Assembly: GCA_903833215.1 (NCBI GenBank)
Contig: CAILEM010000124.1
Coordinates: 1 to 64,000, forward strand
Length of the DNA stretch: 64,000 nucleotides
Source: an uncultured Armatimonadota bacterium
Lineage (GTDB): Bacteria > Armatimonadota > Fimbriimonadia > Fimbriimonadales > Fimbriimonadaceae
Reading direction: 5' to 3'
Part shown: positions 1 through 64,000 of the stretch, in pieces
Layout: every line of letters starts with the position of its first letter
How positions within the stretch are numbered: the stretch's first letter is position 1
Made by a program: the position numbers and the translations under genes
The notes under the pieces: generated by a model
Told to the model about the DNA's origin: nothing
Databases searched by the model: none
The model's input: only the letters and a program-made list of their open reading frames with translations

Positions 1-178
1 CCGCCGACTACGGATTTGGTTGGTGGCTACGGTTTACGTGTGCTTACGTTCTGCTGCTACGTCGGTACGATCACCGCCGACTACGGATCTGGTTGGTGGC
101 TACGGTTCACGTGTGCTTCCGTTCGGCTGCTGCGTCGGTACGATCACCGCCGACTACGGATTTGGCTGGTGACTACGG
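1..178. repeat. 73-bp tandem repeat, about 2.4 copies
   Basis: Copies begin at 1, 74 and 147, each with ccgccgactacgga, and the period is exactly 73 bp. The first two copies differ at only a few bases and the third breaks off near 178. The short open frames across it are by-products of the repeat. A partial diverged copy in the same orientation lies at about 3069-3097. The array may extend left of the window. Function unknown. Confidence 0.85.
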
Positions 179-243
179 TGCTCCGCCGATGGCTCCCGGC
201 GGAGACATCAGCGCAGGTCAAGGACGAGCAATGGGTAGCACGC

Positions 244-795
244 TTAGCGAACGATGCGTGCGAGGACGGGGTCGAGGTCTTTTGGTGAACCCATCCAGGC
301 GATTTTGCCGTCATTGCCGACGACGAACGCGCAAGGGATCTCCTCAAAACCGGCTGCGCCGAGCCAGTTTTTGACCATGTAGGCGTTGTCGGTGTCTTGG
401 GCGACGTGGTAACCCATCGCTTTGCCATCGGCGGTTTTCATGAATGCCTTGACCAATGCCGGGGTGTCGTTGGGCGAGTCGTCTTGCCAATGGAGGACGC
501 TCACTGCAGCGACATCAAGCTTGCCGCGATAGCGTTTTGCCAATCCAGACAAGTGAGGGATCCCGGCGACGCACGGACCGCAGCGTGTTGCCCAGAATTC
601 AACGACATACGCATGCCCCCGCGAGAGCGACTTGATCGGCTCGCCCTTGTACCACTTTCCGACATGGAAACCCGGGGCGGGATCACCAACCTTCAGGGTT
701 TTCGTCTGGGCGTTTGCGGAGCTAGAAAGAACGATGGTTCCGACGACCACAGACCAAACAGAAATTCCTTTCCAGGAAAGGCGGTTCATATGCAT
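244..795 (-). CDS. TlpA/ResA-like thiol-disulfide oxidoreductase
   Basis: 183 residues. A signal peptide or N-terminal anchor (about residues 9-29, ending SSANAQ) precedes a thioredoxin fold. The active site is WATRCGPC, with the redox cysteines at C72 and C75, and the cis-proline position is in the EEIPCAF segment near residue 154. The AhpC/TSA-Redoxin layout and length match exported TlpA/ResA proteins, which reduce periplasmic disulfides or serve cytochrome c maturation. The start could be Met1 or Met3. No cytochrome maturation gene is adjacent, so the substrate is unknown. It is transcribed away from the 73-bp repeats and ends 66 bp from them. Confidence 0.85.
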   Translation of the reverse strand: MHMNRLSWKGISVWSVVVGTIVLSSSANAQTKTLKVGDPAPGFHVGKWYKGEPIKSLSRGHAYVVEFWATRCGPCVAGIPHLSGLAKRYRGKLDVAAVSVLHWQDDSPNDTPALVKAFMKTADGKAMGYHVAQDTDNAYMVKNWLGAAGFEEIPCAFVVGNDGKIAWMGSPKDLDPVLARIVR

Positions 796-882
796 GATTC
801 TATTTTGCTCCAGGTAAGTCGAATTGAGACAACAACTTGCCAGATCTCAGGTTGCTCGTGTTTTGTACTCCACTCGCGCGAC

Positions 883-1419
883 CTAGCGCGGCAGATCCAC
901 TTTTGATTTCCAGAATGGGGTGTGTTCCTCAGCCAGTACCTGCAGCACCTCAGGCTTGGTAACAATCCGGGTCTCGTCTATGTGTAAATAGCCATCAATG
1001 TGCCTTCGAACTGGGAAAGAAACGATCATGTCGGGGTCAATGTAGACGATGTCGTCGAAACCAGCGGGAGGCGGCTTTGACCGGGCCATCCCTGTAATCT
1101 CGCTTCCGTCCAGCGTCCACTCAGATCCATCGTCCCTTCGGATGGTCCAGTATTTGTCGGGCTTGGGAAACGCAATGGTGACGACGGCTGTTGGGTCGCC
1201 GGTGTCGGACCCTCTCCTCGAATCGACACTCACCTCAAGGAAGCTGCCCCCACGGGTCAATTGAAATCTCAGGCCATCGGCGTAGGCGATTTTGCTGCTA
1301 TCTAACGAAAACCAACCGAGCGAGTTGCCGATGGCACCCACAATGATGCCAATGACAACAAGCCCCATCGGTTTGGCAGCCAAGAAGAAAATGCGATGAA
1401 GTCGGTATTTTTTCTCCAA
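883..1419 (-). CDS. Hypothetical single-pass membrane protein
   Basis: 178 residues, family not recognised. A basic N-terminus (MEKKYRLHR) is followed by one hydrophobic segment at about residues 11-36. The rest is a soluble, beta-rich domain with no cysteines or obvious catalytic motif. It lies 27 bp downstream of another small membrane protein on the same strand (1447-1935), so the two are probably co-transcribed. Neither gene has a neighbour that suggests a role. Confidence 0.6.
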   Translation of the reverse strand: MEKKYRLHRIFFLAAKPMGLVVIGIIVGAIGNSLGWFSLDSSKIAYADGLRFQLTRGGSFLEVSVDSRRGSDTGDPTAVVTIAFPKPDKYWTIRRDDGSEWTLDGSEITGMARSKPPPAGFDDIVYIDPDMIVSFPVRRHIDGYLHIDETRIVTKPEVLQVLAEEHTPFWKSKVDLPR

Positions 1420-1446
1420 TTCAAACCATCCTTCGATGTGGAGGCA

Positions 1447-1935
1447 CTACCCCCACTTCGAGAAATCGAGGTGAACGGCCTTTCGCTTGACCTCTCCCGT
1501 GAGTTCGGCGAGGTTGCCTTCGGCGTTTGCGAACTCCATAGTTCCGGATTTGCTGGCGATGATATAGAACGAGCGTCCGCGGCTGCCCATTCGCCTATCC
1601 ACCTCGGTGAGTTCCTTCCAACTTGAGTCGAACGTCACCTTTCCGGTAAACCCACGCTGACGAATTCCCATGTTATCCAATTCAATCGTCATGCTCTTCC
1701 AGCCAAAAATTAAGCAGCTGCCCAGCACGGTTGCGATCAAAGGGATGACAGCGCTGGTGACCATCTCCTGTTGGGATGCGACATGTCCGGTGACGTCATT
1801 TCTCCCGCTGCGTGCGATCATCGGCGTGCCGGTGGCGAGGTGATAGATCGCTTTGCTAGAAACGACGAGAGAGAAAAGCACCAAGAACAAGCCGAAGATA
1901 GGAATGACCAACGTGTTGCGGTAGGTTCGAGTCAT
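1447..1935 (-). CDS. Hypothetical two-TM membrane protein with PH-like soluble domain
   Basis: 162 residues. There are two hydrophobic segments (about 9-30 and 62-80) around a short loop, then a C-terminal soluble domain of about 80 residues. That domain reads like the beta-rich bacterial PH-like regions that follow a TM pair (MTIELDNMGIRQRG...). This resemblance is by eye and weak. It is probably the first gene of a two-gene unit with 883-1419. The 278 bp upstream hold no convincing gene. Confidence 0.6.
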   Translation of the reverse strand: MTRTYRNTLVIPIFGLFLVLFSLVVSSKAIYHLATGTPMIARSGRNDVTGHVASQQEMVTSAVIPLIATVLGSCLIFGWKSMTIELDNMGIRQRGFTGKVTFDSSWKELTEVDRRMGSRGRSFYIIASKSGTMEFANAEGNLAELTGEVKRKAVHLDFSKWG

Positions 1936-2213
1936 GGTTGTGTTCCGGGCAGTGTGGGCCGTGATGCCAAGCGATCAAAGCCGTTCCTGAAATTCTACAG
2001 GAAGTGCTGCTTCACTGGAACTCCTGATTCGTTGAAGACCAGGCGATCGACAATGCAGGAGCAAGCCGTGTTTGTCACCATTAGCTCCAGACCAGGTCAG
2101 AAAGGAAGCCTCTCACGGTGTTGGCCGCTGGCGTTCTATTGGTCAACGAGATGACGATGAGCAACCTCGCCTACGTAGTCTGGAGATTTGCTCGCTTTTG
2201 CTCTGTTGCATAT

Positions 2214-2798
2214 TCAAGCCATTGGGACAACTTGCGAACGAGCTTCCACAAGGAGATCAAAGACGCTGAAGTGCCTTGCCCATTTGTCCAAAAATGCCTC
2301 GTCGAGCCTGCCCTGCTGAATTTCTAGTACTTGCACAATGTCGTTCCATTGCTTGTCGCTAACTTTGTTGCCGAGGACAAACCAGCGGAGTTTGGTTATG
2401 ACCGTGTCTTCTGGACTGGCAAATGGAAAACTCCTGCCTGGTGCCAATTCGTAAAGCTTGGCACGGCTAAGGGACTCGGACACATAGTCGCTCGGATTGA
2501 GGACAAAGAAGTCAATTTTGAATGTCTCTTCAATGTGTAGGAGTTGGAAGGATCGGAATTCCTCGGTCGATTCAATCGCTTCAAGGATCTGAGATTCAGA
2601 GCCCATGTAGTTTTGCTTCGTTGCTTCGTGAAAGTCTTGAACGTCGCTATGTGTGAGCAAAACTGCGACGTCCAAATCATACGTTTGACGTGGTTGACCC
2701 CATGCACTGCTCGCGAAACTGCCTCCGACTACAAACTGAATGCCGAGATTCTGAAGGCATTCCAGAAGCTCTAGTACGAGGCTGGGAGTTGAAATCAC
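2214..2798 (-). CDS. Nucleotidyltransferase-fold protein (MNT/AbiEii-like)
   Basis: 194 residues, GTG start. It has the minimal nucleotidyltransferase signature: GGSFAS at 25-30, the metal-binding pair D41 and D43 in YDLDVAV, and a third acidic residue D96 in KIDFFVL. Such proteins transfer nucleotides to tRNA, proteins or antibiotics, and many are halves of toxin-antitoxin modules. Its GTG overlaps the stop of a 59-codon gene by 4 bp, so the two are translationally coupled. The HEPN protein that usually accompanies MNT antitoxins is absent. Function is inferred from fold only. Confidence 0.75.
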   Translation of the reverse strand: MISTPSLVLELLECLQNLGIQFVVGGSFASSAWGQPRQTYDLDVAVLLTHSDVQDFHEATKQNYMGSESQILEAIESTEEFRSFQLLHIEETFKIDFFVLNPSDYVSESLSRAKLYELAPGRSFPFASPEDTVITKLRWFVLGNKVSDKQWNDIVQVLEIQQGRLDEAFLDKWARHFSVFDLLVEARSQVVPMA

Positions 2799-2974
2799 TT
2801 GATTCCTAGTTCTTTTCGTAAGGCTCGTCGAGTCTGCTCAGGAAATAGCTCGCGGCTAAGATCGGTAAGCTCAAATGCCTTCTGCAGCCGCCACTCAGGC
2901 GACTTTTCGCGCAGGAGCTTGATGCGCAATTGATGAACTTCAACGCTTGTATCAAGCAAATCCGTTCGCTGCAT
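2795..2974 (-). CDS. 59-residue partner of the nucleotidyltransferase
   Basis: A small charged, helical protein beginning MQRTDLLDTSVEVHQL and ending RRALRKELGIK. Its TGA overlaps the GTG of the downstream nucleotidyltransferase by 4 bp. The middle (PEWRLQKAFELTDLSRELF) resembles the short proteins often found directly upstream of such nucleotidyltransferases, but I cannot name a family. The tight coupling supports a two-component module, possibly toxin-antitoxin. The ribosome-binding site is weak. Confidence 0.65.
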   Translation of the reverse strand: MQRTDLLDTSVEVHQLRIKLLREKSPEWRLQKAFELTDLSRELFPEQTRRALRKELGIK

Positions 2975-3068
2975 CTTCTAGAGCGTACCTTCCTACAGTC
3001 CGTAGACAGTCCCGAGATAAGGCATGTGAGGGCGATTCCGGTCTAGGCTTCGCGATTCTGATGTGCAC

Positions 3069-3097
3069 GGTTGGTGGCTATGGATTCCGGGTGTTAC
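3069..3097 (+). repeat. Diverged partial copy of the 73-bp repeat
   Basis: The sequence ggttggtggctatggattcc and the following gggtgttacg match the ggttggtggctacggtttacgtgtgcttacg core of the array at 1-178, in the same orientation, with about six differences over 30 bases. It abuts the 3' end of the gene at 3094-3597. The repeat family is therefore dispersed and brackets the 0.2-3.1 kb block. Confidence 0.5.
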
Positions 3098-3597
3098 GAA
3101 ATGTAGGCCATATCCATGCTAACGACTACCCAATCAGACCCGATCTTTCGGACGACGGCTCGGTAGCCGGTTCCGTTGAGGCCGCCGTAGTAGGTGGAGA
3201 TGATCAGTGTGGCTTCGGTTCGATTCTTATTCCACGTCACGAGTTTGTCTTCCCACGACTTGGCATCGCGGTTCTCAGCGTGGAATCCGATCATGGTCAC
3301 TCCCTTCTCGTAACAGTTCTGTAATTCTGTGAAGTTACGTGCACCGTCACCCGATTCCCAAAGGACGGGGCCAGTCCGACCGATGAGTTCAAAAGGCTTG
3401 ACTTCCGTAGGCAGACTGACGAGTGCCGGTCCGTCGGGGTCGTCGAAGTGATAGCGTGCCTCATAGGTGGCGGCGAGGACTTTTTGAAGGTCGGTGACGG
3501 GCTTACCAACCGTGTTGGGACACGGGTCGAGTCCGTTTGGGTCGTCATTGGAGCGAACTGTTTGGAAATCCCCACGACGATTTAGGGCCTCGCGCAA
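3094..3597 (-). CDS. Hypothetical protein, 5' end uncertain or truncated
   Basis: The open frame covers 167 codons, but the first dozen (MREALNRRGDF) are a translation of the inverted repeat at 3593-3706, so the annotated ATG is doubtful. No other ATG occurs in the first 100 codons, and no signal peptide or SD is seen. The body (for example LITWNK-like and ISTYYGGLNGTGY segments near the C-terminus) looks like a real secreted-type domain of unknown family. It may be a gene that lost its 5' end to the repeat. Coding in the downstream two thirds is plausible. Confidence 0.45.
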   Translation of the reverse strand: MREALNRRGDFQTVRSNDDPNGLDPCPNTVGKPVTDLQKVLAATYEARYHFDDPDGPALVSLPTEVKPFELIGRTGPVLWESGDGARNFTELQNCYEKGVTMIGFHAENRDAKSWEDKLVTWNKNRTEATLIISTYYGGLNGTGYRAVVRKIGSDWVVVSMDMAYIS

Positions 3598-3706
3598 AGG
3601 ACGCTAAGGGGCGCAAAGGCGGAAAATAAACTGTCTGTTTTGGTAGAACCGTCTTATTTTCAAAACGGATCACCATCCTTTGCGGTCCCTTGCGTACTTA
3701 GCGTGA
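3593..3706. repeat. Imperfect inverted repeat of the cgcaaagg-acgctaagg type
   Basis: The left arm (3593-3629) carries acgctaaggggcgcaaagg followed by ggaaaataa. The right arm (about 3650-3706) is its reverse complement with one insertion (ttattttc, then cctttgcggtcccttgcg, then tacttagcgt). Similar cgcaaag-rich intergenic repeats occur in many environmental bacteria. The central spacer is about 25 bp. It could form a long hairpin or be a remnant of a non-autonomous mobile element. Confidence 0.6.
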
Positions 3707-3772
3707 GACAAACTCCGCGCCCCGTGGTTTATTCGAGGAAGCTGAAATGTGGCCAATTTGATGCCAATCCCA

Positions 3773-4123
3773 CTAGCTCAAATAGGGAGTCTGAAACCTT
3801 TCGGGGTGGAGGGCTTCGAAGGCGGCGTCTCGCACGTCTTCGTGCATACGCTTGGCGTTAAGGGCCATTCGGTTCAGGCCCGCTGCCGCTTTTTGGTCGG
3901 CCGTAAGTGCGGTCTGCTCCTTCGCTCGGTGGAGCGATGCTTCTTGTCGGTGCAGTGACTTGCCGATCTGTAGCAGCAAGCGTGCTTTGCGCAAAGGCGC
4001 GAGTCGGGAGACGCGAATCAACTCGATTCGTCGCCTCACCTCAAATTCGGTGAGCATTAATTCAACCCCCATTGCCGGGCAAGCGGCCGTTGGTTTTGGT
4101 CGTTTGAAGCCCCATTGCTTCAT
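3773..4123 (-). CDS. Hypothetical small helical protein
   Basis: 116 residues, family not recognised. It is rich in Ala, Arg and Leu and predicted mostly helical (RKARLLLQIGKSLHRQEASLHRAKEQ). There is no membrane segment. An alternative start at Met23 (MLTEFEVRRR), preceded by a gggggttga stretch, would give a 94-residue protein and may be the real one. It is transcribed divergently from the sugar importer, with which it shares the 150-bp upstream region. Confidence 0.5.
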   Translation of the reverse strand: MKQWGFKRPKPTAACPAMGVELMLTEFEVRRRIELIRVSRLAPLRKARLLLQIGKSLHRQEASLHRAKEQTALTADQKAAAGLNRMALNAKRMHEDVRDAAFEALHPERFQTPYLS

Positions 4124-4211
4124 ATCCTTGACGTTACCAAATCTAGAATCGTTTAGATCATTTCCGGTGAGAATTGGGTCTAAATCCTAACGACATCTGG
4201 AGGGGCCAAAA

Positions 4212-4233
4212 ACTGAGAATACGTATCCTCAGT
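4212..4233. promoter_or_regulatory. 22-bp palindrome, operator-like
   Basis: The sequence actgagaatac directly followed by gtatcctcagt is a palindrome with a single mismatched pair and no loop. It ends where a possible -35 box begins, 41 bp before the importer gene. The absence of a loop and the even length suggest a dimeric repressor site (LacI- or GntR-type) rather than a terminator. No regulator gene is adjacent. Confidence 0.55.
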
Positions 4234-4261
4234 TCAATTTTTCGCTCAAACAGAGTACGAT
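4233..4261 (+). promoter_or_regulatory. Possible promoter of the sugar importer operon
   Basis: A TACGAT hexamer at 4256-4261 is spaced 17 bp from TTCAAT at 4233-4238. Transcription would start near 4268, leaving a leader of only a few bases before the ATG at 4274. The -35 match is weak (3 of 6). The position directly after the palindrome supports repression by occlusion. Confidence 0.4.
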
Positions 4262-4273
4262 GTTCCAGACACG

Positions 4274-6709
4274 ATGAAGAGTCCCCGTTTTGCTCTCGCA
4301 TTGGCATGTGCCCTGTCTGCTTTGGCGGTGATTGCTCCCGCTCAACAGAACAAAAGGGACCTCGTCGTTTGGGGCATCAGTTTTGGTCCTGATACAAAAG
4401 GATCCGAAGCTGTTGTTCGAGAATTTTCACGTCGACACCCCGATGTAAACGTCCGCGTGCTCAGCATGGGCGCGGGCAACATGAACCCCCAAAAGCTCAT
4501 GACGAGCATCGTGGGAAATGTTGCGCCCGACGTGATCAATCAAGATCGCTTCTCGATTTCTGACTGGGCTAGTCGTGGGGCGTTTATGCCGCTCGACGAC
4601 CTGATAGCCAAGGATCAGGCCAAAGACCCGTTGTGCCCGAGACAGGATCAGTACTACAAAGCGGTCTGGACAGAAGCTTCTTGGAAGAACCACGTTTACG
4701 GAATTCCGACCGGTGCTGATAACCGAATCCTTTACTACAACAAGAAGATTTTCCGAGAGAACGCGGATGCTTTACGAGCGGCTGGCCTCGACCCAGATCG
4801 GCCACCACGTACCTGGAGTGAACTCCTCAAGTACGGCAAGATCCTAACCCCACCGTTAGAAAACGGTCAGTTCACCCGAGTTGGGTTCATGCCGAACTTT
4901 GGAAACGTGTGGTTGTACATGTATGCCTTCCAGAACAACGCGAGCTTTATGTCGCCCGATGGAAGGAATTGCACGATGGATACGCCCGAGGCGGAACAGG
5001 CACTCGAATTCATCGTAAAGGGTTACGACCAAATTGGCGGCTATGAGAAGGCAAAGCAGTTTGAATCAGGCTTCCTGAGCAAAGAAAACGACTCCTTTAT
5101 TCTCGGCAAAGTCGCGATGAAGATCGATGGCGATTGGATCCTCAACGATCTATCGCGGTATGGCCCGTCTCTTGAGATTGGAGTCGGCCCGGCTCCTGTG
5201 CCAGATGACCGGTACTACCACCGAGGCAAATTCGCGAACGAGCCGGAGCAGTTCATCACGTGGGTAGGTGGCTACTGCTACTCGATCCCAAAGGGCGCGC
5301 GAAATGTCCAAGACGCCTGGGAGTACATCAAGTTCGCGACCAGCACCGAAGGGCGAATGATCGAGAACACGGCGCAGAAGGAGTGGGAACAACTCCGCGG
5401 CCGTTCATTTATTCCTCGCCAGCAGGGCAGCATGGAGGCCAACGAAGCGCTGTTCAAAGCGTTTAAGCCAGCCGATCCCAAGTTTGCTGCGGCCCTTCGC
5501 CAGCACATCGACTTGATGCCGTTTGGGAGAATCCGACCGGTCACCTTCGTTGGACAGACGTTGTGGTCAAACCACGTGAAAGCGATGGAAACGGCTTGCT
5601 ATCACAAGGCCAGTCCGAAAGAGGCTCTCATCGCGGCTCAACTGGTGGTGCAGCGCGACCTTGATGCATTCTTCGACCGCGAGCAGCATCCAATCATCAA
5701 TCTCGCGATCCCGCTGTGGGCTGGAATCGGAACTGCGATCGTGGCTCTCCTAGTCTGCGCGGTTCTGTTCCTACGGAAGAAGATGGGACGACTTGAGCGG
5801 TCCGAGGCTTGGTGGGCCTATGTGTTCATTTCACCGTGGACATTGGGATTCCTCATCCTCACGCTCGGCCCCATGCTCGCTTCGTTGTTCTTTAGCTTCA
5901 CCCAATACGACGTTCTCAACGAAGCACGTTGGGTTGGGTTTAAGAACTTTCAAGACCTCTTTGGGGCAGACAAGATCAACGTCACAAAGTCGCTTGGAAA
6001 CGCGGTCTACCTTGCTGGATTGACGGTGCCGCTGACGCTTGCGGTGGGCCTTGCCATTGCCCTCCTGCTCAACCAAGCCACGCGAGGAATGCGGTTCTAT
6101 CGCACCTTCTTCTATATGCCAGCGATCGTTCCTGGAGTGGCAAGCGCAGTGCTTTGGCTCTGGGTCCTCACCGCCGACCCGAACAAGGGATTGATCAACG
6201 CCGGATGGCAACAGACGATTACCAACTGGCTCGGGCTCTCGCCCCCCGGGTGGGTGAACAGTGCCGATTGGTCGAAGAGTGCCCTGGTTGTGATGAGCAT
6301 GTGGGGAGCCGGAAGCGGCATGATCCTTTGGCTCGCGGGCTTGAAGGGAATCTCCTCAACGCTCTATGAGGCGGCAAGCATCGACGGAGCGAACCCCCGT
6401 CAGACGTTCTGGTCGATCACCTTCCCTCAGTTGAGCCCCATCATCTTCTTCAACGCCGTCATGGGTTTCATCGGCGCAATGCAGGAGTTTGACCGGGTTT
6501 ACATCATGAAGCCGTCGGGCGACGGGCCGGTTGGGCCGGATGACTCGATGCTTACCTCGAACTTCTTGTTGTTCAACAACGGATTTCAGTTCTTCAAGAT
6601 GGGATACGCCTCCGCGATCGCGTGGCTGATCTTCGGAATTATCCTTGTGCTTACGTTCACACAATTCAAACTGGCCCCACGATGGGTGCATTACGAGACA
6701 GATAAATGA
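4274..6709 (+). CDS. Fused sugar-binding protein and MalF-type ABC permease
   Basis: 811 residues. A signal peptide (1-23) is followed by a family 1 extracellular solute-binding domain (about 25-470; WGISFGPDTKGSEAVV, YGIPTGADNRILYYN). A membrane anchor follows at about 474-503 and then a complete MalF/UgpA-like permease (about 515-811), with the EAA loop at 699-722 (EAASIDGANPRQTFWS) that contacts the ATPase. Normally the binding protein and permease are separate. The fusion tethers the binding protein to its channel. The ATGA overlap with the next gene couples it to the second permease. No MalK-type ATPase is in the window, so a shared ATPase encoded elsewhere is likely. The substrate is probably a sugar or oligosaccharide. 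Confidence 0.9.
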   Translation: MKSPRFALALACALSALAVIAPAQQNKRDLVVWGISFGPDTKGSEAVVREFSRRHPDVNVRVLSMGAGNMNPQKLMTSIVGNVAPDVINQDRFSISDWASRGAFMPLDDLIAKDQAKDPLCPRQDQYYKAVWTEASWKNHVYGIPTGADNRILYYNKKIFRENADALRAAGLDPDRPPRTWSELLKYGKILTPPLENGQFTRVGFMPNFGNVWLYMYAFQNNASFMSPDGRNCTMDTPEAEQALEFIVKGYDQIGGYEKAKQFESGFLSKENDSFILGKVAMKIDGDWILNDLSRYGPSLEIGVGPAPVPDDRYYHRGKFANEPEQFITWVGGYCYSIPKGARNVQDAWEYIKFATSTEGRMIENTAQKEWEQLRGRSFIPRQQGSMEANEALFKAFKPADPKFAAALRQHIDLMPFGRIRPVTFVGQTLWSNHVKAMETACYHKASPKEALIAAQLVVQRDLDAFFDREQHPIINLAIPLWAGIGTAIVALLVCAVLFLRKKMGRLERSEAWWAYVFISPWTLGFLILTLGPMLASLFFSFTQYDVLNEARWVGFKNFQDLFGADKINVTKSLGNAVYLAGLTVPLTLAVGLAIALLLNQATRGMRFYRTFFYMPAIVPGVASAVLWLWVLTADPNKGLINAGWQQTITNWLGLSPPGWVNSADWSKSALVVMSMWGAGSGMILWLAGLKGISSTLYEAASIDGANPRQTFWSITFPQLSPIIFFNAVMGFIGAMQEFDRVYIMKPSGDGPVGPDDSMLTSNFLLFNNGFQFFKMGYASAIAWLIFGIILVLTFTQFKLAPRWVHYETDK

Positions 6710-8451
6710 CGACTTCCAACGTGATATTCGCCATAGGAACACTGCTCTCGTGGGTCGCATGGGCGGCAGGTGCGCGAGCTGTTTGGGTCCTGCTACACAT
6801 GGCTCTCAACGCTGTGGGCTATGACACTCGCCGTGGAATGACATCACTGCTTTCAGCGGGGGTCACATCGGGTGCTTGCTTCGCAATTACCGCGCTGATT
6901 CCGATGCATGCCCAAACCAAGGCGGCGCCAGGTTTTCGCGCTCCCTTGGTGTGGTTTGTCATGCCGTACACGGCGTGGCTCGGAACCGCATGCTTCGTGA
7001 TGGCTCTGTATCGAATCATTCAGGGCTTGTTGGCGATCACAAGTGAAGAGAGGATTGGCAAGCTCAAGACGAGTGGTTCTTGGGTCCTTGCTTTGCTTGC
7101 TTTTGTTGCCCTGTACAAGGGTGATTCCGGCAGCAAGATCGAGATCATTACCGGTGGTATTTGGCTCACTGCTCCCATTTGCGCAGCGATTCTTTTCTTC
7201 GCCATGGCGGGTATGGCAGCGATGGTGATTGCGGGAAGAGCGTCCACAACTCGTGGATATGCAAAGACGATTATCACCCAGGCCGCATTGCTGGCTGGAT
7301 CGATCGTCTTCGGCCTGCCGTTTGCATTCTTGGTCATCACCAGCTTCAAAGAGGATCGAGATATGTCCTCGCCAAATGGAATCGTGTGGATACCAAAGGT
7401 CCAAGACACCGTCCCATACTTCGACAAGAAGCACCCCATTTACGAAGCTAATTTCCAGGGACAGACGGTTAACGGCACGATCATTCTTACCAATCCAGAT
7501 GGAACCGTGAAGATTGATGTCACGAAGCCATTGGCAATTCGCGGGTCAACGTTCAACGCACAAAAGTCTGCCCTCAAGGAGATTCCTAAAGAAGTGCCCA
7601 TCGTGTCCGGCAAAACGGATGGGGTTGCTTTCGAGGGCAAAATCGTTGAGGAAATGGGCGATGGCCATCGCAGAGTCGCCTTTACCAAGCCAGAGTCCTT
7701 GGTAGGGAAGGAGCAGATCTTTGCGCCCGCAGAAGTGGAACCCGTTCGACATGTTGGGTTGAAGTGGTCCAACTATTCCGAGGCGCTTAGCTTCTTGCCA
7801 CCTGAGACGAAGAGTGGCCTGGTCTATCTGAAGAACACGTTGATCCTCGTCGTCATGTCCGTGATCGGCACGATCTTCAGTTCATCCATCGTGGCCTATG
7901 CCTTCTCCCGAATGCGTTTTCCGGGGCGGGACCCGCTATTCGCCGTTCTGCTTAGCACGATGATGCTGCCTGGTGCGGTCACGCTGTTGCCGCAGTTCTT
8001 GATCTTCCGGCAGCTGAACTGGATTGACTCGCTCTATCCGTTATGGGTACCCGCGTTCTTCGCGAGTGCCTTCAACGTGTTCCTGCTTCGCCAGTTCTTC
8101 AAGGGCATCCCGATGGAGCTTGAAGATGCCGCGAAAATTGACGGTTGTTCCTATCTGAAGACCTTCTGGTCGGTCATGCTGCCGCAGATCAAACCCGCCC
8201 TTGCCGTTATCGCGGTTTGGACTTTCATGGGCGCATGGAATAACTTCATGGGGCCGCTCATTTATGTGAACTCGCCTGAGAACATGCCGCTGAGCTATGC
8301 GCTGCAGTTGTTCCAGGGCGATCGCGGTGGAGAGCCTGGGTTGCTGATGGCGTTCGCAACGATGTGCATGATCCCGGTGCTCGCGGTGTTCTTCTTTGCC
8401 CAGCGCTACTTCATCGAAGGCGTCACCCTCAGCGGGCTTGGCGGTCGATAG
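6706..8451 (+). CDS. MalG-type ABC permease with N-terminal extension and large insert
   Basis: 581 residues, roughly twice the usual MalG length of about 280. Residues 1-190 add about five hydrophobic segments. The canonical permease begins near LAGSIVFGLPFAFLVITSFKE (about 190-215). A hydrophilic insert of about 150 residues (about 216-370) then follows, between TM1 and the second permease TM, where the periplasmic loop lies. The core resumes at LKNTLILVVMSVIG and holds the EAA loop at 473-495 (EDAAKIDGCSYLKTFW). It starts within the stop of the fused binding-protein/permease gene. The insert probably meets the tethered binding domain (inference). Confidence 0.88.
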   Translation: MTTSNVIFAIGTLLSWVAWAAGARAVWVLLHMALNAVGYDTRRGMTSLLSAGVTSGACFAITALIPMHAQTKAAPGFRAPLVWFVMPYTAWLGTACFVMALYRIIQGLLAITSEERIGKLKTSGSWVLALLAFVALYKGDSGSKIEIITGGIWLTAPICAAILFFAMAGMAAMVIAGRASTTRGYAKTIITQAALLAGSIVFGLPFAFLVITSFKEDRDMSSPNGIVWIPKVQDTVPYFDKKHPIYEANFQGQTVNGTIILTNPDGTVKIDVTKPLAIRGSTFNAQKSALKEIPKEVPIVSGKTDGVAFEGKIVEEMGDGHRRVAFTKPESLVGKEQIFAPAEVEPVRHVGLKWSNYSEALSFLPPETKSGLVYLKNTLILVVMSVIGTIFSSSIVAYAFSRMRFPGRDPLFAVLLSTMMLPGAVTLLPQFLIFRQLNWIDSLYPLWVPAFFASAFNVFLLRQFFKGIPMELEDAAKIDGCSYLKTFWSVMLPQIKPALAVIAVWTFMGAWNNFMGPLIYVNSPENMPLSYALQLFQGDRGGEPGLLMAFATMCMIPVLAVFFFAQRYFIEGVTLSGLGGR

Positions 8452-8468
8452 ATTCGACAACGTTTGAT

Positions 8469-9128
8469 CTAGTCAGCAGTTAACCACTGTCTGACTTGGT
8501 CAAGCCGGTGCTTTCCGAACCCTTGCACAGCCAACAGGTCATCCACTCCTCGAAAGGTTCCGTGTTCCGCACGGTAGTCTACGATCCTTTGCGCCAGCGT
8601 CTTGCCGACGCCAGGGAGTGTGCTGAGCTGGGTGGCATCGGCGGAGTTGATGTCGACGATACTGGTTGGCTGCTTGCGCAAGTCTGAACGAATAGAACCG
8701 GTGGGAGTGCTAGGGGCTCCGCTACCTCCTAAACCGCGTCGGGGGACATAGATTTGACTCCCGTCGACGGCTTTTGCAGCAAGGTTCACTTGATCGATAT
8801 TGGCGTCCTCGGTGGGACCGCCCGCTTCCCGAATGGCATCGTAGACTCGCGATCCGGCAGGAATCGCAATCACTCCAGGACGATTGACGGCACCGGCAAC
8901 ATCGATGATGAGTTGGCTTGAGGACCCCGTCTCCCTGTGTCCAGATGCTCTTTCTGCGGGCTTTGATGTTCCATGATCGAATGAAACAGGGGGCTGTTGC
9001 GTTTCGTGAAGCTCAATCGCGGCAGGTCGCCTGAGCTTTTGGGCGGCAACAAATCCGGCACCGGTTAAAATGATCGCCCCTAACGCCACGTAACCGAAGC
9101 GCTCTTTAGGGGATAGGTGCATGAACAT
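8469..9128 (-). CDS. ComEA-like protein: SLBB domain plus helix-hairpin-helix
   Basis: About 219 residues from the chosen ATG at 9128. The longer frame to 9188 would overlap the upstream phosphatase gene by 47 bp, so I reject it. It has one N-terminal TM (FGYVALGAIILTGAGFVAA), a Pro/Ser-rich linker, an SLBB-like domain (IIDVAGAVNRPGVI...VYDAIREAGG), and a C-terminal ComEA-type double helix-hairpin-helix (INSADATQLSTLPGVGKTLA). ComEA proteins bind incoming DNA at the cell surface during transformation. Here it is the last gene of a serC-led minus-strand cluster, with no other competence gene nearby. Confidence 0.85.
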   Translation of the reverse strand: MFMHLSPKERFGYVALGAIILTGAGFVAAQKLRRPAAIELHETQQPPVSFDHGTSKPAERASGHRETGSSSQLIIDVAGAVNRPGVIAIPAGSRVYDAIREAGGPTEDANIDQVNLAAKAVDGSQIYVPRRGLGGSGAPSTPTGSIRSDLRKQPTSIVDINSADATQLSTLPGVGKTLAQRIVDYRAEHGTFRGVDDLLAVQGFGKHRLDQVRQWLTAD

Positions 9129-9141
9129 CGCTGAATGTATT

Positions 9142-10077
9142 TTAGCGGTCGAATGCGGCTCCCGGAAGTCCCTGCTCCAAAAGCGCATGCCGCCAACCCC
9201 TTACGCTCACGCGGCATCCTGGACTGGAAAGTGCAAACAGGCACCGTTCTGCGATGAGAGCACCGATATGTATCGTCTTTTCGCGTCCTGGCTCCATCCC
9301 GATGACGGCGGCTCGTTGGGAATCGGTCATCGGCATTAGCCAACCCACTGCTTTGCTAACCTCTTCATAGTCCAAGTAGGCACCATGCACTCGGTCAGGT
9401 TCCCACGAGGTCATCTTCTCTCGAATGCTTACGAGGTTTGTGCCGGTAGCGCCAAGCAAAATAGCCTCTCCAGCATGTCCGGGAAGGTAGTTGAGCCCTA
9501 GAAGCTCGTCCAGGTCGAAGGACGCTTGAAGGATCGCACCACTGTTTGGCGATTCTCCGGCGAGGATGCCGCTGCGAAGACCAAGTGTCCCGACCGGAAA
9601 GCTGTGTCGGAACGAAACTTCCCAGCCGTGCCCGGTTCGCGAGGCGGTGACGATCTCCGTGCTTTGTCCACCGGGATCAATAATCGATATTCTTGAATAG
9701 GGTTCAAAGATCGGGTCGATGGCTACCGACTGAAAGCCCAATTGAGCTTCATCTTCGCCAGATAGGATGAACGCAGGTGTGTCCTGAGCCGCAGCGCGGG
9801 TCAGAAACTCGGCGCGATTTTCGGCGATACGGACTGCCATGGTGCAAGCGGCTTGAATGGACTCGCATTCCAGGCTCCTTGCCTCGGCAAACATCTTGGC
9901 GAGAGCCTTGAGCGAGGCCGACATCCCCTTTTCGCCGAGCAAACCCGTCGCTTTGGTCCCTTCTCCGAGCGACGTCACTGCCGTCATCTCATGCAGCCGG
10001 TGCCAAGCATGGCCATCGAATTCCTCGACAACAAGGATCAGGGAATTCGAACCAACATCGATGACAGCCTTTCGCAT
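9142..10077 (-). CDS. Ppx/GppA family phosphatase
   Basis: 311 residues, the length of single-domain (short) Ppx/GppA enzymes. It hydrolyses polyphosphate or pppGpp. The actin-like ATPase fold shows the first phosphate loop at residues 7-12 (DVGSNS) and the second as DPGGQSTE, where most members have a D-x-GGGSTE form, so a Gln replaces one Gly. The adenosine-side GATGTN segment is present. Start as given: the ATG lies 8 nt after a TAACTT hexamer. It sits between a membrane protein and the ComEA-like gene in the same orientation. Confidence 0.85.
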   Translation of the reverse strand: MRKAVIDVGSNSLILVVEEFDGHAWHRLHEMTAVTSLGEGTKATGLLGEKGMSASLKALAKMFAEARSLECESIQAACTMAVRIAENRAEFLTRAAAQDTPAFILSGEDEAQLGFQSVAIDPIFEPYSRISIIDPGGQSTEIVTASRTGHGWEVSFRHSFPVGTLGLRSGILAGESPNSGAILQASFDLDELLGLNYLPGHAGEAILLGATGTNLVSIREKMTSWEPDRVHGAYLDYEEVSKAVGWLMPMTDSQRAAVIGMEPGREKTIHIGALIAERCLFALSSPGCRVSVRGWRHALLEQGLPGAAFDR

Positions 10078-10111
10078 TGCAGCCGAAGTTACCTGAAGAT
10101 GGGTGGCGAAT

Positions 10112-10798
10112 CTATTCCCGACCAGCCATGCTCAGTAGGAGGAGCGCCCATGCCGCTTCCACGCATAGGTACAGACAGAACTGCAGATCCTGGGGCATCG
10201 AGTAGATCGCGGAGAGAGCGGGGATCCAGAAGAGCCAGCAGGCGACCATGTTTCCGATGTAGCGCTTGGTGAACGTTCCGTCGTGAACAAGAACCATGGT
10301 TGCTTTCCAGTTGAAGTGGGCATCCTTCCAGAGGAATAGTGCCGAACTGATCGTTATGCTTACGGCAGGGCTGTAAACCAACTGGTCGAAAACCAGCTTT
10401 TTGACCACGATCTCGATGCTGGGACTGTTACCGAGCCAGATACCAAGCGCCCAGTAGAGAATGTTGACAGTGACACCGAGGAAGCCAAACAGGAAGACCT
10501 GGAACCCGAAGTCGGCCCAGTCCATTTTGCGTTTGCCGCGCGAAAAGGCACGCTTGGCAAGCTCCGGCAAAACGGCACCGGCAAAGGCGGTGCTCAGCGC
10601 GGCAAACGGCCAGCCGCCGTTTGCCTTGACCTTTGCAATGCCGGCGGTTGCCTCATGGAAGGGCGGGAACAGATAGTAGCTAAACGCTACCGCGATCGCC
10701 GCGATTTGAATGAGAACGAACGGACGCCAGTGGGTCTTGACCGCGGCCAAGACCGGAGCGACGCCTGCTCTCCAACCCGATGCTGAATCTGAGCTCAC
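10112..10798 (-). CDS. Mpv17/PMP22-like polytopic membrane protein
   Basis: 228 residues from a GTG at 10798 that overlaps the serC stop by 4 bp. The ATG at 10846 would overlap serC by 52 bp. About five to six hydrophobic segments. The C-terminal half shows features of the eukaryotic Mpv17/PMP22 family: KKLVFDQLVYSPA (compare K-x-L-x-DQ-x-x-x-x-P), then W-x-x-W-x-P followed after eight residues by MPQDLQF and a final conserved Trp. This family forms small channels in peroxisomes and mitochondria, and bacterial members are poorly known. The assignment is by eye. Confidence 0.6.
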   Translation of the reverse strand: MSSDSASGWRAGVAPVLAAVKTHWRPFVLIQIAAIAVAFSYYLFPPFHEATAGIAKVKANGGWPFAALSTAFAGAVLPELAKRAFSRGKRKMDWADFGFQVFLFGFLGVTVNILYWALGIWLGNSPSIEIVVKKLVFDQLVYSPAVSITISSALFLWKDAHFNWKATMVLVHDGTFTKRYIGNMVACWLFWIPALSAIYSMPQDLQFCLYLCVEAAWALLLLSMAGRE

Positions 10799-11889
10799 CC
10801 GTTTTTGGCCGCGAACTCTTTCATGAAACTGGCCAAGGCTTGGCAACCTTCAATGGGGAACGCGTTGTAGATGCTGGCCCGAATGCCACCGACCGAACGA
10901 TGCCCCTTCAAGCCATCAAGCTGAATCGCCTCCGCTTGCTTAACGAATGCCGAAGTGAGTTCTTCCGACGGCAGCGTGAACGTGACGTTCATGATCGAGC
11001 GCGACTCGAGTTGAGCATGCCCCTTATAAAAGCCGTTTGATCCGTCGATGGCGTCGTAGATCGTATTCGCCTTCGCGGTATTCCGCTCGTTCGATCCCGC
11101 GACTCCGCCCGTCTTCAACAGGTGTTTGTAGACGAGGCCGCACATGTAGATCGTCCAGCACGGTGGCGTGTTATACATCGAGCTGTTCTTGGCATGCAGC
11201 TTGTAGTCGAGGATTGGATGCTGCTTGGCAGGGCCCAGGGCGAGGAAGTCATCGCGAATAATCACGACGGTTGCGCCCGCCGGTCCCATGTTCTTCTGAG
11301 CACCAGCGTAGATCAGTGCATACTTCGACACATCGACCGCTCGCGAGAGGATGTCGGAAGACATATCGCAGATCAGAGGCGAATCGACGGTCGGATCCGT
11401 TGGAAACTCAACCCCTTGAATCGTCTCATTGCTCGTGAAATGGACGTAGGCGGCACCAGTCGTTAGAGGAATGGAGCTGAAATCGGGAGCGACGTTGTAG
11501 TTTTGAGCCTTCGCGTCGTAGGCAACGTTTGCGGTTCCTACCAGATTGGCTGCTTCCAGGGCCTTTTCACCCCACGCGCCGGTGACAATGTAATCGGCGG
11601 TCTGGCCGGCTCCGAGGAAGTTCAGGGGAATCATGCTGAACTGAAGGCTTGCGCCACCTTGGAGGAACAGGACCTTATAGTTCTCTGGGATCGATAGAAG
11701 AGTTCTGAGGTCGGCCTCGGTCTCCGCGAGAATTTTCTCGAAGGGCTTGGAGCGATGGCTCATTTCCATCACGCTCATGCCAGTGGACTTATAGTTGAGG
11801 AGGTCTTCCTTAGCTTCTTCAAGTACCTCAACCGGCAACGTACATGGTCCGGCAGAGAAGTTAAACACGCGATCATAAGGCTGACTCAT
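10795..11889 (-). CDS. serC: Phosphoserine aminotransferase
   Basis: 364 residues, typical for SerC. It converts 3-phosphohydroxypyruvate and glutamate to phosphoserine in serine synthesis, and acts in pyridoxal phosphate synthesis. Hallmarks are the N-terminal FNFSAGPCTLP, the substrate loop EMSHRSKPF, FLQGGASLQF, and the PLP-binding Lys in YAGAQKNMGPAG. The frame is complete. It heads a cluster with the Mpv17-like gene (4-bp overlap), the phosphatase and the ComEA-like gene. The promoter region is shared with the divergent acetyltransferase at 11984. Confidence 0.97.
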   Translation of the reverse strand: MSQPYDRVFNFSAGPCTLPVEVLEEAKEDLLNYKSTGMSVMEMSHRSKPFEKILAETEADLRTLLSIPENYKVLFLQGGASLQFSMIPLNFLGAGQTADYIVTGAWGEKALEAANLVGTANVAYDAKAQNYNVAPDFSSIPLTTGAAYVHFTSNETIQGVEFPTDPTVDSPLICDMSSDILSRAVDVSKYALIYAGAQKNMGPAGATVVIIRDDFLALGPAKQHPILDYKLHAKNSSMYNTPPCWTIYMCGLVYKHLLKTGGVAGSNERNTAKANTIYDAIDGSNGFYKGHAQLESRSIMNVTFTLPSEELTSAFVKQAEAIQLDGLKGHRSVGGIRASIYNAFPIEGCQALASFMKEFAAKNG

Positions 11890-11950
11890 GATTGGGTTTT
11901 ACCTGTAACCAGGTCTCGCGAACTGCGTTCATTGCCATCCTTGGGGGAAC

Positions 11951-11956
11951 TATAAT
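11951..11956 (+). promoter_or_regulatory. -10 box TATAAT
   Basis: A perfect TATAAT lies 27 bp before the acetyltransferase ATG in the divergent region with serC. No good -35 is found at 17 bp. Confidence 0.45.
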
Positions 11957-11983
11957 GAACTGTCAGGTTGGCGTTGGTTTGAC

Positions 11984-12547
11984 ATGGAAAAACACGGCGT
12001 CTCGTTTTCGACGGCTCGCTTGCTAATACGAACTCCTCAGGCTGGAGATGGGGCGCATTACGCGAAGTACTACAAGGCAAATCGCGAATTTCTGCAACCT
12101 TGGTCGCCTTCCTTCAACGACGACATGTTTTCGCCATTGGAGTGGGAAGACTCGATTCCGATTATTAGGCAGGAGTTTGCCTCTGGTCGAACGGCTCGGT
12201 TTTGCCTTTTTCGCGATGACGAGATGGTTGGCGTCGCCAATGTGACTGCCATCACTAAGAACCCAAGCTACTCTGGGATTCTCGGCTACACGTTATCCCA
12301 CGATGTCCAAGGCAACGGGCTGATGCGCGAAGCTCTCATTCCAATCATAGATTTCGTGTTTACGGAGCGTAATTTGCACCGCCTCAGTGCAAATTACATG
12401 CCTCACAACCAAAGGAGTGGGAAGCTGCTCCGTTCTCTCGGATTCCAAGTCGAAGGTTATGCAAGGGATTACCTGCTCATCGATGGGCAGTGGCAGGATC
12501 ACGTTTTGACATCGTTAAAGAACGAGGATTGGCAGCCTCCGGTTTGA
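11984..12547 (+). CDS. RimJ/RimL-type GNAT N-acetyltransferase
   Basis: 187 residues. It transfers acetyl from acetyl-CoA, in this subfamily typically to protein N-termini such as ribosomal proteins. Features are TARLLIRTPQAGD at the start, EFLQPWSP, and the acetyl-CoA loop near HDVQGNGLMREAL. NLHRLSANYMPHNQRSGKLL and LGFQVEGYARDYLLIDG close the fold, all typical of the RimJ group. No SD is seen. The target is not predictable from sequence. It is followed after 32 bp by tgt and may be co-transcribed. Confidence 0.88.
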   Translation: MEKHGVSFSTARLLIRTPQAGDGAHYAKYYKANREFLQPWSPSFNDDMFSPLEWEDSIPIIRQEFASGRTARFCLFRDDEMVGVANVTAITKNPSYSGILGYTLSHDVQGNGLMREALIPIIDFVFTERNLHRLSANYMPHNQRSGKLLRSLGFQVEGYARDYLLIDGQWQDHVLTSLKNEDWQPPV

Positions 12548-12564
12548 CCTCGGGTGAGAATCGG

Positions 12565-12570
12565 TACCAT
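12565..12570 (+). promoter_or_regulatory. Possible -10 box before tgt
   Basis: TACCAT lies 9 nt before the tgt ATG at 12580, which would give an almost leaderless transcript. No SD precedes the ATG. It supports the start at 12580 rather than the upstream in-frame ATG at 12490 inside the acetyltransferase gene. Confidence 0.35.
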
Positions 12571-12579
12571 GTGGGTTCG

Positions 12580-13680
12580 ATGCCGACGGTTTGGTACGAA
12601 CTCTTAGGGATATGTCCGCACACCGGCGCTCGGCGCGGACGGCTTCATACGCCCCATGGCACGGTTGAAACACCGTTCTTCATGCCGGTTGGCACGCAAG
12701 GCTCAGTCAAGACGGTTGGTTCTGAGGACCTCGAAGGTCTGGGATTTGAGCAGGTGCTGTCAAATACTTATCACCTCTCACTGCGACCGGGATCCAAACT
12801 GATCGAAAAGCTGGGTGGCCTCCATCGCTTCATGTCTTGGAACGGTTCCATCCTCACAGACTCGGGTGGCTACCAGGTGATGAGCCTGTCCGACTCGAGA
12901 ACGATCGACGATAAGGGAGTTCGATTCAAGTCCCACCTTGACGGTTCTGTTCTGTTTTTGACCCCCGAACGTTCGATTGAGATTCAAGGAGAACTTGGTG
13001 TGGACATTAGCATGTCGCTTGATGAATGTCCTCCCTACCCATGTTCCCGCGACGAGGCGGCGAATGCAATGCGGAGAACGCACCTTTGGGCGCCACGCAA
13101 CCTTTCGGCACGACGCGAGGGCCAGGCCGTCTTTGGCATTGTGCAGGGTGGTGTCCATGAGGACCTGCGGACCGAGTCTGCTCAATTCATCTCTTCATTG
13201 CCTTTTGAAGGCATTGCCATTGGAGGAGTGAGCGTGGGCGAACCCTCGGAAATGCAATATCCCGTGGTCGCCCATACGTGCAAACAGTTACCCCCCGACA
13301 AACCCCGATATCTCATGGGAGTTGGGCATCCAAAAGACATCCTTCACGCTGTAGCCTGCGGAATCGACATGTTCGACTGCGTATTACCTACACGTATGGC
13401 CCGACACCACGCGTTGTACACCCTAGATGGTCGAGTGAATGCCCTTGGCAAGCGCTGGCACGACCACGATGGGCCGTTCGATGCACAAAGCGTGTTTCCA
13501 CAGACCGAGCGCTATAGCGCCGCGTATGTCCGCCACCTGTTCAAAGCGGGGGAGCCTTTAGGAGCGAGGCTTGCCACTTTGCACAACCTCGCATTCTATG
13601 CTCGCTTGATGCAAGAGATCCGATCTGCGATCACAGACGGAACTTGGCCCGAACTTGTTCAACGCTACGCCCTCGCATAG
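12580..13680 (+). CDS. tgt: tRNA-guanine transglycosylase lacking zinc cysteines
   Basis: 366 residues from 12580. Exchanges guanine 34 for preQ1 in queuosine tRNAs. Conserved core: HGTVETPFFMPVGTQ, SNTYHLSLRPG, ILTDSGGYQVMSL (active-site Asp), MSLDECPPYP, GGVSVGEP, and the catalytic MFDCVLPTRMARHH. Odd: the CxCxxC zinc motif expected at about residues 302-308 reads AQSVFPQ, with no cysteine in the whole segment, although the flanks (NALGKRW and YSAAYVRHLF...LGARLATLHNLAFYARLM) align well and the fourth ligand His (LHN) remains. It is probably functional but structurally atypical. Confidence 0.93.
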   Translation: MPTVWYELLGICPHTGARRGRLHTPHGTVETPFFMPVGTQGSVKTVGSEDLEGLGFEQVLSNTYHLSLRPGSKLIEKLGGLHRFMSWNGSILTDSGGYQVMSLSDSRTIDDKGVRFKSHLDGSVLFLTPERSIEIQGELGVDISMSLDECPPYPCSRDEAANAMRRTHLWAPRNLSARREGQAVFGIVQGGVHEDLRTESAQFISSLPFEGIAIGGVSVGEPSEMQYPVVAHTCKQLPPDKPRYLMGVGHPKDILHAVACGIDMFDCVLPTRMARHHALYTLDGRVNALGKRWHDHDGPFDAQSVFPQTERYSAAYVRHLFKAGEPLGARLATLHNLAFYARLMQEIRSAITDGTWPELVQRYALA

Positions 13681-13704
13681 CGCCACTCAAGGCTTCTAGC
13701 AGGT

Positions 13705-13710
13705 TACAAT
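13705..13710 (+). promoter_or_regulatory. -10 box placed for a leaderless transcript
   Basis: TACAAT ends 6 nt before the ATG at 13717, so transcription should begin at or next to the start codon. There is no SD. The same spacing recurs elsewhere in the window. Confidence 0.5.
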
Positions 13711-13716
13711 AGGTTC

Positions 13717-15408
13717 ATGCCGGTTGGCCGCTTTGTCCTGTGTCTGCATTCGCACATGCCGTATGTTTTGAGTCACGGGAAGTCTCCCCACGGCACCGAC
13801 TGGATCAACGAATCCACTGCAGAGTGCTACTTGCCGCTGCTTCACACGTTGGATCGGTTGCTCAACGAGGGAATCCGCCCACGGTGGACGGTTAACATCA
13901 CCCCCATCCTTGCCGAGCAGCTTGAAGACCCAGCGTTCAAGGACGAATTCGAGCACTATTGCCAGTCAAAAATTGACAGCGCCATCGAAGATCAACATAA
14001 ATTCGAGCGTGAAGGTCCCCTGTGGATGCAAGGGTTGGGCCTTATGTGGCAACGCACATACACGCGGGCACTGGTTCAGTTCAAACACCAATGGGGGCGA
14101 TCCATCGTCGATGCCTTCAAGTACTTCCAAGACCAGGGCTCCATCGAAATCATCACGAGCGGAGCCACACATGGTTACCAACCGCTGATGGGCACCGACG
14201 AGTCGTGCCGAGCCCAAGTCAAGTTAGGGGTTCAGACTTACGAGAAGTATTTCGGCAAGAAACCCAAAGGATTCTGGTTACCGGAATGCGCCTACCGACC
14301 TCGGTACGATTGGAAGTCACCTGCGGAGCCGAACTCGATCGCTTGGCCAAGGGCAGGCACGGAAGAAATTCTCAAGGAATCTGGCATCGAGTATTTCTTC
14401 GTCGATTCCCATATGATCAGGGGTGGCCAGCCGCTTGGCACCTACGCCGCCAACTTCCCGCAGCTTGCAGAGATGTTCGCGAGAAGTGCAAAGTACTTCA
14501 CCCCGCCTGTCGAGTTTCGAAGTGAATATGAGCACTACCTGCTTCCCAATGGGGTCACCGTTTTTGCTCGCGACCCAGAAACAACGGTGAAGGTCTGGTC
14601 GGGTGACTCGGGCTATCCGGGCGATCCTAATTACCTTGAATTCCACAAACAACTCTATCCGGGGCGGCTTCGCTACTGGAAGATTTCGATGGACAAGGCT
14701 GATCTCGGCAAAAAAGAGCCTTACGATCCGTATGCCGCATTCGAGCGGATTCATGGTCATGCCGAAGACATGCTTCGGACGATGAAGAATGTGCTCGCCA
14801 ACTATCGAGGTCAGGCAGATCGAGAGGGGACGTTGGTCGCGATGTACGACACCGAACTGTTCGGTCACTGGTGGTTTGAGGGACCCGAATTCCTTTATGA
14901 GCTGGCCCGCTTGATTCATGCCGATGGCGATATCGAGATGGTGAGCGGTTCAGATGTGTTGGCCAACGATCCTGCGACCCACATGATTACCCTTCCCGAA
15001 GGGTGCTGGGGCGAAGGCGGCTATCACTACATTTGGATCAACGACGAAAACCACTGGACCTGGAAGAAGCTCTATGCGATTGAGCGAAAACTCCGTCAAA
15101 TGGCTCAAGCCTATGCCGGTGGGCCCGCAGAAGAGCTGGTCACTCAAGCCGCTCGTGAAATGTTGCTGGCCGAGAGTAGCGACTGGCAATTCCTTATCTC
15201 TACCTTCTCAGCGAAAGATTACGCGGAAGTTCGATTCAACGACCACATTGATCGATTTGAGAAGTTAGCTGAGATTGCGGATCGAGTACAGACGGGCAGC
15301 GCGATGTCGGCCGATGAGAAGGCATTCCTGAAAGAGTGTCAGCTCAAGGATGCTCCGTTCCAATCTCTTGACCTTTCGCTATGGAAGACCGAGCCAGCAA
15401 CGGTCTAG
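13717..15408 (+). CDS. GH57 1,4-alpha-glucan branching enzyme
   Basis: 563 residues, with the DUF1957 architecture of GH57 branching enzymes. It introduces alpha-1,6 branches in glycogen. FVLCLHSHMPYV opens the (beta/alpha)7 barrel. The nucleophile is E190 in FWLPECAYRPRYDW and the acid/base is D378 in MYDTELFGHWWFEGPEF. The helical C-terminal part has the expected WGEGGYHYIWIN and a subsequent bundle. Cytoplasmic, with no signal peptide. The gene stands alone, with no other glycogen gene nearby. GH57 alpha-amylases are more distant, and the ELFGHWW context favours the branching enzyme. Confidence 0.93.
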   Translation: MPVGRFVLCLHSHMPYVLSHGKSPHGTDWINESTAECYLPLLHTLDRLLNEGIRPRWTVNITPILAEQLEDPAFKDEFEHYCQSKIDSAIEDQHKFEREGPLWMQGLGLMWQRTYTRALVQFKHQWGRSIVDAFKYFQDQGSIEIITSGATHGYQPLMGTDESCRAQVKLGVQTYEKYFGKKPKGFWLPECAYRPRYDWKSPAEPNSIAWPRAGTEEILKESGIEYFFVDSHMIRGGQPLGTYAANFPQLAEMFARSAKYFTPPVEFRSEYEHYLLPNGVTVFARDPETTVKVWSGDSGYPGDPNYLEFHKQLYPGRLRYWKISMDKADLGKKEPYDPYAAFERIHGHAEDMLRTMKNVLANYRGQADREGTLVAMYDTELFGHWWFEGPEFLYELARLIHADGDIEMVSGSDVLANDPATHMITLPEGCWGEGGYHYIWINDENHWTWKKLYAIERKLRQMAQAYAGGPAEELVTQAAREMLLAESSDWQFLISTFSAKDYAEVRFNDHIDRFEKLAEIADRVQTGSAMSADEKAFLKECQLKDAPFQSLDLSLWKTEPATV

Positions 15409-15417
15409 TCACCGACT

Positions 15418-15451
15418 GAGCGTTGATCGAACTTTTCATCGATTGACGCTC
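15418..15451 (+). terminator. Imperfect hairpin after the branching enzyme gene
   Basis: gagcgttgatcga and tcgattgacgctc form an imperfect stem around an acttttca loop, 10 bp after the stop. There is no terminal U-tract, so terminator function is uncertain. It may also cover the promoter of the next gene. Confidence 0.35.
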
Positions 15452-15464
15452 GCCAAGTACACTA

Positions 15465-16352
15465 ATGATTGTGAAAAAGCTCTTGATGCTGGCTGGGTTA
15501 TTGACTCTGGCTGCAACCGAATTTGGATATACGTCGCCGCAGCAAGCGCCGCGAAGCATCAGTCAGAACCCGTTTCTTGAGGGTGGCCGCCCGAAAGGAC
15601 CTGATCCCACAACGATGGCTCTTGGGTGGAAGCCATGCCCGGAATCTGCCGAGGCACTCGCCAAAGAGGCCGACCTTGCCCTCAGTTGGTTGAAGGGGTC
15701 AGGGGTCTACGTAACGGTCTATTACAAAGATAAGGATGGCCACGGGCAGAGTAGCTGCAAGGTCCAGATCAAAGACTCGAAGATGTTCAGAATCGAATAT
15801 CCGATGATGACATTTGAGAAAATTGGCACGAAGGGGCTCGAAACCGCAGTTAGCAAAAGGACACTCGTGTCTGACGGTAAGACATCCAGTCTCTTTGTGA
15901 TTGGAAAAGGGTTTACCAATGTTCAACCTCTCTCCAGCTTTAAGATGGATTCCACGTCACCGCTGGACAAGTGGCCGACAGTCTTTCCGAAGCTCATGTT
16001 TTCTCCAATAAGAGGCGGGCATCCCCTCGGCAGCTTAATTTCGTCAGTTCGCGCAGCAAAGACTCCAATGCGGATTTTCGTGGAGGAGCGGCGGTATGCA
16101 TACAAGGGCCAGATCATTCACCAGAAAAGGATGACGATCGTGAAACGAGATCCCAACGCTTCTCCGATTTCGATTCAGGTGACGATTGACGCAAGCCATA
16201 ACTTGCCTGTCACTATCCAGACTGCAGTTGGCCCTTCAAAGAGCACGGTGAAACTCGTAACTTGGGAAGCCGTTTGGGCTGCGGTCAAGCCGGGAGGCTT
16301 CGATAAGCAAGCATTTGTGATTCCACCTGCCGCTCTGCGCAAATCGAAGTGA
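15465..16352 (+). CDS. Secreted LolA-like protein
   Basis: 295 residues with a signal peptide (KKLLMLAGLLTLAAT). The body consists of repeating beta strands with the look of LolA/LppX-type lipid-binding half-barrels (YVTVYYKDKDGHGQ, VQIKDSKMFRIEYP, TLVSDGKTSSLFV). Such proteins carry lipids or lipoproteins across the periplasm, but no specific cargo can be inferred. The GTG at 15471 (GTG AAA AAG) is a better start than the ATG at 15465: it gives a typical MKK signal peptide and lies 7 nt after a TACACT box at 15458-15463. It is followed after 36 bp by the GH127 gene. Confidence 0.65.
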   Translation: MIVKKLLMLAGLLTLAATEFGYTSPQQAPRSISQNPFLEGGRPKGPDPTTMALGWKPCPESAEALAKEADLALSWLKGSGVYVTVYYKDKDGHGQSSCKVQIKDSKMFRIEYPMMTFEKIGTKGLETAVSKRTLVSDGKTSSLFVIGKGFTNVQPLSSFKMDSTSPLDKWPTVFPKLMFSPIRGGHPLGSLISSVRAAKTPMRIFVEERRYAYKGQIIHQKRMTIVKRDPNASPISIQVTIDASHNLPVTIQTAVGPSKSTVKLVTWEAVWAAVKPGGFDKQAFVIPPAALRKSK

Positions 16353-16388
16353 CGTACGGGGCCGGAAGCATCTAAACTGTGGTCAGTC

Positions 16389-18755
16389 ATGATCTCAGCG
16401 CTTCTGCTTCATCTAGCGTTCCCTCTCGTTTTGACGACTCCTTTGAATAAGCCTGATGGGCTGGTCGGCATCTCCTATCGGCAAGTCAAAATCGAAGACC
16501 GGTTTTGGGCTCGCCGACAGGAGATTAACCGAAAGGGTTCGGTTCCACATTCGCTCGATGAATTGGTGAAGACAGGCGATCTAGCCAACTTCAAGCTGGC
16601 TGCCGAGGGAGCTCTCTCAGGAAGGAAAGGCTTTGTCTTTCAGGATTCCGACGCCTTCAAAGTCATCGAGGGTGTCGCCGATACTTTGGCGACGCATCCT
16701 GACGCGGCGCTAGATGCAAAGCTCGATGAAATCATCGCCGTCATCGCGAAAGCTCAGATGCCCGATGGCTATTTGAATACCTATTATCAGATAACCGAGC
16801 CAGGACGTCGATTTACGAATCTGCGAGACAACCACGAATTGTATTGCGCGGGGCACCTCATTGAGGCTGCGGTCGCTCATTTTGAGGCTACGGGCAAAAA
16901 GAACCTGCTTAACGTGGCAACCAAATATGCGGACCTGCTTAACACCCGGTATGGCCCGGAGAGTGGACAACTGGGCTACTGTGGACACCCCGAGCTTGAA
17001 CTCGCGCTGGTGAAATTGGCCAATGCAACGGGTGATCAGAAGTACTTTGCCTTGGCAAATCGGCTGGTTACGACTCGAGGCAGCCACTTCTTCGCCAAGG
17101 AGCATAACACCCCCGAAGCAGATTACGATGGAGTGTATTGGCTGGACGATGTGCCGATCACCGAGCACAAAGAGATCAAGGGCCATGCCGTGCGCGCAGC
17201 CTATTTGATGTCTGGTGCCACCGATGTTGTGCGGCAAACAGGCGACCCCAAGATCGAGAAGATGCTCGGAAAGGTTTGGAACAATGTCATCGATCGGCGG
17301 ATCTTCCTGACGGGAGGCATCGGGCCATCCGGATCGAACGAAGGGTTTACGGTCGACTACGACCTTCCCAATCTGAGTGCCTACCAGGAGACATGTGCAT
17401 CGGTCGCCATGGCTATGTGGGGGTATCGAATGGGACTGCTCCACGCGGATGCCAAATACTTCGATGCCGTCGAAAACGCTTTGTACAACGCGATGCTGGC
17501 GGGAGTTTCGCAGGACGGAACGAAATTCTTCTATGTAAATCCCCTTGCAAGCACAGGTAATCACCATCGGCAAGCTTGGTTTGACTGCGCATGCTGCCCA
17601 CCTAATGTTCTTCGAACGGTTGCGACAATCGGTGGTTATGCTTACGCCCAGAGAGGGAAGGACCTGTTCGTCAATTTATACGTGCCAGGCGGCGTCGACT
17701 CGAACCTGGATGGCAAAACTGTTCACTTCGATGTAAAAGGGGATTACCCTTGGGATGGGCGTATTCAGATAACCCCTCGGGTGAATTCATCCACGAATTG
17801 TGCCCTCCACCTGCGAATTCCGGCATGGTGCGAGTCCCCTTCTTTGAAAGTGAATGGCCAACTGGTGGCCCAACCAAGACTTGAGAACGGCTATTACGTT
17901 GTCGATCGAACTTGGAATCGAGGTGACTCGGCAGAGATTAACCTACCAATGCCGGTTCAACGAGTCGAGGCAAATCCTCAAGTGAAAGAGGATTTGGGTC
18001 GATTGGCTGTTCGCAGAGGACCACTTATCTACTGTGCCGAAGCCATGGACCAGGCCGCACCTGTTGACGAGATCATTTTGCCTAGAGAAGCCAAGCTCAA
18101 ACCCGAATGGCGACGAGACCTGTTCGGTGGAATTACCGAGGTTGTCGGATTGGGAGTACGCGTTCCTAGAAAGGAATGGAACAAAGAGCTGTACCAGACT
18201 GCTGCGTCGGCGGAGGCTACACCGGTCAGGCTGATTCCTTACTGTGATTGGGACAACCGAAAGCCAGGAGCGATGCAAGTTTGGATGCCGGTCACACCAC
18301 CGCTGCCTCGCGTAGGCGGCCCCGAGATCCGTGCCAAAGTTGGAATTTCCTATCTAAGCGGAAACGCTCAACTCGACGGCATCAACGATGGATCGGAGCC
18401 AAAATCATCCGGTGAATCGACCAACCGTTTGACTCATTGGTGGCCCCATAAAGGCACTTCCGAATGGGTTAGTTACACGTGGACCAAGCCGGTCGCCGTG
18501 AACGGCGTTAAGGTCTACTGGTTCGATGACACGGGAAGAGGGGAGTGCCGACTTCCCGAGTCTTGGCGCCTTGAATACCAAGTGGGCGGGCAGTGGGGGC
18601 CAATCTCTGGCGTGGAATATCCAATCCACAAAGATGCTTGGTGTGAAGTGAAATTCCCAACCATCCAGGCAACTGCGATTCGACTGAGCTTGAAAATGAA
18701 AGACGGATGGGCCGCTGGTGTCCGTCAGTGGAAGATCGTCGAAGACGAAGATTAA
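16389..18755 (+). CDS. GH127 beta-L-arabinofuranosidase (DUF1680)
   Basis: 788 residues. A short signal peptide precedes the alpha/alpha-barrel of GH127, which removes beta-L-arabinofuranose from plant glycans. All active-site residues of the characterised bifidobacterial enzyme have counterparts: acid/base E318 (NEGF), zinc ligands E334 and C336 (YQETCAS), and C402-C403 (DCACCPPNVLR) with the nucleophile Cys. A beta-sandwich follows, and the last 130 residues look like a discoidin (F5/8C)-type carbohydrate-binding domain (WVSYTWTKPVAVNGVKVYW). A TAAACT box 10 nt before the ATG suggests a very short leader. Confidence 0.93.
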   Translation: MISALLLHLAFPLVLTTPLNKPDGLVGISYRQVKIEDRFWARRQEINRKGSVPHSLDELVKTGDLANFKLAAEGALSGRKGFVFQDSDAFKVIEGVADTLATHPDAALDAKLDEIIAVIAKAQMPDGYLNTYYQITEPGRRFTNLRDNHELYCAGHLIEAAVAHFEATGKKNLLNVATKYADLLNTRYGPESGQLGYCGHPELELALVKLANATGDQKYFALANRLVTTRGSHFFAKEHNTPEADYDGVYWLDDVPITEHKEIKGHAVRAAYLMSGATDVVRQTGDPKIEKMLGKVWNNVIDRRIFLTGGIGPSGSNEGFTVDYDLPNLSAYQETCASVAMAMWGYRMGLLHADAKYFDAVENALYNAMLAGVSQDGTKFFYVNPLASTGNHHRQAWFDCACCPPNVLRTVATIGGYAYAQRGKDLFVNLYVPGGVDSNLDGKTVHFDVKGDYPWDGRIQITPRVNSSTNCALHLRIPAWCESPSLKVNGQLVAQPRLENGYYVVDRTWNRGDSAEINLPMPVQRVEANPQVKEDLGRLAVRRGPLIYCAEAMDQAAPVDEIILPREAKLKPEWRRDLFGGITEVVGLGVRVPRKEWNKELYQTAASAEATPVRLIPYCDWDNRKPGAMQVWMPVTPPLPRVGGPEIRAKVGISYLSGNAQLDGINDGSEPKSSGESTNRLTHWWPHKGTSEWVSYTWTKPVAVNGVKVYWFDDTGRGECRLPESWRLEYQVGGQWGPISGVEYPIHKDAWCEVKFPTIQATAIRLSLKMKDGWAAGVRQWKIVEDED

Positions 18756-18760
18756 GGCTC

Positions 18761-19267
18761 CTACTGGTTCATTCGCCAAATAACAGTGAAAAGGATCGCT
18801 GAATAAGCGATCCAAGCCGTGTAGGGCAGCATGAACTGTCCGGAACGAACATTGACCTTCCAGAAAGCGATTGTATTGAATACGGCCAGTAGCACGACGA
18901 GGATCAGCAAGACAACCGTGGGTATGGCAAGGTGCTTCCAGAAATATAGCCAGGGCCAGACCGCATTCAATACGAGCTGTGCGGAATAGGTTACTAAGCC
19001 AACGGTTCTTGGTCGGCATTGTGGAGCGTTCCAAGCCAGCCAAGATGCATAGATCAGCAGGCCGTTTGCCACGGTCCAGATCGGAACGATGAGGCCGAAC
19101 GGCGCGCTCCATTCCGGTCGGTTCAACGTGATGAACCAAGACCACAGGCCCTGGGACATACCCAAGTATCCGACAAACGGCAGCAAGTAGCACCCGGTAA
19201 ACCAACTCAGCACACGAATGGCTGGCTTTAGGTCTTGGCTGGTCTTGTTTTGTTTGCTGCTTTCCAT
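18761..19267 (-). CDS. tspO: TspO/MBR family membrane protein
   Basis: 168 residues from the ATG at 19267. The open frame extends 90 codons further upstream with no TspO similarity, so the longer start is rejected. Five TM helices with the family pattern: LNRPEWSAPFGLIVPIWT, the Trp-rich YASWLAWNAP, LNAVWPWLYF, FWKVNVRSGQFMLPYTAWIAY and a terminal IWRMN. TspO proteins bind porphyrins and are linked to stress and photooxidative control. It converges with the GH127 gene, with only 5 bp between stops. Confidence 0.93.
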   Translation of the reverse strand: MESSKQNKTSQDLKPAIRVLSWFTGCYLLPFVGYLGMSQGLWSWFITLNRPEWSAPFGLIVPIWTVANGLLIYASWLAWNAPQCRPRTVGLVTYSAQLVLNAVWPWLYFWKHLAIPTVVLLILVVLLAVFNTIAFWKVNVRSGQFMLPYTAWIAYSAILFTVIWRMNQ

Positions 19268-19777
19268 GAGTTTGCGATCGGCCAAGCCATACGTAGATGG
19301 TGCCCAGTGATTCCGATTATGGTAGCCATCTGTCGTAATACGCTTCAATCTTGGATCTTGCCGCCGACTGCCAAGGCCCATTTGCCCTCTGGTTTGGCCA
19401 AATAATAGTGTTTTCGCCACTATAAACACGTCGTTTGATGACAAATATAAGTCAAATATCCGTGAACGAAAGATTTCATCGTGATTTTGCTTGCGGTGTG
19501 CGCATTTATTAACGGATAATAGATCCTTATTAGCCATTCTGCATTGGCTGATGTGTTAGTCAGGAACGTATTCCACGAGCGAGGCGCGAATCTTTCAGTG
19601 CAATATGGTCAGGATTTATAGTTTGAATGGAACTATTTTTTCTAGTTTTCAGGGCTCTACCTCCTGCGTAAGCAGGTTGGAAGTGTCTCTGGCAAATGTT
19701 TCCGGTGTGTGTTCTATTTTTTGAACACCAGCCATTCAAAGTCTTCAAGGCAATTCATTATTCGGAGGATCTCATCC
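19268..19777 (+). other. Gene-free, AT-richer leader of the prepilin gene with hairpins
   Basis: About 510 bp without a credible gene. Visible elements: a hairpin at 19660-19680 whose stem cctgc/gcagg closes a GTAA tetraloop and extends by a CC/GG pair across a U-U internal loop; a second stem gtgttc/gaacac at 19709-19728 with a T-rich loop; and a strong SD (ggagga, 19764-19769) 8 nt before the prepilin ATG. The region could be a structured 5' UTR. It does not match the c-di-GMP riboswitch consensus I know. It also holds the tspO upstream region. Confidence 0.5.
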
Positions 19778-20668
19778 ATGCGAAAAGCATTTACACTTAT
19801 TGAACTTCTAGTCGTTATCGCGATCATCGCTATTCTCGCCGCCATCCTATTCCCTGTGTTTGCACAGGCAAAGGCAGCCGCGAAGAAGGCAGCTGGTACT
19901 TCCAATGCGAAGCAGCTCACACTCGGCGTGCTCATGTATGAGAACGATGTCGACGACACAGTTCCTCCTTCGACGAACTGGGCTGGTCCTGGCAACGGCT
20001 ATCCTCTCTGCTTCGGCGGCACTCAGTGCTTTGCTTCGTGGACTTACCTCTGCGTCCCGTACATCAAGAACTCGGGCGTGTTCTACGATCCACAGGCTCC
20101 AAACACTCCTGACACAACGTTCCCAGGTAACACGATCATCACGGCAACGTCTTGGCCGAACTTTGGCTACAACTATGTCTACCTCTCTCCTTGGGACGGC
20201 AGCAAGCAGAAGCCAATTCAGGCAACATCGCCAGATTCTCCTGCAGAGACAATCATGTTGGCCGAGAAAGGCGCTGCATCTGAGTTCACCTCCGGTCAGC
20301 CAAGCTTCTGGGGATTCACCTTCACGATCGCTGCCGACGGTCCTCTTCTCAGCATGACGGTTGAGGCTCCTAACTGTGGTCCAATCCCACAGGCATGTGC
20401 TAGCAACTGGGGCGTAGGAAGCTTCTGCAACACATGTAAGACGTTCGAAGCCGGAAACACAACCGGTGGCGTTGCTGTTCGAGCAGGCCAGCAGTCCATC
20501 GTATCGTTCATGGACGGCCACGTCAAAGCTATGACGCCAAGCGCCCTTGCAATCGGTACGAACTGGAGCAAGACACTTCCACAAGCTAACCTGACCTGGA
20601 CAGCTCAGTATCCAGCCAGCTATCTGTGGAGCACTCAGAAGACCTGGACAGTCCAAGGATCCTACTAA
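19778..20668 (+). CDS. Type II secretion/type IV prepilin-like protein
   Basis: 296 residues from the ATG after ggaggatctcatcc. The longer frame from 19709 adds 23 residues before the leader and is rejected. The leader MRKA|FTLIELLVVIAIIAIL is a class III signal with Ala instead of the usual Gly at -1, then the Armatimonadota-type FPVFAQAKAAAKKA. The C-terminal domain is secreted, with paired cysteines (CFGGTQC, CGPIPQAC, CNTC), and ends with SFMDGHVKAM, the DG-x-V region of the H-X9-DG family, though the His is not visible. Probably a minor pilin or surface protein. Short lipoprotein genes follow it. Confidence 0.9.
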   Translation: MRKAFTLIELLVVIAIIAILAAILFPVFAQAKAAAKKAAGTSNAKQLTLGVLMYENDVDDTVPPSTNWAGPGNGYPLCFGGTQCFASWTYLCVPYIKNSGVFYDPQAPNTPDTTFPGNTIITATSWPNFGYNYVYLSPWDGSKQKPIQATSPDSPAETIMLAEKGAASEFTSGQPSFWGFTFTIAADGPLLSMTVEAPNCGPIPQACASNWGVGSFCNTCKTFEAGNTTGGVAVRAGQQSIVSFMDGHVKAMTPSALAIGTNWSKTLPQANLTWTAQYPASYLWSTQKTWTVQGSY

Positions 20669-20670
20669 AC

Positions 20671-20904
20671 ATGTCGAAAATGAGCAACGGTCAACTGGTT
20701 CGATCTGCAATCGCAATCTTTGCGATGGTATTGGTATCTGGTGTGATTGGGTGCAAAGGCGAGGAGCCAGCTCCTCCTGCCGCCAATGCTCCGGCACAGG
20801 CGGCGGCTAAGCCAGGTTCGATGAAAACCGGTCCCGCGACCGCGACACTGGACCCGAGCGCCACAATCGCTCAGCCAGGCGCGAAAGCTGGCGACGCTAA
20901 GTAA
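20671..20904 (+). CDS. Small lipoprotein A (paralogue of 21041-21286)
   Basis: 77 residues. A basic N-terminus and hydrophobic stretch end in a lipobox-like SGVIGC, then an Ala/Pro-rich tail with the signature LDPSATIAQPGAK. It begins 2 bp after the prepilin stop with aagga upstream, so it is probably co-transcribed with that gene. The frame extends upstream into the prepilin gene, which I reject as a start. The paralogue downstream shares the same layout and tail motif. Function unknown, presumably membrane-anchored and exposed. Confidence 0.75.
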   Translation: MSKMSNGQLVRSAIAIFAMVLVSGVIGCKGEEPAPPAANAPAQAAAKPGSMKTGPATATLDPSATIAQPGAKAGDAK

Positions 20905-20921
20905 CGGTTAAATGATAGGTT

Positions 20922-20952
20922 GGGCGGGGCAGCAATGTCCCGCCCTTTTTTT
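20922..20952 (+). terminator. Rho-independent terminator
   Basis: A 7-bp stem, gggcggg (20922-20928) with cccgccc (20939-20945), is followed by seven T. It ends the prepilin-lipoprotein A unit. Confidence 0.9.
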
Positions 20953-21040
20953 GTTTGCCTTTTCCTTTCAGGCAATTCGCCATCGATTCTCACATCAAAT
21001 TGTCTAGTACCGCTGAGTCCACAAGGTTCATACTAGGTGC

Positions 21041-21286
21041 ATGTCGATGCTCAAGTCTGTTCAAGCGGTTCGATCTTCATTTGCCGTTTTTGTCGTCCTA
21101 TCTGCAATAAGCCTTATTGGATGCAAGGGTGGAGAGGACGCAGCCCCTGAAAAGACTCCCGCCCCGACGCCACCACCAGCGTCAGCAGGAAAAGGTCCAG
21201 ACCTAAAGGGCATTCCTGGTGCGGCTCCCCTTGATCCCGATGCCAAAATTGCCCAACCTGGATCGAAACTGAAGGGCGGAAACTAG
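21041..21286 (+). CDS. Small lipoprotein B (paralogue of 20671-20904)
   Basis: 81 residues. The signal ends in SLIGCKGG (lipobox LIGC), followed by a Pro-rich linker and LDPDAKIAQPGSK, which matches LDPSATIAQPGAK in lipoprotein A. A CATACT hexamer ends 6 nt before the ATG and no SD is seen, so the transcript may be leaderless. A terminator separates the two paralogues, so each appears to be an independent unit. The conserved tail suggests a binding motif, but no function is known. Confidence 0.75.
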   Translation: MSMLKSVQAVRSSFAVFVVLSAISLIGCKGGEDAAPEKTPAPTPPPASAGKGPDLKGIPGAAPLDPDAKIAQPGSKLKGGN

Positions 21287-21350
21287 ACCGCAAGGGGCTT
21301 TGGGGGACGTGGGCGACCGCCGATCTCGATGTCGACTTCGAGGCTGAGTT

Positions 21351-21380
21351 GAAGCCCCAGATCAGGGAATCTGGGGCTTC
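21351..21380 (+). terminator. Perfect 12-bp hairpin after lipoprotein B
   Basis: gaagccccagat (21351-21362) pairs perfectly with atctggggcttc (21369-21380) around a 6-nt loop. The following tgtccttatt is only weakly T-rich. It is probably a terminator for lipoprotein B. Confidence 0.65.
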
Positions 21381-21455
21381 TGTCCTTATTAGTGTTGTGG
21401 CCCCAACAGATGTGCCCTTGTTCGGAATAAACCCTCGCTGCTTCTCGTCTTAGGT

Positions 21456-22922
21456 TTGAGGCGTCATATGTCGTGGCCGTTTAAGATTCTCCCACGCCTC
21501 TTCTCGAAGGCGACTTGCCTGGTTGCCACAAGTTGCTTCCTATGCGTTTCTGCGTCCGGCCTGCTTTTGCGTGGATTGGATGACCCCTCGGGTTGGACTC
21601 TGGAGCAGTGGATTGCTTGGCGAGATCACCAAATTGGTCGGATATTCACACCAACCGTTCAAGCTGGCGGAAAGCTGATCCTTTCACGTGAGGAAGTTAT
21701 CCTTCGATCTGTTGACGCTTACAAAGTTTTGATGCCTGTGATCGCGCAATCTGACCTGATGTCGAAGCCTGGGTTCAAGACAGCACTCGGGAACTTTTCC
21801 CGATTCGTTCGCAGCCAGAGCCAAATGGCCATTTACGACAAAAACGGACGATATACACACGCGCTTGGATATCCGATCACTGACGAAGCGTACTGGGCAC
21901 AGTCGGCCCCGTTTCTAGCCTTCCCACCGCTATTAAGGTCTAGAGAATTCTTGTCTGCTCTGTCAAGTGTCACGACCTACCAGAGAGCACTGGATCTCAT
22001 CGATGAGCAGAATCTTCACCTCCCTGTCGACAGGCGGTGGATTACCCTCATCTACAGAAGTGGATTCCTCAAATCTGCGGACACGGCTACGTATGGCAGG
22101 CTTCTCGTGTTCGTCCCCGGTGAAACGAATTCCCATGGGGATCTGTTGGAAAAGTGGATTCAGTTTTCGCTGTCGGTGCCAGAAGCGACGATGCCAGGCA
22201 AGGGCCGCCTTAACGATCTGAGGAGTGTTTCCATGGTCACCGTAAGTGTTCATAGCGGAGCCGTACGAAACTCAACGGCATACCTCGCAGACTTCATGAG
22301 GACTAGAGACAAGCTATCTGGAAATATCCAGATCGTTCCGACGATGCTTGGCCCAAAGAATCCGAGCAAGAACTGCTACGATTGCCATAAATCTCCGGTC
22401 TTGCCGATTCATCCGAAAGCGACATATCAATTCACCTCAAAGGGCCAGCTTGATGTGAGTGACTCGGATACGGCTGCAATCATTGAGCAACTCAACGCAC
22501 GTATCGTCGGATATGGAAATTGTGCATTAGCTGGGATGGATACAGGCTCTTATGGCCCGAGCATCGGGTCTGGACCAAAGGAACGGACAGATCCGTGGAT
22601 TCGAGTGAACTCTGGAAACATGGAGTTGGGCGGGGAATCCGTAGCGCGCATTCGGGAGGCCATGAGATGTCCCTCTTGTCACAAAGGCTCGCAATCCTTG
22701 AATTATCCGCAGTCCGCTCAAACCAACATTGGACTTCTGATCTTTGAACAGAAGAAGGGCCTTGTACAAACTTACGTTGAGAATGGTTGGATGCCGCCCA
22801 ACAACACTCTGACTCCAGCCGAGCGAACCGCCCTTTGGCGATGCATCGACTCGGAATACCTGGATAGTCGTAACTTATCGGGCACCTTCATCGACTGGCT
22901 TAAAGGGATACCGCAGCCTTGA
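21456..22922 (+). CDS. Exported diheme c-type cytochrome-like protein
   Basis: 488 residues with a signal-like hydrophobic N-terminus (LVATSCFLCVSASGLLL). Two CxxCH heme-attachment motifs are present, CYDCH at 307-311 and CPSCH at 405-409, both in the C-terminal third. The N-terminal 300 residues are of unknown family, and the last 60 (WMPPNNTLTPAERTALWRCI) resemble the end of DUF1592/DUF1549-like cytochromes. The start may be Met5 (MSWPFK). Its stop abuts the stop of the convergent ATPase gene with no base between. Presumably periplasmic electron transfer, partner unknown. Confidence 0.75.
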   Translation: MRRHMSWPFKILPRLFSKATCLVATSCFLCVSASGLLLRGLDDPSGWTLEQWIAWRDHQIGRIFTPTVQAGGKLILSREEVILRSVDAYKVLMPVIAQSDLMSKPGFKTALGNFSRFVRSQSQMAIYDKNGRYTHALGYPITDEAYWAQSAPFLAFPPLLRSREFLSALSSVTTYQRALDLIDEQNLHLPVDRRWITLIYRSGFLKSADTATYGRLLVFVPGETNSHGDLLEKWIQFSLSVPEATMPGKGRLNDLRSVSMVTVSVHSGAVRNSTAYLADFMRTRDKLSGNIQIVPTMLGPKNPSKNCYDCHKSPVLPIHPKATYQFTSKGQLDVSDSDTAAIIEQLNARIVGYGNCALAGMDTGSYGPSIGSGPKERTDPWIRVNSGNMELGGESVARIREAMRCPSCHKGSQSLNYPQSAQTNIGLLIFEQKKGLVQTYVENGWMPPNNTLTPAERTALWRCIDSEYLDSRNLSGTFIDWLKGIPQP

Positions 22923-25900
22923 TTAGCTTGCGAGGTTTTGAACCGCACAGCGGGGGCCAAGAACTTCTTCACCTATCGTGGCGAGATGCTTGTGATGCGT
23001 AAATAGCAGCACCTGCGTTCTATCGGCGAGACGGCCGAGCTCCTCCATTACGCGACGTGAGCGTCGGTCGTCGAAATCCAGGAGGATGTCGTCGGCAATA
23101 AATGGCAACCCTTCGCGACGGTCAACGTGGTGATAGACGCAGGCCAAACGTAGGGCAAGGTAGAGGCCAATTCGCGTCGCTGAGCTGAGTGCCTCAACTT
23201 TAAGCCGCTCTTCGGCACCGGTGTGCTTCGAAATCCTAACCGCCACCAATACCGGTTGGTCTTTGTCGTCGACTTCGGCTGTCAGTTCCGAAAACGAACC
23301 GTCGGTCAGCACCGAGAATATCTCGCCTGCTTTCGTAAGGATGGGGCCCTGGTTTGCGCGTCGAAATTCTTCGATTTGAGCCCGAATGAGGGACTCCGCC
23401 AGCATGTAAATCAGATAGGGTCGGACGGAGGAACGTACTTTCGCCAGAGCACTTTCTGCGAGGATCTGACTGTCGATTTGGGTCATCGTCGAGTCGAGAA
23501 TCTCCAGATCCTTGGAAGCGACACCAAAGTCCTTGTTGAGTTGCTCCAGCGTTTCCGTCAGGCACTCGTCATCAATTTTGAGTTGCTCAAGCTGAACGCG
23601 CGCGATATCGGCATCGATCCCTGCAACCTCGTCGATGAAGGCCTCGATGGGGGTGCCACTGGCCAAAGTGGCCAACTGATCTTTCAACTCATCAATTCTC
23701 TTTCCAAGTTCAAAGCTTTGGTTGAGGTTGTCAACCATCGCGGCGAGGGCGTCTACGGTTTCGGTCTCTGCCAGCCGGCAAAGCTCCTCGAGCTTGCTTT
23801 GTGTAGAGGTAGCGTTTGCGAGTGCACCGTCCAGCGTGCTCATTTGCTCCGACAATTGACTCCCCAAAGATTGAATGGTCGCATCTGCCTGAGTGGACTC
23901 GTTAAGGAGCTTAACCAGATTTTGGACCGCGTCAAGGGGCGTCAATCCTTGAAATTGTGGTGCGATCGCTTGCACAAGTTCGGTGACGGCATCGGAAAAT
24001 GCTTGGTAGTCGCGCTCCATCCCCTTAACCCGCTTTTCAGAAAAGTGGGCTGCCTCGAGCCGCTCACGTGCGCTGTCGATGGTATTGACAGCCTCGAATG
24101 CCTCAGTCGGAGTTGGGATACGAGAAAGTTGCAGGCATGAGATCTCCGATTTCCAATCGATGTCCCACTGGACAAGCCGGATTTGGGCTGCGTCGATTGC
24201 GGCAGAAATCTCTTCGAGTTGCTGCTTGTTTGCCCTGATTTGCTCAATGAGGGTCGTGCGTCGTCCTTTTGACTCATCCGCAGTTCGAATCAATGCGTCT
24301 GCTTCGGCTAGCGCTACTGCAAGTGGGAGGGCGGAGTCGATTGTTGGAAGCGAAGCAGCCAAAGCTTCTTTGGCCATCGCAATCTTGGTATTGAGTTCGT
24401 CAACTTCATCGTCGAGCTTTGACATCCTCAATATGTCTGTGCTCAATGCGTCAAATCGATCCCGCCATTCAAGCATCAAGGTTGGAGTTTCAACGTGAAC
24501 ATTGGTTTGTTCCCAGCGCTTAAGCCATTCGGTGTTGAGCGTCTTTCTTTCGACCGTCACTGCCTCGATTGCAGCCAACAATTCCCTGATGCTGAGGTCG
24601 AAATCTCGAATTCGGGATTCGATTGCGGTGAGAGATGCGACACGGTCCGCCTCTCTTCTTAACCGGTCCGAAACCGTGTCTGCCGAAGCGATCGATTCTT
24701 CGAATAAAGTTAGCGAAGCGGCGGGCACAGGCTGAATTGGAGTCGATTCAAAACTGCATTTGATCTCTCGCCACTGACCATCCCGCGTCACACGAATTTC
24801 GCTAAGCTCGGATTCTGTTGGCACGCTTCCGCCGAGCACGAACGCTCGCTTTTCCGATTCAGCAGTCTGACGATCTGAGTTCAGTCGACTTTCGCTCTGA
24901 CGTAATTGAGTCAATTGATCTTCAATCGCCCGAAATCTCTGTTCGAATTCTTTGATGACCGACTTCGAAGGGGCGACAGTCCGAACGAACTGTTCAAAAG
25001 TTTGCGCGCCAGCATCACACTGGGCTTTCAGTTGTTCACAAGCCGCACGCAGACTCTTATTCTCAGCCCTTTTTGATTCAAGTCGGGCTTCAATGTCACC
25101 AAGATTGCGGGCACCTGCGACTGCGGCGGCCAGCTTTTGCGATACTTGTATCTCTGCAATTCGTTCAAGCTCGCTTTCGGCACGGGTGAGACCCGTTAAC
25201 AGTCCTAAACGATTCGACTGGGCATTTCTCAGCTCTTCGTCAAGCCGCGCCTTCTCTTGCCCCAGTTGTTGAATGCGTTGTCTTGCGTGTCCCACTTGGA
25301 GATTCGCTACTTCGGGTTCTTCTCCGGGACGTACCGAAGCAAGCTTGGATCGTGCTTCCGCATATCCTTCGGTGACCTTTTTGGCTTCCGAAGGGATATC
25401 CGCGAGATGACTTCGCATTTGCTGAACTTGCATATTCAGCCCTTCAATTTGTTCGCGGCGCAGGAGAATATCGTTGTCCACACGGATGGCTTCAATGCGC
25501 TGCCTAATCAATTGACTCTGCAGAGTCGCATTCTCAACGATCCTTTGGGCTTCACTCAATTCCAGCTGAAGCGTGGAAAACTGAGATGGAAACCCCAAGC
25601 CAACGTTGGGCAATACTCCCAAGCCGCCTAAAGCCTCCTGGGCTCGGATAATGCTTCGAACGAGAGGCTGGGCATTCAGATAGCGATTCAACTGGAGTCG
25701 CGCAACGCGCACTTTATCGAGGTTCTGCTTAATCTCTGATGTCTTTGCTGTGAGGCTAGCCAACCGATTTTGAATCTCTTTGTACTCAGAAACGTCACCT
25801 CGGCGCGTAACCTTTCGCTGGGCGTCGACGGTCCTTAGGGCATCGTCGATGGCTGCCTTGGACTTTGGGGAGCCCGTGTACAAATTCGCCATTTGCTTGG

Positions 25901-26390
25901 CAAGGGCTGCCTGAATGGTGCGCAGGCTCAGGTCAGACCTCGCCTCAAACAGCAGCTTCCCAAGTTCTCCGCCCGCTTCTAGGATGTTTTTACTACCTTC
26001 ATTGAGGCGTTGATAACTCAGGCAGAACAGAGCCTCAAATCCTGACTGAGACACCCCGCACAGGAATGGCTCCAATGCCTCATCCAAGACCACGCCTGAC
26101 TCATTGGACAACGTGTTCTTCTTGCCTTTTCGACGAATAAAAGCTGCGCGCGTACCATCAGCAAGTTCCAACTGAGCACCGATGCGCAACTGCTCGTAGT
26201 TGTGGACGTGGTCATCCGAAGTTCGATCTGCTATGCCGAAAAAGAAACCTTCGACGGCTCGAAGTGCTGAGCTTTTGCCTGCTTCGTTTTCCCCGAAGAC
26301 AACATTGACAGTGCCTTGTTCGATAGAAAGGTCGATATTCCGACCACTGAAGGGTCCGTATGCCCTAAGCTCCAGTGTTCGAATTCTCAT
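22923..26390 (-). CDS. YhaN/SbcC-like AAA ATPase with coiled coils
   Basis: 1155 residues. The N-terminal ABC half carries the Walker A GENEAGKS at 33-40 after MRIRTLELRAYGPFSG. Long coiled-coil regions fill the middle (about 180-950), and the C-terminal half holds the signature and Walker B (GLPFIADDILLDFDDRRS) followed by the His loop (LLFTHHKHL). This is the Rad50/SbcC architecture. Details fit the YhaN (AAA_27) subgroup. The ATGA overlap at its start with the metallophosphoesterase gene makes an obligate pair that processes DNA ends or hairpins. The coiled-coil assignment is by eye. Confidence 0.9.
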   Translation of the reverse strand: MRIRTLELRAYGPFSGRNIDLSIEQGTVNVVFGENEAGKSSALRAVEGFFFGIADRTSDDHVHNYEQLRIGAQLELADGTRAAFIRRKGKKNTLSNESGVVLDEALEPFLCGVSQSGFEALFCLSYQRLNEGSKNILEAGGELGKLLFEARSDLSLRTIQAALAKQMANLYTGSPKSKAAIDDALRTVDAQRKVTRRGDVSEYKEIQNRLASLTAKTSEIKQNLDKVRVARLQLNRYLNAQPLVRSIIRAQEALGGLGVLPNVGLGFPSQFSTLQLELSEAQRIVENATLQSQLIRQRIEAIRVDNDILLRREQIEGLNMQVQQMRSHLADIPSEAKKVTEGYAEARSKLASVRPGEEPEVANLQVGHARQRIQQLGQEKARLDEELRNAQSNRLGLLTGLTRAESELERIAEIQVSQKLAAAVAGARNLGDIEARLESKRAENKSLRAACEQLKAQCDAGAQTFEQFVRTVAPSKSVIKEFEQRFRAIEDQLTQLRQSESRLNSDRQTAESEKRAFVLGGSVPTESELSEIRVTRDGQWREIKCSFESTPIQPVPAASLTLFEESIASADTVSDRLRREADRVASLTAIESRIRDFDLSIRELLAAIEAVTVERKTLNTEWLKRWEQTNVHVETPTLMLEWRDRFDALSTDILRMSKLDDEVDELNTKIAMAKEALAASLPTIDSALPLAVALAEADALIRTADESKGRRTTLIEQIRANKQQLEEISAAIDAAQIRLVQWDIDWKSEISCLQLSRIPTPTEAFEAVNTIDSARERLEAAHFSEKRVKGMERDYQAFSDAVTELVQAIAPQFQGLTPLDAVQNLVKLLNESTQADATIQSLGSQLSEQMSTLDGALANATSTQSKLEELCRLAETETVDALAAMVDNLNQSFELGKRIDELKDQLATLASGTPIEAFIDEVAGIDADIARVQLEQLKIDDECLTETLEQLNKDFGVASKDLEILDSTMTQIDSQILAESALAKVRSSVRPYLIYMLAESLIRAQIEEFRRANQGPILTKAGEIFSVLTDGSFSELTAEVDDKDQPVLVAVRISKHTGAEERLKVEALSSATRIGLYLALRLACVYHHVDRREGLPFIADDILLDFDDRRSRRVMEELGRLADRTQVLLFTHHKHLATIGEEVLGPRCAVQNLAS

Positions 26391-27649
26391 TTTGAATCTC
26401 CCACTGACAGCGAAAGGATCGCCTCTTCCACCTCAGGAAGCAGGCTCGCCAATAGGTCTGGGGCATCAAGTTCTAGGTCGTTGACGACGTCCGGTGATGT
26501 CAGTCGAATACGGTCTCGGAGTGCCGCGAGCTTGGCTTGTGGTTCGGCGAGTTGCTCTTCCGAAGCGTTCCGAATGAATTCCAGCAAGTCTCCAAGTGAG
26601 CCCTGACCGCTTACGATTTCGCCAAGAGCATTTGCTTGAGTTTGAACGCGGATTTCCTCAATCCAAACTTCTTGTATCGCTCCTTGAACGTCCGTCCGCA
26701 CAGATTGCTCAAAGGATTCTATGTCCTTGCGAATCGCCAGGCTGGCATCGGTCCTCCCCGATACGATGATCCTGACTGCGAGCAATCGGCCTTCACACAA
26801 ATCGACTGCGATTCGGATTTGACCTCCAATTCGGTTGATGACTTCCTGGACCGATTGCGCGCCACTGACATCGACATCCACGATCTTCCAGCGAATGGTG
26901 TCAAGAGGCTGGTGAGTGAACGACTCGATTCGTCCATGTTTGACTTCGACTAGCGTTACGCCCTTTCCTTCAATTGCATGTTCGCGAACATGTCTGCCTT
27001 GAATGTTGCCTGGGAAGATGACGGGAGGGTCCGCGCATAATACTTCCCGCTGATGCACGTGACCGAGAGCCCAATAATCGTATCCTCTGCGCACCAAGTC
27101 GTTAACATTGCACGGCGCATACGCTTCGTGAAGCGACGAGGTGCCCGATGCGCTTGTGTGCAATAGGCCGATATTCAGGTAGCCGGGCACCGGATCTGGA
27201 TAGTTTGAGGAGAGGTCTTCTAGTACAGCACGTTGGGCAAAGCTCTGACCGTGAATCGCAACTCCGTGGGTGTCGAGAAGAACCGTTTCAGGACGCTTGT
27301 GGTCGAAGGTATGTGTGCCAGGGGCGATGATTTCTCGCGAGACTTGGCTAGCGGCGTCGTGATTGCCTTTGATGAGAAAGACCGGGATATCCTCGCGTTT
27401 CAAACGAGCCATCTGGTCGGCAAAGAAGCGCCCGGTGCCGAGAGACTTCCAGTCCCCGTCATAAACATCACCCGCGATGAGGAGAAAGGCCACCTTTTCC
27501 TCGATGCACAAATCCACGAGGTTTCTGAGGGCGATACGAGTAGCGTCGCGGAGAACCTCGATTGGCGCGTCGGGGTAGCTCTCCAACCCTAGCATTGGGC
27601 TGTCGAGGTGAAGATCAGCGGCGTGAATGAATCTGAAGTCTTGAATCAC
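26387..27649 (-). CDS. YhaO/SbcD-like DNA exonuclease (metallophosphoesterase)
   Basis: 420 residues from the GTG at 27649 (VIQDFRFIHAADLHLDS). The open frame to 27754 would overlap the upstream hydrolase by 70 bp and adds an unrelated leader. Calcineurin-type motifs are HAADLHLD, IAGDVYDGD, IKGNHDAA, and LGHVHQREVL. As in SbcD/Mre11, the subunit supplies the nuclease active site to the ATPase encoded next, and its ATGA overlap with that gene is 4 bp. The function of YhaO is less studied than that of SbcD. DNA repair or recombination is inferred from the family. Confidence 0.9.
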   Translation of the reverse strand: MIQDFRFIHAADLHLDSPMLGLESYPDAPIEVLRDATRIALRNLVDLCIEEKVAFLLIAGDVYDGDWKSLGTGRFFADQMARLKREDIPVFLIKGNHDAASQVSREIIAPGTHTFDHKRPETVLLDTHGVAIHGQSFAQRAVLEDLSSNYPDPVPGYLNIGLLHTSASGTSSLHEAYAPCNVNDLVRRGYDYWALGHVHQREVLCADPPVIFPGNIQGRHVREHAIEGKGVTLVEVKHGRIESFTHQPLDTIRWKIVDVDVSGAQSVQEVINRIGGQIRIAVDLCEGRLLAVRIIVSGRTDASLAIRKDIESFEQSVRTDVQGAIQEVWIEEIRVQTQANALGEIVSGQGSLGDLLEFIRNASEEQLAEPQAKLAALRDRIRLTSPDVVNDLELDAPDLLASLLPEVEEAILSLSVGDSK

Positions 27650-27683
27650 AGAGGTCTCAGGGGAGTAGATATCGAAATATACA

Positions 27684-29168
27684 TTAGTTGCCGCGGTAAT
27701 ACACGGCGAGGATGGCTTGCATCGGTGGCGATGGCGTCTTTTGGTTTGCCGCATTGGAGATGGCTACCGCGGCAAGGTTTTTGTCTGGCCAAATCGCCAT
27801 TTCAGCCCAGAACGTTCCATCGGATCCGTTGTGGCCGTGAAGGGACGTCTTTGTCGTCGTGGTGTCGACAACCCAACCACACGCATACTTGTACGCGCCT
27901 TCGCGGTGGTCCGCTGGGTCATGGAGGATGTTGAAGTTCTTCTGACTCATCAGTGCCGCCTTTCCCTTCAAACCTGCCAAGTGGTACCTAGCGAATTTTA
28001 GGAGATCTTCCAGCGACATACTCACCCCCGCCCCAGCAGGTTCTTGAATCGCATTCAATTTCGGCTCGTTGATGACATGGGGAGTAAGCCCTTTCGCACC
28101 CATAAGGTGACCGTTAAGTTGTCCCATGCCTCCAGGGTTTCCGGGGGTTCCTGGGACACCCATTTTCGCGGTTTTCATCCCTAAAGGTTCGAAAACTAAC
28201 TCCTTCATGAGCCGTTCGTAAGGTTTTCCCGCTTTGACTTCTGCAATGTGGGCAGCAATGGTGTATCCCGCATTCGAATAAGCCATGTCTTTGCCGGGCT
28301 TGCCAACCGGTTCTCGTTCAAGCGTGAATTGGGTGTAGTGGTCTCGGACGGCGACGAGTCCTGTTGCGTTGCCAGACGCTTGGTCCAAGAACGCAGGGTC
28401 TACGTACTTATCTTGCTGGACCCCGGCACGATGTTGAAGAAGTTGAAGCAGCGTGACGGATTCATACTCCTTGCGCATCGGCATTTTAGGAAAAGCATCT
28501 CGTAAATGGGTGTCCCACCGAAGGACTCCTTTATCAACCAACCGGGCGATCATCGTTGCGGTCATCGACTTTGTGATCGAACCGATGAGCCATCGATCCG
28601 TTGGTTGGACTGGATCCGTTTTGTGGATTTCACGCACTCCAACGACCTCGACATGGGTTGCCGGGCCGGCTGAGTAGGCAATGCCGAGCGCAGGAACGCC
28701 CGTATCCGACTTGATCGAAGTCAAAAGCTCCTTAAGGCTCTTCCAACCCGTGTAGTTTTTTGGAGGCGATGCGGTTTGGCTTCCTGGGCCACCCATCCGG
28801 ATCGAATCCACCTTATGTGCCTTTGATGGGCTAAGGGTCATTTTCATCTCCCAATTCTCACCCCGACTGCTGCGGATTTCGACGACGATGGAATTGGCCG
28901 ACTCTTGTACTGTTTTGCCTATGGAAAACGGGGGGCCGAGGTCGGCAAGAGTGAATAGCCTTGCTGCCTGCTGGGAGACGGTTCTTCCCTTAAATGCGAG
29001 TGGGTTGAAATCCGTTTTAACGAAAGCTTCGACGTTGCTCAGCTGGTGCGAGTTGATGGCTTCAATGAATCTTGTGAGCCTTTGTTTTGGCAAGGTTTGA
29101 GGCTTACTCTGAGAGGAGCTAGAAGCCACAGCCGCCAACGCGACAAGCAGAACAACTGAAAATCGCAT
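27684..29168 (-). CDS. Serine hydrolase (class C beta-lactamase/DD-peptidase fold)
   Basis: 494 residues, secreted (MRFSVVLLVALAAVASSSS). An N-terminal domain (about 25-125) has the look of an NTF2-like DUF3887 domain. The catalytic domain has S197-I-T-K200, Y297-S-N299 and the HGHNG motif (LHGHNGSDG) near residue 455. These enzymes act as esterases, D-stereospecific peptidases or penicillin-binding proteins, and only a minority are true beta-lactamases, so the substrate is unknown. It precedes the YhaO/YhaN genes, 34 bp from the GTG start of YhaO. A second, separate member lies at 50993. Confidence 0.88.
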   Translation of the reverse strand: MRFSVVLLVALAAVASSSSQSKPQTLPKQRLTRFIEAINSHQLSNVEAFVKTDFNPLAFKGRTVSQQAARLFTLADLGPPFSIGKTVQESANSIVVEIRSSRGENWEMKMTLSPSKAHKVDSIRMGGPGSQTASPPKNYTGWKSLKELLTSIKSDTGVPALGIAYSAGPATHVEVVGVREIHKTDPVQPTDRWLIGSITKSMTATMIARLVDKGVLRWDTHLRDAFPKMPMRKEYESVTLLQLLQHRAGVQQDKYVDPAFLDQASGNATGLVAVRDHYTQFTLEREPVGKPGKDMAYSNAGYTIAAHIAEVKAGKPYERLMKELVFEPLGMKTAKMGVPGTPGNPGGMGQLNGHLMGAKGLTPHVINEPKLNAIQEPAGAGVSMSLEDLLKFARYHLAGLKGKAALMSQKNFNILHDPADHREGAYKYACGWVVDTTTTKTSLHGHNGSDGTFWAEMAIWPDKNLAAVAISNAANQKTPSPPMQAILAVYYRGN

Positions 29169-29236
29169 ACCAATGATTGTGGGGCATCAAGGCACCAAAG
29201 AGACAAGTGGTTGTGCCATCGTAGAAAGGATCAACT

Positions 29237-30214
29237 ATGGAATACATAAGGCTCGGACGTACTGGATTGAAGGTCTCACGAATCTGTTTGGGATGCATGA
29301 CCTATGGAATCCCTGAGCGGGGCAACCACGCCTGGACACTTCCTGAGGACCAGAGCCGGCCGTTTATTCAGCGAGCGTTGGAGCTTGGAATCAACTTCTT
29401 CGACACCGCCAACGTGTATTCCGATGGAACCAGCGAGGAGATTCTCGGCAGAGCCATCAAAGATTTCGCGCAACGAGAAGAGGTCGTCATCGCGACCAAG
29501 CTTCACGGCCGGATGAGACCAGGACCAAACGGTGCGGGGTTATCACGAAAAGCAGTCATGGCAGAAATCGATGCAAGCCTCACGCGGCTTGGAATGGATT
29601 ACGTCGACCTCTATCAAATTCACCGATGGGATTATGAGACTCCCATCGAGGAGACACTTGAGGCGCTCCACGACGTGGTGAAGGCAGGAAAGGCCCGGTA
29701 CATCGGGGCATCATCCATGTTCGCGTGGCAATTCTCCAAGGCGTTGTACACCTCAGAAACGCACGGATGGGTCCGATTCGAGACGATGCAGAACCATTAC
29801 AACCTCGTCTATCGGGAGGAGGAGCGCGAAATGTTGCGGCTCTGCGAGGACCAGTCGGTCGGTGTCATACCTTGGAGCCCACTCGCCAGAGGCAAGCTGA
29901 CGCGTGACTGGGATGAGACGACCAGCCGCAGTGAGACAGATTTCTTCGGCAAGTCTCTTTACGGTGCGGTCGAATCGGACCGACAAGTGGTGGAGAAGGT
30001 TAAAGAGATTGCGGAGACTCGAGGAATCCCCCGTGCTCAGGTGGCTCTCGCCTGGATGCTTGGCAAATCCGTCGTGACCGCCCCAATCATCGGTGCGTCG
30101 AAGATGAGCCATCTCGATGATGCCATCGCCGCATTGTCGGTGAAGTTGACGTCGGAAGAGGTCGCAGGGCTGGAAGCGCCGTACATCCCACATCCTGTTC
30201 TTGGGTTTTCTTAG
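29237..30214 (+). CDS. Aldo/keto reductase
   Basis: 325 residues. NADPH-dependent reduction of carbonyls in the (beta/alpha)8 fold. The catalytic tetrad is visible: D56 and Y61 (FDTANVYSDG), K88 (VVIATKLHG) and H129 (LYQIHRWD). The C-terminal cofactor region has PIIGASKMSHLDDAI. It is closest in look to the AKR subgroup of YajO and voltage-gated channel beta-like enzymes (LGRTGLKVSRICLGCMTYG). An SD-like aaagga sits 6 nt before the ATG. Substrate unknown. Confidence 0.93.
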   Translation: MEYIRLGRTGLKVSRICLGCMTYGIPERGNHAWTLPEDQSRPFIQRALELGINFFDTANVYSDGTSEEILGRAIKDFAQREEVVIATKLHGRMRPGPNGAGLSRKAVMAEIDASLTRLGMDYVDLYQIHRWDYETPIEETLEALHDVVKAGKARYIGASSMFAWQFSKALYTSETHGWVRFETMQNHYNLVYREEEREMLRLCEDQSVGVIPWSPLARGKLTRDWDETTSRSETDFFGKSLYGAVESDRQVVEKVKEIAETRGIPRAQVALAWMLGKSVVTAPIIGASKMSHLDDAIAALSVKLTSEEVAGLEAPYIPHPVLGFS

Positions 30215-30260
30215 CCATAGATTCAAACTTTGAGATGCAGCCCAACCCAGAGGCAATTCG

Positions 30261-30266
30261 TATAAT
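30261..30266 (+). promoter_or_regulatory. -10 box TATAAT before the ABC exporter
   Basis: A perfect TATAAT lies 44 bp before the ATG at 30305. A TTGAGA at 30230-30235 is too far away (25 bp) to be its -35. Transcription would start near 30274. Confidence 0.5.
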
Positions 30267-30304
30267 GAGGCGACAAGCGGACCTTAACTTGCTTGTCGAA
30301 AAAT

Positions 30305-31075
30305 ATGATCTCAGTCAAGAATCTATCTAAGAACTTTGGCAGTCAATGGGCTGTGAGTGACCTTTCGTTTGACGTGCCTGCCGGAGAGATTCTCGGCTTC
30401 CTGGGGCCGAACGGTGCCGGAAAGACAACTACGCTGAGGATGCTTACTGGCATGACGGCCCCGTCAGGCGGCACGGCAACGATCTGCGGATTTGATCTCC
30501 TGACTCAGTCACTTGAGGTGAAGCGCAAGATCGGTTTCGTACCGGATTCCGGAGCGGTTTTTGAGTCGCTCACGGGCTTGGAGCACCTGGAGATGGTTGC
30601 TGCTCTTTACGGAATCCCACGCGAATTGGCGATTCCAAGAATCGAGCAGTTCATCGCTTTTTTCGATCTCAGCATGGACACCCTCGCGAACAAGATGCTG
30701 GGTGCGTATTCCAAAGGTATGCGGCGCAAGGTCGTGATCACCGCCGCTTTGCTACACAACCCTCCAGTTGTATTCTTTGATGAGCCTCTCGAAGGACTGG
30801 ATGCCAACGCAGCAGTTGGCTTCAAAGCACTCATCCAATCATTGGCGAAGGAAGGGAAGGCGATTGTGTACAGTTCGCACATTCTCGATGTCGTTGAGCG
30901 GGTGTGCGATCGGGTCATCATTATCGACAAGGGCAAATCGCTGCTCGATGGCAAGCCCGACGAGCTCGTCGCATCCCATGGCTCTGGCACCCTGGAGCGG
31001 TTGTTCACCGACCTTACGGGTGGTCAAGCGCTTGAGAGGCGCGCGGAGACCTTCGCGAAAACATTCTTGCCATGA
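30305..31075 (+). CDS. ABC transporter ATP-binding protein
   Basis: 256 residues from the ATG at 30305; a TTG at 30293 would add four residues. It shows Walker A (GPNGAGKTTT), the signature variant YSKGMRRKV, Walker B (VVFFDEPLEGLD), and a switch His region (YSSHILDVVERVCDRV). The type is that of simple exporters (CcmA/ABC-2 group). Its stop overlaps the start of the permease gene by 4 bp. Cargo unknown. Confidence 0.92.
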   Translation: MISVKNLSKNFGSQWAVSDLSFDVPAGEILGFLGPNGAGKTTTLRMLTGMTAPSGGTATICGFDLLTQSLEVKRKIGFVPDSGAVFESLTGLEHLEMVAALYGIPRELAIPRIEQFIAFFDLSMDTLANKMLGAYSKGMRRKVVITAALLHNPPVVFFDEPLEGLDANAAVGFKALIQSLAKEGKAIVYSSHILDVVERVCDRVIIIDKGKSLLDGKPDELVASHGSGTLERLFTDLTGGQALERRAETFAKTFLP

Positions 31076-32736
31076 CTGCACCTTCTGGACCGCCGCCCAG
31101 TAGATACAAGGCACCGTCACCTGAGCAGACTTTGCGCAAGTTGTACTTGACGCTGTTCCTTCGTGGCCGCTCTTCTCGTGGACTGACGAAGGAAAATGCA
31201 CCTCGGTCTGTGATGTCCAAGCTCTGGACTTCGCTTGGGCTCTATGGGGTTTTTGGCTGCATGGCCCTTTTCTTCCAGGGCCAGCCCGTGATGGTTTTGG
31301 CCGTTGTCCTTCATGGGATGACCTTTCTGATGATCGGAATGTTTGTAGCGAGTTCTTCCGGCGAAGCGCTTTTCAATAAGGATGAGTCCGAGATCCTGAT
31401 GCACCGTCCGGTCACGTCTCAGATGCTTCTGAGGGCAAAAGCAGCGGTGCTCGTCGAAATTTCAGTCTATTTGGCCGCTGCGATGAATGCGGTTGGGTTA
31501 TGGGTTGGGATCAAAGCAAGTGACGGTGGATGGTTGTTTCCAATTGCACACACCGTTTCGACACTAGAGGAAGCTCTGTTTGCCACTGGACTCGTCGTTC
31601 TGATTTATCAGTTTTGTCTGAAATGGTTCGGCCGAGAGCGCCTTGAGGGCGTGATGACGAGCATGCAGGTCATTGTAATGGTGGCCTTTACCGTCGGAAG
31701 CCAAATCCTGCCAAGGGTAGTGCATTTCGGGCAAGGGCTTGGAAAGACGGACTTGAGTGCCTGGTGGATCAAGGTCATTCCTGCGACCTGGTTCGCGGCG
31801 CTCGACGACGCTGTTGCAGGCAGCCGAAGCAGCACCTCTTGGGTGCTAGCGATTGTTGGCTTGGCAGTGACAGGTCTGGTTCTTTGGGTCGCGTTCGGCA
31901 TGCTGGCTGAAGTCTATGAATCCGGTTGGCAGTCGCTGAATGAGTCAACGAAGCCCAAGCGAAACCAGAAATCGCAGTTCCGGCTTGTTCATAAGCTGAG
32001 CAGGTCGATTCCGCTCAAGTGGTTTCTTCGCGATCCCGTCTCGCAATCTTCGTTTCAGTTAGTGTCGGCATATCTGTTCCGAGATCGAGACACGAAGCTT
32101 CGTGTCTATCCTGGAATTTCACCAATGATGGTCATGCCGCTGATGCTCATCGTGATGTCACATGGAGGTGGTCATTCGGCTGAAACCTCGACTAAGCTCG
32201 ACGGATTTTCGGGCTTCACGCTTGCCCTTGCCGCTGTCTACCTTTGCGTCCTGCCGTTAACTGCGCTCAGCCTGTTGAAATACTCTCAGCACTGGCGCGC
32301 AGCCGACGTGTTCCGATCCGCACCGATCGCAGGTCCATCGCCGGTATTACAGGGAGCCCGAGTCGCGGTGATGACAATTCTCGGAATGCCGCTCGTGCTT
32401 GTTCTTTGCGCATATGTCGTATTCAGCGGACAACTTTCATTTCTGCCGCTGGTGCTTGCGGGATTGATTGCGATGCCCGTCTACGCCATGGTGCCAGGAG
32501 TTATGGACGATGCGACACCCTTGTCAAACCCCATCGAAGAATCGAAGAATGCTATGAACTTCCCGATAATGATGGTTTCGATGTTTGGCGCTTTTGCAGT
32601 CGCAGGGACCGCCACCTTGGCGTTTGCCAACGGCTTGATCGCTTATTTCCTTGCCCTTGAGACGCTGATCGCAATCGCCCTCTGCGTGGTCATGCAAAAG
32701 ATCATTGCCGGTCGAGGCTGGCGAGCCTACGACTAG
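31072..32736 (+). CDS. ABC transporter permease
   Basis: 554 residues, with about ten to twelve hydrophobic segments spread over the length after a soluble Pro-rich N-terminus. No solute-binding partner is present, so the pair with the preceding ATPase is likely an exporter. The start overlaps that gene (ATGA). Family resemblance is to large ABC-2-type exporter permeases, not to a named transporter. Several short membrane-spanning blocks and a long mid-protein cytoplasmic loop (around NESTKPKRNQKSQF) can be seen. Confidence 0.8.
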   Translation: MTAPSGPPPSRYKAPSPEQTLRKLYLTLFLRGRSSRGLTKENAPRSVMSKLWTSLGLYGVFGCMALFFQGQPVMVLAVVLHGMTFLMIGMFVASSSGEALFNKDESEILMHRPVTSQMLLRAKAAVLVEISVYLAAAMNAVGLWVGIKASDGGWLFPIAHTVSTLEEALFATGLVVLIYQFCLKWFGRERLEGVMTSMQVIVMVAFTVGSQILPRVVHFGQGLGKTDLSAWWIKVIPATWFAALDDAVAGSRSSTSWVLAIVGLAVTGLVLWVAFGMLAEVYESGWQSLNESTKPKRNQKSQFRLVHKLSRSIPLKWFLRDPVSQSSFQLVSAYLFRDRDTKLRVYPGISPMMVMPLMLIVMSHGGGHSAETSTKLDGFSGFTLALAAVYLCVLPLTALSLLKYSQHWRAADVFRSAPIAGPSPVLQGARVAVMTILGMPLVLVLCAYVVFSGQLSFLPLVLAGLIAMPVYAMVPGVMDDATPLSNPIEESKNAMNFPIMMVSMFGAFAVAGTATLAFANGLIAYFLALETLIAIALCVVMQKIIAGRGWRAYD

Positions 32737-32779
32737 CCCCTTCAGTTGGACCGCAATAGACTTTTAGCTTTGAACCTGG

Positions 32780-32863
32780 TCGGTGGGAGATACCACCGAC
32801 GGCATGGATCGCACTCACAATGCTTAGGTGTTGGTGGTGTCACTCCACCAGGCTTTCAGCCTG
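32780..32863. repeat. Intergenic cluster of three small hairpins
   Basis: Three stems lie close together: cggtgg/ccaccg at 32781-32798, tggtgg/ccacca at 32832-32850, and caggct/agcctg at 32849-32863. They occupy a 284-bp gap with no gene. Tandem hairpins of this kind resemble short intergenic repeat elements. The array could also act as a transcription terminator for the exporter operon. No copies are seen elsewhere in the window. Confidence 0.45.
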
Positions 32864-33020
32864 GGCTGGTATAGGGCCGCACCTCCAGTGCTACTGAACG
32901 GATCAATAAGTAGTTGAGATAATCATCGTTCTGATCACCCCCAAGGCATCCTGTAGCGAAAGGCCAAGCCGCTTTATAGCGTGAGACGTCAACATTGACC
33001 GATCTGATGTCAACCGCGAA

Positions 33021-34139
33021 TTAGTCGCGAGTGTTGGTGATGACGATTGGATTTGCACCGACTTGGACCTGGACCCAGCCGTTGGCGGCTTTCTTCAAGA
33101 TCGGGGCACCGGTGAGTTGTCCGGTGCCAAGAGGAATCCAAATGGCTTTGCGGATGAATTGCGGCGGGATTCGCAGAGTGACTGACTTGGGCTCCTCGGC
33201 GGCGAGAACGACCGCGTCGGGGTAGTCCTTAGCGTAGGGCGACCCGATAAGTCTGATCGAACGACCAAAAACTTGGCCTGGAAATAAGCCTTCAACGTAT
33301 AGTGCGAGGCCAATAAAAGCGTCCATTCCCGCTTTGCTGGGGTCTGCCAATAATGCTGAAGTGGGTTGAGTTACGGATGCTTTTTGAACCAACGGCGTCA
33401 CGTTGGCAGCGAGCCACTTATCAATACCTTCGATAGTGGCCCCCATCACGTCATCAGGCACGAGTTCCTTCTTCGCCAGGCCTTCGCGAATCCAGCGGAG
33501 GTAGATCTTCTCCGAGAGATAGCCGTCTGCCCACTCTTCTGGGTCTTTGAACTCACCAAAATGGGGCCAAGTTGCGTGGCCATATTCATGGGCGACCTCC
33601 CGGGCCATCTCGACAGGGTCGGTGAAACTCGGCATATCGTAAATGTAGATCGTGTTGACATCGAGGATCCTTCTCTCGGGCTCTGGCCCTATCTCGACAT
33701 CAAGTAACTGCTCGCCGCCTGCCTTGCCGCCAAAGCAGAGGAACACATCGACTAATCCGCCTAGGTATCGTGGGTTGTGACCGAGCCCTACGCGCTCAGC
33801 GTTGTACTCCCAAAGCCGGAGCAGCATCTGGGTGACTTGGGCGGCTCGCCCACCTCTTTGTTCCTGAGAGTAAACGCGGAATCTTAGGTCCCTTGCGATG
33901 CTTTCGCCATTGATGTGGGCATAGCCACCCACAATAAATGGGAACTCCCACGGCGTTTTGCTTTCCCCGAATTTCTTGGGTGAACGGCGAGGAGGTTCTA
34001 GGGGGCTTTTGTTCTCTTGGTAGTAAAGCTGCCCGATGCTGCCTTTGGGCATGTCTAGGTACTTACGCGCAATGATGTCGCCTTGGCCTTGCTGCCGCGA
34101 AGCTGAGATCGCAAGGCAGCAGGTCAAAAGTGTGATCAT
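33021..34139 (-). CDS. Secreted putative HEXXH metallopeptidase
   Basis: 372 residues with an N-terminal signal peptide (MITLLTCCLAISAS). A zinc motif H184-E-Y-G-H188 follows REVA in a helix, and an acidic WADGYLSEKIY segment downstream could supply the third ligand (around residues 202-212). This is the gluzincin-like layout, but the rest of the protein matches no family I know. Its ATG overlaps the trxB stop by 4 bp (ATGA), so trxB and this gene are translationally coupled. Substrate unknown. Confidence 0.6.
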   Translation of the reverse strand: MITLLTCCLAISASRQQGQGDIIARKYLDMPKGSIGQLYYQENKSPLEPPRRSPKKFGESKTPWEFPFIVGGYAHINGESIARDLRFRVYSQEQRGGRAAQVTQMLLRLWEYNAERVGLGHNPRYLGGLVDVFLCFGGKAGGEQLLDVEIGPEPERRILDVNTIYIYDMPSFTDPVEMAREVAHEYGHATWPHFGEFKDPEEWADGYLSEKIYLRWIREGLAKKELVPDDVMGATIEGIDKWLAANVTPLVQKASVTQPTSALLADPSKAGMDAFIGLALYVEGLFPGQVFGRSIRLIGSPYAKDYPDAVVLAAEEPKSVTLRIPPQFIRKAIWIPLGTGQLTGAPILKKAANGWVQVQVGANPIVITNTRD

Positions 34140-35071
34140 GAGTGTCCTTCAGCCTCCAAGAATCGCTCGGCATCGATTGCGGCCATGCACCCTGTGCCGG
34201 CTGCGGTAATCGCCTGTCTATATACGCTGTCTGCAACGTCTCCCGCTGCGAATACACCCGGAATATTCGTTTTCGTCGTTCCCGGCAAGGTCAGCAGATA
34301 TCCGACAGAATCCATATCCAAGACGTCTTTGAACAGCTCAGAGTTCGGTTTATGTCCGATGGCGATAAAGACACCATCGACCGGCAGGTTACGTAGCTCG
34401 CCGGTGACGGTGTCTTTCAGACGCACACCAGTGACTTTCTTCGGCTGAGTGGAACCCAAGATTTCATCGATCGTCGAGTTCACTATGATCTCGACCTTGG
34501 GGTTCGCAAGGACGCGATCCTGCATGATTTTGCTCGCTCGGAACTCGCTTCGCCGGTGGATGAGATAGACCTTGCTTGCGTGCCTGGTGAGGTAGTTCGC
34601 CTCTTCCATTGCAGTATCGCCGCCGCCCACTACGATGACTTCCTTGTTTCGGAAAAAGAAGCCGTCGCAGGTTGCGCAAGCGCTTACACCGAAACCGCCG
34701 TAGGTCACTTCAGATTCAAGACCGAGCCACTTTGCACTTGCTCCGGTCGAGATGATAATCGAATTAGCTTCGTAAACCTCGTCGTCGACGTAGACCTTGA
34801 ACGGTCGCTTAGTGAAGTCGACCTTGGTCACGTGCTCTTGTCTGATTTCCACCCCAAACCGCTCAACTTGGCGGCGGAAAAGGTCCATCATTTCCGGACC
34901 CATGATGCCGTCCGGGAAGCCGGGGTAGTTCTCGACGTCGGTGGTGATCATCAATTGTCCCCCCGGTTCGAGGCCTGCAAACATGATGGGTTTGAGGTCA
35001 GCGCGAGCAGTGTAGAGGGCCGCGGTGTAACCGGCTGGGCCCGAGCCGATGATGATGACGTTATGAACCAT
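34136..35071 (-). CDS. trxB: Thioredoxin reductase
   Basis: 311 residues, typical low-molecular-weight TrxB length. FAD motif GSGPAGYTAAL at the N-terminus, redox-active C132-A-T-C135 (ACATCDGF), NADPH motif VVGGGDTAMEEA, and the C-terminal FAAGDVADSVYRQAITAAG. It transfers electrons from NADPH to thioredoxin for disulfide reduction. The gene lies upstream of the HEXXH protein gene in an operon. A thioredoxin-like protein at 244-795 is far away and exported, so it is not the obvious partner. Confidence 0.96.
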   Translation of the reverse strand: MVHNVIIIGSGPAGYTAALYTARADLKPIMFAGLEPGGQLMITTDVENYPGFPDGIMGPEMMDLFRRQVERFGVEIRQEHVTKVDFTKRPFKVYVDDEVYEANSIIISTGASAKWLGLESEVTYGGFGVSACATCDGFFFRNKEVIVVGGGDTAMEEANYLTRHASKVYLIHRRSEFRASKIMQDRVLANPKVEIIVNSTIDEILGSTQPKKVTGVRLKDTVTGELRNLPVDGVFIAIGHKPNSELFKDVLDMDSVGYLLTLPGTTKTNIPGVFAAGDVADSVYRQAITAAGTGCMAAIDAERFLEAEGHS

Positions 35072-35164
35072 TGATATTCCGAATTGCGCGCCAGTTTACC
35101 TATCGAACCTTTGGCTTACTTCTGCATCGAACGCCCGCCTTTGGACGTCTGTAAGCCTAGAATC

Positions 35165-35461
35165 ATGGCTGAAAGCGAGTCTGAAAACACAAAGAAACCT
35201 ATCAGTATCTACGACATTCTCGCGATATTAATTGAGCAAATGTCTTCGGTCGGTTGGCAAAAGCTGGGTCTACAACCAGACCCCGTCACGGGGACCATCG
35301 TTGTTGACCTCGTCGAAGCAAAAGTCGCGATTGATGTCACCGCCCAATTGGTGCAGCATCTGGAGTCTCAACTGGACGAAGATGATAAGCGTCGCATCCA
35401 CAGTCTTGTGCGAGACCTGCGGATTAACTTCGTTCAGAAGAACCAACAGGCGGGGGCGTGA
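35165..35461 (+). CDS. DUF1844 family protein
   Basis: 98 residues from the ATG at 35165. The frame continues upstream to 35084, but those residues do not belong to the family. The DUF1844 core is visible (LAILIEQMSSVGWQKLGL and VEAKVAIDVTAQLVQHL). Members are small cytoplasmic proteins of unknown function in many phyla. Its TGA overlaps the next gene's GTG start (4 bp). A TAGAAT directly precedes the ATG. Confidence 0.8.
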   Translation: MAESESENTKKPISIYDILAILIEQMSSVGWQKLGLQPDPVTGTIVVDLVEAKVAIDVTAQLVQHLESQLDEDDKRRIHSLVRDLRINFVQKNQQAGA

Positions 35462-35967
35462 AGGCAGTAAAGAAGGCGATTGTTGGGACGGAACTTGCTC
35501 CAGCCGTGGATCAAGTTGCGATTTCGGCAAAGCGTCGGATAGCGGCAAAGAATCGCCAAAAGCCGAAGATCAGCCTTGACGGGATTCCCCAGCGCCAAAG
35601 GGACCTCATCGACTTTTACGAGCAATATGAGTCTCTGGTCGAAGCACTGTGCGATGCGGCGCGGTTTGGCCCTGATATCGTGCTTGAGCGACGATATACC
35701 GAGGCCAGGACCCGCATCCAGGCGGATTACCCCGCTTTGCGTCCATTTCTGATTTCTTACTTGGATTTTCAACCTGAAGATGAAGAAGCTGGTCTAAAGT
35801 TATATGGGAGGCCGTTGGATGCGTTTGAGGCGCTCGTCGCTGCGTTCGACCTTCAGGAGTTCTTTAAGTTGGACGATGGCAATATGATTTCCCGTATCAC
35901 TCGCACACGAGAGGCGCTAAACCTCTACGGGGAGCATTTACGCCAGCTAGCGGCAGTTGCTGCATGA
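35458..35967 (+). CDS. Hypothetical protein of the DUF1844-GNAT operon
   Basis: 169 residues, GTG start overlapping the previous stop by 4 bp. The N-terminus is basic (KAVKKAIVG...KRRIAAKNRQKPK), then a helical domain follows (RQRDLIDFYEQYESLVEALCDAARFG) with no membrane segment and no recognisable catalytic motif. The 4-bp overlaps on both sides link it to the DUF1844 protein and the acetyltransferase. Function unknown. Confidence 0.7.
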   Translation: MKAVKKAIVGTELAPAVDQVAISAKRRIAAKNRQKPKISLDGIPQRQRDLIDFYEQYESLVEALCDAARFGPDIVLERRYTEARTRIQADYPALRPFLISYLDFQPEDEEAGLKLYGRPLDAFEALVAAFDLQEFFKLDDGNMISRITRTREALNLYGEHLRQLAAVAA

Positions 35968-36899
35968 AACGTAGCTTCAAAGACGCCGACTTCGACCGCC
36001 TTGCCGCTTTCTGGAATGCATGCTCGCCAGAGAAGTATTGGATCGATGGCGAGCAACTCCGGTTGAACACAGTCGATTCTCCTGTATTCGATTGGGGCGC
36101 TTCGTGTATTGAGGAAGCAGACGGCGAGATCTTGGGATTCGTCTCGATCAAGAAATCCGCTCGGTCTCTCTATCCGGGCCCGGACAAGGATGTAGCTCAC
36201 CTGTCTTGCATCGCCTACTGTGAAGCCCAATACGGGTTGGATCTCTTGACCGAGGTCAAGTCAATTCTGCATAACCGAGGGTGCTCAAAGCTCCAATTCG
36301 GCCAAGACAGCCGACACTTCTTCCCCGGTTGCCCGACGGATTATCCTGCGCTTCACAACTTTTTGATGGTAGAAGGGTTTTCTGAGGGTGGAGAATGCGT
36401 TGACCTAGAGCGGAATCTTTTGGATTACAAGAATCCTGCCCCCATCCCCGATGGAGATGAATTCCGAGCTCTCACCGAGAACGATATTCCTGCCCTCAGT
36501 GACTTCTTTGACCGCGAATTCCCTTATCGCTGGAAATACGACACGATGACCAAGGTGTCGATTGAGGGCCCGAGTTGCGTATTCGCTCTATTCCATGGAG
36601 ACCGAATCGACGGATTTGCCCTGGTTCAGGATTTCACCAACAAAGCCCCGATTGGTGGAGCCGTTTGGCACGTCAGTATGGCGTCGACGTGGGGAGCCCT
36701 CGGTGCGATCGGTGTCGCCAAGGATCTTCGCGGCAAAGGCAGCGGAAACGCCTTGCTGGGTTCAGCTCTTGAATATCTGCGAGACCGAGGAGTCGAGCAA
36801 TGTATCATCGACTGGACCGGCCTTGTGGACTTTTACGGGAAGCACGGTTTCGTGCCCACGCGTAAGTACACGTCAATGAGCCTTCAGCTTGATCCGTAG
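35964..36899 (+). CDS. Two-domain GNAT acetyltransferase
   Basis: 311 residues. The C-terminal domain is a clear GNAT module with the acetyl-CoA loop RGKGSGNALL after GAIGVAKDL, and ends DFYGKHGFVPTRKY. The N-terminal half (AAFWNACSPEKYW, then HLSCIAYCEAQYGLDLL) looks like a diverged second GNAT fold lacking the loop. It overlaps the upstream gene by 4 bp and is the last gene of the operon. Substrate unknown; amino-sugar or small-molecule acetylation is possible from the family. Confidence 0.8.
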   Translation: MKRSFKDADFDRLAAFWNACSPEKYWIDGEQLRLNTVDSPVFDWGASCIEEADGEILGFVSIKKSARSLYPGPDKDVAHLSCIAYCEAQYGLDLLTEVKSILHNRGCSKLQFGQDSRHFFPGCPTDYPALHNFLMVEGFSEGGECVDLERNLLDYKNPAPIPDGDEFRALTENDIPALSDFFDREFPYRWKYDTMTKVSIEGPSCVFALFHGDRIDGFALVQDFTNKAPIGGAVWHVSMASTWGALGAIGVAKDLRGKGSGNALLGSALEYLRDRGVEQCIIDWTGLVDFYGKHGFVPTRKYTSMSLQLDP

Positions 36900-36905
36900 T
36901 CATAA

Positions 36906-37088
36906 CTAGTTGCTGCCGTGGGAGGTTAGCCTTTCGCGCCACTCCTTGGCTAACCTCTTTGCATCTGCTCTCACTTCTTCAGGCGTCCAACGTCGTTGGT
37001 TTGCATCCGCCATTCTCAGTCCTTCTTCGAGAGCGGAGCTGATCTCAGGGGTTAGCACTTCACTTTTTCCGAGGATGGTCTGGCTCAT
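36906..37088 (-). CDS. 60-residue protein, antitoxin-like
   Basis: MSQTILGKSEVLTPEISSAL followed by a charged helical part (RWTPEEVRADAKRLAKEWRERL). It resembles short antitoxins or addiction-module proteins in size and amphipathic C-terminus, but no toxin gene is adjacent, so it would be an orphan. Its start is preceded by a hairpin at 37146-37172. The stop lies 6 bp from the convergent GNAT stop. The reading is tentative. Confidence 0.5.
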   Translation of the reverse strand: MSQTILGKSEVLTPEISSALEEGLRMADANQRRWTPEEVRADAKRLAKEWRERLTSHGSN

Positions 37089-37145
37089 GTTCTGTTTCCC
37101 TACTCTTTCATTGGACGATCTTCATAGCTCTGTGGCTCCAGAATT

Positions 37146-37172
37146 GTCAACTTCCAGTGATTGGAAGTTGAC
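37146..37172. terminator. Perfect 11-bp hairpin between minus-strand genes
   Basis: gtcaacttcca (37146-37156) pairs with tggaagttgac (37162-37172) around gtgat. There is no T-tract on either strand. It sits between the stop of the membrane protein gene at 37207 and the small gene ending at 36906, so it may terminate the sigma-factor operon or regulate the small gene. Confidence 0.55.
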
Positions 37173-37206
37173 TAAAGCCTCACTGGCCAGGTGATGCGAT
37201 GTTTGG

Positions 37207-38928
37207 CTAAGATTTCTGGGCAGCGGACCCCTGCCTTAAGCGGTCTGCATCGCGCAGCAGGGAGTCGCAGAACACTTCAAGCTTTCTGTCCATTGTCACG
37301 TCGATGGCCACGTTTGCTCCGTACCAGATACCCATCGCCAGGCAACAGGCGCCTGCGCAGTTGAGCCACTTCATGGGTGCCTTCACTGGGATGGCGCTGC
37401 AAGCTCCGCTCGTCGCGAGCAATCCGAAAACGATGCCATCGGCCATGCTTACCCGTGTCGCGACGTTAACCCAGTACCCAGCGCCAACGACACATGCGAC
37501 GAAGATTCCTAGAGCGGTGAACTTCCAATCTAGAGACTGTGCACGACGCTCAATTAGGACGCTGGCAGCAAAGAGGGCGGTTGGAGTGAGCAGTGGTGGA
37601 TAGACCGTACCCAGCAGCGCTGCTCCAATCACGAGAGGAATCGCCAACCTGTCAACGTATTTGGTCAGCTTTGGCGACAAGGCCGCGAGGAACAGGAGGG
37701 CGGCAATTCCAAAGGGTGTCGTCGCAGACATTGCCGATCCGAATGCGTGCTCCATCGACAACGGCAGCAGCCAGACTAGGTACGGGGAAGCCGTAGCGAA
37801 CTTACTGCTTTTAAGCTTGAGCTGAGTAACCAGCAGGGCTAGAGGAAGCATCATTAATGCCACCAGTGACCAAGCTGAGAGCCCAGGCCTCATATTCAGG
37901 ACGAGGTCATTTGCATCGGGTCTCCACACATCTGTAACGTGAAGCGTAATAGCCTGGTAATTCTGAACTGCATTTTCAATCGTGGTCCGCGCGATGGGAT
38001 CCCTGGGATAGAGCGCAATCATTTGCTTCATGACATCGTTTCGAATGGAAGAAACGACCCTCCGGTGGGAGTCAAAGGCTTGCGCAACGAGATTACGCGC
38101 CACGTAGACGCCGATCATCGTCGGATCCTTTGCCATGATCAGCGAACCCAGTTTCAAGGTGGCCATCCGACCGTCTAAGTCTTCCTTTTTCGTGAAATGG
38201 CGTCCCAGTGACATTAATGTGCCGAGGTGTTGGAACAAGGTCGACATATAGATGTGGGCCCTGAGTTGGCGACCACGATTGGGAAGATGTTCTTGAATAT
38301 AGTTCCAGCGTGAGTCTGGCTCGTACGAAACATAGGAGTTGTACTGTGAACATTCCGCAGCCCGAAAGAAGGCGTCCCTGGAGCCTTTGACGTTCCCCAT
38401 TCGACTGAGTAGTCCACTCTCGATCATCGGAAAGAACGCGTTTTGCGGTTCGAGACGCTCTCCAGCCAAACAAGCGTCCAGAAGTCGCGTCTGAACCTCG
38501 GGGAAATCTGGCAAGCGTCCGGATCTTGCGTTCGGCGTTTCATCGCGAATCTGAGCTTGAGTTGAAGCGACACGGACGAATTGCGCCCAATATCGAACAT
38601 CGTTGCGAGCTTTGCAGATCTCAAACAGGTCTTTGAAACGTTGTACGAACTCTCGATTGTCGGCAACGGCGACCGGGGGTGTAAGCAGTTGAAGGAACCG
38701 GGCCGTCTCATCCGTTGCTGGACTTCGGTCGTCCAGCCCAGACTGGCGTGGTTCCAGATAATCTCCCTGTCGAGATCCATCAGGACTGTAGTTGAGATAC
38801 TTCCAACGACCAGCAAGCACATCAAGCTGCGTGACAACGATCCACCTCGAGGTGGGCACTATGGCCAAGATCACGACAAAGCCGATGACAGCATAGATTG
38901 GAAGGAGCCAGAGTTTTAGGCGGTCCAT
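37207..38928 (-). CDS. Large membrane protein of the ECF sigma operon
   Basis: 573 residues. One N-terminal TM (LWLLPIYAVIGFVVILAIV) is followed by a soluble domain of about 300 residues, apparently helical and rich in tandem-helix character, and then several TM segments from about residue 350 (LSAWSLVALMMLPLALLVTQL and beyond). Preceded by a good SD (ggaggc, 4 nt before the ATG) and overlapping the anti-sigma-like gene by 13 bp. Family not recognised. Its place in the operon suggests a sensor or target of the ECF system. Confidence 0.7.
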   Translation of the reverse strand: MDRLKLWLLPIYAVIGFVVILAIVPTSRWIVVTQLDVLAGRWKYLNYSPDGSRQGDYLEPRQSGLDDRSPATDETARFLQLLTPPVAVADNREFVQRFKDLFEICKARNDVRYWAQFVRVASTQAQIRDETPNARSGRLPDFPEVQTRLLDACLAGERLEPQNAFFPMIESGLLSRMGNVKGSRDAFFRAAECSQYNSYVSYEPDSRWNYIQEHLPNRGRQLRAHIYMSTLFQHLGTLMSLGRHFTKKEDLDGRMATLKLGSLIMAKDPTMIGVYVARNLVAQAFDSHRRVVSSIRNDVMKQMIALYPRDPIARTTIENAVQNYQAITLHVTDVWRPDANDLVLNMRPGLSAWSLVALMMLPLALLVTQLKLKSSKFATASPYLVWLLPLSMEHAFGSAMSATTPFGIAALLFLAALSPKLTKYVDRLAIPLVIGAALLGTVYPPLLTPTALFAASVLIERRAQSLDWKFTALGIFVACVVGAGYWVNVATRVSMADGIVFGLLATSGACSAIPVKAPMKWLNCAGACCLAMGIWYGANVAIDVTMDRKLEVFCDSLLRDADRLRQGSAAQKS

Positions 38929-39269
38929 ATTGCCTCCAGGAAAACAACAAATCGGTCGGGTGTAGGAGCGCTTGACTGAGCGTGGTCTCCCGTGCGGCTG
39001 GCGACATTTTCGACTTGGCGCTCAATGCGCTTGATCTGGGCTTCTGCAATCGCCTGAGAAGCTTTGAAGGCGTCTTCCTTTGTTGCCACGCTTGGCATGG
39101 AAATCAAGAGGAGGGCAAGCAATCCGCCGAAACTTAGACCCCCGAATGGGATTCCGAACCGAATCCACCATGGAGCTTGCATCTGTCCGGCAACGATGCT
39201 CGATGGGACCGGTGCCGTTCGGCAATCTTCATAAAACGCAGATAAGGACTCAACGGGGTCTTGATTCAT
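38916..39269 (-). CDS. Putative anti-sigma factor
   Basis: 117 residues from the ATG at 39269, which overlaps the sigma-factor TGA by 4 bp and has ggag 8 nt upstream. A GTG nine bases earlier would overlap more and is rejected. A short cytoplasmic N-terminus (DPVESLSAFYEDC), one TM helix (FGIPFGGLSFGGLLALLLISM), and an external tail with a coiled-coil-like EAQIKRIERQVENVA. This is the layout of a minimal anti-sigma factor, without the zinc-binding HxxxCxxC motif. The role is inferred from position. Confidence 0.65.
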   Translation of the reverse strand: MNQDPVESLSAFYEDCRTAPVPSSIVAGQMQAPWWIRFGIPFGGLSFGGLLALLLISMPSVATKEDAFKASQAIAEAQIKRIERQVENVASRTGDHAQSSAPTPDRFVVFLEAIWTA

Positions 39270-39763
39270 TTTCGCCACTCCTTTCGAAAGGCATCACGGG
39301 CGGCATGCAGACGAGAAGCAACGGTTCCCACCGGGATATCAAGGGCTGCGCCAATCTCCGCATAGCTCAACTCCTCAAAGTGAGCCAGTGCCAACAAAGC
39401 GCGATCGGCAGGATTGAGGCGGCTGAGTGTGCCTTGGACGGCGAGCGATTCGGTTGGGTCTGTAGCAACAACACCATCAACCTCTGGAACCAGTGGAATT
39501 CGTCCCAGAGCGGTGACCGCACACCGGACGAGCACGGTTCTCAACCACGCATGGGGTTCCGTTACCGACCTCAGCTTTTCGCACGATTTGGCGGCCCGAA
39601 TCAAGGCGTCCTGGGTAATGTCCTCGGCCAGATCTGGCTTCGCTGAGATCGCGAGAGCCAGCCGATACAGCCAGGGACGCGCATCTCGCAGAATTGCCTC
39701 GACCTCAGCGGCCGTTCGCCTTGCTGCAAAGCCTGGTATCGAAGATGCCAATGAAATCTGCAT
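39266..39763 (-). CDS. ECF RNA polymerase sigma factor
   Basis: 165 residues. Region 2 (WLYRLALAISAKPDLAEDITQDALIRAAKS) binds the -10 element. Region 4 (LNPADRALLALAHFEELSYAEIGAALDIPVGTVASRLHAARDAF) is a helix-turn-helix for the -35. No region 3, as expected for ECF factors. It heads a three-gene operon with a TM anti-sigma-like protein and a larger membrane protein. An AAGG sits just before the ATG. The 100-bp divergent region with the FAH-family gene at 39864 could hold an autoregulated promoter. Confidence 0.93.
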   Translation of the reverse strand: MQISLASSIPGFAARRTAAEVEAILRDARPWLYRLALAISAKPDLAEDITQDALIRAAKSCEKLRSVTEPHAWLRTVLVRCAVTALGRIPLVPEVDGVVATDPTESLAVQGTLSRLNPADRALLALAHFEELSYAEIGAALDIPVGTVASRLHAARDAFRKEWRK

Positions 39764-39863
39764 AACCTTCGACTTAATGACCTGACATACCGAGATTTCC
39801 TTCGAACATTCTTGGCGATTCTATCGAGCAAGGCAGAATTCGGGTAACAACGGCAAACCAAAC

Positions 39864-40706
39864 ATGATTCTTACTCGCTATTCGACAAAAGACGGTCCAA
39901 CCTGGGGTGTCGACGGAGTCGCCCTCCCAAAGACTATGACACTCGCCTTTATGCTCTGTGTCCCAGTGGAAAACACCTGGAGGGTTTTAGGCAACATCGT
40001 CAAAAACCAGCGAAAGATGGATGCTCCTGATATCGAAGGTGCACCTGTCATCGCGCCGGTTGAGGAGGATCAAGAAGTTTGGGCGGCGGGAGTGACTTAC
40101 CTGCGAAGCAAGGTTGAGCGTGAAGCCGAGTCAACCGTAGCCGATGTCTACGCGAAGGTCTACGAGGCGGAACGCCCCGAACTGTTCTTCAAATCGATCG
40201 GATCTCGCGTGGTTGGCAACGGAGGCAAGATCCGCATCCGACGGGACAGCGCATGGAACGTTCCCGAGCCAGAACTCACCGTAGTCGTGAACAAACTGGG
40301 CGAGGTGTTTGGCTATACCGTTGGAAACGATGTGTCCTCGCGCAGCATCGAAGGTGAGAACCCTCTGTATCTGCCCCAGGCGAAATGCTACGACGGTTCC
40401 TGTGCGGTTGGTCCAAGCATCGTTGTCGCCACAGCAGAAGAGGTCGCCAACCTGCCGATTCACCTTTCCATCAAACGTGGAGAGGAAGAGGTCTTTGTTG
40501 GCGATGCCAACACTTCGCAGATGAAACGGGCGATTCCCGATTTGACGGAGCATCTTATTCGGGAGACGTCATTTCCGAAAGGCGCTCTTTTGATGACGGG
40601 CACCTGTATCGTTCCCGGAACGGACTTCACGTTGATGCCGGGCGATGTGGTCTCGATCACGGTTGGTGAATTAACTCTGATCAACGAAGTCGACCGAAAC
40701 CCTTAG
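39864..40706 (+). CDS. Fumarylacetoacetate hydrolase-family protein, probable 2-keto-3-deoxy-xylonate dehydratase
   Basis: 280 residues. FAH-fold residues E135 and E137 (EPELTVVV), D156 (GNDVSSR) and K174 fit the metal site and catalysis. The family includes XylX/KdaD, which dehydrate 2-keto-3-deoxy-pentonates to 2-oxoglutarate semialdehyde. The next gene, 1 bp away, is a D-xylonate dehydratase, which supports that reaction here. Alternative reactions of FAH proteins (acylpyruvate hydrolysis, isomerases) cannot be excluded from sequence alone. No SD is seen. Confidence 0.75.
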
Positions 40707-40707
40707 T

Positions 40708-42597
40708 TTGAAAAACGAGCGACTGTTTGATATAGCGACCAAGGCTCCCGGTCCATCCGGCGAGCTTCCCCTGACGGCCGAGATGCTGTTGCATCGAGCA
40801 TCGGGGGACCTATTTGGCCTGACCCAGAACGCGGGAATGGGCTGGGATCCAAAGAAGGTCGATGACCGTTCTTTCCTCATCCTCTCAACCCTGGGAGGGT
40901 TGAGAGGCGAAGATGGGAAGCCGATTGCGCTTGGTTATCACACGGGCCACTGGGAAGTCGGTCTGCTTGTTCGCGAGTGCGCGGAAGTCCTGGCCAGACT
41001 GGGTGCGGTCCCGTTCGCCGGCTTTGTGTCGGACCCTTGCGATGGCCGCACGCAGGGAACCCCTGGCATGTTCGATTCGCTGCCATATCGGAATGATGCG
41101 GCCATCGTGCTTCGTCGTTTGATTCGGTCCCTGCCAAATCGGCGGGGTGTGATCGGCGTAGCCACCTGTGACAAAGGCTTGCCCGCAATGATGATGGCCC
41201 TCGCCGCCATGCGGGACCTACCGTGTGCGATCGTGCCGGGCGGAGTCACTTTGCCACCTGAGCATGGAGAGGATGCTGCCAAGATCCAGAGCATCGGTGC
41301 CCGCTTTGCTCACGGCGTGATCACCTTGAAGGAAGCCGCTGAGGCAGGTTGCCGAGCCTGTGCGACTCCTGGAGGCGGATGCCAATTCTTTGGAACGGCA
41401 GCCACGGCTCAAGCCGTTGCCGAAGCCCTCGGCCTGACCGTCCCCCATGCCGCCCTCGCCCCAAGCGGACAAGCGATTTGGCTTGACGTGGCCACCCGAA
41501 CTTCAGAGGCGATGACCGAACTCGATGCGTGTGGAATCACAGGACGCGATATCCTCACCTCGAAGTCAATTGAGAACGCCATGCTCGTTCACGCCGCGTG
41601 CGGTGGATCGACGAACTTGCTCATCCATATTCCAGCGATCGCCCATGCCGCAGGTTTGCCAAGGCCAACTGTTCATGATTGGGTCCGCGTGAGCAAGACG
41701 GTGTCTCGGATGGTCGATGTGCTTCCCAATGGCCCTGCTGACCATCCAACCGTTCGACTGTATCTGGCGGGAGGAATCCCCGAAGTCATGCTCCATTTGC
41801 GGCGCATGGGTGTCCTCAATGTCGACTGCCTCACTGCCAACGGCAAGACCGTCGATGAGAACCTCGATGATTGGGAAAGCTCCGAACGCAGGGTGATCGT
41901 GAGGCAAGTGTTGAAGGAACAAGATGGAGTCGATCCTGATGACGTCATCTGTCCTCCCGATCGAGCAAGAGCAAAGGGGCTGACTAGCACCATCAGTTTC
42001 CCCCTCGGCAACATCGCTCCGGAAGGCAGTGTGATTAAAGCCACTGCTATTGACCCATCAGTCATCGATGCCGATGGCGTCTATCGAAAGCGCGGACCGG
42101 CCAAGGTCTTCATCTCCGAACACGATGCGATCGAGGCGATCAAGGACGGATTCATCGTCGCCGGTGACGTCATCGTGCTCATCTGCCGTGGTCCGTTGGG
42201 AACGGGGATGGAAGAGACCTACCAACTGACGAGTGCCCTGAAGTGGTTGCCGTTCGGTAAGCAAGTCGCCTTGGTAACCGATGCCCGCTTCTCCGGTATC
42301 AGTACCGGTGCGTGCATCGGCCATGTCGGCCCCGAGGCCCTCGCTGGCGGCCCCATCGGCAAAGTCCGAACCGGCGACACGATTGAGATCATCATCGACC
42401 GCCTAAATTTCACCGCATCGGTAAATGTCGTCGATTGCCCCGACTTTGAACAGCGACCCATGCGAGAGGATCTCGCCGCAGACCCCGGTCTCCCCGATGA
42501 CACCCGCCTGTGGGCCGCCCTCGTCACCGCCAGCGGTGGACTGTGGGGTGGATGCGTCTACGACACCGATTCGATATTGGCGAAGCTGAAGACGTAG
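40708..42597 (+). CDS. yjhG: D-xylonate dehydratase, YjhG/YagF type (IlvD/Edd family)
   Basis: 629 residues. It matches E. coli YjhG along the whole length ([69 protein letters not shown]). It dehydrates D-xylonate to 2-keto-3-deoxy-D-xylonate. The expected Fe-S ligand cysteines lie in [18 protein letters not shown] and GGGCQFF. TTG start at 40708, one base after the upstream stop, so translation is coupled. Sibling dehydratases (galactonate, arabinonate) are possible, but the YjhG-specific segments favour xylonate. The 3' end overlaps an antisense toxin remnant. Confidence 0.92.
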
Positions 42598-42668
42598 TCC
42601 ACGACAACGGAATCGTGTGCCTTTAGGTATTCCGACAGGATATCTGTATCGAGAATGACCTTCGACAT
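42558..42668 (-). pseudogene. Truncated VapC (PIN-domain) toxin remnant
   Basis: The frame begins MSKVILDTDILSEYLKAHDS, the exact N-terminal pattern of VapC PIN ribonucleases, with the first catalytic Asp in LDTD. VapC similarity ends at about codon 23, where the frame runs antisense into the end of the dehydratase gene (stop at 42595-42597), and the frame closes after 36 codons. The later catalytic acidic residues are absent, so no active toxin is made. It starts 3 bp after the antitoxin stop, as in an intact vapBC operon. Confidence 0.75.
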
Positions 42669-42671
42669 CAC

Positions 42672-42938
42672 TTACGCCAATGTCTGTGACGAGGGTCGCC
42701 GCCGCTCTTCAAGTGCGATTGCGACTGCCTCATCAAGGACTCTCGCATCGTCCGGATCATTGAACATTCCTTTCCCTTCTTTGATGAAGTTTCGCTCCTG
42801 GGGCACCGTTTGTGCGCTCCGAAGTATTCGGCGTACGGCTTCCTCTGCACCAACGTGCTGAGCGAGCATCACGCGTTCTACCGCCTCAGCCTCAGGGCTG
42901 TTGTCCGCGATATGCATGGATGGAATATCAAAACTCAT
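42672..42938 (-). CDS. VapB-type antitoxin, now orphaned
   Basis: 88 residues. The N-terminus MSFDIPSMHIADNSPEAEAVERVMLA is followed by a short helical DNA-binding-like part (GAEEAVRRILRSA) and an extended acidic C-terminus (DDARVLDEAVAIALEERRR), which would wrap the toxin. Immediately upstream of the truncated vapC, so it is the antitoxin half of a decayed TA pair. A CATAAT -10 lies in the 142-bp gap upstream, where the antiporter promoter also lies. Confidence 0.6.
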   Translation of the reverse strand: MSFDIPSMHIADNSPEAEAVERVMLAQHVGAEEAVRRILRSAQTVPQERNFIKEGKGMFNDPDDARVLDEAVAIALEERRRPSSQTLA

Positions 42939-43080
42939 TTTTCATCCGTTTCTAGGCATATTATGCGTCAGGTTTTGTGTTTCATCTCGTATCCATATCG
43001 CCCAGAGATGTCTCCATGCAGTTCAAGTGATCCTGATATCGGATCGCGGCTCGCCAAGACGATAGAATGTAAGACCGACC

Positions 43081-44268
43081 ATGTCCTTTGAAGGGTTCGA
43101 GTTCTTGCTTCTGATCGCAGCCGTCGTGGCGGCGCTCGCCCGTATGGCGCGGTTGCCGTATACGGTGGGGCTCGTCGTCGCTGGACTCCTGGTGGCGGCG
43201 ACTGGATATGGGCACGGGCTGGTGCTCAGCAAAGAACTTATTTTCAAGGCATTTCTGCCGCCCTTGATTTTCGAGGCGGCCTATCAGATGCCTTGGACGG
43301 AAGTTCGCCGTGAGTTGCCTCTCGCGTCGATGTTGGCGACTGTCGGCGTCCTCAGCTCGACTCTGGTCATTGCCGTCGCGATGCATGGGTTAAGTGGCTG
43401 GGCTTGGATGTCTGCAGTTACGTTCGGAATACTCATTTCAGCCACGGATCCAGTTTCGGTGATTGCGACATTTCGCGAACTCAAAGTTGAAGGACGCCTT
43501 CGTGTCTTGATTGAGAGTGAGAGCCTATTTAACGATGGAACGGTTGCAGCCTTCTTCGGCGTGATGATCACGGTCACCTCGCTTGAGGCACTTTCACCTA
43601 CCAATCTTGCGCTGTCGTTCTTCGCAACGGTGTTTGGCGGGGTCGCAATCGGAGCAGGAGTTGGATGGGGTGCCCATTTCTTCCTGAAGCCTACTGAAGA
43701 CCACTTGGTCGAACTCTTGACGACTGTGGTTGCGGCTTTCGGCTCATTCTTTCTCGCCGAACACTTTCACTGCACGGGCGTGCTTTCTACTCTCACTGCC
43801 GGCCTGGCACTCCGCAAGTACAGCGACCGCGGTGCTCTCTCAGAGCAGGGAAGAACCGCTGTGAATGTCTTCTGGGAGTTTCTGGCGTTCGCTGCGAACT
43901 CCCTCGTGTTCTTGCTGATTGGTGTCTCTCTGGGCACCCAAGATTTCCGTTTGCTTCTTCCCGCATGCGTGGCGATCCCAGTCGTGGTCGTCGCCCGAGC
44001 AATATCGGTTTACGGTTGCTCCGTTGCGTTCTTGCCGACGCGCTACAAATTGACGGCGGGAACGCAACACGCTCTTTTCTGGGGCGGATTGAGGGGCGCG
44101 CTGGCACTCGCCCTTTCTCTTGGGCTCCCAGAGGACTTCCCACAAAGGCGTGCTGTCATGGCGGCGTGCTTCGCAATGGTCGCGTTCTCGGTCCTGGTCC
44201 AAGGCATGACGATCGCCCCGCTTCTGCGTGCTGTCGGAGAACTACCCAAGCGTCCCGATAGTGCCTGA
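43081..44268 (+). CDS. CPA1-type Na+/H+ antiporter (NhaP-like)
   Basis: 395 residues with about twelve TM segments and the CPA1 core: ATDPVSVIATF (unwound TM4 region), ESESLFNDGTVAAFFG (the ND motif of TM5) and GLRGALALALSLGLP near the C-terminus. It exchanges Na+ or K+ for H+. There is no large cytoplasmic regulatory tail. A TAGAAT box 12 nt before the ATG suggests a very short leader. It is a stand-alone gene. Confidence 0.93.
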   Translation: MSFEGFEFLLLIAAVVAALARMARLPYTVGLVVAGLLVAATGYGHGLVLSKELIFKAFLPPLIFEAAYQMPWTEVRRELPLASMLATVGVLSSTLVIAVAMHGLSGWAWMSAVTFGILISATDPVSVIATFRELKVEGRLRVLIESESLFNDGTVAAFFGVMITVTSLEALSPTNLALSFFATVFGGVAIGAGVGWGAHFFLKPTEDHLVELLTTVVAAFGSFFLAEHFHCTGVLSTLTAGLALRKYSDRGALSEQGRTAVNVFWEFLAFAANSLVFLLIGVSLGTQDFRLLLPACVAIPVVVVARAISVYGCSVAFLPTRYKLTAGTQHALFWGGLRGALALALSLGLPEDFPQRRAVMAACFAMVAFSVLVQGMTIAPLLRAVGELPKRPDSA

Positions 44269-44316
44269 AGCCGGACCCCGGCTTCTCTGTGAACAGTCTT
44301 GATGAGGCAAGCTTGA

Positions 44317-45000
44317 CTACTTCTTCGCGAAGAAGCGGAGTTTCAGGAACTCGTCGAAGGGGGATTTTTCGCCGAAGGCCGTTGACGGACCTTCTTGCTG
44401 CTCCCCGGTTCGGGCGATGGATCGGATGAACTTGAAGCTCATAATGGCTTTGTCTTTCAGCTTGATTCCGATAGTGTCGAGCGGAATGGCAAATTCGGCA
44501 CACCAACCATTCGCGCCTCTCGTAGCTGCAGAATGCCAAGTCTTGACAGTGGCTGGCGTACGACTGCCGTGAGCATCGATAGTGCCGTTCACGCGGACGT
44601 TGGCAGCGTTCACAAGGAAGTACTGTGCGTGTCGATGATCTTCGGTTGGGTCGACACAAACGGCAACCCAGTCATCCTTGGCAACATCTTCAGGCAGTTT
44701 GGCGTCGGATCGAATAGCGCTAGGCTGTTTGTCATCCAGTCGCATCCCGACGTAGAGGAACTGGTTGTCATACATCATGTACGCCACCGTTCGCTCGGTT
44801 GTCGGAGAACCAGGCGTTGGCTGAAGGGCATGAAACTTGGTGAACACGGTTGCCGATCGCCAGACTGGGCTAATCAGTTTCCCTTCCAGAATGGGCTGGT
44901 AGGGTGCCTGGCGGACGTTGAGTATCCGCTCTTGTTGACCTGCGCTGACCGCACAAGTTAACGAGACGATCGATACCAAAGAAGCTGCGGTGCGTTTCAT
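44317..45000 (-). CDS. CBM9-like secreted carbohydrate-binding protein
   Basis: 227 residues from the ATG at 45000 (MKRTAASLVSIVSLTCAVSAG signal). The frame to 45033 adds 11 residues before the signal. The domain resembles family 9 carbohydrate-binding modules and related DUFs: ILEGKLISPVWRSATVFTKF, TERTVAYMMYDNQFLYVGMRLDD and ANGWCAEFAIPLDTIG. It contains no catalytic domain. It is divergent from the GH16 gene at 45112 and shares its promoter region, which supports a role in glycan utilisation. Confidence 0.75.
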   Translation of the reverse strand: MKRTAASLVSIVSLTCAVSAGQQERILNVRQAPYQPILEGKLISPVWRSATVFTKFHALQPTPGSPTTERTVAYMMYDNQFLYVGMRLDDKQPSAIRSDAKLPEDVAKDDWVAVCVDPTEDHRHAQYFLVNAANVRVNGTIDAHGSRTPATVKTWHSAATRGANGWCAEFAIPLDTIGIKLKDKAIMSFKFIRSIARTGEQQEGPSTAFGEKSPFDEFLKLRFFAKK

Positions 45001-45111
45001 AGTCGAAGATTGGACTGCGTTTGATTCTGACACGGTTCGATATGTGTTCGGAATTCATGTTTCGGTCACAGTGGATGGTCGTTTGACTGGTAATACTGTT
45101 TGTACAATCCC

Positions 45112-47049
45112 ATGAGAAGTTCTCGAATCCGAATGGCTGAGTGGATGTTTGGCATCCTCCTTTGTTTGAGCACCGCGTACGGGATAACGGGGCAGGGGCA
45201 AACGACAGGTAAGTCAACTCGCCTTGCTCTCCTCGATATGTCTCAAGGCTTCGAGAATCGCCTGCGTGCCAACTCAACTCAGGTCACATTTGCTCGAAAT
45301 TCATCCACCCCGAGTCCAAGCCTCGATGTCACGGTGAAACTTGGAAAAGAGGATTTTCCGGGCCTCAATATTCGGCCATCTCTGACCAGTTGGAATCTGT
45401 CCGCATTTGGCCACGTCGAGGCGAGAGTCACCAACACAGGCACAAAAACCCTGCATATCGCCTTACGAGTCGATAACGAAGGAGACTGGAAGACGAACCC
45501 ATGGAACACCGAAAGTGTCTTCCTCGATCCGGGAGCGACTCAGACGATCACCACGATGTTCGGCTATTCCTACGGACTGAAGCCAGGTTTCAAGCTTAAG
45601 CCACAGGCTGTGACCAACGTTTTGTTGTTCGTGGTGCAGTCCGATGCGCCTCAGAGCTTTCGCATTGAGTCGGTAGAGGCGGCAGGTCCTACTGGTGAGA
45701 AGCCTCCCGTAGCCCCTGATGACGTCAGAGTTAAGCCCGCCAGCGGCATTGTCTTTGGGAGTGGGGCGACCATAGACCTTTCCAGCCAGGTGCAAGCCCA
45801 AGGCGTTCAGCCCCTTCTCGTGGGTACCGACAAACAACCCTCCTTACGCGTTGTATTTCCACCCTCAAAGGCGGACCAAACGGTTTCAATCAAGCCGGCG
45901 GTGGGGCGCTGGGATCTCAGTAGGTTTCTACAGGTTCAAGTCGCCGTTCGCAATATGGGCAAGACCCCATTCACCCCCAAAGCGCGCCTTGAAACAAATG
46001 GTGGCGTCTCCGAATGGTTTGCCGCAGCTACGCCTATCGCGGCCGGAGCCTCGGGCACCATTACCGTACCGTTTGCCGTGCGCGGGCCGATCGTCATGGG
46101 TTCAAAGGTGCCCTCTGCTTTCATCGCCAGCGATGCGGTCCGAGCCGTGTCGATCGCTTCCGACAGTCCCGATTTCGACCGACTGCTTTACATTGACTCC
46201 GTTCAGGGCACCGTGCCTATCAATCCTGATCTCCCCGCTTGGGTAGGGCAAAGACCGCCTGTCGAGGGAGAGTGGATCAAGACGCTCGATGATGAATTCG
46301 ACGGAACCAAGATTGATTCGTCGATTTGGGACATCTACGGCGAGAACTACTACGACAAAGTCACCCACTGGAGCAAAGAAGACGTGAACGTCAGCTCAGG
46401 GGTCGTAAAGCTCAAGTACGAGAAGAAGCTTGGATTCGGCAACGACGATCCGAAGCGTCCTCGTACCGACTATGCCGCGGGATATCTCACCACTTACGGG
46501 AAGTGGGTTCAGCGCTACGGCTACTTCGAGGCAAGGATGAAGTTGCCCAAGGCAGCAGGCTTGTGGCCAGCATTTTGGTTGATGCCTGACCGAGGTGGCG
46601 CAGCGAGTCCGCAATATGTCCGCCAGGACACCGCCAACGGCGGCATGGAATTCGACATCATGGAGCACCTCACCCGATGGGGCCCGAATCGCTACAACAT
46701 CTCGATGCACTACGATGGGTACGGAGCAACCCACAAATCTCTGGGCTCCGACAAGATTTATGTTCAGCCCGACAAAGATGGCTACATCACATGTGGGTTA
46801 CTGTGGACTCCTGGGCTGGCGGTGTACTACTGCAACGGTCACGAGGTGCTGCGATGGGAGGACATTCGGGTCAGCAACGTCCCTTCCTGCTTCCTGTTCA
46901 CGTTGCCTTCCGGTGGTTGGGACAACAACGCCATCGAAGATTCTCAACTGCCAGATGAGTTTGTCATTGATTACGTGCGTGTTTGGCAACGTAAGGATCT
47001 AGCCTCTTCTGTCGACGGAAAGCAGGGCCAAGTGGGGAAGACAAACTGA
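45112..47049 (+). CDS. GH16-family glycoside hydrolase with N-terminal beta-sandwich domains
   Basis: 645 residues from 45112; the ATG at 45133 is also possible. A signal peptide is followed by two similar beta-sandwich domains (about 25-175 and 195-370, each with a segment like LTSWNLSAFGHVEARVTNTG or AVGRWDLSRFLQVQVAVRNMG), then GH16. The catalytic ExDxxE is E513-F-D-I-M-E518 in GGMEFDIMEHL, with FWLMPDR nearby. GH16 enzymes cleave beta-1,3/1,4-glucans, agarose, porphyran and similar glycans. The substrate is not settled. Sharing an upstream region with the CBM9-like gene hints at co-regulation. Confidence 0.92.
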   Translation: MRSSRIRMAEWMFGILLCLSTAYGITGQGQTTGKSTRLALLDMSQGFENRLRANSTQVTFARNSSTPSPSLDVTVKLGKEDFPGLNIRPSLTSWNLSAFGHVEARVTNTGTKTLHIALRVDNEGDWKTNPWNTESVFLDPGATQTITTMFGYSYGLKPGFKLKPQAVTNVLLFVVQSDAPQSFRIESVEAAGPTGEKPPVAPDDVRVKPASGIVFGSGATIDLSSQVQAQGVQPLLVGTDKQPSLRVVFPPSKADQTVSIKPAVGRWDLSRFLQVQVAVRNMGKTPFTPKARLETNGGVSEWFAAATPIAAGASGTITVPFAVRGPIVMGSKVPSAFIASDAVRAVSIASDSPDFDRLLYIDSVQGTVPINPDLPAWVGQRPPVEGEWIKTLDDEFDGTKIDSSIWDIYGENYYDKVTHWSKEDVNVSSGVVKLKYEKKLGFGNDDPKRPRTDYAAGYLTTYGKWVQRYGYFEARMKLPKAAGLWPAFWLMPDRGGAASPQYVRQDTANGGMEFDIMEHLTRWGPNRYNISMHYDGYGATHKSLGSDKIYVQPDKDGYITCGLLWTPGLAVYYCNGHEVLRWEDIRVSNVPSCFLFTLPSGGWDNNAIEDSQLPDEFVIDYVRVWQRKDLASSVDGKQGQVGKTN

Positions 47050-47081
47050 GGCCAATTTCGAGTCCATGTGCTAATCTTAGG

Positions 47082-47897
47082 GTGGTGGCTCCTCTACGAC
47101 GATGCCTGAACGGCGTCTCTCCCCTGCTTGTTTCTGCCCTTCTTGTGGCATGCGCGTCAACCTGTTTGTCGGCGGGCGCACAGCATCGCCGCTCCGCCAA
47201 AGGACTGTTGGATGAGTCGATGTTCGATACACCTCTATCGTTCTTCAAGCGAGGAAATCCAAAGCTGAAGGAAGTTGCTCTATCCATTGACGACGGCCCC
47301 CACATTCTCTATGCCCCGAAGATCCTTGATGTTCTGAGAAAGAACCACGTGCGAGCGACCTTCTTTGTCGTTGGCAAGAAGGTGGACGAGCATCCCGAGA
47401 TCATTCGACAGATGGTCAAAGACGGTCACGAGATCGGGAATCATTCGATGACCCACCCACGACTGGACACCCTCTCCTTGGAGGCGGTTCGGCAAGAGAT
47501 CGCCGGCTGTGCTGCATCCGTTCTCAAGGCTTCTGGAGTGAAGCTCAAGCTTCTCCGTCCACCTGGGGAGCGTTATACCGACGACGTGCTTCGTGTTGCG
47601 AAAGGCCTCGGCTACATTTCAGTGGCGGAGAATATTGGCGTCAGCGACTATATCCTTGTTGGCGACCGCTCATGGTACCGAGGCAATCCTGGCTATCAAG
47701 AACATGTTGATTCGATTCTGACGAACGTTCTCAAGCAGCTCAAGAACGGCGGAATTATCGACCTCCACGACATGCCCACCACCGCCGATGCTCTCGACGA
47801 TCTCATTAAGGGAATTCGTCAACGCGGCTACAAGATCGTAACCGTGTCGAAGCTCCTGTCCCATGTACCGCGAGTTAAGCCTCAGCGTCGCAAGTGA
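47082..47897 (+). CDS. CE4 polysaccharide deacetylase
   Basis: 271 residues with an N-terminal signal or anchor (LLVSALLVACAST). NodB motifs: SIDDGP (D70, D71 metal/catalytic), HSMTH (H121, H125 metal), RPPGERY and DLHDMP near the C-terminus. It removes N- or O-acetyl groups from peptidoglycan, chitin or xylan-like polymers. Starts with GTG (47082 or the adjacent 47085); a TAATCT box at 47072-47077 would place the transcript start at 47085. It lies 32 bp after the GH16 gene, so co-transcription is likely. Confidence 0.92.
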   Translation: MVAPLRRCLNGVSPLLVSALLVACASTCLSAGAQHRRSAKGLLDESMFDTPLSFFKRGNPKLKEVALSIDDGPHILYAPKILDVLRKNHVRATFFVVGKKVDEHPEIIRQMVKDGHEIGNHSMTHPRLDTLSLEAVRQEIAGCAASVLKASGVKLKLLRPPGERYTDDVLRVAKGLGYISVAENIGVSDYILVGDRSWYRGNPGYQEHVDSILTNVLKQLKNGGIIDLHDMPTTADALDDLIKGIRQRGYKIVTVSKLLSHVPRVKPQRRK

Positions 47898-47940
47898 ATT
47901 TACGGTTGAAGTAACGAGCGCTCATTTGGGGCCAAGGCTG

Positions 47941-48393
47941 ATGGTCATATGCGGACTGCCTGGCTCAGGGAAGACAACTCTTGCCAGAAAGCTTGAACGG
48001 GCTTTCGGAGCCATTCGCTTTTGTCCTGACGAGTGGATGGAAGCGCTTGCCTTGGATCTTTACGACGAGGATCGTCGGGCGAAGATTGAGGCGTTGCAGT
48101 GGACGATGGCTCAGGACCTTCTTCGTTTGGGTCTGGTTGTCATCATTGAGTGGGGCACATGGGGACGGTCGGAGCGTGATGCGCTTCGGGTTGGCGCCCG
48201 AGAGATCGGGGCCGCGGTTGAATTGCACTACCTATCCGAACCGCTCGATGTCCTCTTCGAGAGAATTCAGCGCCGAGCAATGGAAGATCCACCCATCCGG
48301 CGTGATGATTTGATTCGATGGGCGGAGACATTCCAAGTGCCTACGCCGGAAGAGATGGCATTATACGACTCTCCCTCTGTTGTTTCGGATTAG
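47941..48393 (+). CDS. P-loop kinase-like NTPase (AAA_33)
   Basis: 150 residues from the ATG at 47941, which has aagg upstream and clears the deacetylase gene by 43 bp. The longer frame from 47863 overlaps that gene by 35 bp. Walker A GLPGSGKTT immediately after MVIC, and a conserved helix (RFCPDEWMEALALDLYDEDRRAKIEALQW). These small kinases phosphorylate diverse substrates. It lacks a clear lid motif that would name one. Cytoplasmic. Confidence 0.75.
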   Translation: MVICGLPGSGKTTLARKLERAFGAIRFCPDEWMEALALDLYDEDRRAKIEALQWTMAQDLLRLGLVVIIEWGTWGRSERDALRVGAREIGAAVELHYLSEPLDVLFERIQRRAMEDPPIRRDDLIRWAETFQVPTPEEMALYDSPSVVSD

Positions 48394-48822
48394 TCGGCCC
48401 TGTTCCGATTCGGGTTAGTGAGCCCTGTTGCCAACGTTCTTGCGTCTCGGCGATGCTGTGACTCCTGATCACTGGGAGGTCCTGCAGTTACCGGAATGTG
48501 GAGTCTCGACTGCGTCGCGACGCAATGATTGCGTCTCGGCGGAGCCGGGACACCTTATCTCTGGGAACTCTCGTTGTTTCCGGAAATGTGGAGTCACGAC
48601 TGCGTCGCGACCGATAAATTGGACCGGATTTCCCCCACCAGAGCCTCCCCCGCTCAGACGCTGGAGAGGCCATCGGTGGTGCGGTGCTCCCGTTCATTCG
48701 AGAGTTTGCGGCTGCCGAATATGGTGTTTCTAGGCGACCACCGGCACGTCTGCTTTCCGAATTCAAGGGAGCATCGCGCCGCTGACAACGTCTCTTTGAG
48801 CCCACTGCAACAAGCGTGAGCC
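48394..48822. other. Gene-free region with 90-bp repeats
   Basis: 429 bp between the kinase and uppP. Most of its left half is the two-copy 90-bp repeat described separately. The rest (48620-48822) holds no gene or obvious signal. The open frames crossing it translate the repeats and share no family. Confidence 0.6.
48440..48619. repeat. 90-bp direct repeat, two copies
   Basis: The ttgcgtctcggcg motif recurs exactly 90 bp apart (48441 and 48531), and ggagtctcgactgcgtcgcgac/ggagtcacgactgcgtcgcg recur at the same offset. The copies differ at many positions in the middle (gatcactggga/tatctctggga). Similar in style to the array at 1-178 but unrelated in sequence. Function unknown. Confidence 0.75.
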
Positions 48823-49782
48823 TTACACTGACTGCGAAAACTGGAATATCTTGGAGGTTCTGGGCGTCGATTTGACCTGGGCAGGAGGCATCATGCGCTG
48901 GGTTGTCACTTCGGGCTTTCCTTCGGTGGTTGACTTGTTTTTGTCGAAAGTATCGGGCTTCAGATAATGCGTTTGGAGCAAGATGAGGAGGAGGACGCCT
49001 AGTGCGATTCGGTAGATGATAAAGCCGGTGGTGGAGTGCTCTTTCATGTAGCCGAGGAACCACTTGATGACCACGTAGGCGACGATGCCAGCGACGACTG
49101 CTGCCGCAACGTATGGAAGAACATCAGCACCGAGCCCTTTGGTCTCCTTGAAAGCCTTGAATAGCTTGTAGAGTCCGGCTAAGGTGATGGCGGGGATGGA
49201 GAGCAGGAAGCTGAAACGGGCTGCGCTCTCGCGATTGAGACCGGTGAAAAGGCCAGCGGTTATCGTGACACCGGAACGGGAAGTTCCTGGTACCAGAGCG
49301 AGAACCTGAGCCCAACCGATGAACTGGCTCTGCTCAAGGGTCATCTTCTCAAGGCCAAGCTTCTTCTTGCCAACTTTTTCTGCGACCACAAGGACGAGGG
49401 CCAGCCCAATCAAGCTACAAGCAATAACATATGGGCTGCGGAACACGGTGTCGATCTTCTTCTCCAGAAGCACGCCAAATACGACGAGTGGGAGAGTTCC
49501 GAGCGCGGTGTACCAGCCAAGCCGAGCGTCGAGGTCATCTTTGGCAATGTTCTTCGGGCTCTTTGTGCGAAGAATGCCCGACAAATACCGCCCCAAATCG
49601 TTTCGGAAATACGATACGATGGCGACGATCGGACCTAGCTGCACAATGGCTGAAAACGTCGATCCTGGGTCCTTCATTCCGACAAGTTGTGGGATGATCG
49701 CCATGTGGGCGGTGCTGCTTACGGGCAGGAATTCCGTAAGTCCCTGCAGAATGCCGAGCAAAAGTGCTTGTAAAAAGGTCAT
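48823..49782 (-). CDS. uppP: Undecaprenyl-diphosphatase
   Basis: 319 residues, a membrane enzyme that recycles undecaprenyl diphosphate to the lipid carrier of cell-wall synthesis and confers bacitracin resistance. It has the catalytic EFLPVSSTAH near the N-terminus and PGTSRSG in the second conserved region, with eight hydrophobic segments. The C-terminus ends in a charged, non-hydrophobic tail of about 45 residues (DKNKSTTEGKPEVTTQ onward) longer than in most homologues. Confidence 0.95.
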   Translation of the reverse strand: MTFLQALLLGILQGLTEFLPVSSTAHMAIIPQLVGMKDPGSTFSAIVQLGPIVAIVSYFRNDLGRYLSGILRTKSPKNIAKDDLDARLGWYTALGTLPLVVFGVLLEKKIDTVFRSPYVIACSLIGLALVLVVAEKVGKKKLGLEKMTLEQSQFIGWAQVLALVPGTSRSGVTITAGLFTGLNRESAARFSFLLSIPAITLAGLYKLFKAFKETKGLGADVLPYVAAAVVAGIVAYVVIKWFLGYMKEHSTTGFIIYRIALGVLLLILLQTHYLKPDTFDKNKSTTEGKPEVTTQRMMPPAQVKSTPRTSKIFQFSQSV

Positions 49783-49917
49783 CGGTTCAAGTCGTCTCCA
49801 ACGCGGCTATTGTGGCAGATGAAATCCGCGAAATCCGGCAAATGCCGGTGCACAATGCGGGAACGATCTCCATTTGCCGGATTGCGGTGAGAGTTCACAG
49901 CAAAGCAGGACCTGTGG

Positions 49918-50907
49918 TTATTCTCGTGCGTGCCATAGCGCCAGAAGCTCTTGCTCGCGCTCTGGGCGCAAACCTGCCCGCCACGGATGGTCGTCGGGGC
50001 GCGTTTTGCACCATGCCAACGTATCTCGAACGGTGTCAGCCAATGGGCGTTGCAATAGTCCGTAATCCACCGCTCGCGACACGTCAACCTGGCACATCCC
50101 GTTTGATGTGCCGTCAAAATCCAGGGCAAGGGGTAAGTCACTCCAAGGCTGAACCTTGTGCTCGTTTAGGAAGTCCGTTCCCACCCATGTGATTTTGGCG
50201 TCGGTCCCTTCCGCGCATGCCGAAAGCACCTGTTCAAAGGTGTACGGATCTCGGGGACCTGTGGCATTGAAAACGCCTGCTGCGTTTTGCTCAAGCAAGT
50301 CGAGGCAGAAGGTCGCCAAGTCTCGGACGTCGATAATCTGAACCGGCTGCAGTTTGATATCGGGAGCCAATACCTCGCCCCCTTTCGACATTCGGAATGG
50401 CCAGTGGTTGAATCGATCGGAGTAGTCGGTTGGTCCGACAATCAGCCCGGGGCGAACGATCAGGGCGCGATCCCCGAAGGCTTCCTCAACGGCTCGCTCA
50501 CACAGAACTTTGAGCCCGCCATAGGTTTCACCGGTAATAGCCTCAACTGTCGGGTCGCTCAGTTCGGCAACCGGAGCCGATTCGTCTTGATCCGAGATAT
50601 CGAATCTCTGGAATACCGAAATGCTGGAGATGAAGAGGTATCGGCCAGCAAGCTCCTTGAGCTTCTGGGTGGACAATCTGACGATTCGCGGGACGTATCC
50701 ACTGGTATCGAAGACTGCATCCCAATGGGTGTCGCCAAGCAGGTCGAGATCCTTCTCGCGATCCCCACGAATTTGAGGCAACTCGGTGAACAATGTGGCA
50801 TCCCGTTGTCCACGGTTGAAAAGAGTGACTTGGTGGCCACGAGCTGTGGCTGCTTCTACAAATGCTCTTCCTAGGAACGCAGTTCCCCCTAAAACCAGTA
50901 TGTTCAT
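49918..50907 (-). CDS. NAD(P)-dependent epimerase/reductase (extended SDR)
   Basis: 329 residues from the ATG at 50907, directly before the Rossmann motif ILVLGGTAFLGRAFV. The frame continues to 50979, but those codons precede the fold. Binding and catalytic residues include GGTAFLG (NAD loop), the Asp/Arg-rich FNRGQRD and YVPRIV. The active YxxxK can be read as YGGLKVLCE, with the Ser in SSISVFQ. Substrate unknown; it is probably a nucleotide-sugar or small-metabolite reductase or epimerase. A serine hydrolase is divergent, 85 bp away. Confidence 0.87.
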   Translation of the reverse strand: MNILVLGGTAFLGRAFVEAATARGHQVTLFNRGQRDATLFTELPQIRGDREKDLDLLGDTHWDAVFDTSGYVPRIVRLSTQKLKELAGRYLFISSISVFQRFDISDQDESAPVAELSDPTVEAITGETYGGLKVLCERAVEEAFGDRALIVRPGLIVGPTDYSDRFNHWPFRMSKGGEVLAPDIKLQPVQIIDVRDLATFCLDLLEQNAAGVFNATGPRDPYTFEQVLSACAEGTDAKITWVGTDFLNEHKVQPWSDLPLALDFDGTSNGMCQVDVSRAVDYGLLQRPLADTVRDTLAWCKTRPDDHPWRAGLRPEREQELLALWHARE

Positions 50908-50992
50908 GTTGTTCGCCCACTCATCCATTGAGTCTGAACAAACGATTACGCTTCGCGCCCGACAAACGTTCTCGGGCATCGCTCACTTTTCT

Positions 50993-52363
50993 ATGAAGTT
51001 ATCATCCATTCTCTCGCTCACACTCGTTACTGTCGCGGCTTCTGCACAGGCAGATAGGGTGGATGATCTCATTCGCCGTGAGATGAAGGCGCAGAACATT
51101 CCTGGCGTCAGCCTGCTGATCACCAAAGGTGACAATGTCATCAAACGGTCTGCGTATGGGTTTGCCGATTTGGGGCTCAAGGTGAAGATGCAACCTGATA
51201 TGAGCTTTGAATCTGGCTCGATCGGCAAAACTTTCACCGCGACGATTGTCATGCAACTCTGGGAGCAAGGAAAGCTCTCGCTCGATGATCCGGTCTCGAA
51301 ATACATCGAAAAGACACCTGCTTCTTGGAAGGACATCACCATTCGCAGGATGCTGAGCCACACGTCTGGGTTGCCCGACTATGCGCTCGTGCAAGAGCTC
51401 CGTCTGAATGGCGAGTGGACAACCGAACAATGGATGACAAGGATGACGGCTCTACCGCTCGACTTCGAGACCGGCAAGCAGTTTGCTTACAGTAACAGCA
51501 ACTACCTGCTCTTGGGTTTGATCTGTGAAAAGATCGCGGGGCATCCGATAGACCAACTGGTCATGGAACGGATCTTCAAACCGCTCGGAATGACACACAG
51601 TCGTCCGTCAAACGACGATATTGTTGAGGGACGAGTCCACGGTTATTTTCCAGGTGAGCACGGCCTTATCGAGGGAATCAAGATCATCAATGGATACGGA
51701 GACGGCGGTGAACTGAATACACCCAAAGATCTCGTGACGTTCGAACGGGCATTTCGCGAGGCGAAGCTACTCAAGCTCGAGACGGTTGCATTGATGCAGA
51801 CGTCGTGCCTCCAGCCGAACGGACGTCGAACGTCTTACGGGTTTGGATGGTTTGATCGAAAGGTCTATGGACACCGTTACATCAGTCACGGAGGCAACAC
51901 GGGAGGATGCGGGAGCAGCATGACGCGCATTCCGGATAAGGATCTGACCATCGTGGTGATGACAAACCAGGCGAATGTCGGTGGAGATGGTTTGGCCCAG
52001 AAAATCTCCGTCGCGCTGGATCCTGATTTGGGACCAAAGCCGGTCGTCGAGTCTCCGGACCCGAATCCGGAGTTTTCCAAGAAACTCCAGAAAGCAATAG
52101 TAGGGCTTTCAAAGGGAGAGTTGACGCAGCCTCTGTATTCCGCGGAGATGTCCGCCAATTTGGCGACAGGGAGGGGGAAGATGATGCTGCCCCAATACGC
52201 ACCTTTTGGTGCCATGAAGAGCTTCAGCTTTTGCTCCATCGAACAAGACGCCCCGGATAAGATCTACCGCTACAGGGTCAAAACAGCCGATAAATCCTAC
52301 ATCGTAGGGTTCTGGATCGATCGCGATGAGAAGATATATTCCGCGTCTATCCGCCCAGAGTGA
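50993..52363 (+). CDS. Serine hydrolase (class C beta-lactamase fold)
   Basis: 456 residues from the ATG at 50993, which begins the signal peptide MKLSSILSLTLVTVAASAQA. Upstream in-frame codons to 50786 run through the epimerase gene and are rejected. Catalytic S76-I-G-K79, Y166-S-N168, and SHGGNTGG near the C-terminus as the KTG-equivalent. The C-terminal 150 residues form an extra domain often seen in this family. Same family as the gene at 27684, but not a close paralogue. Substrate unknown. Confidence 0.9.
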   Translation: MKLSSILSLTLVTVAASAQADRVDDLIRREMKAQNIPGVSLLITKGDNVIKRSAYGFADLGLKVKMQPDMSFESGSIGKTFTATIVMQLWEQGKLSLDDPVSKYIEKTPASWKDITIRRMLSHTSGLPDYALVQELRLNGEWTTEQWMTRMTALPLDFETGKQFAYSNSNYLLLGLICEKIAGHPIDQLVMERIFKPLGMTHSRPSNDDIVEGRVHGYFPGEHGLIEGIKIINGYGDGGELNTPKDLVTFERAFREAKLLKLETVALMQTSCLQPNGRRTSYGFGWFDRKVYGHRYISHGGNTGGCGSSMTRIPDKDLTIVVMTNQANVGGDGLAQKISVALDPDLGPKPVVESPDPNPEFSKKLQKAIVGLSKGELTQPLYSAEMSANLATGRGKMMLPQYAPFGAMKSFSFCSIEQDAPDKIYRYRVKTADKSYIVGFWIDRDEKIYSASIRPE

Positions 52364-52575
52364 ACCATCCTCAGAATTTGAAGGCGCCGAAATGGCGTGA
52401 ATATCCAAAGTCTCTGTCTGGTTGTGATGCAAAATGCGGTGCCAATCGAACTAGGCGTGATGAAGCCGCGATCGAATAGGCGTTGACGATGGTGTTCAAG
52501 GGGCGACGTCAAAACACAATTTAGCCTCATATGCCGATTCGTATGACCTTTCTGTAACGTCTGTATTGGGACGAC

Positions 52576-54834
52576 GTGCCGGCACATACATCCCCTCCTC
52601 CTGCGCAACGTGGCGAATCTGAGTTTTGGGCTGAGTTGCTCAGGATTGACGACGATAAACTCCACTTTTGGTACGGCATCAACCTGGGTTCAGGTCAAGG
52701 TGTCGACATTGTTGTTGCAGATCAGGTCACTGGGTGCTACTGCCTTGAAGTCAAAGCGACTCCGCTTGATTTCATCAAGCAGCTTGACCTGCAGAGTTTG
52801 ACCCGCAAAGACGGAGCCCTATGTCCGTCGCCGTTTCGGCTTGCGAGTTACTCTGTTCGGTATCTCGGGGCGTATCTCGAAAAGACTTGGGATGCTCACC
52901 CAGACATGGTCGCGGTGGCCGTCTTCCCGCTCATCACTCGAGAGGAGTGGCTGGAAAGATTTGAGGGCGATGCTGTCTACGATTTGGCTGACAAGTGTTT
53001 GCTGAAAGACGATCTCGTAGACATCGAAGCATTCCGAGCGCGCCTCACTCATATCGCCGGAAGTCCCATCGGAAATCGATCGCGAAAGATCGAGTCATGT
53101 GACGTTGCCCCCGAGGCGGTTGAAACGCTTGACCAACTGCTGAAACTTTGCCGTGGACAATCGGTCGGATTAACGTCTTTCGAGGGCAGCGACAAAGACG
53201 CTGCTGCACTAGCACTGCTTGACGAGGTTATTGGCGTGGTTAAGGGGCCTGGTGCCGCTTATCACTCACCGGGAGGGACCTCGCTAGCACTGTGGCGTGC
53301 TGCGCTCTCAGACCCCAACGAGCGATTGCGAGTAAGCGTCGTGGGTGAATTCAAGTCAGGCAAATCGAGTCTCATCAATGCCGTGCTCGGCACCCAAGTC
53401 TGCTTCGTCGACGAATTCGAGGCGACCACCATCAACGCCCTTTACACAGATGGCCCAGCCGCAGGCGTATCTGTAATCAATGAGCACAACGATGTTGAAG
53501 CATGGACCGTTGATGAGTTCCTTGAACGATGTGCCAGCAAAGAGCTTGAGGGAATTCGGAGGATTACGGTTACGGTTCCAACGGGGCTGCCATTTGACCT
53601 TGTTGACAGTCCGGGACTAGGCTCAAATTCGGAAGGACTGAAAGAAGAAGCAGAGCTTGAAATTCGTAAAGCAGACCTTCTCCTTTGGACGGTGGACTGT
53701 AACGATGCTGGCAGTGCGAGAGAAGCTGCTTTCATAGGGCGAGCGCGCGAAGTGGGTCTGCCCATATTGGTTTTGCTTACCAAATCCGATGTCCTTGCGG
53801 ACGACGAGGTGGGTGCCCTAAGCGAATATCTTGCCGAGGGTCTTGGCGTCCCTGCAGAGAACATCTTGCCGATCTCCTCTCACACCCATTCAGCAGGTGG
53901 TAACGGCGGAGTAAACGATCTGATCGAACGTCTGAAATCCGCTGCCGTCCGGAAAGTTGACACCCAGGCGGAAGCGCACACCGCGAAGCTGCGTGATGCT
54001 CTTGACGGCGCTGGAGCCACTCTTCGGTTCTTGGTCGAGATCAATGCTCCCCATTCGCGATTCCTATCTATCGAACGAGGCTATCTTGAAACCAGTGCCC
54101 TCGGAGTTGGCGTAGCGGCAAAAGCGGAATGGCTTCGTGTCCTTCGAGAAGAATGCTCCCTGGTTGCAACGAACATTGCGAGCAAGTCCATCGACGATCC
54201 GGAAGTCGTGGAGTTGATGTTGCGCAAGGCACTCCCCGATGCTGTGAATCGTGCCACCGCCAAGTTCCTCCAAAGCCTGAAGCGGCTCGTAAGAGATGAA
54301 TGGAGAGGCGCGCTTGAGGAGCGAAGCCGGGAGTTTGAGCGCCAACTTACGGAGTTAGCGATTTCGCGTCCAGAGGCCAAAGCGGATCTGGAATTCTTGC
54401 GGAGCCAATCCGATGCGTTTCGGCTTCGAGCTGAGGTTCTCGGGACAGAGATCGAACCAGCAGCCCTCGACAATCGCCTGCTGATCGTTGGGCTAGGCGC
54501 AGCCGCTTCCGTGATTACGGTATCGATACTGCCCATCGCTCTTGCTGGCGTTGTCGCGGCCGTTGCCATTCGAGAGAAGAAGGCAAAAGGACAGCCAGCT
54601 CCTAATGTCGACCACCTCATTTCTTCTCAGATCGAAGGCGCCATTATCAGCAGCTTTGCAAGCGTTGAATCTGCTTTCGAACGTGCTATCGAGCGTATGG
54701 TCAACGAAGTTGCCGAGCGATCCCTAATCACTTTGCTCAAGCGCCGAGGCGGACCTGACCTTCCGACGATCCTCGCCATCGAGCGAAAGGCCAGTGACCT
54801 AATGGATGACATCGCTGCCTTCCAAAAATGCTGA
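52576..54834 (+). CDS. NERD/PD-(D/E)XK-like domain fused to dynamin-like GTPase
   Basis: 752 residues, GTG start. The N-terminus holds a nuclease-type core: D44 in GVDIVV and E58-V-K60 in CLEVKA, the D...ExK spacing of PD-(D/E)XK and NERD domains, with a following helix (SVRYLGAYLEK). A GTPase follows at about 250-470: G1 GEFKSGKSS at 257-265, G3 DSPG at 344-347, G4 TKSD at 402-405. A helical stalk-like region leads to a hydrophobic hairpin at about 636-666 and a helical end. It overlaps the next GTPase by 7 bp. The role is inferred: membrane remodelling, plausibly antiphage defence. Nuclease activity is unproven. Confidence 0.85.
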   Translation: MPAHTSPPPAQRGESEFWAELLRIDDDKLHFWYGINLGSGQGVDIVVADQVTGCYCLEVKATPLDFIKQLDLQSLTRKDGALCPSPFRLASYSVRYLGAYLEKTWDAHPDMVAVAVFPLITREEWLERFEGDAVYDLADKCLLKDDLVDIEAFRARLTHIAGSPIGNRSRKIESCDVAPEAVETLDQLLKLCRGQSVGLTSFEGSDKDAAALALLDEVIGVVKGPGAAYHSPGGTSLALWRAALSDPNERLRVSVVGEFKSGKSSLINAVLGTQVCFVDEFEATTINALYTDGPAAGVSVINEHNDVEAWTVDEFLERCASKELEGIRRITVTVPTGLPFDLVDSPGLGSNSEGLKEEAELEIRKADLLLWTVDCNDAGSAREAAFIGRAREVGLPILVLLTKSDVLADDEVGALSEYLAEGLGVPAENILPISSHTHSAGGNGGVNDLIERLKSAAVRKVDTQAEAHTAKLRDALDGAGATLRFLVEINAPHSRFLSIERGYLETSALGVGVAAKAEWLRVLREECSLVATNIASKSIDDPEVVELMLRKALPDAVNRATAKFLQSLKRLVRDEWRGALEERSREFERQLTELAISRPEAKADLEFLRSQSDAFRLRAEVLGTEIEPAALDNRLLIVGLGAAASVITVSILPIALAGVVAAVAIREKKAKGQPAPNVDHLISSQIEGAIISSFASVESAFERAIERMVNEVAERSLITLLKRRGGPDLPTILAIERKASDLMDDIAAFQKC

Positions 54835-57341
54835 ATGAAAAAACGTTAAGCCAGGCAGTTCATCTGTTTGAGCTGACGGAGCATGTTGACCGGCTGGATG
54901 ATCGACAAAGAGACGCATCTCTTGGCCTGCTCGTCATGGTGATTGGAGCAGGAAATTTTGGCAAGTCCAGCCTGATCAATGCGCTGTGTGGGCGAACCGT
55001 AGCACCCGTTTCCGTGCTTCCCAAGACGTTCAAGATCGACGTTTTCGCGGCAGGAAAATCCGGCTCTGCGCTTGTCAGAAACGTTGGTGAAACAAAGCCT
55101 ACGTCCGTCAGTTTCGATGAAGCGCGCCGTATCGAAGCGGAACGGGAACGCCAGTTCAAGGATGATAACGAGCGCAAACTCGCGGAGATCGTTTGGCTTT
55201 ACGACGACCTCGAACTGCCTTCGGGAATATCGCTGGTGGACACCCCTGGTATTTCCCAGGGTCTCGGTATCGGAGCAAAGGGCATTGCCTTGACGTCGGT
55301 TTTAGGATCAACCTTTGAGGTTGATGAAGTTTGGTCGAAGTGGTTTCATCGGGCTGATGTTGTGATCTGGGCGTTTTGTGCAAACAAGATGGAGGACGCC
55401 GATACACGGGAAGCACTCGAAGCAGCGTTGAAACTGTTTGACAAACCCATCCTCCCCGTGGCGACGAAAGCTGATCTGATTCCTCAGGATCGCTGGCCAG
55501 AAGTCGTCGCTCGATTCGAAGCTGCTTATGGCTATTTACTGCGTGATCGGCAAGCTGGAGAACTCCAGCTAACCGTCTGCGCGGGGAAAAACCCGGAGTT
55601 GGTTGGTTTTGGCATCAGCGAACTTCGGCGGCGGCTCGCCAAAGTCGCAGCAAAAGCTGAAATCGTCAAGTCGAGCGCGGACGAAGCGTTTCTTCGGGAT
55701 GAGTCGGTTGCAGTTTCACAAGTCCTTGATGAGACAGCGAAAGCCCTCGTGGCAAATCTACGTTCGATTGCCTCGTTGGGTGACTTCCTTGCCGAAGAAG
55801 CTAGGAAGGAGGCAGAAAGAGGCCGCGTTGATGCCGTGAGCCGAGTGAACGTCTACCTCGAGTCGGTGAGGCGAGACCCAAGATTGGAATTGGCAGCGCG
55901 TTCCGTTCACGAGGTCACCCAAGGTGGGCGATCTGGCAACGTGGAGGTGGAGGCCGGTGAGCAGTTACGTGGGCTGATTGACGAGCACCGCATCGAGCGC
56001 GAGGTCAACAGTGCATTTGCGTCTAGTGCGAAGGCGCTTGAGGCGACAGCTGATCGTTTGGCTCAAGGAATGGACGTCACAACGCTTAACTTCAAATCGA
56101 GCGGCAAAATCGACAAGCGTTCGGTGCCACTGAAGCTTAAGTTAAGGGCGTTCAGCGTTACGTCCAAGCTTGATTTTTCGATGCAGCTCAAGGCACCCAC
56201 CGGAATTTTGGCGCAAGCTTGGGACTTGATCAAGCGCCTACTCAAGGTGGATCGTTTCACAGTGAAGGACATTCATGCCGCGATGGCCAGTGCGTTGGAT
56301 ATTCCGACATCCGACCTTGTCGCGGCACGAGATCAAGCTCTCCGTGAGGGGCTTGCCCCATCCATACAAGCCGCCATCGAGTCCGCACTGATCGCACATA
56401 TCGAATCAACCGACCGCGAAGCCCTTAACCTTCTGAAGAAGGTCGATGAGTTTCTGCCGGAATTGGATGCTCCTGGCGCACCGATACGAGCGACCACTTA
56501 CGGGCCTCAGGCCGACTACTGGGCGACCCTCAGCCCCGACGCGGAAACCTTGTTAGGATTGGCCAAGTCAGAATTCACACGGACCATTCCTGCGCTCCGG
56601 ACGCTACTCTCAGAGCCTATCTCTTACGAATCCCCACGGGTCTTTCCGGAATTTCGCCAGTTTTGGGATGATCGGACGGTCGATCGGAAAGCGGTCTCCG
56701 TGTCGATTCGTCTTAAGGATCTGGTCGCGGGGGCCAAGGTGCGCGATCGGTTCGATGAACATGGCAATGATGTCAGTCAGGATGTCCCTTTATTGCCCCA
56801 GGTACTAGAGGCCCAACAGATCTTTTTGCAGGGCTCGAAGGCCATCATCGATCTTGATCGGAGACTGGGAGCCAGTGTGATTGGAGCTCGGTATCAATCG
56901 GCGGGACGTCAACTTTCCGAAGTCGCCGTATCGCTTTTACAGAATGCCCTCGCGGATTCCAGTCGACAATGGGTGGAGTCGGTGCGGCACGAGCGGATTG
57001 GACATTGGGTCTGTGGACAAGGGACCCTTATCGGCTCGATTGCGTTCCTCGTGATCACGCTTGTGTTGATCATTATCCAACCGATTGCTGGGCTGCTCGC
57101 CTTGCTCTGTTCGATTGGATGGTTTGGCCTTGGTTTTGCGCGTCCGTACCTTACTGCCCTATCCCGATACCAAAATGGCGTCGCCGAGCAGGTGGAAGCT
57201 GAGATCCTGCAGTGCCAAAGGGATGCGGCGGCTCGTTTGGATTCACACATCATCGATGACGTATTGCACGGGATGAGTGTTGAACTGGCACCGAGACCCC
57301 TGCAGCAACTTCTCTTGGAATTTGGACTCCTAGAGATATGA
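54828..57341 (+). CDS. Second dynamin-like GTPase of the pair
   Basis: 837 residues, ATG start overlapping the previous stop by 7 bp. The G domain comes first: GAGNFGKS at 40-47 (G1), DTPG at 138-141 (G3), TKAD at 213-216 (G4). A long helical region (about 290-730) is consistent with a dynamin neck and trunk. Two closely spaced hydrophobic stretches at about 735-770 (SIAFLVITLVLIIIQPIAGLLALLCSIGW) likely insert in the membrane, as in bacterial dynamin paddles. The tandem arrangement suggests a heteromeric pair like DynA-type or LeoA/LeoBC systems. No N-terminal nuclease domain here. Confidence 0.87.
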   Translation: MLNEKTLSQAVHLFELTEHVDRLDDRQRDASLGLLVMVIGAGNFGKSSLINALCGRTVAPVSVLPKTFKIDVFAAGKSGSALVRNVGETKPTSVSFDEARRIEAERERQFKDDNERKLAEIVWLYDDLELPSGISLVDTPGISQGLGIGAKGIALTSVLGSTFEVDEVWSKWFHRADVVIWAFCANKMEDADTREALEAALKLFDKPILPVATKADLIPQDRWPEVVARFEAAYGYLLRDRQAGELQLTVCAGKNPELVGFGISELRRRLAKVAAKAEIVKSSADEAFLRDESVAVSQVLDETAKALVANLRSIASLGDFLAEEARKEAERGRVDAVSRVNVYLESVRRDPRLELAARSVHEVTQGGRSGNVEVEAGEQLRGLIDEHRIEREVNSAFASSAKALEATADRLAQGMDVTTLNFKSSGKIDKRSVPLKLKLRAFSVTSKLDFSMQLKAPTGILAQAWDLIKRLLKVDRFTVKDIHAAMASALDIPTSDLVAARDQALREGLAPSIQAAIESALIAHIESTDREALNLLKKVDEFLPELDAPGAPIRATTYGPQADYWATLSPDAETLLGLAKSEFTRTIPALRTLLSEPISYESPRVFPEFRQFWDDRTVDRKAVSVSIRLKDLVAGAKVRDRFDEHGNDVSQDVPLLPQVLEAQQIFLQGSKAIIDLDRRLGASVIGARYQSAGRQLSEVAVSLLQNALADSSRQWVESVRHERIGHWVCGQGTLIGSIAFLVITLVLIIIQPIAGLLALLCSIGWFGLGFARPYLTALSRYQNGVAEQVEAEILQCQRDAAARLDSHIIDDVLHGMSVELAPRPLQQLLLEFGLLEI

Positions 57342-57414
57342 CTGTCCAGAGATCGGATTGCCCCAAGTTCGTAACTTCCTGAGGAGTAAGGCGTCACTCC
57401 CATGAGGGAGAAAA

Positions 57415-59277
57415 ATGCGAGCCTGTTTCGTCATTCTGCTGGGCGCAGCATCAACGTTGGTGTGTGCTCAAAGCGTCACAAGTGTCTACAACCGGGACAC
57501 TCACGAAGCCTTTCGGCTGAAGAATATGCGGGTCGAAAGCACCGTGGTTGGTCCAATTGTAAAGACAAGTACGTGGTTAACCTACGACAACCCGTACAAG
57601 GCGTTGACCGAGGCAACGCTGAATTTTGAAATGCCGGGGTCGGCGGCTCTAGGCGGGTTTGCGTACCTATATGGCGACGAATACGTTCGTGGCCGACTGA
57701 TGGACAAGAACAAGGCGTGGTTTATCTACACGGCTATCACGAGCCGAGGAAGGGACCCCGGAATCATGGAACAGTGGTCACCCACCACATACCACTGCCA
57801 AATCTTCCCGATCAAAATGGGCCGTGATCTGCGGATTCGCCTGTGGTCGGTGGGAATGCTGCAGCCCCAGGAAGGGACGATGAATCTTCCCAAGCCGACT
57901 GCGCCCAGAGCCGTTGGATACCAGGCTACAGATCCGACTTTGGTTGAGCCGATCTGGACCTCACGTTCTGTTCAGTCCCCTCCAATAGTTGAGCAAGACG
58001 GGCGATACACGGTGAATCTCCCGAGCGGTGTAAGCGCCGTGGCCCAAAAGTTCAAAGATGGTCGCATTTATGTGGCGGGGCTCATCAGGACCCCACAAGA
58101 CAACGACGGAAAGAAGCACAGGATCGTGGTGAAGAGCGCCTTCTATGAGCCCGTGAACGGTGACAGAGGTGGTGCTGATGTCACGGCGAAGGTTCAAGAA
58201 CTCATTGACCGGGGGGACTATGCATTCAACGCGAATAATGCGGTCTTCGGGGATCCAACTCCTTTTAAATTGAAGCGCCTAAGTATGTCGTTTGAGATCG
58301 ACGGTCAACCTCAAACGGAGATCGTTCCGGAAAACACGTCGGTTGCGTTAATAAAGAATGTCGCCGTAGGAGGGAACACGACCTTCTTTAGACTACGTCA
58401 ACCCAAGACAGTAGTGATGGATCCACAGACTTTGGCATTTTCTGGCTGGCTTTTGCGTAACGAGGGTGTGGCGGCACGTTTTAACGGCACTCGCTATGCT
58501 TTCAAGCCGAAGCTGATCGCGTCGGGTGGTGATACTGCACGAATTTGGGCGCAGCAGATGCTGGCGACGAATCGTTGGCAGAGGGCGAAAGATGTCCTTG
58601 CTTTCAGCATGAAATATGGCGTGCCAAGCACGGCTACCGCCTTACTCGCCGTGCCCGAAGAGGAGATGAAACTGTTTGCTGAGAAGGAAAAGGAATTCCA
58701 GAAGATGCAGGCAGAGCAACGCAAGCGCGAACTCGAAGTTGAGCGGCAGCAACGCAATTGGGCAGGCGGAAGAGGTGGTCGACAGCAGAATTGGACGTCG
58801 TCAGGCGGAGGCGATCCCGAAATCCGTGTGACATTCCACGATGCAAAATCGGTGGACGCCATTCTCCCAGATCGACGGGTTCTTCAACTCACTGCCGAGG
58901 GTGATGTCTGGGGCGGCAACTTCGAGATTCCAGCCGATGCTCTGGAAGGAACTTACATCGTTCGCGTGGTAGCAACGTTGCGCGACGGCTCGAGGGTTGA
59001 ACGGAGTTGGAACTACGAAGTCGATCGAACACCGCCCCACGGGAAGGCAGACATCCTCTTCATAGGTTCAAAGCCTGTACTTGAGGTTCGCTCAGAAAAA
59101 GGACTTAATGAAGTAGCCGCATTCTCTACCGATGGGTGGAAATGGATTCTCGTCGAAGTGAGACCCGGTGTGTATCGAGTCGAGCTTCCCCTAGGCTTCA
59201 ACGGAAGCCTCACGATTGTGCTTAAGGACCGCGCCGGTAACAAGGGGCAGGTGCAATGTTCACGACCGCACTCTTAG
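57415..59277 (+). CDS. VIT-domain secreted protein without vWA
   Basis: 620 residues with signal peptide MRACFVILLGAASTLVCAQ and SD gggag 7 nt upstream. Residues about 25-150 form a VIT domain (YNRDTHEAFRLKNMRVESTVVGPIVKT..., then FEMPGSAALGGFAYLYGDE). VIT domains normally precede a vWA domain with a DxSxS metal site, which is not visible here. A charged helical segment (about 414-452; EEEMKLFAEKEKEFQKMQ) and a Gly/Arg-rich linker lead to a C-terminal beta-sandwich. It overlaps the propeller gene by 22 bp. Function unknown. Confidence 0.75.
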   Translation: MRACFVILLGAASTLVCAQSVTSVYNRDTHEAFRLKNMRVESTVVGPIVKTSTWLTYDNPYKALTEATLNFEMPGSAALGGFAYLYGDEYVRGRLMDKNKAWFIYTAITSRGRDPGIMEQWSPTTYHCQIFPIKMGRDLRIRLWSVGMLQPQEGTMNLPKPTAPRAVGYQATDPTLVEPIWTSRSVQSPPIVEQDGRYTVNLPSGVSAVAQKFKDGRIYVAGLIRTPQDNDGKKHRIVVKSAFYEPVNGDRGGADVTAKVQELIDRGDYAFNANNAVFGDPTPFKLKRLSMSFEIDGQPQTEIVPENTSVALIKNVAVGGNTTFFRLRQPKTVVMDPQTLAFSGWLLRNEGVAARFNGTRYAFKPKLIASGGDTARIWAQQMLATNRWQRAKDVLAFSMKYGVPSTATALLAVPEEEMKLFAEKEKEFQKMQAEQRKRELEVERQQRNWAGGRGGRQQNWTSSGGGDPEIRVTFHDAKSVDAILPDRRVLQLTAEGDVWGGNFEIPADALEGTYIVRVVATLRDGSRVERSWNYEVDRTPPHGKADILFIGSKPVLEVRSEKGLNEVAAFSTDGWKWILVEVRPGVYRVELPLGFNGSLTIVLKDRAGNKGQVQCSRPHS

Positions 59278-60470
59278 CAATCTATTCGTTTGGATCCGTT
59301 CCTACCGTTTGGAGGAACTACGAAGAGGTCTTCGACCTTGCTGTCATCGATGGCAAGGTCATCGCTGCAACAAACGGCGGTCTGCTCAGGCAAGCCGGCA
59401 GCCGTTGGGAGATCGTTCCTGCTCCAGGTGGCCTGCGGACATTCGTGCGTACGAGTCCATTGGTGGTTTCGGTTGCGAGTGGAAGGTCTTTCAATGTCAC
59501 GGATCGCACTTGGCTGCCATCCAGGCCGAAATCTGAAAATGCGTTTGTTTCGGCTGATGAGGCTGGCGATTGGCATGCTCCAACGCTGGCCCATGTCTAC
59601 AAACAGATTCGTCAAGGTTCTGACTTCTTTGTAGGGACTTCGGATGGGCTTTTTCACTTCCATGGCGGACGGTGGAATCGGGAAGTACTTCCTACGCTGA
59701 TGCCTGTCAATCGACCCACTGGAGTCGCTTGTGTCGACGGTGTTTTCGTGGTGGGAGGAATGAATGGGCTATATGTAGGGAAGCCAAGTGCCTGGAGGCA
59801 AGTCGCGTCCGACGCGATACGTCAAGTCGCAAGGGTCGGCAGCGACATCTGGGTTGTCCACGGAAACGGGGCTATGGATAAGCTGGACACAGCTAACGAT
59901 CGACTCTATCCCGATGTGATGACTGGAGCCTCCAAGCGACCTTGGACTTCCTGCATCACACCTGCAGGGGCTTCACTACTTTGTGGTGGGATCGGGGGCT
60001 GGGTGGAATGGGGTTCCGATTCGCAAGATGCCTATCCCTCGGAACTGACCGGTGAGGTGATCACCGCGATTGCCGCCAAAGGAGATGTCCGATGGGTTGG
60101 GACTGAGCAGTCAGGCATATTTCGATTTGACGCCAAGGCCCGACATCAATGGAATCCAGGGAATGGCCTTTACGATAGTTGGGTGACAAGTTTTTGTTGG
60201 GCCAAGGATGGGTTGATCGTTGGTACGATGCACGCCGGTTTGTACCAAATTGAACGGGACACGATTCGGCCCGTGAACTGTCCAACGAAGCGAGTCACTC
60301 AATTGGTGCGATGGCACGGCGAACTCGTTGTCGGCGGCATGGACGGGTGCTGGCTTCAACACGGATCGACTTGGAAATCGCTCAGCGATTACGGCGAAGA
60401 AACCACCTCACTGAGCGAAGTCGACGGAAGACTATGTGTCACGACCGCATCTGGAATAGCGTTCTTTTAA
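59256..60470 (+). CDS. Secreted beta-propeller-like protein
   Basis: 404 residues with a hydrophobic N-terminus (TTALLAIYSFGSV). Repeats of about 40-45 residues with patterns such as VIAATNGGLLRQAGSRWEIVP, FVVGGMNGLYVGKPSAW and VIVGTMHAGLYQI read like the blades of a propeller of the Reg_prop type. It is not linked to a histidine kinase domain as in two-component propellers. Its ATG lies in the end of the VIT gene, so the two are co-expressed. Partner unknown. Confidence 0.65.
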   Translation: MFTTALLAIYSFGSVPTVWRNYEEVFDLAVIDGKVIAATNGGLLRQAGSRWEIVPAPGGLRTFVRTSPLVVSVASGRSFNVTDRTWLPSRPKSENAFVSADEAGDWHAPTLAHVYKQIRQGSDFFVGTSDGLFHFHGGRWNREVLPTLMPVNRPTGVACVDGVFVVGGMNGLYVGKPSAWRQVASDAIRQVARVGSDIWVVHGNGAMDKLDTANDRLYPDVMTGASKRPWTSCITPAGASLLCGGIGGWVEWGSDSQDAYPSELTGEVITAIAAKGDVRWVGTEQSGIFRFDAKARHQWNPGNGLYDSWVTSFCWAKDGLIVGTMHAGLYQIERDTIRPVNCPTKRVTQLVRWHGELVVGGMDGCWLQHGSTWKSLSDYGEETTSLSEVDGRLCVTTASGIAFF

Positions 60471-60474
60471 GCTG

Positions 60475-61659
60475 CTAACCCACCCCTGCCTTTTGGCCCG
60501 CGTTGAGGTTATTGCTACGTAGTGCCTCAGCGGTGTTCACAAACGTCACCTTGTCTGACATGACGGCCTGAGGCGGAAGGTTCTCGCTAAGGGTGCCGAC
60601 TCCTGGCATCTTTTTGACGGCGGTGCCGATCGCGAGGAACTCGATGATGCCGCTGCCGAGGGAGTAAACATAAGTCTTGATGCCAACCACGTCGTCAGCT
60701 CCGCATTCACTGGCATCTTTGGCGATGTGCTCCAAAGCATTTTCGCGCGCCGCGTAGATCAGTTTTGTCATCTGATTGATCTCCCCTCGTGCCAACGATT
60801 TGAATGCACTGGCGAGGCCACCGACGAAACCGATGGAGTAAATCGAGCAACCGAGAACAAGCCGGATAGGCAAGTATCCCAGGTGGACCATGTTCCAAGT
60901 TTCCTCACAGGTCATGTCACTCGTTGCCGGGGCTTTGTCATAGCCAGAGAGATAGCCGGGGTGATAAGCCGATGTGCCCATCATCACCATCTCTTGCATC
61001 CCCTGGAACGGGATGATGGAAGTACGGATGCCGATGACACTATTCGCGCCTTGTCGCATGGCGTCGAGCTGAATTCGCTGCAATGCAAGGTGGCGAGTGT
61101 GATTGAATACTTCACTGAATTCTTTGATTTCACCCTGGGCAAGGCCTCGCAATGACCCGATGATGCCGCCCCCCAAACCGATGGAATAGGCGACGTTGCC
61201 AAAAGCGAAGTGCTTTGGTGTGAATCCGCTGTCCAGGAGGCAATAAAGCTCTTGGCCATCCGCGGAGGACGTGAACTCCAGCGCACTTGCCATCGTTCCC
61301 GGACGATGAACGGCAGATCCGACGCTTAGGAATTCCATGCTCCCGCCGTGCTGGACGAGTTCGGTGCTAACCCCGGAGATTCCAACTGCCCCACGAAGAT
61401 CGCTCCAAGCCGACATGCGTTCTAGAGCACCTTTGCGCCCCTCGAAAACAACTTCTGTAACTTGCTCGACTTCTCCTCCAGTAAGGGTGCGCAACCCAGA
61501 ACCGATGGTTCCAACAAATCCCATCGACCAAACACTGTTGCCGATCACCAATTCGCCGGGAGCCAGCCCCTTCTTCGCCAAACAATAGATCTCGTTACCA
61601 GAAAATCCCGAATTTACAGCCACAAAGATAGAACGGCATAGGAACCAGCCTCGCTTCAA
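60475..61659 (-). CDS. Triple UPF0145/YbjQ-like repeat protein
   Basis: 394 residues, TTG start with ggcgag six nt upstream. Three tandem UPF0145 (YbjQ, DUF74)-like units at about 20-125, 145-250 and 265-370. Each has the G-E-x-x-x-x-x-E/K-x-x-x-x-x-R-x-x-A-L-x-R/H-x pattern (GGEVEQVTEVVFEGRKGALERM, QGEIKEFSEVF..., RGEINQMTKLIYAARENALEHI) and a later GSAVHRPG, GTSAYHPG or GTAVKKMPG. Single-domain YbjQ proteins are about 105 residues and form pentamers. A fused trimer is unusual. Converges with the propeller gene. Function unknown. Confidence 0.8.
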   Translation of the reverse strand: MKRGWFLCRSIFVAVNSGFSGNEIYCLAKKGLAPGELVIGNSVWSMGFVGTIGSGLRTLTGGEVEQVTEVVFEGRKGALERMSAWSDLRGAVGISGVSTELVQHGGSMEFLSVGSAVHRPGTMASALEFTSSADGQELYCLLDSGFTPKHFAFGNVAYSIGLGGGIIGSLRGLAQGEIKEFSEVFNHTRHLALQRIQLDAMRQGANSVIGIRTSIIPFQGMQEMVMMGTSAYHPGYLSGYDKAPATSDMTCEETWNMVHLGYLPIRLVLGCSIYSIGFVGGLASAFKSLARGEINQMTKLIYAARENALEHIAKDASECGADDVVGIKTYVYSLGSGIIEFLAIGTAVKKMPGVGTLSENLPPQAVMSDKVTFVNTAEALRSNNLNAGQKAGVG

Positions 61660-61700
61660 AAACTCGCCGATCGTACCCGTGCTTTTCTATGGAGGCGACC

Positions 61701-64000
61701 TTATGGTGTTAAGGTCAGGCTGACAGATTTCGTAATTCCGCCGAATGACGCGTCGATGCTCACTGGTGTTTGTTTGGAGACCTTCTTGTGGGTGACTGTG
61801 AAAGTCACCGTCGACTTTCCTGCCAATACCTTGACGGTGGCGGGAGCCGACGCAAGGCTAGCGTTTGACGAACTCATTGTTACCGTAATTCCAGCGGTAG
61901 GAGCTGGACCACTGAGGGTGATGGTTCCTGTAACGATCGTGGTTGCGCTACCTTTGACGCTGGTGGGCTTCAGCGATAGATCCGTTAAGACGGGTGGGTG
62001 AACCACTAAAATCGCTTGGCGGGTTCCAGTTCCGAGTGTAGCAGTGACGGCAGCCGATGTATCCGTTGTAACTCCTGTTGTAGTCAACGCAAAGGTCCCT
62101 GTCGTAACGCCTTCCGCAACAGTGACACTTACGGGGGGCTTCACTGCCAATGTGGAGGACGACAGTTTGACGACAACGGGACCACTCTTCAGGCCTGGTG
62201 AAGCGTTGAGGGTTACGGTGCCTTTCGCACCAGTACCGCCAGTCACGCTTGCGGGATCGATGGTCAGATTGGTCACCGCAAACGGATTTGAAGTTAAAAC
62301 AACGGTCTGAATGTCGTTGCCGACTTTGGCTTGAATGGTGGTTGACGATGTTTTAGTGACGTGGAGGTGGGTTACGGGAAACGTTACTGTGCGAGCAGAC
62401 CCAGTTAGGATGGCCTTGACCGAGGCGGGAACGGTAGCTACGGTTGGACTAGAACTGCTCAACTGGACCACTGTGCCTGAGGCTGGAGTAGGTCCACTAA
62501 AAGTCAGGGTTCCTGTGATTGTTGTCTGAGAGCCTCCGACAACGGTCGAGTCCGACAAACTGATTCCTGACAGCGAGTCGGGCTGAATGGAGAGGGTCGC
62601 TGTCGCGTTATTCGCACCTTGGGTCGCCGTGATCGTGGCCGTTGTTGGGCCTGTGACGATGCCCGTTTGGATGGTAAATGTGGCAATGGAGGAACCTGCG
62701 GGGACGGTTACAGTACTGGGCAACGTAGCGTTGGGAACACTGGATTTGAGGGTGACAACCATCCCACCAGCAGGAGCACTGCCGGTCAAATTGATGGTTC
62801 CAGTTGTTGCATTGCCTCCGACAATAGTGGCGGGATTAAGGACAATCGTCGAAAGTACCGTTGGATTAATTGTGAGTGGGGCGGATTTCGAGACATTGCC
62901 TAGAGATGCGGCTAGAGTGACAGTTGTTGTTGCCGCCACTCCTGAAGGAGTGATCGGGACGTTAAGGGAAGACGCTCCTTCCGGAACAATCACCGATGGA
63001 GGAACGAGGACAGCCGGATTGTTGGATGACAATTTGATGTTGGCGCCACCGGCAGGAGCAATCCCTGTCAAAGTAACTGTTCCCGTAACCTGCGTTCCCC
63101 CGGAAGCGGAAGATGGGTTCAAAATAAAACTCGAAAGGGCGGGTGGGTTGAGCGTTAGCACTGTGGATTGCGAAATCCCACCTTGTTTTGCCGTAAGGTT
63201 TAGAGCTGTGGGTGTTGGAACAGCCAGAGTCGAAATCGGAAAGTTGGCATAGGACGAGCCTGCCGCGACCTTGACGTTAGTCCCCACCACTGCGTTTTTG
63301 CTTTCCGAGGAAAGACCTACGACAATTCCGCCTGCTGGAGCCAGCCCATTCAGCTGCACCGTTCCCGTAGGAGAGGTTCCTCCGATAGCCGGATTTGGCG
63401 AAACACTCATATTGGATAGGTTCGGCGGGTTCACCGTAAGGGGAGCGGTGAATGCTAAACCATTGGCAGTTACACGGATCGTCGCGACGATGGGAGTCGG
63501 GGTCGGAACCGTCGCCACCGCAAAGGTTGCGGTGGTAGCCCCACTGATGATCGTCGTGGTTGCTGGTACCGTAACTCCCTGAGTATTCGAACTTAGGTTC
63601 ACCGTGAACCCGCCTGCGAGGGCCTTCGTGTTGAGCGTCACCGTACCCGTTGAACTGGCACCTCCGACGACTGCGGTGGGAGATAAGGTGACACTGGCCG
63701 GTCCCATTGGCAGGATGGTCTGGGTTTGAGATACGGTCGCCCCATTGTAGGAAGCTGAGATCACGGACGTACCGCCCACTGTCAAACCAGAGGCCGCAGT
63801 CACATTAAACGTCGTTAAGGTCGCTCCAGGGGAGATAAATACCGTTTGTGGAGCCGTTGCCAGTGCCGTATTCGAGGACGCAAGATTCACATAGACGCCT
63901 GGAGATGCCGCCGCTGCGGTTAAAGATACGACACCAGTCGACTTATTGCCGCTCGCGATAGTGGCAGGTGTTAATGTGATGCCAGCTAACGAACCAAATG
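61701..64000 (-). CDS. Partial Ig-like repeat protein, 5' end off the window
   Basis: At least 765 codons are visible and the frame is open to the window edge, so the start is missing. It contains about eight repeats of some 75-90 residues with a shared core (GG-x-x-x-TGTV-x-L-x-G-x-APAGG, then SS-N and VPAG). They are Ig-like beta-sandwiches rich in Thr, Ser and Val. The protein ends in the last repeat with no sorting domain or anchor. It is probably secreted or cell-surface and might serve as an adhesin or stalk. Repeats near the C-terminus are more diverged. Confidence 0.8.
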   Translation of the reverse strand, partial: FGSLAGITLTPATIASGNKSTGVVSLTAAAASPGVYVNLASSNTALATAPQTVFISPGATLTTFNVTAASGLTVGGTSVISASYNGATVSQTQTILPMGPASVTLSPTAVVGGASSTGTVTLNTKALAGGFTVNLSSNTQGVTVPATTTIISGATTATFAVATVPTPTPIVATIRVTANGLAFTAPLTVNPPNLSNMSVSPNPAIGGTSPTGTVQLNGLAPAGGIVVGLSSESKNAVVGTNVKVAAGSSYANFPISTLAVPTPTALNLTAKQGGISQSTVLTLNPPALSSFILNPSSASGGTQVTGTVTLTGIAPAGGANIKLSSNNPAVLVPPSVIVPEGASSLNVPITPSGVAATTTVTLAASLGNVSKSAPLTINPTVLSTIVLNPATIVGGNATTGTINLTGSAPAGGMVVTLKSSVPNATLPSTVTVPAGSSIATFTIQTGIVTGPTTATITATQGANNATATLSIQPDSLSGISLSDSTVVGGSQTTITGTLTFSGPTPASGTVVQLSSSSPTVATVPASVKAILTGSARTVTFPVTHLHVTKTSSTTIQAKVGNDIQTVVLTSNPFAVTNLTIDPASVTGGTGAKGTVTLNASPGLKSGPVVVKLSSSTLAVKPPVSVTVAEGVTTGTFALTTTGVTTDTSAAVTATLGTGTRQAILVVHPPVLTDLSLKPTSVKGSATTIVTGTITLSGPAPTAGITVTMSSSNASLASAPATVKVLAGKSTVTFTVTHKKVSKQTPVSIDASFGGITKSVSLTLTP

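Follow-up and report, generated by a model that had tools for sequence, protein, structure and literature searches.

An overlapping pair of dynamin-like GTPase genes in an uncultured Armatimonadota bacterium, one with a divergent NERD-like head, as a candidate accessory defence or envelope-damage system

Dynamins of bacteria are mostly paired, and many of them serve envelope maintenance (PMC6104087); since paired dynamins are the rule in bacteria, pairing by itself is no mark of defence. Among the closest described systems, Cj-DLP1 and Cj-DLP2 are encoded by tandem genes and, like BDLP, have been studied for membrane tethering. DynA of B. subtilis delays phage lysis (PMC8844932). In Eleos, two dynamins share one operon. 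NERD domains are present in BREX PglW and in DndF (PMC12839542), and TerY-P triads have been tied to restriction systems (PMC11090510). Here, we describe a pair of dynamin-like genes, A and B, found in a 64,000-nucleotide stretch of DNA referred to below as the window. Both of its elements, paired dynamins and a NERD domain of the kind carried by kinases and helicases, are already known; we found no description of a NERD-dynamin fusion in open-access papers, although absence from that literature is weak evidence.

The first-pass annotation had proposed two overlapping dynamin-like GTPases at positions 52576 to 57341, each with intact nucleotide-binding motifs and a C-terminal hydrophobic segment, and all of this was confirmed (Table 1). 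A and B lie on the same strand as two dynamins in one operon, and both exceed the curated cut-off of Pfam Dynamin_N (E=2e-11 for A and E=2e-14 for B). The G1, G3, and G4 motifs read intact in each protein, and hydropathy analysis gave one strongly hydrophobic stretch per protein near the C terminus, through which both A and B are predicted to contact the membrane. The stop/start overlap suggests that the two genes are translationally coupled, and the GTG start of A is supported by related heads, which mostly open with MP or VP and a nearby aromatic residue or His. An orthologous pair in a second genome (G202) is alike from end to end, with identities of 58% for A and 57% for B.

Table 1. Coordinates of the gene pair and its features in the window
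Feature	Position	Strand	Basis and remarks
Gene A, 752 aa	52576..54834	+	ORF; GTG start; NERD-like head, dynamin-type GTPase, and predicted helical stalk with hydrophobic paddle/TM-like stretch
NERD-like (nuclease-related) domain of A, residues 11-110	52606..52905	+	Sub-threshold Pfam NERD match; D44, E58, and K60 kept, motif Gln replaced by Leu
GTPase domain of A, ~residues 250-460	53323..53955	+	G1 GEFKSGKS 257-264, G3 DSPG 344-347, G4 TKSD 402-405
Hydrophobic stretch of A, residues 633-667, predicted membrane contact	54472..54576	+	Hydropathy; in G202 at residues 636-670
Overlap ATGCTGA, stop of A and start of B, 7 bp	54828..54834	+	Same overlap in G202, L024 12169-12175
Gene B, 837 aa	54828..57341	+	ORF; ATG start; second dynamin-type GTPase
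GTPase domain of B, ~residues 34-270	54927..55637	+	G1 GAGNFGKS 40-47, G3 DTPG 138-141, G4 TKAD 213-216
Hydrophobic stretch of B, residues 727-771	57006..57140	+	Hydropathy; room for a hairpin or two TM segments

A Foldseek search of both proteins, which the first-pass annotation had suggested as a check, matched A best to BDLP (9e-15) and to the Cj-DLP pair (3e-13) and matched B to BDLP (6e-10). With VIA, the GTPase domain of A gave Z scores of 18-20 to mitofusin, IniA, and BDLP, with rmsd values of 2.5-3.7 over about 210-230 residues. The models are of moderate confidence across the GTPase domains (pLDDT 63-89 by block in A) and of low confidence elsewhere in both proteins, including the stalk, which is modeled as helical with a pLDDT of about 50-75. 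By their Dynamin_N matches, intact motifs, and dynamin fold matches, A and B are bacterial dynamin-like proteins. Cj-DLP1/Cj-DLP2 and BDLP resemble them in the predicted fold across the GTPase domain and stalk and in the hydrophobic stretch for membrane contact, and the Cj-DLP genes share the tandem layout, but, unlike A, none of these proteins carries a NERD head. DynA, to which the pair may also be likened, has two dynamin units that work together and a reported phage-linked membrane role; however, its units are fused in a single polypeptide that lacks a nuclease head, whereas A and B are two genes with one G1 motif each. B made contact with the NCBI DynA model around G1 only, at 16.6 bits against a 1600-bit cut-off.

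The head of A had been called nuclease-like from the sequence, which proved right in kind. Although the window head scored only 17.5 bits (E=0.006) against Pfam NERD, under the curated cut-off of 22.1 bits, it is homologous to the head of A', a paralogue on contig C153 of the same genome that exceeds the cut-off (34.8 bits, E=2.6e-8), and a direct plasmid search with it gave a protein annotated as a NERD helicase (E=4e-4, 31% across 99% of the head). On the strength of this homology and the helicase match, we class the head as a NERD domain of divergent sequence. Its helices and strands are predicted in an order compatible with the alpha-beta core of NERD-type nucleases, but the structure model, with pLDDT mostly <50 in residues 1-85, is too weak for a claim about the fold. 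PglW of type 2 BREX, DndF, and the NERD helicases are likewise large NTP-dependent proteins with a NERD domain at the N terminus; in those defence proteins the partner domain is a kinase or helicase, whereas in A it is a dynamin GTPase.

In a search of 291 Armatimonadota genomes, for which A' and a profile of B served as queries, NERD-dynamins were found in the window, in G202, on C153 of the window's own genome (A'), and in G089, where the NERD head and the dynamin body are split between two contig ends (C110 and C86). We rejected the reading that the G089 protein on C86 is headless, as the gene most likely spans the break from C110 to C86. Family members that do lack the head are of the A' type in four genomes (G141, G243, G279, and G027) and of the window type in two (G237 and G095). 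Among 17 sampled pairs, NERD heads occurred in two Armatimonadota subclades only; a single origin of the heads gave a p-AU of 0.38.

In a tree of the GTPases, the A subunits and the B subunits fall into three corresponding clades: the window type (clade I), a second Armatimonadota type to which A' belongs (clade II), and a Bacillota type (clade III). With more sequences in the tree, B formed a single group at 100/99 support. Matching clades and a single B group are what would be expected of subunits that evolve or travel together, and, as judged from sequence comparison, A and B belong to an ancient family of A/B pairs. The gene order is A-B in the window and G202 and B-A in the remaining loci of the three clades; the Bacillota pairs have a coiled-coil third gene ahead of B and A, or, in one case, between them. 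Another genome of the window's genus (G012) carries three tandem, same-strand genes for another type of dynamin-like GTPase, two of which are separated by a small gene (L107 7802-13686).

The conserved NERD residues have fared differently in the two Armatimonadota clades. The nuclease core D ... ExK is present in the window head, and the downstream Gln, found in the other heads aligned, is replaced by Leu (SPFRLA). In the G202 orthologue, the Asp is replaced by Gln and the later Gln is retained, whereas clade II heads retain every motif residue. Because motif residues have been lost in both known clade I heads, the window-type head may be a binding and not a cutting domain, and DNA cutting by it appears doubtful.

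The distribution of the window-type pair is patchy: of the 20 genomes of the same genus that were searched, 2 contain it and 18 do not. In the window, the pair adjoins a beta-lactamase-like gene, and in G202 it has a uvrA-like gene on one side and an aminotransferase-like gene on the other; the two sites are unrelated and nonorthologous. In G247, the two genes downstream of the window pair are present without the dynamins. Presence in so few relatives, at unrelated sites, indicates that the pair is accessory, and the single conserved housekeeping locus that the first-pass annotation had named as evidence against defence is not what these genomes contain. The pair has a codon usage ordinary for the window, with no foreign composition seen. 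Searches of IMG/VR viral contigs with A, B, and the head gave no relatives, and no plasmid matched window A or window B.

The second pair of the same genome (G000), A' and B', lies beside a transposon on C153 (L025 1874-8172), which has TniA/TniB-like genes, a tyrosine recombinase, and a 651-aa orphan gene. Its 64-nt inverted ends (L025 1874-1937 and 8109-8172) carry TGTGAC... TGTCACCC repeats. The idea that A' and B' are mobile cargo was rejected, as the transposon ends 32 bp past the A' stop codon and the dynamins stand next to it, not inside it.

The window flanks consist of ordinary metabolism and transport genes. We found no convincing defence genes or defence island in them, PADLOC hits there being few and either weak or unspecific, and hit tallies likewise gave no convincing defence genes in the flanks of the G202 and C153 pairs. 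A Rad50/SbcC-like AAA protein encoded at window positions 22923-26390 (Pfam AAA_27, 3e-56) is possibly the source of the LmuB and JetC matches of PADLOC in the window. A direct repeat at 48440-48611, two copies 89-90 bp apart, falls within a short ORF whose coding status is doubtful. Related long repeat-rich proteins are encoded within ~5 kb of both window-type pairs (window 61701-63998 and L024 1381-5349); similar ones occur in G214, which has no dynamin pair. A protein of 270-310 aa recurs beside clade I and clade II pairs (L025 13576-14397, L031 3255-4091, L027 7822-8691, and L100 7925-8857); it had no Pfam match in the two copies scanned and is a possible further component.

The neighborhoods of several relatives look different from that of the window: defence or signaling genes stand beside these relatives, whereas the enrichment near defence genes for which the first-pass annotation proposed a test is not supported at the window itself. 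In G027 (clade II), vWA, PP2C, beta-helix, and kinase genes run directly into coiled coil, B', and A', and in G095 (clade I), PP2C and kinase genes form one run with B and A, immediately ahead of the mraZ/mraW cell-wall and division cluster (L120 1-17437). Armatimonadota genomes have only 1-5 PP2C genes each, and these two genomes 2-5, so adjacency of PP2C to the pair is unlikely to arise by chance (one to two percent per locus, calculated by hand). In G382 (Bacillota, clade III; L180 9687-18568), a CARF gene (Cas_APE2256) is followed, 2 bp downstream, by the coiled coil-B-A triad; Cmr genes belonging to a type III-B CRISPR locus accompany the CARF gene, and ThiF and JAB genes stand on the opposite side. 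At a further locus (L182), a HEPN/MNT pair stands upstream of B, and on a Ruegeria plasmid, more distant dynamin pairs adjoin kinase, FHA, and PP2C genes. This neighbor evidence comprises a handful of single loci, mostly of clades other than that of the window, and it supports, but does not prove, a role in defence or in a regulated stress response.

Considering these data, the most likely role of A and B is an accessory defence or a response to envelope damage against phage and other genetic parasites, a reading to which we give about an even chance. We infer complex formation, a membrane location, the activity of the head, and phage defence as follows. A and B would combine as subunits into a heteromeric machine of the bacterial dynamin type, as the presence of both in the same three clades of one tree suggests, and their overlapping genes would couple their translation. 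By analogy with Cj-DLP1/2, BDLP, IniA, and DynA, their hydrophobic paddles may hold them to the cell membrane on its inner side, and they may dimerize via their GTPase domains; GTP turnover could then allow them to tether, cluster on, or remodel the membrane at damaged sites. The NERD head of A would bring a nucleic-acid-binding or -sensing, or a cutting, activity to the membrane, near DNA that is being injected or released. The outcome may be that infection is limited, that lysis is delayed, or that the infected cell is killed.

A defence role is suggested by the patchy presence of the pair at unrelated sites, by the defence and signaling genes adjoining relatives in G027, G095, G382, L182, and the Ruegeria plasmid, and by precedent, TerY-P triads being tied to restriction systems (PMC11090510), NERD domains being present in BREX PglW and DndF (PMC12839542), and DynA delaying lysis (PMC8844932). 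Counting against it are the lack of convincing defence genes around the window and G202 pairs, the ordinary codon usage, the absence of viral-contig relatives and of plasmid matches for A or B, the motif residues lost from both clade I heads, and the small number of informative neighborhoods, mostly in other clades. Bacterial dynamins are, moreover, mostly paired, and many act in envelope maintenance (PMC6104087). As the main role of A and B, we regard defence as about evenly poised between right and wrong, versus envelope maintenance as a possible but somewhat unlikely one.

The alternative that survives best, tentative as it is, is that the pair maintains the envelope or repairs it under stress, tethering, fusing, or severing membrane after antibiotic, osmotic, or vesicle stress. 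The NERD head would in that case be a nucleic-acid-binding regulator and not an antiviral effector, and the role would be like the stress role thought to be played by IniA, DynA, BDLP, and the Leo proteins. BDLP, the Cj-DLP pair, IniA, and mitofusins are indeed the Foldseek and VIA matches, most bacterial dynamins are paired (PMC6104087), metabolism and transport genes surround the window pair, and the head has lost part of its NERD motif. However, a pair that is missing from 18 of 20 congeneric genomes, occupies unrelated sites, and adjoins defence or signaling genes in several relatives does not fit this role easily.

It is also conceivable, if improbable, that a vWA/PP2C/kinase triad switches the dynamins, which would be the output module of a TerY-P-like stress system under phosphorylation control, and that the window pair is a reduced version whose triad has been lost or is encoded elsewhere. 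Systems linked to TerY-P are represented beside relatives' pairs by vWA/PP2C/kinase genes (G027) or PP2C/kinase genes (G095), kinase, FHA, and PP2C genes adjoin the Ruegeria pairs, and in G089 a vWA/PP2C/kinase triad lies on a separate contig. The window pair, in contrast, has no adjoining triad, nor was one found at G202, at the second pair of the same genome, or at the Bacillota triads examined, and the window's own genome has only two PP2C genes, both on contigs other than the window's.

Membership in Eleos (LeoA/LeoBC) as a true but divergent form with an added nuclease head, the comparison with which the locus had first been introduced, is very improbable and was rejected on scores and coverage: two dynamins in one operon and a distant GTPase similarity of A are shared, and the Bacillota sister clade scores 75-88 bits against LeoBC, but the PADLOC LeoBC and LeoA models match A weakly (30.6 and 27.7 bits) and over the GTPase region only, B has no match to the PADLOC Leo models, and a genuine Eleos LeoBC comes from Bacillota (G323) and scores 313 bits, about tenfold over A. 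In the tree, LeoA and LeoBC fall outside A+B at 94/97, but on long branches and with three sequences. The first-pass remark that the nuclease-like head is foreign to Eleos agrees with this, as the Leo models do not cover a NERD domain and the head was seen, among the 17 sampled pairs, only in the two Armatimonadota subclades. The A/B pair is thus best treated, on present sequence comparisons, as a separate branch of paired dynamins.

Returning to defence as the preferred reading, a more specific and rather unlikely form of it is that the pair is a nuclease-tipped membrane dynamin, in which GTP-driven assembly would position or activate the NERD nuclease where phage DNA enters, and that the pair belongs to an A/B dynamin family not described before, whose members would be linked, in different bacteria, to TerY-P-type signaling, to type III CRISPR/CARF, or to defence loci of other kinds. 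Several jobs are suspected for bacterial dynamins, and the dynamin-NERD fusion, being open to mutation, offers a direct way into the question of how they are linked to phage defence. Relatives near TerY-P-type and type III CRISPR genes are the better-placed members of the family for such tests. If GTPase-dead and NERD-dead mutants were both to lose protection, membrane remodeling and nucleic-acid attack would be parts of one mechanism.
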